31,042 bases of DNA. It comes from a virus. Made by a program: the position numbers and the translations under genes. Shown piece after piece: positions 1 through 31,042 of this stretch; the first letter of the stretch is position 1; each line of letters opens with the position of its first letter. The notes under the pieces were generated by a model. The model saw nothing but the letters and a program-made list of their open reading frames with translations, searched no databases and had not been told where the DNA came from. The stretch lies in IMG/VR virus record IMGVR_UViG_3300036851_000204, positions 1 through 31,042 of that record. The stretch is one strand, 5' to 3'.

Positions 1-159
1 TCACCGGCGCACCTCGCTCATCCCCGGCACGACGCGATACCACGGGTCGCCGACCTGGCTTGCGGCGCGTTCCTCGCGCGCCATGTAAAGCTCGTTGAGC
101 CACCGCCGGCGATGTACATCACAAGGCTTCGGCTCACCCACGGGGCTCCTCCCGGTCAC
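1..159 (-). CDS. Small hypothetical protein (52 aa), last gene visible in the early operon
   Basis: A 52-residue basic protein that I do not recognise; it contains a central RRRWLNELYMAREE stretch and no membrane segment. The GTG start at 159 was chosen because it overlaps the TGA of the upstream gene (GTGA) and has AGGAGA six bases before it; a longer reading back to 207 would be Gly/Arg/Pro-rich and would run into the upstream gene. The stop codon lies on the first three bases of the window, so the gene is complete, but what follows it is unknown. It is translationally coupled to the zinc-motif gene before it. Function cannot be stated. Confidence 0.6.
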   Translation of the reverse strand: MTGRSPVGEPKPCDVHRRRWLNELYMAREERAASQVGDPWYRVVPGMSEVRR

Positions 160-506
160 GTCGTCTCCTGTTCCTGGCCGGGACGGGAAGCCCCGAGCGC
201 CGCCCACTCGTCAATCTCCGCCGCAAGTCGCTCGCGGATGTCGTCCTCCTTGTGCCCGTCCGGGCTCACGACCCCGGTGAACTCGGGCACCTGCTGGAGA
301 AGGTGGTCAGCGAGATACGCAGCACGTTCGAGGGCTTGGCGGAGCTGGGCGACCTCGGCCGCAATCGCGTCTCTGCGTTCTCCGATCTTGATGAGACGAC
401 CGTGCGTCCATCCCGGACTACACTCGTCCTGGAACGCTTCGATTGGGCCGAGCCGCGCGCAGTTCTCGCAAACATAGAGGTGCCTCTCCCCGCTAGGCAC
501 GCTCAC
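156..506 (-). CDS. Small protein with Cys-containing N-terminus and helical region (116 aa)
   Basis: A 116-residue protein with a CxxC pair near the N-terminus (VCENC, about residues 13-17), a further Cys (DEC) and a His downstream, which may form a small zinc site. A long helical, probably coiled-coil segment (IAAEVAQLRQALERAA and following) comes next, then an acidic C-terminal part. The start is GTG at 506 with GGAGGAG about five bases upstream. The gene lies immediately left of a 73-bp divergent intergenic region facing the plus-strand gene at 580. It overlaps the next gene by four bases. Zinc binding is inferred from cysteine spacing only; the role is unknown. Confidence 0.7.
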   Translation of the reverse strand: MSVPSGERHLYVCENCARLGPIEAFQDECSPGWTHGRLIKIGERRDAIAAEVAQLRQALERAAYLADHLLQQVPEFTGVVSPDGHKEDDIRERLAAEIDEWAALGASRPGQEQETT

Positions 507-563
507 GGCTGCTCCTCCATCTCTCCACGGGTCGGTAGATCAAACTGGGCCATTTGCAACATT

Positions 564-572
564 TGATATAAT
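564..572 (+). promoter_or_regulatory. Extended -10 promoter (TGATATAAT)
   Basis: TGATATAAT is a perfect extended -10 element (TGN plus TATAAT). No convincing -35 hexamer lies 16-18 bp upstream, as is common for extended -10 promoters. The expected start of transcription, seven bases past the hexamer, is about position 579, one base before the ATG at 580, so the transcript would be essentially leaderless. No ribosome binding site is visible before that ATG, which fits. Confidence 0.55.
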
Positions 573-579
573 GTGAGCG

Positions 580-759
580 ATGGCTTCCCAGGCGGTTAGC
601 ACCTACAACGGTGAGACAGTCCGCCGCTGGGCTGTCCACTTCGCCGACGGCCGCAGAGCGATCACTTGGGCGCCCAGCAAGACTGCCGCGGCGGCAAAGA
701 TGGCCCCGCACGGCACGGTTCGCCGCATCGCTCCCGCTACGTCTGGCACACGAGCGTAG
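580..759 (+). CDS. 59-aa hypothetical protein on the opposite strand
   Basis: A 59-residue ORF running against the surrounding operon: ATG at 580, TAG at 757-759. The protein looks like a real small fold: RRWAVHFADGRRAITW reads as paired beta-strands, followed by an alanine-rich helix (SKTAAAAKMAP) and a basic end. The minus-strand reading across the same DNA is arginine/serine-rich and lacks protein character. There is no Shine-Dalgarno sequence, but a perfect extended -10 promoter ends eight bases before the ATG, so it is probably a leaderless gene. It stops 17 bp before the stop of the convergent zinc-ribbon gene. I do not recognise the family; a separately expressed (for example lysogenic) role is inference. 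Confidence 0.6.
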   Translation: MASQAVSTYNGETVRRWAVHFADGRRAITWAPSKTAAAAKMAPHGTVRRIAPATSGTRA

Positions 760-776
760 TCGCCCTCTCCAGCGGC

Positions 777-1169
777 TCACGTCTGCTCACCCGCCCGCAC
801 ACGCTCCGGATCTCTTTCCGAGCCGCAGTTAGGACACGCCGGCAGATGAAGGCCTGTGCCCTCGTAGTCGGCTCGCTCGGCACCGCACCAGGGGCACCGG
901 GCCTCCCCGAGCCGCTCCGGGAGCCCTAGCTCTTGACGCACGACGTCTTCGCCCGGCGCGACGTAGCCGCGCGCACGAGCGGTGTTCGCCCAGTAGTCGT
1001 ATTCGGCTGCGCGTGTGACCTTGAAGGCGATGAATGAGATCGACCAGCCTGCGCTAGCCGCCGATTGCTGCGCAGACACCTGCGCGCTTGCCCTCGTTGG
1101 CGCAGGAACGATCATCGCCATGTCGTCCGGCCAGCCTTCCATTCGTACGCGCCAAGCCTGATCGCTCAT
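777..1169 (-). CDS. C-terminal zinc-ribbon protein (130 aa)
   Basis: A 130-residue protein with two CPxC pairs near the C-terminus (CPWC at about residues 91-94 and CPNC at about 112-115), the typical knuckle arrangement of a small zinc ribbon. The N-terminal half (MSDQAWRVRMEGWPDD...) probably forms a beta-rich domain; a central stretch AAEYDYWANTARARG is helical. The ATG at 1169 overlaps the TGA of the upstream gene (ATGA). It is one of several small cysteine-knuckle proteins in this operon. Its function is not known; nucleic-acid or host-protein binding would be a guess from the fold. Confidence 0.75.
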   Translation of the reverse strand: MSDQAWRVRMEGWPDDMAMIVPAPTRASAQVSAQQSAASAGWSISFIAFKVTRAAEYDYWANTARARGYVAPGEDVVRQELGLPERLGEARCPWCGAERADYEGTGLHLPACPNCGSERDPERVRAGEQT

Positions 1170-1534
1170 CTCGTTTCCTTCCCGGCCCCCACGCGGCCCT
1201 CACGATCGTCGTCACGGGTCAGCAGCTCAAGCGCCCGGCAGTCCAAACACTTACCGCACGGTGGCTGCCGGGCCGAGCACTCGAACGCTCCATCACCCCA
1301 GAACTCGTCGAACAGGTCGATCACTTCGCGGCGTTCTTCGTAGGCGTCGAGCAGCGCCGGCAACGCATTCACCGCAGCGGCGAAGAAGCGCTCTCGGGCA
1401 TCAAGATGGTCCTCGCGCCGATCGAGCCCGCCATATAACTGCCACGCTTTCTTCGCGCAAAGGAAGACCTGGAGCAGTTCGCGGAGCTGGCGGGGATTCA
1501 CACTCACGACCGCACCTCTTCGCGACTGGCTCAT
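1166..1534 (-). CDS. Hypothetical protein with a cysteine cluster (122 aa)
   Basis: A 122-residue, largely helical protein (VNPRQLRELLQVFLCAKKAWQ, then a long helix through LPALLDAYEERREVIDLFDEFW) followed by a cysteine cluster CSARQPPCGKCLDC that could bind zinc or an iron-sulfur cluster. The ATG at 1534 was chosen because it overlaps the TGA of the preceding 58-aa gene (TGATG); an in-frame GTG 11 codons later is an alternative. A longer reading back to 1720 would be an arginine/proline-rich shadow of the 58-aa gene. Family not recognised. Confidence 0.65.
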   Translation of the reverse strand: MSQSRRGAVVSVNPRQLRELLQVFLCAKKAWQLYGGLDRREDHLDARERFFAAAVNALPALLDAYEERREVIDLFDEFWGDGAFECSARQPPCGKCLDCRALELLTRDDDREGRVGAGKETR

Positions 1535-1710
1535 CAGCGGGGATCCTCGGACAGCTCGTCCAGGTCGAGATCGGGGGCCGTCACGTAGATCTGCCAGCCG
1601 CACCCTTCCGGGCACCTCACCTGGCTCGGTCGACCGCCACCGAACCGGAGATCGAAGAAGCCGGTGACGATGTGCCCGCATGCGAGGAGCATCGGGTTGT
1701 TGCGGCTCAT
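1534..1710 (-). CDS. Small zinc-ribbon-like protein (58 aa)
   Basis: A 58-residue protein: MSRNNPMLLACGHIVTG at the N-terminus, then CPEGCGWQIYV and an acidic tail (DLDLDELSED). The CGH and CPEGC groups are spaced like the two knuckles of a one-domain zinc ribbon, a common form in actinophage small proteins. The ATG at 1710 overlaps the TGA of the integrase gene (ATGA), so it is probably translated by coupling. The reading in the other frame of the same DNA is low-complexity and was rejected. Role unknown. Confidence 0.7.
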   Translation of the reverse strand: MSRNNPMLLACGHIVTGFFDLRFGGGRPSQVRCPEGCGWQIYVTAPDLDLDELSEDPR

Positions 1711-2732
1711 AGCTCGTCATCCTCCGGGATCACGTGCTCGTACACGTCGAGTTGCGACACCCTCGAGTGACCCATCATCGCCTTGAGATCCGTCCGAGGG
1801 ACTCCGCGGCGGGCCATGATCGACGCGAACCGGTGGCGCAGATCGTGCGGTGTCCAGGCTGGGACGCCGGCGTGCTTGCACGCGGCGCGGATAGCGTTTG
1901 CGCACCCTTGCTTGTTGAAGCCGGGGAACACGAGCCGCTCCGCCGTCCGGTCCTCGCGGGGCACCCGGTCGCTGATCTTCTCGATCAGCCACTCCGGCAC
2001 CGTTATCCGTCGGCGGGCGCTCGCGGACTTCCCCGATCGGATCCGGAGCTGCGATCGCTGCTCGTCGACGTCACCGTAGGCGAGCTCGCTGATCTCCTCG
2101 ACCCTCATCCCGGACTGCTCGAGCACGTCCAATGGGAGCTGCCAGCGGTTCGACAGGAACGCCCGCGTCGCGATGATGTCCGACTTCGTCGGGATGACCG
2201 GGATCTCTTCCTCCCGCTTCGGGTAGCGGACGCGTTTCGACCTGGCGGGGTTCGGGTCGACGCCGGCGTAGTCGAGGACCTGAGCCAGTGAGCCGACGTA
2301 CTGGCGGACGGACTGCGGGCCGAGCGGATCGTCGCCGCCCATCAGCTTCGCGATCGTCTCCTGGACGACATCGGCCGTCACCGCTGCGGGGTCGAGCTTG
2401 CCGACGATCGGGATCAGCCGCTTGCGGTGCGACGCGTGCGCCTCCACCGTCCGTGGTTTAACGTCGACGCGGGATGCGGCCCACGCGTCCCACCATTCCG
2501 AGATCGTCTTCCGCGGCGGGGCGGCCGCGAGGAGCGCGAGCGTCTCTGCCGGGTCGCGGCCGGCGGCGATCTCCATCCGGATGAACTCCTTGCGGGCGTC
2601 GGCTTCCTTCTTCGTGGCGAAGGTGCCGCCGTTGCGGAGCGGGGAGCGGCGGCCGAGCATCCGGTAGCGGACGTTGAATCGCTTCTCGCCGGCGGCGGTG
2701 ACGCGGACGCGGATGTAGACGGACGGGCTCAC
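1707..2732 (-). CDS. int: Tyrosine-type site-specific recombinase (phage integrase)
   Basis: A 341-residue tyrosine recombinase that would integrate and, with an excisionase, excise the phage genome at its attachment site. The order is an N-terminal arm-binding segment (about 1-70), a SAM-like core-binding domain (about 75-165, ISEWWDAWAASR...) and a C-terminal catalytic domain (about 175-341). The catalytic residues can be placed: R210 (QSGMRVEE), probable K235, H296 and R299 in HDLRH, H322 in MMGHS and Y331 in DVYEHV. The length is normal and the active site is complete. The start is GTG at 2732, which overlaps the TGA of the small HTH gene upstream (GTGA). There is no separate promoter in front of it; it sits deep in the early operon next to an excisionase-like gene. 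No attP core could be recognised nearby. Confidence 0.95.
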   Translation of the reverse strand: MSPSVYIRVRVTAAGEKRFNVRYRMLGRRSPLRNGGTFATKKEADARKEFIRMEIAAGRDPAETLALLAAAPPRKTISEWWDAWAASRVDVKPRTVEAHASHRKRLIPIVGKLDPAAVTADVVQETIAKLMGGDDPLGPQSVRQYVGSLAQVLDYAGVDPNPARSKRVRYPKREEEIPVIPTKSDIIATRAFLSNRWQLPLDVLEQSGMRVEEISELAYGDVDEQRSQLRIRSGKSASARRRITVPEWLIEKISDRVPREDRTAERLVFPGFNKQGCANAIRAACKHAGVPAWTPHDLRHRFASIMARRGVPRTDLKAMMGHSRVSQLDVYEHVIPEDDEL

Positions 2733-2905
2733 GTCTTCACCTTCGTCGCCTCGAGGTGCGCTTCGAACTCGTCCTGCCAGACGTAGATCTTCCGGACGCC
2801 CTTCGGCTGCATCGTGCCGACCTCGCGCATGATCCGGTAGGCGGTCTGTACCGGGATTCCGTACTCCCGGCAGATCGCTTTCGCGTCGAGGAGGCGGCGG
2901 CTCAT
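2729..2905 (-). CDS. Excisionase / AlpA-like helix-turn-helix protein (58 aa)
   Basis: A 58-residue winged helix-turn-helix protein of the excisionase/AlpA/MerR-like type: DAKAICREYGIPVQTAYRIM forms the HTH and KGVRKIYVWQDEFEAHL forms the wing and final helix. Proteins of this type bend DNA or act as recombination directionality factors beside tyrosine integrases. The ATG at 2905 overlaps the TGA of the 32-aa membrane gene, and its own TGA overlaps the GTG start of the integrase, so the two are translated as a coupled pair. An excisionase role is inferred from fold and position; a transcription factor role remains possible. Confidence 0.8.
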   Translation of the reverse strand: MSRRLLDAKAICREYGIPVQTAYRIMREVGTMQPKGVRKIYVWQDEFEAHLEATKVKT

Positions 2906-3000
2906 CGTTTCCGTCCGCCTTGGAAGATGAGCCAGATCGGGTAGCCGACGAACCCGAGGAGGAGAAGGGCGGCGAGGATGCCGGAGAGCGCCTGGGTCAC
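2902..3000 (-). CDS. Micro-membrane protein (32 aa, one transmembrane helix)
   Basis: A 32-residue protein that is almost entirely one hydrophobic helix (LSGILAALLLLGFVGYPIWLIF) followed by a basic end GGRKR, suggesting N-out/C-in topology. The GTG start at 3000 has a GGAGG sequence about six bases upstream and overlaps the stop of the preceding 29-aa micro-protein (GTGA); its own TGA overlaps the ATG of the HTH gene. Good RBS, coupling at both ends and clean hydrophobicity support it as real despite its size. Small phage membrane proteins can act in lysis timing, membrane perturbation or superinfection exclusion; which applies here is unknown. Confidence 0.6.
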   Translation of the reverse strand: MTQALSGILAALLLLGFVGYPIWLIFQGGRKR

Positions 3001-3086
3001 CGTCGCCTCCGTGTGGCGAAGGCGAAGACGAGCGCTCCGGCGAGGGCGAGGGCGAGACCGAGCGCGACAGCCTGCGTCTGGGTCAC
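2997..3086 (-). CDS. Micro-membrane protein (29 aa, one transmembrane helix)
   Basis: A 29-residue protein: MTQTQ, a hydrophobic helix VALGLALALAGALVFAFA, then TRRRR. It begins with the same residues (MTQ) as the next micro-protein and has the same layout of helix plus basic tail, so the two may be distant duplicates. GTG start at 3086 overlaps the TGA of the 84-aa membrane gene; the stop overlaps the next start. Its small size makes it less certain than its neighbours, but the unbroken chain of GTGA junctions argues for translation. Confidence 0.5.
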   Translation of the reverse strand: MTQTQAVALGLALALAGALVFAFATRRRR

Positions 3087-3337
3087 GCGGTCCGGTCCTT
3101 GGCGAGGTCGACGAACGTCCGCTCATCCGATTCATGGTCGAACGGGGGCTGGGAGCCGGACGCGATGCCGTACCAGCGGCCGTCTACGGCTCCCCCGCCG
3201 ATGGTGGACCGACGACCCCACGTCGGACGGCGGCGCCCCCGAACCCAGCCGGCCACGTAGGAGACCAGCCCCGCCACCACGACCAGGCCAGCACCTATCC
3301 ACGCGGCCAGAAGCAAACTCTCAGCGGCGTTCCGCAC
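3083..3337 (-). CDS. Small membrane protein (84 aa)
   Basis: An 84-residue protein with an N-terminal transmembrane helix (LLLAAWIGAGLVVVAGLVSYVAGWV, about residues 8-32), a basic stretch WVRGRRRPTWGRR on its cytoplasmic side and a soluble tail ending in DERTFVDLAKDRTA. The GTG start at 3337 lies inside the end of the preceding zinc-ribbon gene and has a purine-rich GGAGGGGGAG before it. It leads a run of three overlapping small membrane genes (84, 29 and 32 aa) just before the excisionase/integrase pair. Function not recognised. Confidence 0.65.
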   Translation of the reverse strand: MRNAAESLLLAAWIGAGLVVVAGLVSYVAGWVRGRRRPTWGRRSTIGGGAVDGRWYGIASGSQPPFDHESDERTFVDLAKDRTA

Positions 3338-3485
3338 GCTCCCCCTCCCTCTTCTCCGTCCGCCGTAGCCCGTCGGCGCACCATGTGGCGATCGCGGAGC
3401 AGCCGGGGCAGCAGCCGTACGGGCGCTCCATGTCCTCCATGTACCGGGCGCCGCAACGGCAAGTGACGACGACCAGGGCGGGCAT
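3321..3485 (-). CDS. Small zinc-ribbon protein (54 aa)
   Basis: A 54-residue protein with cysteine groups CRCGARYM (about residues 9-16) and CCPGC (about 25-29), plus a later Cys, followed by a highly charged tail (RRTEKREGERAERR). The pattern is that of a compact zinc ribbon. The ATG at 3485 follows directly on the TAG of the recombination ATPase gene (stop at 3486-3488). It overlaps the next gene by 17 bp. No family assignment. Confidence 0.65.
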   Translation of the reverse strand: MPALVVVTCRCGARYMEDMERPYGCCPGCSAIATWCADGLRRTEKREGERAERR

Positions 3486-4523
3486 CTAGCCGCGGTCCTC
3501 GTGACGTGCGGACGCGGGCATCATGTCAGCGAACTGCGACTGCTCACCGGAATCAGGGGCGCTCTCCGAGGACGCGGCTCGCTCGGGTTCACCTGGTATT
3601 GAGGCAGAGCCCGACCCGGCTTCCTGACCCACGGCCGCATCCTCGGAGAGCGCCTTCTCGGCCTTCGCTACCGCCCTGCGCAACCAGGCCGAATCACGTG
3701 GTTTCTCAGCGAGCGCCGCCGTGGTCTCGTCCGCCTTCCCGATCCTGGCAGCGAGCTCGAGCAGCCGGGATCGAAGCGCGGCACTATCGTCGGCACCGCG
3801 CGCCCACTCCCCGAGCGCCCGACCAGTCGCCTCCGCCAACGGCTGGTCAAGCGGCACCATCGACCGATGCTGTTCCTGCAACTTGATCGGCTTCGGCACG
3901 CCTGGCTTGTCAGCCGTCAACAGCAGGCTCAGCGTGAGCTCGAACGGAAGATCCTTCTCCGTGATCGGCACCCACCCATCCAGCCCCGTGAGCGTCCGTT
4001 TCGGAACGACCTGCATCTTCCCCTTGTCGTCGCGGACCATGTCGACACGCCCGGCCGCACGGAAGCAGAGGATCACGTGCGCGCTCACCTGGAGGAGCCG
4101 CGTGACCATCTTCCGGTGCGCCATCTTCGGCGCGATCCACGCGGTCATCTTCACCGCGTCACGGTTCCCGAGCCTCTGGTACTCCTCCTCATGCCAGTCG
4201 AGCAGACCACCGTCACCCGCCCATTCGTGCGACATCGAGTCGACGACGATCACCGAGTACCCGGCGGCGTCAGCGGCGAGGATCGCTTCGCTGTACCGCT
4301 CGGGCCGGAACGGGGCTGTAAGGTCGGCGACGTCGAACGCGAACTCGTCGGCGTAATGCTTGGCTCGGCCGTTCTCGGTGTCGACTACCGCGAAGCGCTT
4401 CTCGCCAGCGAGTCCCTTGGCGAGCGTCATGGCAGACCATGTTTTCCCGGAGCCGGTGCCGCCGGCGAGGCCGAGGAGCAGCGGGACGTTCTCACGCTTG
4501 GCTTCCCTGTAGGTGAACGTCAT
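3486..4523 (-). CDS. RecA-fold ATPase, Sak4-like phage recombination protein
   Basis: A 345-residue P-loop ATPase. The Walker A motif GGTGSGKT lies at residues 21-28 and Walker B VIVVDSMSHEW at about 91-101, followed by a sensor strand HVILCFRA. This matches the phage nucleotide-binding family that includes the Sak4 single-strand annealing ATPases. Such proteins load on single-stranded DNA and promote strand annealing. The residues after about 235 form a charged, Ala/Ser/Glu-rich tail resembling an interaction tail. The start at 4523 (ATG, MTFTYREAK) overlaps the stop of the nuclease gene (ATGA); a longer reading to 4640 is arginine-rich and overlaps the nuclease. Its pairing with the adjacent exonuclease supports a Red/RecET-like module. 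Sak4 rather than another RecA-fold helper is likely but not proved. Confidence 0.85.
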   Translation of the reverse strand: MTFTYREAKRENVPLLLGLAGGTGSGKTWSAMTLAKGLAGEKRFAVVDTENGRAKHYADEFAFDVADLTAPFRPERYSEAILAADAAGYSVIVVDSMSHEWAGDGGLLDWHEEEYQRLGNRDAVKMTAWIAPKMAHRKMVTRLLQVSAHVILCFRAAGRVDMVRDDKGKMQVVPKRTLTGLDGWVPITEKDLPFELTLSLLLTADKPGVPKPIKLQEQHRSMVPLDQPLAEATGRALGEWARGADDSAALRSRLLELAARIGKADETTAALAEKPRDSAWLRRAVAKAEKALSEDAAVGQEAGSGSASIPGEPERAASSESAPDSGEQSQFADMMPASARHEDRG

Positions 4524-5416
4524 GCCGCCTCGCTCATCTCGCGTTCGAGCCAGGCTGCTTCTTCCCACGGGGGGAGCTCGGCGTAGGCGACGCGCGTGCT
4601 GTAGGCGGGCCAGTCGTTCGTCGCCATGCACTTCCGCCATAGGTCGATCGCAAAGGAAACCTTCTTCTCGGCGATCGTCATCGCGGCGGGGCCGAGCGAG
4701 ATCACGGAGAGCGCGTACGGCGGGGTCGTCTCGGCGACGACGAACCGAAAGTCACGGTCGTGGGCGACCTCATCTACGGCCTGCATCCCTCGGAGGTAGA
4801 ACGCCGCCTGCACGTCGTAGCCCATCCCGAAGATCGTCCGAGACCACGTCTCCGGGTTCGCGCTCCGCGACGTCGTCTTCAGATCGTCGATCGTCACCCC
4901 GGCGTCACCGACCCAGTCAGGACGGGCACGGCAAACCACCCCGCCATCCTCCTCCCAAACAACGGTCTGCTCAGCAACCCCGTCAGCGAAGATCGGATGG
5001 TCGACGTTGACCGCGTCCAGCTGCGACCGGATCGCGGCGACCATCGCCTGCACCGATCCCCAATCCTTCTCGAGGAGAGGGAGCCGCCCGACCGACCGGG
5101 CGGCATCCCTCGCGTCCTTCGCCGCGTTCGTCCGCCACGAGTCCGCCTCGACGACCTCAACCCCGGCCTCGCCGAAGAACAGGAGCGCGTGAGCGGCGGT
5201 ACCGACGTCGAACTTCTCGGCCTCGACCCGTCTGAAGTCAGGGTTGAGCCGCGGGTGCGCGGTCCAAGCGTGGAGGGGTGACTGGGTGCAGAGGATCTTG
5301 GCGATCGAGCACGAGAGCGATGGGACGTCCGCGATCTTGTCTGCGTGGTAGTCGTCCGCGGGGATGGCGGCGAGGGTTGGGTAACCCCCCGCCGCCTTGG
5401 CGATTCCTTCGGCCAT
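4520..5416 (-). CDS. PD-(D/E)XK exonuclease, RecE / exonuclease VIII-like
   Basis: A 298-residue nuclease of the PD-(D/E)XK superfamily, close in pattern to phage RecE/exodeoxyribonuclease VIII-like and Cas4-like proteins. Visible motifs are H76 in GTAAHALLF, E149 (AEQTVVW), D167 in RARPDW, the core D178-x-K180 in IDDLKTT and Q203-xxx-Y207 (QAAFY), which is the QxxxY signature. The expected activity is 5'-3' resection of double-stranded DNA ends to give single strands for the Sak4-like ATPase encoded next. The start ATG at 5416 is two bases after the stop of the exported-protein gene. All catalytic positions appear intact. Confidence 0.88.
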   Translation of the reverse strand: MAEGIAKAAGGYPTLAAIPADDYHADKIADVPSLSCSIAKILCTQSPLHAWTAHPRLNPDFRRVEAEKFDVGTAAHALLFFGEAGVEVVEADSWRTNAAKDARDAARSVGRLPLLEKDWGSVQAMVAAIRSQLDAVNVDHPIFADGVAEQTVVWEEDGGVVCRARPDWVGDAGVTIDDLKTTSRSANPETWSRTIFGMGYDVQAAFYLRGMQAVDEVAHDRDFRFVVAETTPPYALSVISLGPAAMTIAEKKVSFAIDLWRKCMATNDWPAYSTRVAYAELPPWEEAAWLEREMSEAA

Positions 5417-5418
5417 CG

Positions 5419-5868
5419 TCAGCGCCCGTTGTGCGAGACGAGCCAGCCAGAGATGGCCGACGTAACGAGGCCGCCGTCTCCGTCATGGCCGAAGTCGGCA
5501 TTGAAGTACGCGTCGAACCGGCAGAAATCCCAGCCCAAAAACGGAGAGCCGACCGTCCGGTTGCCCGTCCAGACCACGACGGACTCGCCCGACGTCAGCA
5601 CGACACGGCCGAACAGGTCGTTGACCGGCTGAACGCAGTCGACGTTGAAGTCGACGACGATCGCGACCGGGCTGTACGACCAGCCGCCGACAGCGAACGC
5701 CGTCGTGGTGTCGAGTGCGGCGAGATGGAACGCCGGGGTGTTGCCTTCCCCGCCGCCCTCGTCGACAACCTGGGCCTTCGCGGCCGAGGCGATGATGAGA
5801 ACAGCGGTGACCGCGGCAAGCACCAGGTAGGTGATCCCAAGCCGCTTCCTATGGGTGGTGATGGTCAT
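5419..5868 (-). CDS. Secreted hypothetical protein (149 aa)
   Basis: A 149-residue protein with a textbook signal peptide: basic MTITTHRKRLG, hydrophobic ITYLVLAAVTAVLIIAS and a probable cleavage after AAKA (about residue 33). The mature part (about 116 residues) is rich in aromatic and beta-forming residues (FAVGGWSYSPVAIVVDFNVDC; WDFCRFDAYFNADFG) with two cysteines that could pair. The ATG at 5868 has GGGAG about seven bases before it; a longer reading upstream would overlap the zinc-ribbon gene and be low-complexity. An exported protein inside a DNA-recombination operon is unexpected. It could alter the host surface or exclude other phages, but that is inference. Family not recognised. Confidence 0.75.
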   Translation of the reverse strand: MTITTHRKRLGITYLVLAAVTAVLIIASAAKAQVVDEGGGEGNTPAFHLAALDTTTAFAVGGWSYSPVAIVVDFNVDCVQPVNDLFGRVVLTSGESVVVWTGNRTVGSPFLGWDFCRFDAYFNADFGHDGDGGLVTSAISGWLVSHNGR

Positions 5869-5870
5869 GG

Positions 5871-6176
5871 TTATGCTCCCTTCGTCGGAGCCGCCGGTGC
5901 CACGCTTCCAACGTGCCGGCGGCTCTGGTTTTTCGTGCGGCGCCACCAATGGCGCTTCGAACACACCTTGCAACCCCGCGTCCACTTCCCACGCTCGACG
6001 CCACACGCGACACATAGGCCGCGTAGGCGCCGGTACTCCTCACGGACTCGTCGGGCCTCCCGTCGGGCCTCCAGGCGGGCGCCCAACTCGTCGATCTCGG
6101 CTAGGTCCGCCGTGATCTGCGCCCGCCGGGATTGGTCGATCAGGTGACGCAGGCCGGTGCGTTCCTCGGCGGTCAT
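5871..6176 (-). CDS. Basic zinc-ribbon protein (101 aa)
   Basis: A 101-residue, strongly basic protein. An N-terminal helical segment (LRHLIDQSRRAQITADLAEIDELGARLEARREARRVREEYRRLRG) is followed by CVACGVERGKWTRGCKVC (two CxxC pairs about 11 residues apart) and a Lys/Arg/Trp-rich patch (KRHWWRR). The arrangement suggests a helix plus treble-clef or zinc-ribbon nucleic-acid-binding protein. The ATG at 6176 overlaps the preceding stop (ATGA). Exact function unknown. Confidence 0.72.
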   Translation of the reverse strand: MTAEERTGLRHLIDQSRRAQITADLAEIDELGARLEARREARRVREEYRRLRGLCVACGVERGKWTRGCKVCSKRHWWRRTKNQSRRHVGSVAPAAPTKGA

Positions 6177-6334
6177 GGCTGGCAGTCCATGATGTACGAC
6201 GGATGGTTCTCAGCCTGAGACTTACGCAGCGTCGCAACCTTCTGACTAAGCGCTGCAATCAGGCATTTGAGCTCGTCGGCGTCGATCTCCAATCGCACGC
6301 GGTACGTGTCCGCGGTTGTCGCCCAGACCTTCAC
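6173..6334 (-). CDS. Small hypothetical protein (53 aa)
   Basis: A 53-residue protein (MKVWATTADTYRVRLEIDADELKCLI...) with a predicted beta hairpin then a helix (DELKCLIAALSQKVATLRKSQ). The GTG at 6334 was chosen because it overlaps the stop of the preceding gene (GTGA) and because everything upstream in this frame shadows that gene. A small, acidic-to-neutral protein of the DUF kind common in phage early regions. No family recognised. Confidence 0.6.
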   Translation of the reverse strand: MKVWATTADTYRVRLEIDADELKCLIAALSQKVATLRKSQAENHPSYIMDCQP

Positions 6335-6789
6335 GACGCCACCGGGTACGGACCGTGCTTCTTGTTCAGAGCCTTGGCCTTTCTCATCGCTAGGAATCTC
6401 TCGACATTTCCGGTTTCCGCACCAGGCCAAACGATCCGATGGCAATACGCCCGGTCGAGGATCGCCCAGGACTGGTACGCATGGCCGTCGACCCCTTCTC
6501 GACGCATCCGCGTCACGTAGAAGCGGTCAGTCGGCGATGACGGCGACGGATCAAGAAGAAGCCCAGCAGCTATAAATGCCTGCTCCTTGCTCCCGAACAG
6601 ATTGATCAGAGCCTGCGACGACGGGATGTCGTTGATGATTGCCCGGAGATTCAGCTCCGTGTAATGCGGCGGCCTTCCGTACCGATTCGCGAATACTTGG
6701 AGCGCTTCGATAGCCAGTTCTTCCGTCCACGGAGTACGGCGGCGGCGAGCACGGAGCGCGGACAACGGGGCCTCTGATCGTTGCGTCAT
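6331..6789 (-). CDS. Protein with HNH-endonuclease-associated repeat (152 aa)
   Basis: A 152-residue protein whose first half (about residues 18-78) matches the homing-endonuclease-associated repeat pattern: W-T-E-E-x-x-IEALQ-x-FA, then G-R-P-P, then PSS and FGS-x-x-x-AF-x-AAGL. In that family the repeat is a small DNA-binding helical unit found beside HNH nucleases or alone in actinobacterial regulators. No HNH catalytic motif is seen in the C-terminal half (DRFYVTRMRREGVDGHAYQSW...), so it is probably a stand-alone DNA-binding protein. The ATG at 6789 overlaps the upstream stop (ATGA). Confidence 0.7.
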   Translation of the reverse strand: MTQRSEAPLSALRARRRRTPWTEELAIEALQVFANRYGRPPHYTELNLRAIINDIPSSQALINLFGSKEQAFIAAGLLLDPSPSSPTDRFYVTRMRREGVDGHAYQSWAILDRAYCHRIVWPGAETGNVERFLAMRKAKALNKKHGPYPVAS

Positions 6790-7310
6790 GCCGCGCTCCC
6801 GAGGGTCAGCTGGCCGCTCGAGTCCGCCGAGCCCCTCGTAGCCTCCCGTTGCGAGCCGTCGCTCGAGGGCTCCTCGACGGGCTCCAACGGCCAGCCAACA
6901 ATCTGGTAGCAGTACAGCCGCTCGCCGTTCTCACGGGCCGACCACTGCGCGACCTCGTAACCATGGGCGCGGAGGTCGGCGATGCGGCTATGGACCATGA
7001 TCCCGAGCCCGTACAGCTCCCGATGGTCGTGAGGCTTCCCGTCCGACAGAGCCGCGAGGAGCTTCGCGCAGTGCGAGCCCGGCGTCGGGAAGGTGCCTGT
7101 GGGACGCTGGGAACGGCGGGGAACGCGAACGGCCCGGTAGTACAGGCGTCCCCTCTCCCCCTTCCGTGGCGGGGAGATGCGGGCGTCCTGGTGGATGACC
7201 GTCAGGACGTCGTCCATGCGGGCTTCGACGCCTCGGGCGATCTGCAGTGCGGTCGCCTCTTCAGTCGCCTGGAGGAAAGCGCGGATCTCGGCGGGGAGGT
7301 CGCGCGTCAT
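6786..7310 (-). CDS. Winged-helix DNA-binding protein (174 aa)
   Basis: A 174-residue protein with two probable winged helix-turn-helix units. The clearest is at about residues 78-125 (SHCAKLLAALSDGKPHDHRELYGLGIMVHSRIADLRAHG), which has the layout of the phage helix-turn-helix domain of the HTH_39 kind; an N-terminal unit (EIRAFLQATEEATALQIARGVEAR) looks like a second. The C-terminus is Ser/Glu-rich and likely unstructured. Proteins like this are found in phage replication/early regions. The ATG at 7310 overlaps the stop of the J-domain gene (ATGA). Replication or regulatory role is inferred only. Confidence 0.7.
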   Translation of the reverse strand: MTRDLPAEIRAFLQATEEATALQIARGVEARMDDVLTVIHQDARISPPRKGERGRLYYRAVRVPRRSQRPTGTFPTPGSHCAKLLAALSDGKPHDHRELYGLGIMVHSRIADLRAHGYEVAQWSARENGERLYCYQIVGWPLEPVEEPSSDGSQREATRGSADSSGQLTLGSAA

Positions 7311-7936
7311 GCGAGGATCTCCTTCGCCCGCATCACCTGGCGGAAATCGTCGGGGTTGCCGCCGTGGTCGGGATGCGTGGCTCGAAGGGCGGCGGTTACG
7401 TCGCCGTTGCCTCCGAAGTGACGGATGATCTCCTCAGCCTGAGCCCGGGTGACGATCTGGTCTGCCGGGTCGGTAGACGCGGGCAGCTGCTTCCAGCCCG
7501 TGTACTGCTCCCCATGCCGGGTGATCCCGTACCGGTCAACCTTACGGAGCGCCTCGAGGCCGAGCGCGATCGCACGGACGTTCTGCTGCCATCCTTCGCG
7601 GCTGCCACGCCAGTAAGGCGCATCGAAGCGGTCGACGGCGAACTGGAGCGGCTGCCCGTTGCGCCCTTCGGTGAATGAGAGGATGACGCCCGGATGAGCG
7701 GCCTTCGCGTTCGCGCGAGGCAACCCGTCGTTTCGGAAGTCCGTCTCATCTATCGCGAACTGCATCACGATCTGGCGGGCGCGGATGTGGCGGAGCTCAT
7801 CTCCGAGGAGTTCGACGGTGCTCGTCCAGCTCGCGCTGAACGGCGACGGCTTCCGCGACTTCGTGAGTTCGCCCGGCCATCGCTCGATCGGGCGGCACTG
7901 GAGTCCGAGGCTGCGGATGTCCGCGTAACCGCTCAT
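7307..7936 (-). CDS. J-domain-like protein (209 aa)
   Basis: A 209-residue protein whose C-terminus (about residues 165-209) resembles a J domain: a helix, then the signature HPD at 188-190 in THPDHGG, then the helix DDFRQVMRAKEIL. The N-terminal 150 residues (ERWPGELTKSRKPSPFSAS..., LGDELRHIRARQIVMQFAI...) form a separate domain seen in actinobacterial phage proteins of this type. J domains stimulate Hsp70 (DnaK) ATPase, so this may recruit host DnaK to a phage complex, as lambda does by other means. The start ATG at 7936 overlaps the upstream stop (ATGA); a longer reading to 8026 is low-complexity. Chaperone recruitment is inference; the HPD is seen directly. Confidence 0.78.
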   Translation of the reverse strand: MSGYADIRSLGLQCRPIERWPGELTKSRKPSPFSASWTSTVELLGDELRHIRARQIVMQFAIDETDFRNDGLPRANAKAAHPGVILSFTEGRNGQPLQFAVDRFDAPYWRGSREGWQQNVRAIALGLEALRKVDRYGITRHGEQYTGWKQLPASTDPADQIVTRAQAEEIIRHFGGNGDVTAALRATHPDHGGNPDDFRQVMRAKEILA

Positions 7937-8211
7937 GCTGCTACCCCGCCGGTCGCCGGGAGCGGGGCAACCCCCCAGGCCTCTCCGCTCCCGGCCGGCG
8001 TTGTCGTGACGTCGCCCCCTGGGCAATCGCGTTGGGTGATGAGGCAGTCACGAACCTGGTTGGCGAAGTTCTCCTCGGCCGCAGCAACAGCCGGCGCCTC
8101 CAAGTCAAAGGCGCAGCCGACGCAGACCATCAGGTCGATGCCGTCGACGTGCTGACGGATCACCGGCGGCTCCAGCCTGCATTGATCGCAGATGATCCCG
8201 ACGACGTTCAC
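7933..8211 (-). CDS. Zinc-ribbon-like protein (92 aa)
   Basis: A 92-residue protein with two CxxC pairs, CDQC (about residues 8-11) and CVGC (about 30-33), separated by a beta hairpin (PVIRQHVDGIDLMV); this is a standard small zinc-ribbon layout. A helical part (AAAEENFANQVRDCLI) and a Gly/Pro/Ala-rich tail follow. The start GTG at 8211 overlaps the stop of the upstream gene (GTGA). Related in form, not clearly in sequence, to the other zinc-ribbon genes of this operon. Confidence 0.72.
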   Translation of the reverse strand: MNVVGIICDQCRLEPPVIRQHVDGIDLMVCVGCAFDLEAPAVAAAEENFANQVRDCLITQRDCPGGDVTTTPAGSGEAWGVAPLPATGGVAA

Positions 8212-8627
8212 GGGACGAGCTGCTCCTGGCCGACAAGCCGGTCGTACGCGTAGCGAAGATCAGTGAGGCGTCGCCGAGCGAGCTCCGCTTGCCACTCGTT
8301 ATCGATCGTCGGGAACTTCTCGGCGATCCCGTGGAGCGTGTTGTGTTCCCGCCGCGCCCGAGTGATCTGGGTGCGGAGCATCCTTTCTACGTGCTCGCGG
8401 GCGTCCCGTTCGATCGTCGCGAGCTTGTAGATCGGCTCGCCCTGGACGTAGTTCACGATGACCGGCTCCTGCCCGAATAGGTCACGGAGCCAGGCGAGAG
8501 CGCGCGTCAACTGCGATGACGTCAGGCCGGAATACAGGCACCATATTTTCCGGTTGAGTCCGCCGGGATGGATTGCGATGACGTCGAATGCCTGCTCGCC
8601 AGCTGCTTCTGCCGTGAGGCGCGCCAT
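8208..8627 (-). CDS. Helical DNA-binding-like protein (139 aa)
   Basis: A 139-residue protein. Residues about 28-75 (IWCLYSGLTSSQLTRALAWLRDLFGQEPVIVNYVQGEPIYKLA) have the helix-turn-helix plus beta-wing pattern of a winged helix, and the rest (ARREHNTLHGIAEKF..., ELARRRLTDLRYAYDRL) is helical. The ATG at 8627 lies one base after the stop of the preceding gene. The pattern recalls conserved winged-helix proteins near actinobacterial phage repressors, but I cannot name the family safely. Confidence 0.68.
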   Translation of the reverse strand: MARLTAEAAGEQAFDVIAIHPGGLNRKIWCLYSGLTSSQLTRALAWLRDLFGQEPVIVNYVQGEPIYKLATIERDAREHVERMLRTQITRARREHNTLHGIAEKFPTIDNEWQAELARRRLTDLRYAYDRLVGQEQLVP

Positions 8628-8628
8628 C

Positions 8629-9315
8629 TCAGACCTCGCCCGCGAGAATCTGGTTTATGGCGTCGTCCACGTTGCTGCCGTCTAGGAGACCGCGGGCTAG
8701 TTCGACCTTCTCGGTGAGGTCGTCGAGCCAGTCCCGGCAGTGGTCAACCCACAGGCCGGGTCGCTCTCCCTCGATCGTGTTCGCCAGCTTCAGGAACCCG
8801 GCGAGTGCGCCGCGGGCGCGGACGAGCTCGTGTTCGGCGTCCCGTAGCAGCTGGGACGCCTCGAGGTCGTCGGCTACCTCCGGGCCGACGTTCTCGCGGA
8901 ACGCCCTGTTGGCCTCGTCGGCCGGTCGCAGCGTGCGACGTTCGTCGTCGTCGTGCGCGGCGATCCTGGTTGCCCTGGTGACCTTCGCACGGACAACCGG
9001 ATCAGCCAGCAGCGTTTCGGCAATCTCCTCGGCGGGCAGGTCGCGGAGCACGACCTTGGCGTGACGCTTGGCTTGGACGCCTGTCGGTTCGGTGAAAGGC
9101 GCCGTGCGCGATGCGCTGTTTGCAGGTGTTTCGTGCCAGGAGACGATCCGTTCGGCCCAGCTCTTGGAATGTCCGAGCGCCTCGCCGATCTCGGCCCAGG
9201 TGGCGCCTTCGTCCTTCGCCGCCCGCATCTTCTCGGCGGCCTTGCGGTAAAACTCCTCGCCTCGGGCGAGGAAGCCCTTGGCCTCGGCCAGCAAGGCGGT
9301 AGCGCGGCCATTCAT
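8629..9315 (-). CDS. HTH-containing early protein (228 aa)
   Basis: A 228-residue, almost wholly helical protein. An N-terminal coiled region (LLAEAKGFLARGEEFYRKAAEKM) is followed by a helix-turn-helix ATWAEIGEALGHSKSWAERIV (about residues 36-56), and later helices (DEANRAFRENVGPEV..., ELVRARGALAGFLKLANTI...). The layout resembles ParB/RepB-like or small DNA-binding replication proteins, but no nuclease or ATPase motif is visible. The ATG at 9315 overlaps the stop of the 49-aa gene (ATGA) and has GGGAGA just upstream; a longer reading to 9363 shadows that gene. Confidence 0.75.
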   Translation of the reverse strand: MNGRATALLAEAKGFLARGEEFYRKAAEKMRAAKDEGATWAEIGEALGHSKSWAERIVSWHETPANSASRTAPFTEPTGVQAKRHAKVVLRDLPAEEIAETLLADPVVRAKVTRATRIAAHDDDERRTLRPADEANRAFRENVGPEVADDLEASQLLRDAEHELVRARGALAGFLKLANTIEGERPGLWVDHCRDWLDDLTEKVELARGLLDGSNVDDAINQILAGEV

Positions 9316-9461
9316 CGGTCTCCCTTCATGTAGGTGAGGTCGGCCTTGGCGGCCTGCGCCCACCGTGCGAGCAGCGCCTCGGCGAGATGACCGGCCGTCG
9401 TCATCTCCTCGCGGGCGATCCGCCGGAACTCGGCACGGAGTACGACGGCGAGGTCGATCAC
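9312..9461 (-). CDS. Small helical protein (49 aa)
   Basis: A 49-residue protein (MIDLAVVLRAEFRRIAREEMTTAG...), predicted to form two amphipathic helices. It is the second gene of the early operon. The GTG at 9461 overlaps the stop of the Cro-like regulator (GTGA), which makes its translation dependent on that gene. The longer reading to 9560 is Ser/Arg-rich and shadows the regulator. Could be a small partner of the flanking DNA-binding proteins; unknown. Confidence 0.6.
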   Translation of the reverse strand: MIDLAVVLRAEFRRIAREEMTTAGHLAEALLARWAQAAKADLTYMKGDR

Positions 9462-9682
9462 TCGTCCTCCTCGTCGTCGCTGAGAAGTTCCGGCCTCGCG
9501 AGAACCTCGGCGAGTCGAACGCGATGACGCTGCACTGGGCGGTGCTTGTCCTGCTCCCACCCGATCAGAACCTGGCGGGTAGTACCGAGCTGTGCTGCTA
9601 GCGCGTCGAGCGTGTATCCAGCGGCCTTGCGCGCTTGCTGGATCCGCTCACCGAGCGTGCCAACATCGAGGCGTGTGTTCAT
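9458..9682 (-). CDS. Cro-like XRE-family regulator heading the early operon (74 aa)
   Basis: A 74-residue helix-turn-helix protein of the XRE (Cro/cI) family. The five-helix domain fills residues 8-62, with the HTH at about 24-42 (TLDALAAQLGTTRQVLIGWE), and the tail is acidic (LLSDDEEDE). It is the first gene of the leftward operon. A TTGACA/TATAAC promoter ends eight bases before its ATG and no ribosome binding site is present, so its mRNA is probably leaderless. Its recognition helix is nearly identical to that of the divergent XRE gene at 9769 (LGTTRQV followed by GWE and KHRP), so both should bind the same operators. By position and size it is Cro-like; which of the two maintains lysogeny is not proved. 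Confidence 0.88.
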   Translation of the reverse strand: MNTRLDVGTLGERIQQARKAAGYTLDALAAQLGTTRQVLIGWEQDKHRPVQRHRVRLAEVLARPELLSDDEEDE

Positions 9683-9704
9683 ACGTGCGAGTTATATCGC
9701 ACGT
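9683..9704. promoter_or_regulatory. Operator: perfect inverted repeat over the early promoter
   Basis: ACGTGCGA, six bases, TCGCACGT: an 8-bp perfect inverted repeat. It covers the -10 box of the leftward early promoter and abuts the ATG at 9682, so a bound repressor would block RNA polymerase. A third, weaker half-site (ACGTGTCA, 9711-9718) overlaps the -35 with the same six-base spacing. The likely ligands are the two XRE regulators. Confidence 0.7.
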
Positions 9705-9719
9705 TCTCATACGTGTCAA
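9691..9719 (-). promoter_or_regulatory. Early leftward promoter (TTGACA-17-TATAAC)
   Basis: On the minus strand, TTGACA (9719-9714) is separated by exactly 17 bp from TATAAC (9696-9691), a near-consensus sigma-70-type promoter. The predicted start is at 9684-9682, at or within two bases of the ATG of the Cro-like gene, so the transcript would be leaderless. It probably drives the whole chain of overlapping genes to its left. Confidence 0.8.
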
Positions 9720-9748
9720 CCTAGTTCGCCCTACCGGATTGCCGCAAT

Positions 9749-9768
9749 GTGCGACAACCTTTTCGCAC
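9749..9768. promoter_or_regulatory. Second operator-like inverted repeat
   Basis: GTGCGA, eight bases, TCGCAC: a 6-bp inverted repeat with the same core as the operator at 9683-9704, extendable to 8 bp with one mismatch. It ends directly at the GTG start (9769) of the divergent XRE gene. The spacer is two bases longer than in the first operator, which may mean different affinity or that only one regulator prefers it. Confidence 0.6.
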
Positions 9769-10257
9769 GTGCCTACTGACGAACTGGATCTCGTACAACT
9801 CGGCGCCCTACTCCGCAAGGCCAGGGAAGCGAGCACCTGGCAATCGCTCGACGCGTTGGCCAAGCAGCTCGGAACGACGCGTCAGGTCATCATGGGCTGG
9901 GAGCACGGGAAGCACCGGCCGAGCAACCGCCACGCGATCAGCCTCAGTTCCCTGCTCGGCGTACCCTATGACACGATCCGGCCGGCTTCGGTTCAGCCGC
10001 GCCCGTCCGATCTATCCGTCTACGAACGTCTGGACGAGATCGAGGACGATGTCGCGATGCTCAAGCGGGCGCTCGAGGTTCTGGGTCGTCCCGGCAGACG
10101 ATCCGAAGATGACCGTCACGCCGAGATGATGAGCCTCGTCGATGAGGCTGAGGAGCGCGCGCGCGCCTTTCGAGCTCGTCGAGAGCAGCTTCCTCAGCCG
10201 CGAGCACCTCGTTCAGGCGGGAGAGGGCCATCTCAAGCTGGCGACGCATCAAGCTGA
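9769..10257 (+). CDS. XRE-family repressor-like regulator (162 aa)
   Basis: A 162-residue protein with an N-terminal XRE helix-turn-helix domain (residues 8-68; HTH about 27-45, SLDALAKQLGTTRQVIMGWE) and a C-terminal helical part (VYERLDEIEDDVAMLKRALEVL, then DEAEERARAFRARREQL) that could form a coiled-coil dimer. It lacks the LexA-like peptidase domain of lambda cI, so RecA-driven self-cleavage is not expected. The start is taken as GTG at 9769, because the HTH domain begins just after it and the longer reading upstream would run through the operators and the other gene's promoter. No ribosome binding site and no clear promoter are visible. It is the best candidate for the lysogeny repressor, by position (opposite the early operon) and size. 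Confidence 0.85.
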   Translation: MPTDELDLVQLGALLRKAREASTWQSLDALAKQLGTTRQVIMGWEHGKHRPSNRHAISLSSLLGVPYDTIRPASVQPRPSDLSVYERLDEIEDDVAMLKRALEVLGRPGRRSEDDRHAEMMSLVDEAEERARAFRARREQLPQPRAPRSGGRGPSQAGDASS

Positions 10258-10360
10258 TGGGCGCCCGGTCCGCAGCATCCACGATCGTCCCCAGTCTCCT
10301 CGCCGGAAGGAAACCCGGGACTCCCCTGCGTGGTACTACGAACCGGGGCCGCCAATCGGT

Positions 10361-10389
10361 TTGCAGGATCGTGAGAAGTCGCTCATGAT
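10361..10389 (+). promoter_or_regulatory. Possible weak promoter before the membrane gene
   Basis: TTGCAG, 17 bp, CATGAT lies with the -10 six bases before the GTG at 10396. Each hexamer matches consensus only partly (3/6 and 4/6), so this is tentative. It matters because the region 10258-10395 otherwise holds no gene on the plus strand and no ribosome binding site is seen for the membrane protein. Confidence 0.25.
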
Positions 10390-10395
10390 GCGATC

Positions 10396-10674
10396 GTGAG
10401 CGTGGCCCATCCGACAGCGGAGCAGCGCAAGATGACGCTTGACGCGACGTTGCAACGGTACGGCGCCGGCGGCTGGCGGATCGAGTCCAGGTCGGATTAC
10501 CAGGCGACGATCGCGCACGGGAAGGAGGTCAGCCACCTCCTGCATTTCTTCCTTACCGTGTTCACGCTGGGAATCTGGCTGATCGCGTGGTTCGGACTCG
10601 GCGTGTTCGGCGGTGTGCAGCGGCGGATGGTCACGATCGACGAGTTCGGGAACGTCGTCGATCAGAAGCTCTGA
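10396..10674 (+). CDS. Small membrane protein beside the repressor (92 aa)
   Basis: A 92-residue protein: an N-terminal soluble part (GAGGWRIESRSDYQATIAHGK), a hydrophobic segment (LLHFFLTVFTLGIWLIAWFGLGVFGG, about residues 48-73) that could be one long or two short membrane helices, and a short C-terminal part (RRMVTIDEFGNVVDQ). This layout matches a conserved family of small membrane proteins found in actinobacteria and their phages. The start is placed at GTG 10396; an ATG 12 codons later is an alternative. It lies downstream of the repressor on the same strand, so expression from the lysogen and a role in superinfection exclusion are possible but inferred. Confidence 0.75.
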   Translation: MSVAHPTAEQRKMTLDATLQRYGAGGWRIESRSDYQATIAHGKEVSHLLHFFLTVFTLGIWLIAWFGLGVFGGVQRRMVTIDEFGNVVDQKL

Positions 10675-10718
10675 GCCCGGCCCCGCCGGACGGGGGACTC
10701 TCGGGCGGGGCCGGGCTC
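10673..10718. terminator. Strong hairpin, probable two-way terminator
   Basis: GAGCCCGGCCCCGCC (10673-10687) and its exact complement (10704-10718) form a 15-bp perfect stem with a 16-base loop. The stem begins within the stop codon of the plus-strand membrane gene. It separates two convergent transcripts: the immunity genes from the left and the late operon from the right. There is no U-run, as is usual for high-GC terminators. Confidence 0.75.
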
Positions 10719-10722
10719 TACG

Positions 10723-10749
10723 CCCTCACCGGGAAAAGGGCAGTGAGGG
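10723..10749. terminator. Second hairpin at the end of the late operon
   Basis: CCCTCAC (10723-10729) pairs with GTGAGGG (10743-10749), a 7-bp stem with a 13-base loop, ending just before the stop codon of the holin-like gene on the minus strand. It may add to the larger hairpin next to it to stop the late transcript. Confidence 0.5.
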
Positions 10750-10968
10750 TCAGTCCTTCTGCGGCTCGAGGTTCGTGAAGAGCGCCTGGATCGCGCGGAG
10801 GCCCGCGGTGACGGCACCGCCGATGAGAGCGACGATCGCGCTCTTCGACGCGTTCCAGTCACCGGCCGCGACGTCGTCCCAGACGCCGGCGAGGCCGAGG
10901 AAGAAGAAGGGGATGAACGCTCTGATGAAGCTGAGCGCGACCTTCCTCCAGAAGATGGCTCCGAACAT
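10750..10968 (-). CDS. Holin-like membrane protein (72 aa)
   Basis: A 72-residue protein with two hydrophobic segments: VALSFIRAFIPFFFLGLAGVW (about 10-30) and SAIVALIGGAVTAGLRAIQALF (about 43-64), with a charged C-terminus (EPQKD). Size, two helices and position at the end of the lysis cassette fit a class II-like holin, which opens the membrane so the endolysin can reach the wall. The ATG at 10968 has a perfect AGGAGGTGA about five bases before it. It is the last gene of the late operon, followed by the terminator hairpins. Direct family match was not tested. Confidence 0.75.
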   Translation of the reverse strand: MFGAIFWRKVALSFIRAFIPFFFLGLAGVWDDVAAGDWNASKSAIVALIGGAVTAGLRAIQALFTNLEPQKD

Positions 10969-10982
10969 GGGTTCACCTCCTC

Positions 10983-11420
10983 TCAGGGTTCGAGTGGGAC
11001 GAGGTGGAGCGTGCGGACGTAGATGTCGCAGTCGACGCTGAAGTTCGCCGCGATCTGGATGTCGAAGAACTGATTGAGCACCTGGGCTCCTTCCGGCGTC
11101 GTGGTCGGGAGAGCGTTCAGGAAGTCGCGTTGCCGTTCGGCCGACAGCCTGGCCTGCGTCCTGGTCTGGTTGTTGAGTTCGCAGACGCCGCGGCGGAACT
11201 CGTCGCGGTTCAGCACGAGCTGCCGGTTGAACGCGCCGAGCCGGTCAGTGAAGTCCTCAAGCCGTTCGATCTGCACGTTGTTCTGCGCAGCTTCAGACCG
11301 GTTGGACTGCCACACCCAGATGATCGCGGCGACCGCGAGGAAGGCTGCCACGAGGTTGCATGCGAAGCCGATGAGAAGCAGGTTCCCTGGGGGGAGTCGG
11401 TCAAGCAGTCGTTGCCGCAT
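10983..11420 (-). CDS. Membrane-anchored protein with periplasmic-type helical domain (145 aa)
   Basis: A 145-residue protein with one transmembrane helix near the N-terminus (LLLIGFACNLVAAFLAVAAIIWVW, about 14-37), then a mostly helical soluble domain (AQNNVQIERLEDFTDRLGAFNRQLVLNRDEF...) with two cysteines. The ATG at 11420 has AGGAGG upstream and overlaps the end of the previous gene by 20 bp. Its place between endolysin and holin suggests a lysis accessory role, such as a spanin-like or antiholin protein; it could also be a second holin. The evidence is positional. Confidence 0.65.
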   Translation of the reverse strand: MRQRLLDRLPPGNLLLIGFACNLVAAFLAVAAIIWVWQSNRSEAAQNNVQIERLEDFTDRLGAFNRQLVLNRDEFRRGVCELNNQTRTQARLSAERQRDFLNALPTTTPEGAQVLNQFFDIQIAANFSVDCDIYVRTLHLVPLEP

Positions 11421-11727
11421 CTAGCCTCCTTCTGAGGCGTTCGTTCTCCTCTTCGAGGTGGGCGATCCGGTGGGCCTGCCCAGCGATCTGCGTGGCCTGG
11501 GCGGCGTTCTGGACACGTAAAGAGGTGAGTTCGGCTTCGAGGTGGGCTACCCGGTCACGCAGCTCGGTGCGCAGCGACGTCGATTCCTTCCACAGGCTGG
11601 CGGCTTCGCTCGTGTCGATCCGTCCGGACCGTTGCCGGCGGATGAGGTACCAGGACGCTCCGAACGATCCGACAGCGGCGATGAGGGCGGCGACGATCCC
11701 CGCGATGAGGGCGACGCCGCCGGTCAC
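11401..11727 (-). CDS. Membrane-anchored coiled-coil protein in the lysis cassette (108 aa)
   Basis: A 108-residue protein: transmembrane helix (VALIAGIVAALIAAVGSFGASWYLI, about 5-29), basic RRQRSGR, then a long coiled coil (LRTELRDRVAHLEAELTSLRVQNAAQATQIAGQAHRIAHLEEENERLRRRL) with regular Leu spacing. The GTG start at 11727 overlaps the stop of the endolysin (GTGA). The shape resembles i-spanin or antiholin proteins, but a Gram-positive-type host would not need a spanin, so a lysis-timing or tail/host-membrane role is as likely. Confidence 0.68.
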   Translation of the reverse strand: MTGGVALIAGIVAALIAAVGSFGASWYLIRRQRSGRIDTSEAASLWKESTSLRTELRDRVAHLEAELTSLRVQNAAQATQIAGQAHRIAHLEEENERLRRRLDAATTA

Positions 11728-12881
11728 GCCAACGCAGGATGCCGGTAGAAGCCGACGAAGTCATCGCGGTAGTCGGCGTTGAGTTCGCCGATTGGGTTGC
11801 CGTACGGGCCGGACTCGGAGCCGAACGAGTAGATCGCGATCTCGTCGAGATCGGCGGTCGGCTTGTCGTCGTCGAAGTCGAGGATCATCGCGACGTGGCC
11901 GCGGTACATGACGGCGTCGCCGAGCGCCGGGATGGTGACCTTGACGAACTCGCGGATGATCGTGTTCGTGTTCGACCACAGCCCGGACTTCGGCAAGGAG
12001 ACGCCAGCGCCGTTGAGGATCCGGACGTATGAGCCGGAGCAGTCGCCCCACCATTCGCGCGCGAACGAATACGGCGGGGCTGGCCGGGTCTGCGAGTAGT
12101 GGCCGAGCTCGGGCCGGGCGGCGAGACGGACGGCGATCTTGACGGCCTTCGTTCGCCGCCGCTGCTTTAGCGCCCATGTGCCTAGCTGCTTGATCGGCTC
12201 CGGCCGGTTCTTGTGGCCGGCGGGGGCCGGCTTGTTGCCGTCGCCCTCGTCGGGCGTGACTGCTTTCGGGATGAGCAGCGTGCGGAGCGGGACGACCATC
12301 CGGTTCTCGTCGACGTCGCCGCGGATGCCTGGGATCGATCCTTTCCATGAGAACTGGTGGATCGCGTAGTCGTCCCAGACCCCGGTGAGCGGCCGGGCGT
12401 GCCGTGGAGCGCCGTCGACGCCGACGTGGGCGACCCAGAGCGGGTACTCCTCGAGCCGTCCGGCACCGCCGATCCGGGGCATGAAGCCGGGGTAGGTGTA
12501 GAAGACCGGCTTCACGTCCGTCTGCTCCTGGACTCGCTTCATGAAGTTGGTAGCCCATGTCCCGAGCTGGGCGGGCGAGAGGCCGTCGTGGTGCTCGAGG
12601 TCGAGGCACGGAACGAGATCACCGGGCCTCGGTTTCGCATGGGCGAGGAAGAAGTCGGCCTGCACGATCGCGTCGCCGACTTTCGGCCGTGCGAAGTGGT
12701 AGGCGCCGACCGCGAGCCCGACCGCTCTGGCGGCCGCCCGGTCGTCGGCGTAGAAGGAATCCCTGAACCCCGTCCCCTCCGTCGCCTTCAGGTAGACGAA
12801 CCGGCGGCCTGATTTCCGTACGCGGCCCCAGTCGATCGGATGGCGGTTGTTGTTGCTCGTGTCGATCCCGAGCGTGGTCAT
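11724..12881 (-). CDS. Endolysin: GH25 muramidase plus NlpC/P60-like domain
   Basis: A 385-residue cell-wall hydrolase with two domains. Residues 1 to about 210 form a GH25 lysozyme: GIDTSN (D7), the catalytic D94-x-E96 in CLDLE, IHQFSW and the GDVDENR end. After a Pro/Lys-rich linker (about 212-232), residues about 265-385 look like an NlpC/P60-type cysteine peptidase or amidase: C281 in WGDCSGSYVR, GDAVMY, and H329 in GHVAMIL. The first would cut the glycan, the second a peptide or amide bond. The ATG at 12881 starts the GH25 domain directly and there is no signal peptide, so export depends on the holin. Two complementary activities are typical of actinophage lysins; the second domain's bond cannot be told from sequence. 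Confidence 0.9.
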   Translation of the reverse strand: MTTLGIDTSNNNRHPIDWGRVRKSGRRFVYLKATEGTGFRDSFYADDRAAARAVGLAVGAYHFARPKVGDAIVQADFFLAHAKPRPGDLVPCLDLEHHDGLSPAQLGTWATNFMKRVQEQTDVKPVFYTYPGFMPRIGGAGRLEEYPLWVAHVGVDGAPRHARPLTGVWDDYAIHQFSWKGSIPGIRGDVDENRMVVPLRTLLIPKAVTPDEGDGNKPAPAGHKNRPEPIKQLGTWALKQRRRTKAVKIAVRLAARPELGHYSQTRPAPPYSFAREWWGDCSGSYVRILNGAGVSLPKSGLWSNTNTIIREFVKVTIPALGDAVMYRGHVAMILDFDDDKPTADLDEIAIYSFGSESGPYGNPIGELNADYRDDFVGFYRHPALA

Positions 12882-12931
12882 GCTGTTGCCTCCCTGCTGG
12901 GCTGCGTCGTTTCGATGTGTCTCGGCCTACG

Positions 12932-13288
12932 TCAGGCCTTGGAGATCCAGATCTTCGTCTGGTCTGTGATCCGATCCGAGGCCGATGTCGTCCACTGCCA
13001 AGCCAACGGCTGATCCGTCTCGACGGCCTCCCCGAGTTCCGATGCGAGGCCTACGACGACATCAGGCACCCCTTCGGCGACCGCGATGGCTTCGACGAGC
13101 CTGCGTGCCTTCGTGATTACGGGGTCTTCCTCGAGCCAGCCGAACCTCTGGCCTGCCATCAGCGCCTCGGTGACGAGCCGGTACGTGCCCGCCGGGTCGT
13201 CGTCATCCGTAGTAAGCCGCAGCCGGTATGGCTCGTCTGTCAGTTTGTCGGCGGCGATCATGCCGTCCGGGACGAGAACGGTGAGCAT
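12932..13288 (-). CDS. Hypothetical late protein (118 aa)
   Basis: A 118-residue protein between the last tail-tip gene and the endolysin. Sequence is a mix of beta and helix (LTVLVPDGMIAADKLTDEPYRLRLTTDDDD..., ARRLVEAIAVAEGVPDVVVGLASELGE). The ATG at 13288 has AGGGGG about seven bases upstream. About 50 bases without a gene separate it from the endolysin. It may be a small tail or assembly protein; not recognised. Confidence 0.7.
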   Translation of the reverse strand: MLTVLVPDGMIAADKLTDEPYRLRLTTDDDDPAGTYRLVTEALMAGQRFGWLEEDPVITKARRLVEAIAVAEGVPDVVVGLASELGEAVETDQPLAWQWTTSASDRITDQTKIWISKA

Positions 13289-13300
13289 CGTTTCCCCCTT

Positions 13301-13819
13301 CTAGCTTCCGTTGATCCAGTGCGCCCACATGCCGGAATCCTGGAGGACACCGAGGTTGCCACCGGAGTCCTGGCGGCCCTCCATGTAGTAGTAACCCGAC
13401 GAGTAGGCTTGCCGGCCGATCACGAACGGGTTGCAGGACGCGTCGAGATAACCGCTCGACAATGGCAGCGACTTCGTCCCCTGCGTCGCGAGCGACCCGG
13501 TGTTGACGATGATCCTGGCATGCCGGTACGTGTTCGATCCGGCTGCGTACTCAAGGTGGCCGCCGAGCATATATCGGCCGGCGGTGACGATCGTGAGGCG
13601 TCCAGTGTCGACGGAGGTGGAGTGCATCCCGTCGTTGTCCCATTCCTCGGAGTCCCAGAGGATGGTCGTGTCGGTCGCTGTGGTGAGCGTCTGCGTGGAC
13701 GACCGGTAGGCACGGACGGAGGGTGGTAGGTAGAGGGCATTGAGGTTGTCGCGGATCTGCTGGTTGAACTGGTTGACGGTGGGAACCCCGGACCATGTGA
13801 TGGGGGTCGTCCACGCCAT
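13301..13819 (-). CDS. Tail-tip/fibre paralogue 3 (172 aa)
   Basis: A 172-residue protein, the last of three tandem related genes. It opens with MAWTTPITWSGVPTVNQFN then QQIRDNLNALYLPPSV, the shared N-terminal motif, and ends with MEGRQDSGGNLGVLQDSG and HWINGS, the shared C-terminal motif. Between them lie alternating beta-strand segments (TTILWDSEEWDND, RLTIVTAGRYMLGGHLEYA), consistent with a jelly-roll or C1q-like head. The ATG at 13819 overlaps the stop of paralogue 2 (TGATG). A receptor-binding or decoration role at the tail tip is inferred from fold, copy number and place. Confidence 0.78.
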   Translation of the reverse strand: MAWTTPITWSGVPTVNQFNQQIRDNLNALYLPPSVRAYRSSTQTLTTATDTTILWDSEEWDNDGMHSTSVDTGRLTIVTAGRYMLGGHLEYAAGSNTYRHARIIVNTGSLATQGTKSLPLSSGYLDASCNPFVIGRQAYSSGYYYMEGRQDSGGNLGVLQDSGMWAHWINGS

Positions 13820-14349
13820 CAGCCGCTGATCCAGTGGACGGCGAAGAACGGCGGCGACGGGATGTTTAGGTTGCCGCCCGCGTTCTGCCTGCCTTCGACG
13901 TAGAGTTCCTCGCTGAGGGTCGGGTCGATCGCGAACGTCGACCCGGTGCAGTGGTAGGGGATGTTGGCGGCGCCGACGGTGCCGACGTAATCGATGACCG
14001 TCTCGCCGAGCTCGGATGGGTTCTTGCGGATGCGGAGATACCGGCCGCCGTCCGCATCCGTGGCCCATTCCGCCTCGATCGTGCAGAGGTAGGTGCCGGC
14101 GACGGTCGGCGTGATGAACGGGTTGACGGCGGCCGACGCGACACTGTGGAGGCCGCCCGGGTCGGTCTGTTCGCTGTCGAAGTTCAGTGTCTTGGCGGCC
14201 CCATCGCTGAACGTCTGCGACGTGTTATGGAAGACGACGCACACCGGCGGGTCATGGAGGAATATGAGGTTGTCACGCACCTGCTCGTTCATGAACGACA
14301 CCGTTACGAGCTGGCCGACCTTCCCCGTCAGAGGCGACGTCCACGCCAC
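13819..14349 (-). CDS. Tail-tip/fibre paralogue 2 (176 aa)
   Basis: A 176-residue member of the three-gene family: MAWTSPLTGKVGQLV, then NEQVRDNLIFLHDPPVC at the N-terminus and VEGRQNAGGNLNI with HWISG at the C-terminus. The middle is beta-rich (TAKTLNFDSEQTDPGG, GTYLCTIEAEWATD). The GTG at 14349 was chosen because the family motif begins there, one base after the previous stop; an upstream reading to 14418 overlaps paralogue 1. Same inferred role as its neighbours. Confidence 0.78.
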   Translation of the reverse strand: MAWTSPLTGKVGQLVTVSFMNEQVRDNLIFLHDPPVCVVFHNTSQTFSDGAAKTLNFDSEQTDPGGLHSVASAAVNPFITPTVAGTYLCTIEAEWATDADGGRYLRIRKNPSELGETVIDYVGTVGAANIPYHCTGSTFAIDPTLSEELYVEGRQNAGGNLNIPSPPFFAVHWISG

Positions 14350-14350
14350 C

Positions 14351-14944
14351 TCAGACGCCTCCGACCCAGATCGCCGAGTGATACGGCACACCGACGCCGA
14401 CAGCACCGGCAGGCTCATAGAAGGCGACGAGTGAGTCGCTCTTGTCCTGGTTCGTCGTGTCCTGGTTCATCTTCACGCCGACGACGAATTGGACGGAATC
14501 AGCCGAAGACGCTCGGTAGAGGGCGGTGGCCGGGACGAGGTTACGAACGATGCCGTGAAAGGCGATCGACGCGCGCCCGCGGACGTTGACGTTGTTGTTG
14601 CCGACCGTGCGGACACTCATCGTGACCTCGCGGCTGCCGAGGGTCACCCACTCGAACGAGATCGTCGTGTTCGCGAGATAAACACCCGTAGTCCGCGCAG
14701 TGAAGAGCGCCGCCTCTGGTTCGTTATCGGTTGTGACGCCGCCGTGCATCCCATCCGTGTCGTAGCGGGTATCGTCGAACTCGAACAGCTGGAAGACGCT
14801 GTTTCCTTGCATCGACTGGTTGCGGGTCGCTACCGCTTTGACCCGTGGCGGCCCGTACAGGGAATCGAAGTTGTCGCGCACCTGGACGTCCCACAGGGTG
14901 GCGGTGACGACCGCGGCACTCCACGTGATCGGCGACGTCCACAC
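14351..14944 (-). CDS. Tail-tip/fibre paralogue 1 (197 aa)
   Basis: A 197-residue member of the family, longest and most divergent: MWTSPITWSAAVVTATLWD then QVRDNFDSLYGPPRV at the N-terminus. The centre is beta-rich (FQLFEFDDTRYDTDGMHG, GVYLANTTISFEW, VTMSVRTVGNNN), and the C-terminal motif is replaced by VGVGVPYHSAIWVGG. The GTG at 14944 follows directly on the stop of the zinc-motif gene. Divergence from copies 2 and 3 suggests an older duplication or different target. Confidence 0.76.
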   Translation of the reverse strand: MWTSPITWSAAVVTATLWDVQVRDNFDSLYGPPRVKAVATRNQSMQGNSVFQLFEFDDTRYDTDGMHGGVTTDNEPEAALFTARTTGVYLANTTISFEWVTLGSREVTMSVRTVGNNNVNVRGRASIAFHGIVRNLVPATALYRASSADSVQFVVGVKMNQDTTNQDKSDSLVAFYEPAGAVGVGVPYHSAIWVGGV

Positions 14945-15394
14945 CTAGACGAACCCCCGCGGCGGCAGCCCCATCTTCACGTTCTCCCGCTCGAGAAAGT
15001 CGATCGATTCCCACGGCACCCAGTTTCGGTTGGCGCGGTGGCGGACGGCGAGGACCGCGATGATCGCTTTTGTGTGGGTCGGGGTTGGCCATAGCGTCTC
15101 GACATGCCGGCCACCCGCGATCTCACACACCGGGCATTTGAACGTCATCAGCCGGTTTCCGTACGGGTCGAGGCCCGGCCCGACGGCGGGACAGAAGGGG
15201 CACGACAGCCACCATGCTCCCTCGGCGATGAGCGCGAGCGCGCGGGCGCCGCGTGCTGGCCCATGCCTGCGGAACAGCGGCGGCTTCCCCTTTCCAGTCG
15301 GAGGAAGGTGACCACCGGGGATGAACGGCTTATTGCGTGGGGCGCGAAGCTCCCGGAGTTCTTCCGGGCTGCAGTCGGGCGGCAGTAACGGCAT
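14945..15394 (-). CDS. Late protein with zinc knuckles (149 aa)
   Basis: A 149-residue protein with a Pro-rich N-terminus (PPDCSPEELRELRAPRNKP...) and two CPxC knuckles (CPFC at about 65-68, CPVC at about 87-90) separated by a hairpin (GLDPYGNRLMTFK). An N-terminal PEELRELR helix resembles small head/tail-joining or assembly proteins. It is odd to find a zinc-ribbon protein amid tail genes; it may be a structural zinc site of a tail protein. The ATG at 15394 follows directly on the TGA of the 402-aa tail protein. Not recognised further. Confidence 0.7.
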   Translation of the reverse strand: MPLLPPDCSPEELRELRAPRNKPFIPGGHLPPTGKGKPPLFRRHGPARGARALALIAEGAWWLSCPFCPAVGPGLDPYGNRLMTFKCPVCEIAGGRHVETLWPTPTHTKAIIAVLAVRHRANRNWVPWESIDFLERENVKMGLPPRGFV

Positions 15395-16603
15395 TCAGAG
15401 ACCGAATGTCGTGTTCGTACCGAGCGTCGACGTCCCCAGCAGCCACTCCGTGATCGAAGGGTCCGCGGGGCTCACGTCGAACTGGAGCCCGTACGGCTGG
15501 CCGATCACGATGTCCTCGGTGATCCCCTCGAGATGAACCTCCTTGGCGATCGGCGAGCCGCCGCCGGGAGGCTCGATATCGATCGCGAACCGTGTACCTA
15601 CATCAGCGGCGAGGAGGATGGTCATCATCGCGTCGGTCAGCCGTTGGTTGCCGCTCATCGGCTTCAATGCTGGGAACCGGTAGCCGGGATCCCTGTAGCG
15701 CCACGGGACGATCGACGCCAACGCCGCCGCCTCACCGGGTTTCGCGAGCAGACTCTGGAAGTCGTCTTTGCGGGAGTCCCAGTAGTCGGCGGCTGCGACG
15801 CTGTCCGTGACTTCCTCACGGTCGCCGTTCGCGGTGATGACGGTGAAGCGGTTCCACAGTGTGGCGTCGTTGACTTCGCCTTCGAAGTCCCGTTGGTAGG
15901 GGATCTGCGCGACGTCGGGGCCGAACGTCGCGGCCGCAGCGCCGTACGTGTCGATACGGTGCCGGCGGTTGTGGAAGACGATGTCTCCGGAGAGGCTGTA
16001 GAAGAGGTAGCCGCCGTCGCTCTTCGCCGCGTCTTGGCAGTGTTGGAGCGCGCCGACGGTCTGCGGCTCCTCGTTCGCCGCCGGCGTCGGGATCGCTTCG
16101 CAGTAGACGTCAGATGTGTCGAGCGACCGGTCGCCGGCGGGGATGCTGATCGCGTCGAGGACACGTCCGATCCGGGTGTGGACGAGCTCGCGGGGATAGC
16201 CGCTGATCGTGACCTGTGCCCGGTTCAGGATCAGCCCGTAATCGGCGCAGGCAAGATGGAGGGTGGCGTCTGGTTCGCGCCACACGGCTTTGAGGGAGCG
16301 GGCGAAGCCGCCGAACCGGTCGTGGGTGACGCCGTCGTGGCGGGCCTGGAGCCGGACGCGTTTCCGCGGCCGGTGGCCGGCGGTGGCGAACGGCTCGAGC
16401 GCCCGGTCACGGTTATCCAGGACGGCCGTGAGGGAGCCCGTCTCGAACTCGTCGAGCTCCGTCTGGCGGTACGACCTCGTGTGAACCTCACGCAGGCGAC
16501 TGGTGAGCGACTCCCAGACTGGGGTGTCAGCCGGGTCCGTGGTCGGCGACCACTCGAGGCTGAACTCCGGCTCGCTCGGCAGCGGCCTCTTCCAGGTCGC
16601 CAT
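15395..16603 (-). CDS. Minor tail / baseplate-like protein (402 aa)
   Basis: A 402-residue protein of the large class of actinophage minor tail proteins that follow the tape measure. It has alternating beta segments and typical phrases (RQTELDEFETGSLTAVLDNRDRALEP at about 41-66; LHLACADYGLILNR; YRDPGYRFPALKP). The LDNRDRALEP motif is common in phage tail hub proteins that carry a beta-sandwich. It likely forms part of the distal tail or tail-tip complex. The ATG at 16603 follows directly on the stop of the upstream gene. Precise role (hub, fibre base) is not settled. Confidence 0.78.
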   Translation of the reverse strand: MATWKRPLPSEPEFSLEWSPTTDPADTPVWESLTSRLREVHTRSYRQTELDEFETGSLTAVLDNRDRALEPFATAGHRPRKRVRLQARHDGVTHDRFGGFARSLKAVWREPDATLHLACADYGLILNRAQVTISGYPRELVHTRIGRVLDAISIPAGDRSLDTSDVYCEAIPTPAANEEPQTVGALQHCQDAAKSDGGYLFYSLSGDIVFHNRRHRIDTYGAAAATFGPDVAQIPYQRDFEGEVNDATLWNRFTVITANGDREEVTDSVAAADYWDSRKDDFQSLLAKPGEAAALASIVPWRYRDPGYRFPALKPMSGNQRLTDAMMTILLAADVGTRFAIDIEPPGGGSPIAKEVHLEGITEDIVIGQPYGLQFDVSPADPSITEWLLGTSTLGTNTTFGL

Positions 16604-17047
16604 TCAGCTGGCGCGGTAGAAGCCTGAGGCGGCGACGGTCAGCGTGACGTCGGAGCCGTCCGGTGTGATCGCGAAGTCGTGCCAGGTGAGCGGGATCAGG
16701 TCGGCGTCAGTGCCGCCAGTCGTGTCGGGGTCGTAGCAGATCAGGACGTCCGAGATGGCGTTGCCGGTAGCGGCCGTCCAGACGACGTCGGCGGCGTCGA
16801 CGTCAGCGCGGTCGTTCGTATCGTCGACCGTCACCGTGACCGAAGCGAGGGTCTTGCGGCCCATGGTCGTCTGCTCGTTGTTTGCGGCGGCGAGGAGGGC
16901 GCTGACGGTGTCGTAGTCACGGATCGTGGCGTCGGCTTCGACGCCGGTTGCCTCGATCGGGATGAGAATCAGAGCGTCGTTCGCGGCAGGGAGGGTCGCG
17001 TAGTACGCGGCCTTCCCTTTCCCGATGTTGAAGACAAGGTCGGCCAT
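16604..17047 (-). CDS. Tail structural protein (147 aa)
   Basis: A 147-residue protein: MADLVFNIGKGKAAYYATLP at the start, then a helix-poor body (ASVTVTVDDTNDRADVDAADVVWTA; ISDVLICYDPDTTGG) and FYRAS at the end. This is the layout of a small actinophage tail or fibre-associated protein. AGGAAGGAG precedes the ATG at 17047. It is conserved in form in actinophage minor tail clusters; function is inferred from the cluster. Confidence 0.74.
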   Translation of the reverse strand: MADLVFNIGKGKAAYYATLPAANDALILIPIEATGVEADATIRDYDTVSALLAAANNEQTTMGRKTLASVTVTVDDTNDRADVDAADVVWTAATGNAISDVLICYDPDTTGGTDADLIPLTWHDFAITPDGSDVTLTVAASGFYRAS

Positions 17048-17060
17048 GCCGGGCTCCTTC

Positions 17061-17357
17061 CTAGAAGACGGTGCGGTTCACGCGGAACTCGCCCTCGATC
17101 GCCGCTGTGGGGTCACCGGTGCTCTGCCAGCGCCACTTCCAGATGCCGTGCGCGCTGGCGGTCAGGTTCACGTGGAAGAGACCTAGGCTGTCGCGGACGA
17201 GCTGTGCGTCGGTGAGGTAGACGTACGTGGTCTCCGCGCCCGCCGGGGTCTCGAACTTGAACGTCACCGTCGTCGGGTCGGCGAGCGCGGCGGCGAGGTT
17301 GCGGAACGTGGCTTCGCAGACGACGCCCTGACCGACGTCATAGCTGTTGACGGGCAT
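17061..17357 (-). CDS. Small beta-rich tail protein (98 aa)
   Basis: A 98-residue protein with repeated beta-strand segments (GVVCEATFRN, PTTVTFKFETP, TTYVYLTD, GLFHVNLTASAHGIWKWRWQSTG, IEGEFRVNR) that looks like one immunoglobulin-like or similar sandwich domain. Such single domains are common on phage tails and capsids, where they help attach to the host. The ATG at 17357 overlaps the stop of the repeat-bearing gene (TGATG). Fold inferred from strand pattern. Confidence 0.72.
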   Translation of the reverse strand: MPVNSYDVGQGVVCEATFRNLAAALADPTTVTFKFETPAGAETTYVYLTDAQLVRDSLGLFHVNLTASAHGIWKWRWQSTGDPTAAIEGEFRVNRTVF

Positions 17358-18514
17358 CAGGCGACCTCCCTGTCTGTGGCGGTCACGGTGCCTTGCGGTC
17401 CGTCGGAGGCCTCGACGGTGCCGCGTGGGCGGTCGAGCGCGGCGACGGTACCGCGGGACCGGTCGATGCCGACGACGCGGCCGATGACGTTCGTGACGGC
17501 GAGGACAAGGGCCATCGCGACATTCGTTTCCGTTGCCTGCCCGAGCAGCCGTGTCTTCAGGCGGCCCACGGCGTTCGCGACGTTCGCCTCGGCGGCCTGC
17601 CCAATCGCCCTAGCCTTGGTGACTCCCACCGTCTCGACCGTGTCCGTCTCGGTGACGAGCGTGAGCGCGCGCGCCTTCGCTTTCCCGGTCGGCTGCGCGA
17701 TATCTGTCTCGGTGGCCTGCCCGATGCCGAGCGTCTTCGACCTGCCGACGGGCTGCGCCGCGTTCGTCTCCGAGATCAGCCCCGTTGACGCCGACTTCGC
17801 CCGTCCCATGGTCTGCGCCGTGTCTGTCTCCGCGGTCTGGCCGATCTCAGCCGTCTGCCCGGCCGTCGCCGCCTTCACCTCGAACGCGACGGCCGCCCAC
17901 CGGCCTGACTCCCCTGGCGTGTCGTCGGTCATGACAGCCGTCGTGTCCTGCCCCGTCCGGTGCATCGTGAAGTGGTTGAAGTTCGGGGTTCCGAAACCCT
18001 GGTCGGAAAGCTGCGTCCACCCGGCCTCGGGAGCGACACGCCGGTTGTCGTCTCTCGAGCAGACGGCGATAGCACCGTTGTTCGTCGCGTCAGCGAACGC
18101 GGCAAGGGTGACCGTCACGGAAGTCTGAGCTGTGGCGGAAGCGATCGCGAAGTTGTTCGACCCTCCGACGATCTCGGAGGCGTCAGCCCCGGTTACCTGG
18201 ATGACCTCGATGCCGAGCCCGGTCTGATCCGCGGCGAACGTGGCAGTCACGACGAACGAGCCGGGGCTGCCCGTGATCTTCGCCTTGAAGAGCGACGCAC
18301 GGATCAGGTTGCCGCTATTCGCGGTTCCGATCTGCGTATACGTCAGCCCTGGGCCGTTATCGGAGAGGCTGGCCGTGTCCGGCGTCGTCGCCTTCGAGTT
18401 CGTGACCGCGACGATGAGCCAGGAGTCGGCGGCCGGGCTGACGGACGGGGAGGCGACCGAGCTCGCGTCCGTCGTTGTCGTGGTGATGCCGAGCGACGTG
18501 ATCGCGAGCGCCAT
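17357..18514 (-). CDS. Tail surface protein with tandem repeats (385 aa)
   Basis: A 385-residue protein. Residues 1 to about 218 form a beta-rich domain (WLIVAVTNSKATTPDTASLSDN..., GLGIEVIQVTGAD...) like phage fibre or carbohydrate-binding sandwiches. Residues about 224-343 are six repeats of exactly 20 residues built on the theme GQA-x-ETD-x-AQ-x-x-GR-x-K. Residues 350-385 hold three copies of a 10-residue repeat of the form D-R-x-R-G-T-V-x-A. The repeats are low in hydrophobics and may form an extended stalk. The ATG at 18514 follows directly on the stop of the 199-aa gene. A fibre or stalk role is inferred. Confidence 0.78.
   Translation of the reverse strand: MALAITSLGITTTTTDASSVASPSVSPAADSWLIVAVTNSKATTPDTASLSDNGPGLTYTQIGTANSGNLIRASLFKAKITGSPGSFVVTATFAADQTGLGIEVIQVTGADASEIVGGSNNFAIASATAQTSVTVTLAAFADATNNGAIAVCSRDDNRRVAPEAGWTQLSDQGFGTPNFNHFTMHRTGQDTTAVMTDDTPGESGRWAAVAFEVKAATAGQTAEIGQTAETDTAQTMGRAKSASTGLISETNAAQPVGRSKTLGIGQATETDIAQPTGKAKARALTLVTETDTVETVGVTKARAIGQAAEANVANAVGRLKTRLLGQATETNVAMALVLAVTNVIGRVVGIDRSRGTVAALDRPRGTVEASDGPQGTVTATDREVA
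17360..17467. repeat. Three 30-bp repeats coding a 10-residue motif
   Basis: Residues 350-379 of the tail surface protein consist of three 10-residue units (IDRSRGTVAA, LDRPRGTVEA, SDGPQGTVTA), followed by a partial TDREVA. They lie at the very C-terminus, after the 20-residue repeats, and differ from them. Confidence 0.75.
17486..17845. repeat. Six 60-bp repeats coding a 20-residue motif
   Basis: Residues about 224-343 of the same protein form six units with an invariant period of 20 residues: the (A/S/T)E(T/A) triplet recurs at residues 228, 248, 268, 288, 308 and 328. Most units carry G-R-x-K or a variant near the end. The units differ enough that they are not recent copies. Confidence 0.85.
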
Positions 18515-19114
18515 TCAGAGCACCTCAAAGCCGAAATCGTCGACGTCGATCAGCATCGGATCAGCGGCCTGCACGAGGCCCGCGCGGATCGCGGTCGGGT
18601 TATGCGCGTACCGCCACGGCGCCCGGCTCGTGTACGGCCTGTCGTTCACGACAAGGAACGTCCCCGACGCATCCTGCGCGAGCACAATCCGGTTCCTGAC
18701 CCCTGTGCTCAGCGGCGGCCCGACCAACACCGTCTCGGCGCCCACCCCCGGCTCGAGCGACTCACGGACAACCCGCAACAGCCGCTCAGTGCTCCACATG
18801 ACGATGCCGCCGACGTCCTGGCCAGGCCCGCCGTTCTCGACCGCGCGGGTCGCCCAATTATCCCACCTGACCAGGGCGAGCTGGCCGGTGCGTTGCCGGT
18901 CGTAGAAGTCAGCGGGCGGCCGGAGGCTGACCGTGACGACGTAGCCGGAGAACGGCTCCTCGTACCTCAGGCGGGCGAAGTGCTCTCCGTAGACCGAGGA
19001 CGTCTTCGCCTTCTCAGCGTCGACACGGCAACGCGCCCAGCCGCGGTACAGCCTCACCCCAGCCGCGTCAGCAACAGCTGGGGCGAAACCGGTGTCGAAC
19101 CGTGCGAGCTTCAC
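18515..19114 (-). CDS. Tail protein (199 aa)
   Basis: A 199-residue protein with long beta-strand stretches (GVRLYRGWARCRVD, YVVTVSLRPPADFYD, NRIVLAQDASGTFLVVND) typical of phage distal tail or carbohydrate-binding domains. The GTG at 19114 overlaps the stop of the beta-helix gene (GTGA). It is conserved in position among minor tail proteins; no clear family name. Confidence 0.7.
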   Translation of the reverse strand: MKLARFDTGFAPAVADAAGVRLYRGWARCRVDAEKAKTSSVYGEHFARLRYEEPFSGYVVTVSLRPPADFYDRQRTGQLALVRWDNWATRAVENGGPGQDVGGIVMWSTERLLRVVRESLEPGVGAETVLVGPPLSTGVRNRIVLAQDASGTFLVVNDRPYTSRAPWRYAHNPTAIRAGLVQAADPMLIDVDDFGFEVL

Positions 19115-19992
19115 GGAATGAGCGGCCTCAGGATGCTGTCGGCCATCGTGACCGCGTCGATGTAGCGGGCGATGAGCGTTGCCTGGTCACGGATCGCCTG
19201 CTGAGCCTCTTCGAGCTGTGCGGTGAGGCTCGCGTTCTCGGCACGTAACGCGGAGACGCAGGCGGCGTCGCAGCCAGCAGGCGGCGGCTCCGTCGTCGTA
19301 GGAGGCGGCAGCGTTGTGCCGGGCTCAGTTACCGGCGGCGGCTCCGCCGTGCCCTGGCACACCGCGTTCGACCGTGACAGCACCCGGTTGTTGACGTTGA
19401 CGGGCTCGATCATGCCCGACTGGATGCGGATGCCGGCCGTCGATCCCTGGCACACCGTGGAGTTCCTGATGCCGGAACGGAAGCCGGCCTTCATATTCAC
19501 GGTTGAGTTGGCGGGCAGGAAAGTACAGCCGTCGCAGACGACGTCGTTCATGTTCTCCCGGCTCGCGCCGAAATGCATCGCCGCGTTGTTCGCGGTGCGG
19601 CAGTCGATCGTCAGGCCCCGGAACTGGACGTTGTGGCCACCTTGGATCTGGAGGCCGTCCTGGTGAAGGTCAGGGTCGGAGCGTTGGACGCAACGGATGA
19701 AGCCTCCGCCGACGATGAGGTCATGAGAGTCGGAGAACGTCTTCGCTCCGTCGCCGCGGGCGCCGCTGATCTCAATCCTGCCGATACGGCCTGTGCAGCC
19801 GTTCCCGAAGATGATCCCGGTGCCTGAAGGGTTTCTGACCTCGACCAAGTCGAGGTCGACCGCTGTCGTGCATGTCCAGCCGCGGCCTTCGACGTGAACC
19901 TCGTTCGACCCGCCAGCGAGCGCGAGCGGAACCAACGCCCCGGCTGCCGCAATAAGAAGGGCCGCTACCGCGGCCCCGAGGTGCTTACGCAT
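19111..19992 (-). CDS. Exported beta-helix protein with coiled-coil tail (293 aa)
   Basis: A 293-residue protein with a clear signal peptide (basic MRKH, hydrophobic AAVAALLIAAAGALVPLALA, cleavage near residue 26). The mature part has pectate-lyase-like right-handed beta-helix features: short repeated strands with Asn/Asp/Gly turns (DLIVGGGFIRC, LHQDGLQIQGGHNVQFRGLTIDC, MNDVVCDGCTF, SGIRNSTVCQG). It carries ten cysteines, suggesting disulfides outside the cell. A Pro/Thr linker (about 217-240) leads to a coiled coil (LRAENASLTAQLEEAQQAIRDQ). AGGAG precedes the ATG at 19992. It lies between the tape measure and other tail genes. Signal peptides are rare on phage virion proteins, so it may act on or outside the host wall; carbohydrate binding is inferred. 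Confidence 0.78.
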   Translation of the reverse strand: MRKHLGAAVAALLIAAAGALVPLALAGGSNEVHVEGRGWTCTTAVDLDLVEVRNPSGTGIIFGNGCTGRIGRIEISGARGDGAKTFSDSHDLIVGGGFIRCVQRSDPDLHQDGLQIQGGHNVQFRGLTIDCRTANNAAMHFGASRENMNDVVCDGCTFLPANSTVNMKAGFRSGIRNSTVCQGSTAGIRIQSGMIEPVNVNNRVLSRSNAVCQGTAEPPPVTEPGTTLPPPTTTEPPPAGCDAACVSALRAENASLTAQLEEAQQAIRDQATLIARYIDAVTMADSILRPLIP

Positions 19993-20001
19993 GAACGGCT
20001 C

Positions 20002-22281
20002 CTATCGTGAGAACAGTCTGGTCAAGCCCTGGGATCGGCTCTCGAGCGCGTCGCGGATCTTGGTGGCGAGATCTTGTTCGGTCATGACGGAGCCGGCCAC
20101 GTTGACGTAGACGTTGACGACCGTCTGCCCGCCCGACCAGCCGCGGCCGCCAGCGAACGGCTCGAGATCGGACAGCATCCCCCGCGTCTCCGTGTTCGAG
20201 TAGATGTCGCTGCCTGCCGGGAGGTTCACGAGTTCCGGGCCACGCTCACCCACGACCGACCAGCCACCACGCCAGTTCCTCGTGCCGATCGCGTTCTGGC
20301 CGACGGTGCCGCCGGGTAGGTCGTCGTGGATGACGACCATGTGCGTCTCCCAATAGGTCGGGGTATTCCTGACGGCGTTGTTAACTGAGTTCGCGGCGTT
20401 GGCGGCGGCGTCAGCACCGGTCGTCTGCATGTGCGTCCGATGCGAGTCCGGGATGTCCCGGATCTTGTCGGCCAGATCCCCGGCCTTGTTCGCTGCCGTA
20501 CCAGCTGCTCCCGCGAAGACCTCAGCTTGCCCCGCCGCCCCGGTCAGCTTCGGGCTCGCACCCTGAGCCGCACCGCCGACATCCTGCAGACCGAGCTGCA
20601 CGTTCCCGAGTTGGCCGCCGAGGCTGTCGAACTGACCCCTGACGTAATCGACTCTCCCGCCGAGCTCGTCAGATTTCGACTTCGTGACGTCCATGTTCTT
20701 GTAGACGTCGACGAGCGCGTCGTTCGCTCCTTCCGTCGCGTCTCTGCTCAGGACCGTCGCGTCCTTTAAGGCGAGTTCAGCGCCGGTGAGATCCTCGGCG
20801 GCTCGCGTCGACTCGAGTTTGGCCGCCTCTAAATTGAGCTGCGCCTGAGCGTAGTCGTCCGTCCCCGTCTTACCCTCGCCCGTGAGACGGGCTACTTCGC
20901 TCTCGGCTGACGCAAGGACCAGCGCCGCCTGCTCGACGCGAAGGTGTGCGTCCTCGAGCCCTCGCTCCGCGTCGACCAGCCCGTCGGCTGCCGTCTTCTG
21001 CCCGTCCAGCGCCAACTTGGCTGCGTCTACCGCGTCCTTGAGCTCTTTGTTGGCGTCTGTGAGCTTGTCAATCCAGATGATCGCTGCGGCTACCGCGCCA
21101 ATGGCGATAACGGCGCCGAGGATCGGGAGTGGGATCTTCAGCAGAGCACCGGCCAGGCTGCCGAGGCCGCCGACGAGGCGGACGACTGAGCCGGCGAGCG
21201 TTCCGACAGCACCAGCCACCTTGCTCGCGATCAGGAGCCCTGTCAGGCCGCCCACGACGACGCCGAGCGCGGTCTGGAGGGCCGGCCCGATCCCGAGCTG
21301 CTCGGCGAGGTTCGTGCCGGCGCCGAACGCGGTCCGGATGGAACCCACGATCGCGTTGAAGACGGTCTTGCCGACATCGACCCAGTTGATCTCGGCGATC
21401 TTCCCGGTGATCGCCGTCAGGATTTCCTTGCCGATGCTGCCGAGCCCGGACGCGATCTCACCGAGGGCGCCGCTGACGGATCCGGCGTCCATCAGCCGGC
21501 CGAGCCAGTCGATGAACCGGTCCGCGTAAGGCATCAGCCTCGTCGCGAGCGCCTCCGAGATGTCCTCGAACTTCCGTTTCAGGATCTCGATCTTCCCCGC
21601 GGTCGTGTCGCCCGCGGCCTCGGCGACACCCCCGAACTTCGTCTCGAGGAGGCCGAGCAGATACTCAAGCGCCCCGGCCTTGTCGCCGGCTTCGATGAAC
21701 TTGTCGATCGTCTTCTGCTGCTCCTCGTTCAGGACGACACCCGCCCGGGCGAGCTTCCCGGCCGCCGTCTCCGGATCAGCAAGCGCTTTGCCAAGCACCA
21801 GGGCCGCGGCCGGCAGATCCTTCCCGAGGGCGACGCTCATGTCCGCCGCCACAGCCGTCGTCCGCTGAAACACACCCTCATCACCGGCGAGCGACTCGAA
21901 ACGAAGGAGCGTGTTCTCCGCGGACATGATCACGTCGTCCGGGATCCCCGTCATCCCCTGCAACGCGGAAGCCCACCCCTCGATATCACCGGTCGTGATC
22001 GACGTCGCCGAACCCAGGTTCTTGATCAGCGTCTCCGACGTCGCCAACGCCGACTCCGCCTCCTTCAGCTCCCCGAAACCCGTCTTCAGCGCGACCGCCA
22101 AACCGGTCCCGACGACACCGGCCAGCCCCAGCGCGGCGAGACCCGCGATCTTCAACCCTGACGCGAGGCGCCCACCAGCCTTCGACCCGAGCGAGTCGGC
22201 CGCGTTACCGGTCGCGTGCAGGGCACGGACAGCCGACGACGCATCACCAACAACCTTGACCTCGATCGTGCTACTGGCCAT
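20002..22281 (-). CDS. Tape measure protein
   Basis: A 759-residue tail tape measure protein that sets tail length and crosses the tail tube. It starts with a heptad-like region (IEVKVVGDASSAVRALHATGNAAD), has a first hydrophobic stretch (about 43-68), a long helical middle and a second long hydrophobic region (about 334-404) that may cross the host membrane on DNA entry. It ends with a helical and fibre-like part (GGWSVVGERGPELVNLPAGSDIY), which is typical of actinophage tape measures. The ATG at 22281 follows directly on the stop of the frameshifted chaperone (22282). The length suggests a tail of around 110 nm by the usual 0.15 nm per residue rule, an estimate only. No lysozyme or peptidase domain was seen inside it. 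Confidence 0.93.
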   Translation of the reverse strand: MASSTIEVKVVGDASSAVRALHATGNAADSLGSKAGGRLASGLKIAGLAALGLAGVVGTGLAVALKTGFGELKEAESALATSETLIKNLGSATSITTGDIEGWASALQGMTGIPDDVIMSAENTLLRFESLAGDEGVFQRTTAVAADMSVALGKDLPAAALVLGKALADPETAAGKLARAGVVLNEEQQKTIDKFIEAGDKAGALEYLLGLLETKFGGVAEAAGDTTAGKIEILKRKFEDISEALATRLMPYADRFIDWLGRLMDAGSVSGALGEIASGLGSIGKEILTAITGKIAEINWVDVGKTVFNAIVGSIRTAFGAGTNLAEQLGIGPALQTALGVVVGGLTGLLIASKVAGAVGTLAGSVVRLVGGLGSLAGALLKIPLPILGAVIAIGAVAAAIIWIDKLTDANKELKDAVDAAKLALDGQKTAADGLVDAERGLEDAHLRVEQAALVLASAESEVARLTGEGKTGTDDYAQAQLNLEAAKLESTRAAEDLTGAELALKDATVLSRDATEGANDALVDVYKNMDVTKSKSDELGGRVDYVRGQFDSLGGQLGNVQLGLQDVGGAAQGASPKLTGAAGQAEVFAGAAGTAANKAGDLADKIRDIPDSHRTHMQTTGADAAANAANSVNNAVRNTPTYWETHMVVIHDDLPGGTVGQNAIGTRNWRGGWSVVGERGPELVNLPAGSDIYSNTETRGMLSDLEPFAGGRGWSGGQTVVNVYVNVAGSVMTEQDLATKIRDALESRSQGLTRLFSR

Positions 22282-22766
22282 CTACCTCGCCCCGAGCTGC
22301 TCGACCGCGCGCGTCATCGTCTCGAGCTCGTACGGCCGCACGCGCCCCATCTCCCACGGCTTGATCCCGAACAGGTGCGTCAAGCTGGGAGTCCAGAAGG
22401 CTCGTGGGTCGTCGCCGAGTTCAGGCTCGCGTGGCCGGTGTCGTCGCGAGCCGCTCCGGCCGGGGGGCCGCCGTTCGCCGCCTCCTCAGCCTGCTTCTCA
22501 GCAGCGGCCTCGGCCTCGAGCTGGTTGACGACATCGACGAGGTTGATCTTCCCGATCGGGCAGCGGGCGTAATCGGGGTTGCGGGCGACGCCGATCTCGA
22601 TCAGCGTCCGCCAGGCGAGCGGGTCGACGGTGCGGATAGCGATCGTGAACTCCGGCACCGTCTTGTGCCCCGTCTTGTCACGTACGACCTGCCACTCGTC
22701 GAGGTCGATCTCGTCGACCTTCGGCACCAGGATCTTCTTGCCTAACACGTCGATCTCGAACGGCAT
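22282..22766 (-). CDS. Tail assembly chaperone, frameshifted long form (161 aa)
   Basis: The long product expected when ribosomes slip -1 at 22461-22467: 102 residues of the short form, then 59 residues in the -1 frame ending at the TAG at 22282-22284. The -1 segment looks like real protein (ELGDDPRAFWTPSLTHLFGI, KPWEMGRVRPYELETMTRAVEQLG) and resembles the C-terminal part of the lambda GT-type chaperone, where a helix follows a W-E-M or similar motif. It has no start codon of its own near its beginning. The TAG abuts the ATG of the tape measure, as in classic G/GT-tape cassettes. The -1 frame is closed by a TGA about nine codons before the slip, so the slip must occur in a narrow window. Confidence 0.82.
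22380..22766 (-). CDS. Tail assembly chaperone, short form (128 aa)
   Basis: A 128-residue protein just upstream of the tape measure, the position of the lambda gpG-like tail assembly chaperone. Residues 1 to about 75 are folded (FEIDVLGKKILVPKVDEIDLDEWQ; PLAWRTLIEIGVARNPDYARCPIGK), and then comes a coiled, Ala/Glu-rich stretch and a short tail after the slip site. The chaperone coats the tape measure during tail building and is absent from the virion in related phages. The start at 22766 is ATG. Most ribosomes should make this form; a minority makes the long form. Confidence 0.85.
   Translation of the reverse strand: MPFEIDVLGKKILVPKVDEIDLDEWQVVRDKTGHKTVPEFTIAIRTVDPLAWRTLIEIGVARNPDYARCPIGKINLVDVVNQLEAEAAAEKQAEEAANGGPPAGAARDDTGHASLNSATTHEPSGLPA
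22461..22467 (-). other. -1 frameshift slippery site C-CCC-CCG
   Basis: In the reading frame of the chaperone the codons GGC CCC CCG contain C_CCC_CCG, which fits the X-XXY-YYZ pattern: both tRNAs could re-pair after slipping back one base. The downstream -1 frame is open to the tape measure start, and the upstream -1 frame is closed nearby. A C-run as slip site is unusual compared with the G-GGA-AAG type; no downstream pseudoknot was modelled. Confidence 0.65.
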
Positions 22767-22792
22767 CGTGCGTCCTTTCCATCAGACCGGGA

Positions 22793-23137
22793 TCACTTGA
22801 CCGACCGGTCCACCCATTCCTTGGTCTCCCTCTCGATCCCGTCACGCTGAGACTCGAGCGCGGGGATCAAGATCGTCGTCATCTGCAACGCCCCGAACTG
22901 CGGGTGCAGGCCCGTCACCCGGCGTTTCGTCTGCTCGACCGACGCACCGGCGCCTTTCCGCCGGGCCTTGAAAGGGCCTATCCCCCGGTACCTTGACCCC
23001 TTCGCGCGGGCTTCGACAGCAACCGGCTCGGCCAGCCTCACGAGCTCCTTGTTGAACTCCTTCAGCTCGGCCGAGCCCTTCTCCATCTTCCGTTGGAACT
23101 CCCGGGCACCGTCGATACGGACGGCGAACTGCGCCAC
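22793..23137 (-). CDS. HK97 gp10-like tail-completion protein (114 aa)
   Basis: A 114-residue, basic protein (MAQFAVRIDGAREFQRKMEKG, KELVRLAEPVAVEARAKGS) with the layout of the HK97 gp10-like family, which includes head-tail connector or tail-completion proteins. The C-terminal half (LHPQFGALQMTTILIPALESQRDGIERET) also fits this family. The start is GTG at 23137, directly after the stop of the tail tube gene. It is placed after the tube gene rather than before it, a small departure from the most common order. Family assignment by pattern only. Confidence 0.72.
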   Translation of the reverse strand: MAQFAVRIDGAREFQRKMEKGSAELKEFNKELVRLAEPVAVEARAKGSRYRGIGPFKARRKGAGASVEQTKRRVTGLHPQFGALQMTTILIPALESQRDGIERETKEWVDRSVK

Positions 23138-23138
23138 C

Positions 23139-23558
23139 CTAGGACGTCGCCCGTGTCAGCCCGGTCTGGGAGGCGTTGCGGAACGTCAGGGTCGTCATCG
23201 CGGCCTCACCGACCGCGCCGGCGATCGGCGCGAACGTGAAGTTCAGACACGTCAGCGAATAGACCGGGTTGGTCGCCGACACCGCCGCGTTCGTGGGCTT
23301 GACGGTGATGACGAACGGCGTATCCGTCGTCGAGAGAGGCCACAGCGTCGCGTCGAGCTCCGACGCAGCGAAGTCCTGGAAGGCCTCCATCGTGATCGTC
23401 GCGTCGCCGAGGCCGGCGATGATCTCCTTGTTCGCCGCCCCGAACGCCGTCACGTCCACCTCGTCGCGGGACGTCTCGATCGTGACGCTGCGGATGTGGT
23501 CAGACAGGTCGACCGCGTTGATCGTGACGACGGCGGTCTTGAGCGTGAACTTAGCCAC
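23139..23558 (-). CDS. Major tail tube protein (139 aa)
   Basis: A 139-residue protein with the beta-rich pattern of siphophage tube proteins: AVVTINAVDLSDHIRSVTIETSRDEVDVTAFGA, then GDATITMEAFQDFAASELDATLWPL and TFAPIAGAVGEAAMTTLTFRNASQ. Tube proteins stack in hexameric rings around the tape measure. The GTG at 23558 has GGAGGG upstream. Its place before the chaperone and tape measure supports the call. Confidence 0.87.
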   Translation of the reverse strand: MAKFTLKTAVVTINAVDLSDHIRSVTIETSRDEVDVTAFGAANKEIIAGLGDATITMEAFQDFAASELDATLWPLSTTDTPFVITVKPTNAAVSATNPVYSLTCLNFTFAPIAGAVGEAAMTTLTFRNASQTGLTRATS

Positions 23559-23562
23559 GGGG

Positions 23563-23871
23563 TCATCCCTCCTTCACGACTGAGGGCGCCTTCTTGGCGC
23601 CCCCAGGCTTGGTTTCGGTTGCCGCCGTCTCCTGCGGTGGCCCGTGTGCGGCCAACGCCTCGAGCAGGTCGGCTTTCTTCAGGTCGTCCACGCCCTCGAT
23701 GCCGGCCCCAGCAGCCGCCTTACGCAGTTCGGCGGCGTTGGCTGCCACGATCCTGATGTGGCCGGCCTCGACGAGGTGCGCGATCTTCGCGGCCGGGTAG
23801 GTGTCCTCATACGTTTCGCCGGGACGGTGCCCGTCAACGGCACGGGTTCCGACGACCTCGTATCTCTCCAT
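23563..23871 (-). CDS. Small protein with SAP-like helical motif (102 aa)
   Basis: A 102-residue protein: an N-terminal beta segment (YEVVGTRAVDGHRPGETYEDTYP, KIAHLVEAGHIRIVA), then a SAP/LEM-like helical pair (ELRKAAAGAGIEGVDDLKKADLLEALA) and a Lys/Ala tail. SAP-like motifs bind nucleic acid or proteins. The ATG at 23871 has GAGGG about eight bases upstream; the longer reading to 23910 is arginine-rich. It lies between the tail terminator-like gene and the tube gene. Role unknown, possibly structural. Confidence 0.7.
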   Translation of the reverse strand: MERYEVVGTRAVDGHRPGETYEDTYPAAKIAHLVEAGHIRIVAANAAELRKAAAGAGIEGVDDLKKADLLEALAAHGPPQETAATETKPGGAKKAPSVVKEG

Positions 23872-23885
23872 CGTTGGTTCCCTCC

Positions 23886-24296
23886 TCAGTCGAGGACCGT
23901 GACGGTCCATTCAGCGCCGAGCATCGCCGGCTGTGATTCGCGGACGAAGACGATGTGACCTGACGCGCTGACGACGGTCACGTCGTCGACGACACCGCCC
24001 AACGTCAGGTCAGCCTCGATCGCAGCCTTGACCGACTCGTCCCCTGACGGGGCGAGGAACCGGTCTAGCCGTTGCTGCGCCGGAACGTTCAGCGCGAGGC
24101 CGACGTAGGCCCGGACGATCATCGTGACCTGAACGAGCCCGTCGACCATCGCCTGGTGGTAGAGGATCTCGCCGACGATGATCTCGATCGACGGTGGCGT
24201 CGGCTGCGGCAACGCGTACGGCGACACCTGCTGCATGTCGCCGATCGCTTCGAGGTTCGTCGCGAGCCCCAGCCGGATCTGCTCGAGCGTCGCCAT
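23886..24296 (-). CDS. Tail terminator-like protein (136 aa)
   Basis: A 136-residue protein (LEQIRLGLATNLEAIGDMQQ, PPSIEIIVGEILYHQAM, QVTMIVRAYVGLALNVPAQQRLDRFL, ESVKAAIEADLTLGGVVDDVTVV, LGAEWTVTVLD) with the alternating pattern of tail terminator/tail completion proteins that cap the tail tube. Its place between the head-tail adaptor and the tube gene fits. The ATG at 24296 overlaps the stop of the adaptor gene (TGATG). Well supported by order and pattern. Confidence 0.8.
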   Translation of the reverse strand: MATLEQIRLGLATNLEAIGDMQQVSPYALPQPTPPSIEIIVGEILYHQAMVDGLVQVTMIVRAYVGLALNVPAQQRLDRFLAPSGDESVKAAIEADLTLGGVVDDVTVVSASGHIVFVRESQPAMLGAEWTVTVLD

Positions 24297-24904
24297 CAGT
24301 GAACCATCCGGCGGCGGCCGAACGGGGCCAGGAGGCTGACGACGTCAGGGTCGGTTCGTGAGATGCGGGCGGCCCCGGTCTCGAAGCCGGCCGCAGCAGC
24401 TATCCCGAACGGCGCCTCACGTGTCCGCTTCACGAGCCGGGTAGCTATCAGCGTCGTCGCGGTCTTCACCTGCGACGGCACCGCCGCCCAGCCGAAACGG
24501 CCTCTTACCTCGACCGATTCCTCGTAGCACGTCGTGAACCGCTGGGCGCCGCCCCTGCGTACCCCGATCTGCGTCCACGGCTTCCCGTCAGCCACCGCAT
24601 TCGGCGGCCTCAGGATGTAGTCCGTCGTCAGCCACGTCGTTTCGTAGACGCCGTCGCCTCCCTCGTCCGTCTTCAACCATGTGAGCGTGACGAGGTCGTC
24701 GATGACGAGCAGGTCGGCGGCCCACGGGCTGTAGTAGCGAACCTGGTTCGCGTCCGCGTCCAGCCAGAACCGCCGCCCTGTCGTCGCGTCGACCGCTCTC
24801 GAAGCTGACTCCAGCGCCTGCGCTAGATCGTCCGCGGCGTACTCGCTGCCGGTCAGATCGAGCGTTGCTTTCAGGTCTTCGAGAGCGACGTATTCGTTAG
24901 CCAG
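24296..24904 (-). CDS. Head-tail adaptor (gp6-like), probable CTG start
   Basis: A 202-residue protein of the HK97 gp6-like head-tail adaptor type: ANEYVALEDLKATLDLTGSE, then ADDLAQALESASRAVDATTG, RRFW and later strands (VEVRGRFGWAAVP). Adaptors join the portal to the tail. The N-terminal family motif begins at CTG 24904, with GGAGG six bases upstream; no ATG, GTG or TTG exists between the in-frame upstream TGA and this codon. The first canonical alternative, a TTG at 24676, would delete the conserved N-terminal helices. The CTG overlaps the end of the previous gene by eight bases. The start is strongly suggested but needs N-terminal proof. Confidence 0.82.
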   Translation of the reverse strand: MANEYVALEDLKATLDLTGSEYAADDLAQALESASRAVDATTGRRFWLDADANQVRYYSPWAADLLVIDDLVTLTWLKTDEGGDGVYETTWLTTDYILRPPNAVADGKPWTQIGVRRGGAQRFTTCYEESVEVRGRFGWAAVPSQVKTATTLIATRLVKRTREAPFGIAAAAGFETGAARISRTDPDVVSLLAPFGRRRMVH

Positions 24905-25139
24905 CGGGGGCCTCCGCTTCCGCCTTCGCCTTCGCGGCCCCCTTCGCCTTCGCGGACTTCACGAGCCCGTACCGCTCCGCGTCTTCGCGGCTGACCCGCT
25001 TCCCCGGCGTCGCGAACAGAAACGCGGCCTCCGGATCGCCATCGGCGACGACCCGCTCACGGTCGGCGGTCAGCCACAGCTTCTCGTCGGCCTCGACCCA
25101 CGAGGCGGTCTCGTTCTTCTCGTTGATCTTGAACGCCAT
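24897..25139 (-). CDS. Small head protein with Lys/Ala-rich tail (80 aa)
   Basis: An 80-residue protein: a strand-rich N-terminus (FKINEKNETASWVEADEKLWL), a helix (SREDAERYGLVK) and a Lys/Ala repeat tail (SAKAKGAAKAKAEAEAPAG). The ATG at 25139 fits AGGAGG spacing better than the GTG one codon upstream. It lies between a capsid decoration-like gene and the adaptor, where some phages carry small head-joining proteins. The Lys/Ala tail could touch DNA. Not recognised. Confidence 0.68.
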   Translation of the reverse strand: MAFKINEKNETASWVEADEKLWLTADRERVVADGDPEAAFLFATPGKRVSREDAERYGLVKSAKAKGAAKAKAEAEAPAG

Positions 25140-25148
25140 CACGGCCTC

Positions 25149-25586
25149 CTACGCGAGCGGGTCGGTGTACTCGAGGACGACGCTGAACCTGCCAGCCGTC
25201 AGCGCCGCCGCCGCGATCACGATGCTGATGTCGCGGGCGGCCGTCGTCTTCACGACCGCAGCGGCCGAGAGATCGTTCGCCCCCGCGGAGGCCGGAATGA
25301 TCTTCTTGATACCGGTCGTCCACGACGCGACGGCGACCGCCGGCAGGATGTCGTTCGCAGCGTTCACCTGGACGGCGATCGTTGCCGCCCCACCCGACGT
25401 CAGCTGGGTGTGAACCTCGATGAACCCGCCCGTGATGATCGCCCCGGACGGGATGTTGGTTGCGCCCATCAGGGCGATCGTCGAGACCGCGCCGCCGTCG
25501 ACGGCGAAGTCGTAGACGCCACGAGCGATCTTCTTCCGCGGCCCCGGCGTCCCTTCCGCGACTGTCGTTTCGATGATCGGGCTCAT
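25149..25586 (-). CDS. Capsid decoration / head-fibre-like protein (145 aa)
   Basis: A 145-residue, strongly beta-rich protein (GVYDFAVDGGAVSTIALMGATN, AIITGGFIEVHTQLTSGGAATIAVQV, RDISIVIAAAALTAGRFSVVLEYTD) resembling small phage head decoration or head-fibre proteins found just after the capsid gene. It lies three bases after the stop of the major capsid gene. It probably binds the outside of the capsid; a spike or other structural role cannot be excluded. Confidence 0.74.
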   Translation of the reverse strand: MSPIIETTVAEGTPGPRKKIARGVYDFAVDGGAVSTIALMGATNIPSGAIITGGFIEVHTQLTSGGAATIAVQVNAANDILPAVAVASWTTGIKKIIPASAGANDLSAAAVVKTTAARDISIVIAAAALTAGRFSVVLEYTDPLA

Positions 25587-25588
25587 AC

Positions 25589-26830
25589 CTACACCCCCGT
25601 CACGGTGCAGAACGCGGCGGGACGATAGACCGCGAGCGCCGCCCGCATCTCGGCCTTCACCGTCTGCTTGTTCTTCAGGAAGTCGTCGTTGACGAACCCG
25701 ACGCCGAGCGTGACACCCTTCCGGATCACGAGCTCGGTCTGCTGGAAGTCACCGACGAGAACGGTGTTCTCCGTCTCCGCGGTCGACTGCACCACGACGA
25801 GACCCCAGATCCGTTCCGGCCCAGCATCAGCCGGGTTGCCCCAGATGTAGATTCCGTCCGCGGTGCGAAGAAGCCGGATGTCCTGCCAGTCGTTCGGGTG
25901 CCAGACGCTCGCGGTCGGCTCGGCGAACGCTGTCACACGGATCTTCGTCATCGCCTTGTAGACGGCGTCCGGCGTCGGGTCGGCACCCTTCGCCTGCGTC
26001 TGGATGCCCGACCGGTCATGGATCCCCGAGATGTTCGGGGCGGTGCCGTTCCCGACGAGCAGCTGCAGGTCGAGCCGCTGCAACACCATGAACCCGAGCC
26101 GGTTATCGAGATACGACCGAACCTGCGGAACGTCCTCGAGCTGCTCGTCCGTGACCGGGATCGTCACCGCGATCTTCCTCACGGGCTCCGACCGCTCCGT
26201 CAGCGCGAGCGCCGCCTCGGGCTTCGCCGCGCCCTCCGCCGTCTCCGCCGCGTTGTTCGTGAACGTCGTCTCTTCCATGTAGACGAGCGACGCCTGCGTT
26301 GTCGCACCCCTCGGGAAGAGGTCAGCGACGCCGAGCGGTCGGGTCGCGAAGTCGACGACCTTCGGCCCCCGGATCGTCGGTGGCGCCCAGCCCGTACCCG
26401 TCTCGAACAGCGTCGCGAGCAGGTCGACGTCGTCGAGTTCGGCGACCGGCCCTTCCTTGACGCCACGCCGCCAACCCTTTAGCGCGTCCGACTCGACGAA
26501 CAGCTGCCCGATCGACTTCCGTGCATCCTGCTGCGTCGGCTTCTCCTTCGTGCCGGCCCCGCCGTTCGGATGGATCGGCTTCTGGACGGTCGCGTGCGTC
26601 TCCGGGAGACCGTCCCTGATACCGACCAGGGCCAGGATCTCCTCACGCTCCTTCGCGAGGTCGGTGAGCTCGTCGTTGCGTGCCTTGATCTCGTGCGCCT
26701 TCGCGGCCGAGTCGCCGTCGATGACGGTGACCTTCGCCATGTCGAGCTCCTCACCGGCCTGCGCGAAGATCTCCTCGAGCTCGTCCCGCTTGCCGTTGAG
26801 TTCCTCCGTGACTTCCTTCAGCGTGCGCAT
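25589..26830 (-). CDS. Major capsid protein, HK97 fold
   Basis: A 413-residue HK97-type major capsid protein. Residues 1 to about 75 are a charged coiled coil (LKEVTEELNGKRDELEEIFAQ; DELTDLAKEREEILALVG) like the delta domain that acts as built-in scaffold, followed by a Gly/Pro/Lys-rich part (about 80-105) where the prohead protease may cut. The rest has the typical capsid pattern (GATTQASLVYMEETTF, KIAVTIPVTDEQLEDVPQVRSYLDNRL, LDLQLLVGNGTAPNISGI). The ATG at 26830 overlaps the end of the protease gene by 13 bp. Cleavage site and mature mass are inferred. Confidence 0.94.
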   Translation of the reverse strand: MRTLKEVTEELNGKRDELEEIFAQAGEELDMAKVTVIDGDSAAKAHEIKARNDELTDLAKEREEILALVGIRDGLPETHATVQKPIHPNGGAGTKEKPTQQDARKSIGQLFVESDALKGWRRGVKEGPVAELDDVDLLATLFETGTGWAPPTIRGPKVVDFATRPLGVADLFPRGATTQASLVYMEETTFTNNAAETAEGAAKPEAALALTERSEPVRKIAVTIPVTDEQLEDVPQVRSYLDNRLGFMVLQRLDLQLLVGNGTAPNISGIHDRSGIQTQAKGADPTPDAVYKAMTKIRVTAFAEPTASVWHPNDWQDIRLLRTADGIYIWGNPADAGPERIWGLVVVQSTAETENTVLVGDFQQTELVIRKGVTLGVGFVNDDFLKNKQTVKAEMRAALAVYRPAAFCTVTGV

Positions 26831-28071
26831 TCCTGCGCGCTCCTTTCGTCGAACCGGGTCCGCTCGTAGCGCGCGCGCTGGCGAGCGAGTTCGTCCCGGT
26901 GCCTGTTGGGATCCGTCTCCGCGAGCAGCTCGACCACGGATGCGGCGGCGAGCATGAGCCCCTCCGCCGTCTCTGTCAGCTGGTCGCGTTTGGCCGCAGT
27001 CAGGCGGCCCCGGCGTACCTCGGCAAGCGAGCGCACCCGGTCGACGAGCGCGTCAGCCCTGTCACGCAGGTCCTCGGCGTCATCGGCAAAAGAAAGGCCG
27101 CTCTTGGCGGCCTGGGGTTTATCAGTGTCTTCGTCTTCAGCAGGTGGCGGGGGCGCCAGTCCCGCGCCTAGGGCCTCCACCAATGCTGACGGGGATACCA
27201 CGCCGCCGGTGACAGTCACCTGTGTGCTCGCACCGCTCGGTGGCCTGCGCGCAGCCTTCCTGGCCATCGTCGCGAGCGTCTCCTCTAGCGTCCCGACACG
27301 GTCAGCCATCCCAGCCTCAACCGCCGCCTTCGCGGTCACCATCCGGCCTTCGCCGAACCCGCCACGGACAGTGTCGACGGCAACACCACGCCCCTTCGCG
27401 ACGTCACGGACGAACATCCCGTAGAACTCATCGACCCGCTTCTGGATCGCCTCACGGGCCTCGTCCGTGAGCGGGCCGAACGGGCTCGTCTCCACCTTGA
27501 ACTTGCCGGCCGACACGAGGGTCGTCTTGACGCCCACCTTTTCCTGCATCCCGCTGACGTCGTCGTGGGCTGCGAACACGCCGATCGACCCGACCTTCCC
27601 CGACGGCGTCACGACGAACTCATCGGCCTGCGCACCGAGCCAGTACGCAGCCGACGCTGCATCCGTGTTGGCGAGCGCGACGATCGGCTTCCGGCCGCGG
27701 GCAGCCCGGATCTCAGCAGCGAGCTCCGGAATCAGATCCGTCGACCCGCCAGGCGAATCGATATCGATCAGGATCGACCGCACCTGATCGTCGCCGAGCA
27801 TCCCACGGAGCGCCTGCTGGAACCCCTGCACGCTCGTCCCGCCGCTCATCTCCGTAAACAGATTCGCCCTCGGGAAGATCACCCCGTAAAGCGGCAGCAC
27901 GCCGACCGTACCGGCCGAATACGCCTCCCGGGACGCAGGCCCGCGGCCGACACGGGCACGGATCTCATCGTCCGTCAGCTCGTCCCCTCGAGCCCTCATC
28001 TGGACGACATCGACGATCGCCGCGAGCTTCTCCGGCAGGATCGCCCACGGCGTCTGCACGACCGCGTTCAC
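26818..28071 (-). CDS. S49-family prohead protease with helical C-terminal extension
   Basis: A 417-residue serine protease of the SppA/S49 family as used for prohead maturation. The nucleophile is S140 in DAASAAYW, and K192 in AGKFK is at the spacing known for SppA (Ser/Lys dyad). The protease domain spans about 55-265, with IDIDSPGGS and GKVGSIGV as supporting motifs. The C-terminal about 110 residues (DLRDRADALVDRVRSLAEVRRGRLTAAKR...) are helical and could serve as scaffold. The start is GTG at 28071, because the frame is closed by a TAG upstream. It has no clear ribosome binding site of its own; translation probably depends on the tiny ORF upstream, with which it overlaps (GTGA). Confidence 0.9.
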   Translation of the reverse strand: MNAVVQTPWAILPEKLAAIVDVVQMRARGDELTDDEIRARVGRGPASREAYSAGTVGVLPLYGVIFPRANLFTEMSGGTSVQGFQQALRGMLGDDQVRSILIDIDSPGGSTDLIPELAAEIRAARGRKPIVALANTDAASAAYWLGAQADEFVVTPSGKVGSIGVFAAHDDVSGMQEKVGVKTTLVSAGKFKVETSPFGPLTDEAREAIQKRVDEFYGMFVRDVAKGRGVAVDTVRGGFGEGRMVTAKAAVEAGMADRVGTLEETLATMARKAARRPPSGASTQVTVTGGVVSPSALVEALGAGLAPPPPAEDEDTDKPQAAKSGLSFADDAEDLRDRADALVDRVRSLAEVRRGRLTAAKRDQLTETAEGLMLAAASVVELLAETDPNRHRDELARQRARYERTRFDERSAQECAR

Positions 28072-28136
28072 GACGTGCGATAGTCGTGGCTATGCGGCTG
28101 CGCGCCGCCCGGGGCGGCGGTATGCGGTTCAGGCAT
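28068..28136 (-). CDS. 22-residue ORF coupled to the prohead protease
   Basis: ATG at 28136 with GGGGAG six bases before it, then MPEPHTAAPGGAQPHSHDYRTS and a TGA that overlaps the GTG start of the protease (GTGA). It starts two bases after the portal stop. The protease gene has no ribosome binding site of its own, so this ORF may work mainly to bring ribosomes to it. Whether the His/Pro-rich peptide does anything is unknown. Confidence 0.5.
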   Translation of the reverse strand: MPEPHTAAPGGAQPHSHDYRTS

Positions 28137-28138
28137 CG

Positions 28139-29446
28139 CTACTCCCCTACGTGTTGGCGAACGAGCGCGTCGGCCTCAGCCGGGGCCGCGCTCCCGTTCG
28201 ACGATTGCTTCAACTGCGACAGCGGTCTCGGAGGCCCACCGTCCGCAGGCACCTCCACGAGGTTCGCCTGACGGAGATAGATCCGGTCGGCCTCCGCCGC
28301 CGGCAACCCCATCTCATGGCGGGCCTCGTACACCTGCATCACGCCGCCGCCGACAGCCGCAACGAGCTTGCGCACCGTACGGAGTTCGTCATCCTGAAGC
28401 ACCCGCACCTTCGACAGATCGAAGCCGAACCGATGAGTGGCCGGCTCGTCGCCGAACTCCGGCAACAACTGGAACCGCACGTCCTCGGAAACGATCCGCT
28501 GCGACGGGATGATGTTCGACTCGTACGCCATCTCCCGGGCCTCACCCATATTCGTGAACGTCGACCGGTCAAGCCCCGCTCCCAGGCCGGCGACGATCGC
28601 CGGGACGCCGAGGACGGCGGTGACGCGCTCCTCCGGGATCCGCCGGATGTCCTTCAGCACCAGCTGCTCCGGAGAGAACCCGAATTGCGCGATCTTCGTC
28701 GGCCCCGACATCACGATCGGCTCGCCGCGGCTCTCACCGGTGAACCGGGCGCGCAGATACGACTTCGTGGCCTCGATATCGGTGTCGTCGGGCAGCATGC
28801 CCTCCTCCGGGCTGATGACGAGTCCAGGCACACCCATGTTCCGAAGAAGCGACGCCGTGAACGCGGCAGCCTCGTCATCGGTGAAGACCTCGCGAAGCAC
28901 CGACTTCAGCGGCGAATAGCCCTTCCGCGGGTCGGACGGGTCGAGGCCGAACCGGAAGTGAACGACGTCCTCCTTCGCGACCGACCAGGCCATGCCGCCA
29001 GGGTTGTACTCGTAGTGCGTAACGAACTCGTCCTCCGTCCCTTTCGGGTCGATCATCCACGACGGCGCCCACCAGAGCTCCGTCAGAGACCCGAACCCGT
29101 CGCGCATCTTCAGCCAGTACGCGTTCCCATCGACGTTCCAGTCGGTCATCGTCGCCATCCACATGACCGGGCCGGAATAGAAGCCATTCGGCCGCTCGAG
29201 CAGCCGGAGCATCGGATGCCTGCGACGCATCGTCTCCTGCCCCTCCTCGTCAACCACCCACAGAGCCGGCGGCGCCTCCGGGAACGTCCTCGCGATCCAC
29301 AGAAGCGGCGCCATCACCGTCGACGACCCAGTGCCGTCACCGACCTCCGCCAGGTAATCAAATCGGGAGCGGCCCAGCCGGAAGATCCGGTACGCCGACG
29401 GCCTGAACACCATCCGGCGCAACCTCCGAAGGACGCCGCCGATCAC
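28139..29446 (-). CDS. Portal protein, HK97 type
   Basis: A 435-residue HK97-family portal. Typical parts are PLLWIARTFPEAPPALW, LLERPNGFYSGPVMWMATMTDWNVDGNAYW, the PSDPRKGYSPLKS loop, LLRNMGVPGLVISPEE and the RIPEERVTAVLGVPAIVAGLGAGLDRSTFTNMGEAREMAY region (about 275-320). Twelve copies would form the DNA gate at one capsid corner. The start was set at GTG 29446, which overlaps the terminase stop (GTGA) and follows GGAGGG; a GTG four codons earlier (29458) is a less likely choice. Confidence 0.93.
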   Translation of the reverse strand: MIGGVLRRLRRMVFRPSAYRIFRLGRSRFDYLAEVGDGTGSSTVMAPLLWIARTFPEAPPALWVVDEEGQETMRRRHPMLRLLERPNGFYSGPVMWMATMTDWNVDGNAYWLKMRDGFGSLTELWWAPSWMIDPKGTEDEFVTHYEYNPGGMAWSVAKEDVVHFRFGLDPSDPRKGYSPLKSVLREVFTDDEAAAFTASLLRNMGVPGLVISPEEGMLPDDTDIEATKSYLRARFTGESRGEPIVMSGPTKIAQFGFSPEQLVLKDIRRIPEERVTAVLGVPAIVAGLGAGLDRSTFTNMGEAREMAYESNIIPSQRIVSEDVRFQLLPEFGDEPATHRFGFDLSKVRVLQDDELRTVRKLVAAVGGGVMQVYEARHEMGLPAAEADRIYLRQANLVEVPADGGPPRPLSQLKQSSNGSAAPAEADALVRQHVGE

Positions 29447-30999
29447 AGCGCCCTCCACGACACCTTCGCCGGCTCAGACTGCGGCGCAGCCATCTCGCCG
29501 TGAACCATGGCCGCAGCCGTCAGAGCGTCGATCACCCGCCGCTCCTGCCTCCGCGGGTCACGCCGAGACGAAGACGGCCGGTCGAAACGATGCTTCCCAC
29601 CCGGCAATCGCATCGCGACCGCGTTCAGAACATGCCGGCGGAAATCACGGTGCCCCGTGTGACGCAACCACCTGTTCCCTAACGCCTCCATCCACCGCTC
29701 GTAATCCTCAGCCTGGTAGGAGTTCGTCTGCGGCCGGTCAACGACGCTAACACCGAGCTCGCCGCGTAACCAGCCGGCGATGTCCTCGGCCTTCGTGACG
29801 TCCATCACGACGACCTCGATCGGCGTCCGCCGATGCACACTCTCGAAGGCGTCCTTGACGTCCTGCGGGTCGAGCATCGTCCCGTCACCAGGCGGAGTCA
29901 GGATCTCCGGCTCCCCGAAGACACGCTCCGTCAACGACTTCATCCAGAACGGCACGATCGCCGTCGTGTCCAGCAGCCACGCGAAGTCCGCGCCGACCGC
30001 GACCGTCGTCCCCTCAGGGATCGGCTCCGCGTCACCGGCCGCATCCCAGTCAGCCTCAGGAATCGCCACCTCCGACGAACGCGTCGGAATGTTGCACGTC
30101 AGCCGCATCCAGTCCTCACCGAAGTCGAGCGTGTCCGACGCAAGCTTCTCCTCGAGACCCTCCAGCGTGATCTGCTCGAGCGGGTTCGCGAGCTTCACCA
30201 CCTCGAGGTCACGGGCCTTCTTGCGGTCCTGCAACGCCCACTCGTGGTAGACCAGCCTGCGCGACCGTACCCGCACATGACACGGCCCCAGGTACTCCCG
30301 CTCGACCGCGTTATTGCGGATCGTTTCCCGCATCTCCTCGAACGGCGAACCAGGCTCCCCAGCCGTCGAAATCGCGCCGATCGTCGCCCCGCGCTTCCCA
30401 AGCTTCCCCTTCCACAGCCGGTACAACCTGAGGTCGGCCTGCCGGTGAACCTCATCGACAAACGCGAACGGAAACGGGATCACGCCATCCCCCGTGTTCG
30501 CATCAGCCGCCATCACCTGGATCCCCTTCCCGCCCTGCAACAACGCCGAGATCTTCCGGTACCCCTCGTACACCCGGAACACCTTCCGGTTCAGCCGCCG
30601 AGACCGCTTCACGAACCCGCCAGCCTGCACAAACATGATCTCCGCCTGCTCCCGCGACGCCGCCCCGATCGGGATCCACGGCCGCGGCGAATGCTCAGCC
30701 CCGTACAGCGCGAATCCGCCGAACAGCGTCGTCTTCGCGTTCCCCTCCGGGATGATCACCCAGAACTCCTGCGGCCCCGAAAACAGGTCGGCCGCGAGCT
30801 CCACCTGGAAATCCTCAAGCCGCCACGGTCGCCCGCTATCGAGCGTCAAACCTGCCGCCCACACCTCGAAATGCTCCGCCGAGAACGGGTCCAGGCCCGC
30901 CCTACAACCAGGGCAGCCGCAGTCGAAATCCAGCGCCTCCGCACCGAGATCGTCATCGTCCCCGAGCACCACCGCGCCCTCCAACAAGTTAGTCGCCAC
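29443..30999 (-). CDS. terL: Terminase large subunit
   Basis: A 518-residue terminase ATPase/nuclease that packages DNA into the head. The ATPase region has a Walker A-like IPEGNAKTT at 83-91, with Ala at 88 in place of the usual Gly, and Walker B FAFVDEVHR with D182 and E183. The C-terminal RNase H-like nuclease contains GADFAWLLDT (D338) and VVVMDVTKAED (D400). A short N-terminal cysteine cluster (CGCPGC, 27-32) may bind zinc. The GTG at 30999 lies just after the stop of an upstream gene. Length and order are normal for HK97-type siphophages. The small subunit is not in view. Confidence 0.94.
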   Translation of the reverse strand: MATNLLEGAVVLGDDDDLGAEALDFDCGCPGCRAGLDPFSAEHFEVWAAGLTLDSGRPWRLEDFQVELAADLFSGPQEFWVIIPEGNAKTTLFGGFALYGAEHSPRPWIPIGAASREQAEIMFVQAGGFVKRSRRLNRKVFRVYEGYRKISALLQGGKGIQVMAADANTGDGVIPFPFAFVDEVHRQADLRLYRLWKGKLGKRGATIGAISTAGEPGSPFEEMRETIRNNAVEREYLGPCHVRVRSRRLVYHEWALQDRKKARDLEVVKLANPLEQITLEGLEEKLASDTLDFGEDWMRLTCNIPTRSSEVAIPEADWDAAGDAEPIPEGTTVAVGADFAWLLDTTAIVPFWMKSLTERVFGEPEILTPPGDGTMLDPQDVKDAFESVHRRTPIEVVVMDVTKAEDIAGWLRGELGVSVVDRPQTNSYQAEDYERWMEALGNRWLRHTGHRDFRRHVLNAVAMRLPGGKHRFDRPSSSRRDPRRQERRVIDALTAAAMVHGEMAAPQSEPAKVSWRAL

Positions 31000-31000
31000 C

Positions 31001-31042
31001 CTAGTTTCTCTCGCCGGAAGGAGCGGGGCTATCTAGCGGCAC
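31001..31042 (-). CDS. C-terminal end of an upstream gene (partial)
   Basis: The last 13 codons of one minus-strand frame (ending PLDSPAPSGERN, TAG at 31001-31003) are open to the window edge, while the other two minus-strand frames are closed. The stop lies one base before the terminase start. It could be the end of a small terminase or HNH gene, which usually precedes this subunit. Too little is visible to say more. Confidence 0.35.
   Translation of the reverse strand: MPLDSPAPSGERN

Follow-up and report, generated by a model that had tools for sequence, protein, structure and literature searches.

A predicted Sec-exported, cysteine-rich protein encoded in the tail operon of a probably temperate phage

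Why would a tailed phage encode, directly behind its tape measure, a protein rich in cysteine that begins with a signal peptide, and where would that protein act? The usual assumption is that tail proteins fold and assemble in the cytoplasm, a compartment in which disulfides do not form. A preliminary description of the locus suggested that the protein is secreted and forms disulfides, and that it acts outside the infected cell, on its surface, or enters virions by an unusual path. The analysis below confirms the observations behind that suggestion and supports the interpretation in part.

The phage and its tail operon

The window, meaning the whole 31,042-base stretch of DNA that was analysed, is one entire IMG/VR virus record with a G+C content of 66.5%. 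It encodes an integrase (PF00589, 5e-21), terminase, portal, protease, HK97-type capsid, tail genes, a GH25 lysin, and two small coiled-coil membrane proteins, and the phage is therefore probably temperate and siphovirus-like. It appears to be a phage of soil type, and the lysin and gene style point to a host that is probably actinobacterial; a search of GTDB genomes with the GH25 lysin found nothing. The features on which the argument turns all lie on the minus strand of the window:

20002–22281 (−): tape measure protein, operon partner upstream (PHROG tape measure, 2e-15)
19999–20003 (−): AGGAG ribosome-binding site, 6 nt 5' of the P0001 ATG and overlapping the tape measure stop (sequence)
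19111–19992 (−): exported cysteine-rich protein, here called P0001, 293 aa (open reading frame and translation; forced ATG, frame of 296 aa)
19915–19992 (−): Sec signal peptide, residues 1–26, MRKHLGAAVAALLIAAAGALVPLALA followed by GG (n/h/c-region rules)
19345–19914 (−): mature body, residues 27–216, a probable right-handed beta-helix of about seven coils with one cysteine per coil (41, 66, 101, 131, 156, 181, 212) plus Cys153 (sub-cut-off PF13229, repeat and cysteine-spacing tests, low-confidence models)
19273–19344 (−): Pro/Thr-rich linker, residues 217–240 (translation)
19114–19272 (−): CX3C pair (Cys241, Cys245) and coiled coil, residues 241–293 (model helix 240–291; heptad test p = 0.002)
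18515–19114 (−): next tail-module gene, 199 aa, GTG start overlapping the P0001 TGA (no family; ConA/LamG-like fold possible, by eye only)
16604–17047 (−): conserved tail/fibre-module protein, PHROG 26662 (E 1.3e-63)
15395–16603 (−): tail-tip-type protein (PHROG 5313, 1.4e-18)

The PHROG match of its upstream neighbour bears out the earlier placement of the P0001 gene right after the tape measure. Because the stop-to-stop frame of 296 aa leaves room for at most three residues upstream and AGGAG stands 6 nt before the ATG, this ATG is forced as the true start, and a hidden cytoplasmic N-terminal domain has no place in the frame. A mis-called start is ruled out by the same frame length. The tape measure stop and the P0001 start are separated by a 9-bp gap, the TGA stop overlaps the GTG start of the following gene (GTGA), and no promoter-like site occurs in 18400–20300. 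On these grounds the gene is read as a member of the tail operon and not as a free-standing moron; it does not have the own promoter and terminator, or the spacing from its neighbours, that characterize classic morons. Most likely, judging from this arrangement, P0001 is made late, together with the tail. Late acquisition of a foreign gene is unsupported, since both GC and GC3 (0.82) match those of the neighbouring genes.

A terminator-like hairpin was seen at 19958–19977 (−), within the signal-peptide codons just past the tape measure gene; its T-tract is weak and it may be due to chance. Further along the module, 17357–18514 (−) encodes a fibre-like protein with repeated (L/I)GQATETDTAQ motifs, and many related phage loci have fibre genes with similar repeats. 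At 13301–14944 (−) lie, in tandem, the genes of three fibre-like proteins that are related and have in common an N-terminal W-T-(S/T)-P...(R)DN(L/F) motif, and a protein of this type is found in the same module of a related phage (L163, 6816–7442).

Export signal and predicted architecture

The N-terminus of P0001 consists of MRKH, a 21-residue apolar core (19-residue Kyte–Doolittle mean up to 2.43), and ALA placed directly before GGSNE. The signal-peptide call was made by n/h/c-region rules, and all three regions, with an AxA site, come directly after the forced start, in agreement with the strong signal peptide claimed before. The signal peptide lacks a twin-arginine and a lipobox (position +1 is not Cys), and P0001 shows no further hydrophobic segment that could retain it as a membrane anchor. 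The forced start, the classical signal peptide, the cysteine enrichment, and the Pro/Thr linker together give strong sequence support to export from the cytoplasm, and hence to the secretion proposed earlier; P0001 is therefore predicted to act outside or on the infected cell. The same phage has a second candidate exported protein at 5419–5868 (−), where an inner ATG gives 149 aa with a signal peptide ending in AAVTAVLIIASAAKA before QVV; it has two cysteines, and its gene lies beside recombination-type genes.

The ten cysteines reported for P0001 were recovered from the translation at positions 41, 66, 101, 131, 153, 156, 181, 212, 241, and 245. They make up 3.4% of the protein compared with 0.50% (28/5561) in the window's other head, tail, and fibre proteins, a 7-fold enrichment (Poisson p = 3.5e-6). 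Seven of the body's eight can be linked into a series with spacings of 25, 35, 30, 25, 25, and 31 residues, one per coil, and random placement would give such 25–35 spacing, for any 10-residue band, with p = 0.001. Disulfides between them are presumed from the sequence.

The body is quite probably a right-handed beta-helix, as judged from sequence patterns and models. Pfam family PF13229 (Beta_helix) matches residues 110–202 at E 0.0058 and 16.7 bits with the whole protein and at E 0.0013 and 18.8 bits with residues 28–215, in both cases under the curated cut-off of 25.9 bits. Off-diagonal self-similarity exceeds that of shuffled sequences (p = 0.013) with peak offsets of 28–31 residues, the clearest repeat pair by eye being SHDLIVGGGFIRC and GHNVQFRGLTIDC. 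AlphaFold2, run without an alignment, placed strands at a solenoid-like spacing with low confidence (pLDDT 45 and 42). The beta-helix-like body of the preliminary description thus keeps the backing of the sub-threshold family match, the repeats, and the cysteine spacing, and at pLDDT values of 42–45 the fold stands as probable only. Foldseek searches of the PDB and a viral library, made with these low-confidence models, yielded nothing significant; solenoids (PL3, PL6, GH28, GH110, phi29 gp12, and ice-binding proteins) made up many of the non-significant PDB matches, which is a hint only, and those in the viral library were mixed. Sequence searches of the PDB returned chance matches only, no catalytic or binding motif was identified in P0001, no lyase family matched it, and no family of the PADLOC defence models did so at E ≤ 1. 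Matches to PF05322 (NinE) and PHROG 233 (E 0.3 and 0.35) were taken as noise.

The C-terminal parts proved to be as first described. The Pro/Thr stalk occupies residues 217–240, and the coiled coil is modelled as a helix over residues 240–291 (local pLDDT 81–87 over 261–290), with hydrophobic residues at 10 of 15 heptad core positions (shuffle p = 0.002).

Relatives and companion phages

No homologue of P0001 was found by tblastn of the whole protein, body, or C-terminal part against reference phages and plasmids, nor in viral contigs, GTDB genome contigs, or 42 whole related phage records. A lone match at 0.003 in the latter spans two stop codons and was dismissed. Viral contigs likewise contain no close relative of the tape measure or tail-tip protein and no relative of the 18515–19114 protein. 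Related loci were gathered with two baits, the PHROG 26662 protein (80 phage loci kept) and the capsid protein (80 further loci). The relative sharing the most genes, twelve, is L104/L163; the gene behind its tape measure codes for a small protein, and next comes a tail-tip domain of the 15395–16603 type (likeness by eye) joined to a LamG domain. The fusion gene (L163, 4897–6798; Laminin_G_3, 1.4e-20) carries the LamG domain ahead of the tail-tip-type domain. No counterpart of P0001 occurs in this region of L104/L163, and for this reason the gene looks accessory, within what appears to be the adhesin end of the tail module.

When the related loci were scanned for signal peptides with a crude predictor, at least four other phages with a PHROG 26662 gene (L063, L061, L021, and L072) turned out to encode different signal-peptide proteins among or beside tail and fibre genes. 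The set comprises two more beta-helices, one GH16-like protein, and two FnIII-like proteins, all unrelated to P0001. The beta-helix of L063 (5564–7804) has a signal peptide, Pro-rich linkers, and a PF13229 match over the cut-off (5.8e-6), and its gene is flanked by lysis genes on one side and, on the other, by fibre genes that run up to the PHROG 26662 homologue. That of L061 (16908–19634) is a 909-aa signal-peptide protein in which beta-helix-like coils are visible by eye and which no Pfam family matches; its gene and 15660–16901 are preceded by a minor tail protein gene (PHROG 290). Neither of these two beta-helices is related in sequence to P0001, and no relation of either to reference phages was found. 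In L061 a signal-peptide protein with an FnIII-like domain (10563–10940) follows the PHROG 26662 homologue and is itself followed by another exported protein (10943–12010), and a lipoprotein-like product with weak GH32/GH130 similarity begins at 19639. L021 encodes a signal-peptide GH16 protein (5378–6202; 6.5e-7) 21 bp before its PHROG 26662 homologue, and L072 a signal-peptide protein that is FnIII-like by eye with no Pfam match (2557–2910). Across 10563–20468 of L061, about five signal-peptide or lipoprotein-like genes are interleaved with tail genes.

Signal-peptide genes lay within 4 kb at 15 of 79 PHROG 26662 loci, the window's own locus included, versus 6 of 76 capsid loci (Fisher p = 0.06; by genes 0.02), counts made with a crude predictor of which several calls on both sides look false. 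They suggest a modest enrichment near PHROG 26662 homologues. As an internal control, the beta-helix (pectate-lyase-like) spikes L172, L176, and L177 of the same phage group have polar N-terminal domains and no signal peptide. The earlier premise, if read to mean that products of genes lying among tail genes are never exported, is too strong in view of HK97 gp15, T4 Spackle, and the companion phages. N-terminally membrane-anchored proteins were also seen adjacent to the PHROG 26662 homologue, or close by, in L019 (9292–9966), L036 (9299–9970), L048 (14265–14825), L037 (9148–9846), and L044 (9010–9636), those of L019 and L048 reading as a coiled coil with collagen-like repeats and a Cys pair at the terminus.

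Possible roles and known counterparts

We favor, with a probability of roughly 0.45 for the statement as a whole, the reading that P0001 is a late, Sec-exported, cysteine-stabilized beta-helix acting on surface glycans and controlling adsorption to the producing cell. The sequence itself shows the place of the gene in the operon, the forced start and the signal peptide, as well as the cysteines, the linker, and the heptads. On the favored reading, P0001 would be synthesized late as a tail-operon product and leave the cytoplasm through the Sec pathway of its host, probably an actinobacterium. Once the signal peptide had been cut off, the protein would fold on the outside as a right-handed beta-helix stabilized by a cysteine ladder, borne on the Pro/Thr stalk and oligomerizing via the C-terminal coiled coil with its CX3C pair. 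It may then bind or trim glycans on the infected-cell surface or in its surroundings, with the result that superinfecting phage would be kept off and/or progeny would not re-adsorb to the producing cell and debris. We infer the glycan target because beta-helices acting outside cells mostly bind or cut glycans and because the companion phages carry GH16, GH32/130-like, and FnIII-like domains. Receptor or adsorption control would be the likeliest role of such a protein.

Against this reading stand the searches that turned up no homologue, the low confidence of the models, the lack of an identified catalytic or binding motif, the modest size of the enrichment near PHROG 26662 homologues, and co-expression with the tail genes, which would also suit a virion part. 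P0001 might be an adhesin that is secreted, oxidized, and oligomerized outside the membrane and docks by its coiled coil on tail tips at lysis as an extra receptor-binding or glycan-cutting fibre. Its gene stands at the junction of tape measure and tail-tip genes in one operon with tail genes, LamG and fibre-type genes occur in the same module of the phage group, and other phages have beta-helix, FnIII, or GH proteins with export signals in or beside tail and fibre modules. P0001 has no recognizable tail-docking domain, however, and we know of no tailed-phage virion fibre that takes an out-of-cell route, so that we consider this account possible but unlikely.

The glycosidase-like proteins of the companion phages (GH16 and GH32/GH130-like) would also suit a captured secreted host enzyme, a polysaccharide lyase or similar, carried as lysogenic-conversion or auxiliary cargo to degrade environmental or capsular polysaccharide. 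The integrase, and with it a probably temperate life style, the small size of the beta-helix, and a faint Foldseek likeness to PL3 pectate lyases (TM about 0.3, E > 1) fit this idea, but a gene with the GC3 of its neighbours bears no foreign signature, has no promoter of its own, is locked in the tail operon, and matches no lyase family, which makes cargo distinctly unlikely. It is quite improbable that P0001 is a superinfection-exclusion factor in the envelope that recognizes the incoming tape measure protein at DNA injection, in the manner of HK97 gp15 or TP-J34 Ltp. Exclusion by gp15, a predicted inner-membrane protein, and by Ltp is overcome by changes in the tape measure (PMC10883804), and on the HK97 map the gp15 gene lies directly beside the tape measure gene, as the P0001 gene does; gp15, however, carries a moron annotation, has a terminator-like site after it, and is predicted to remain membrane-bound, whereas P0001 has a soluble, cysteine-rich body and a gene with no promoter-like site or spacing of its own, and shares only location and export. 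An ordinary tail spike, with its hydrophobic N-terminus uncleaved and buried in the tail tip and its cysteines reduced, would account for a beta-helix and trimerizing coiled coil co-expressed with the tail and encoded beside tail genes, the usual spike architecture, but is very improbable given that the forced start is followed directly by a charged n-region, an apolar core, and an AxA site, that cysteine is enriched 7-fold, and that true spikes in the same group have polar N-terminal domains.

Together with the unrelated exported proteins of other phages, P0001 suggests that part of the late expression of some phages serves the cell exterior, possibly for adsorption control, glycan processing, or out-of-cell fibre maturation. 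This possible class of tail-module proteins, drawn from a handful of phages with a crude predictor, may be more interesting than P0001 alone. It seems doubtful that, in certain tailed phages infecting soil-type bacteria, genes for Sec-exported proteins of beta-helix, FnIII, and glycosidase-like kind are a routine part or neighbour of the tail and fibre modules, and that their products mature by disulfide formation outside the cytoplasm before joining the virion or arming the cell surface; we found no earlier description of an extracytoplasmic branch of tail-fibre biogenesis.

Among known systems, PF13229 proteins resemble P0001 in the sub-threshold match over residues 110–202, the coil-like repeats of 24–30 residues, and the cysteine at a recurring coil position, while P0001 differs in scoring below the curated cut-off, in having no catalytic family, and in its one cysteine per coil. 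Like P0001 as predicted, phage tailspikes (P22/phi29 gp12 type; L172, L176, and L177) combine a beta-helix with an oligomerizing segment and are encoded among tail genes. Canonical tailspikes have an N-terminal tail- or head-binding domain and no signal peptide; P0001 has a signal peptide in place of that domain, its body comes first and its coiled coil last, and it is cysteine-rich. Compared by description only, HK97 gp15, which acts in superinfection exclusion (PMC10883804), is like P0001 an envelope-directed protein encoded beside the tape measure gene of a long-tailed temperate phage, but is short, is predicted to be a membrane protein, and has a terminator-like site behind its gene, whereas P0001 has a large exported body and no signals of its own. 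TP-J34 Ltp, also compared by description only, shares signal-sequence export in a Gram-positive host but is a lipoprotein aimed at the tape measure protein. P0001 resembles gp15 and Ltp in its exported location, predicted from the signal peptide, and lacks the lipobox or membrane anchor that would retain it at the cell. T4 Spackle (gp61.3), a signal-peptide protein that binds the tail-spike lysozyme in the periplasm (PMC7650644), sets a precedent for phage proteins of this sort working on a tail component beyond the cytoplasm. It has 97 aa, inhibits the gp5 lysozyme, and is unlike P0001 in size and fold; the likeness would lie in a cleaved signal peptide, action on a tail component outside the cytoplasm, and cysteines able to pair.
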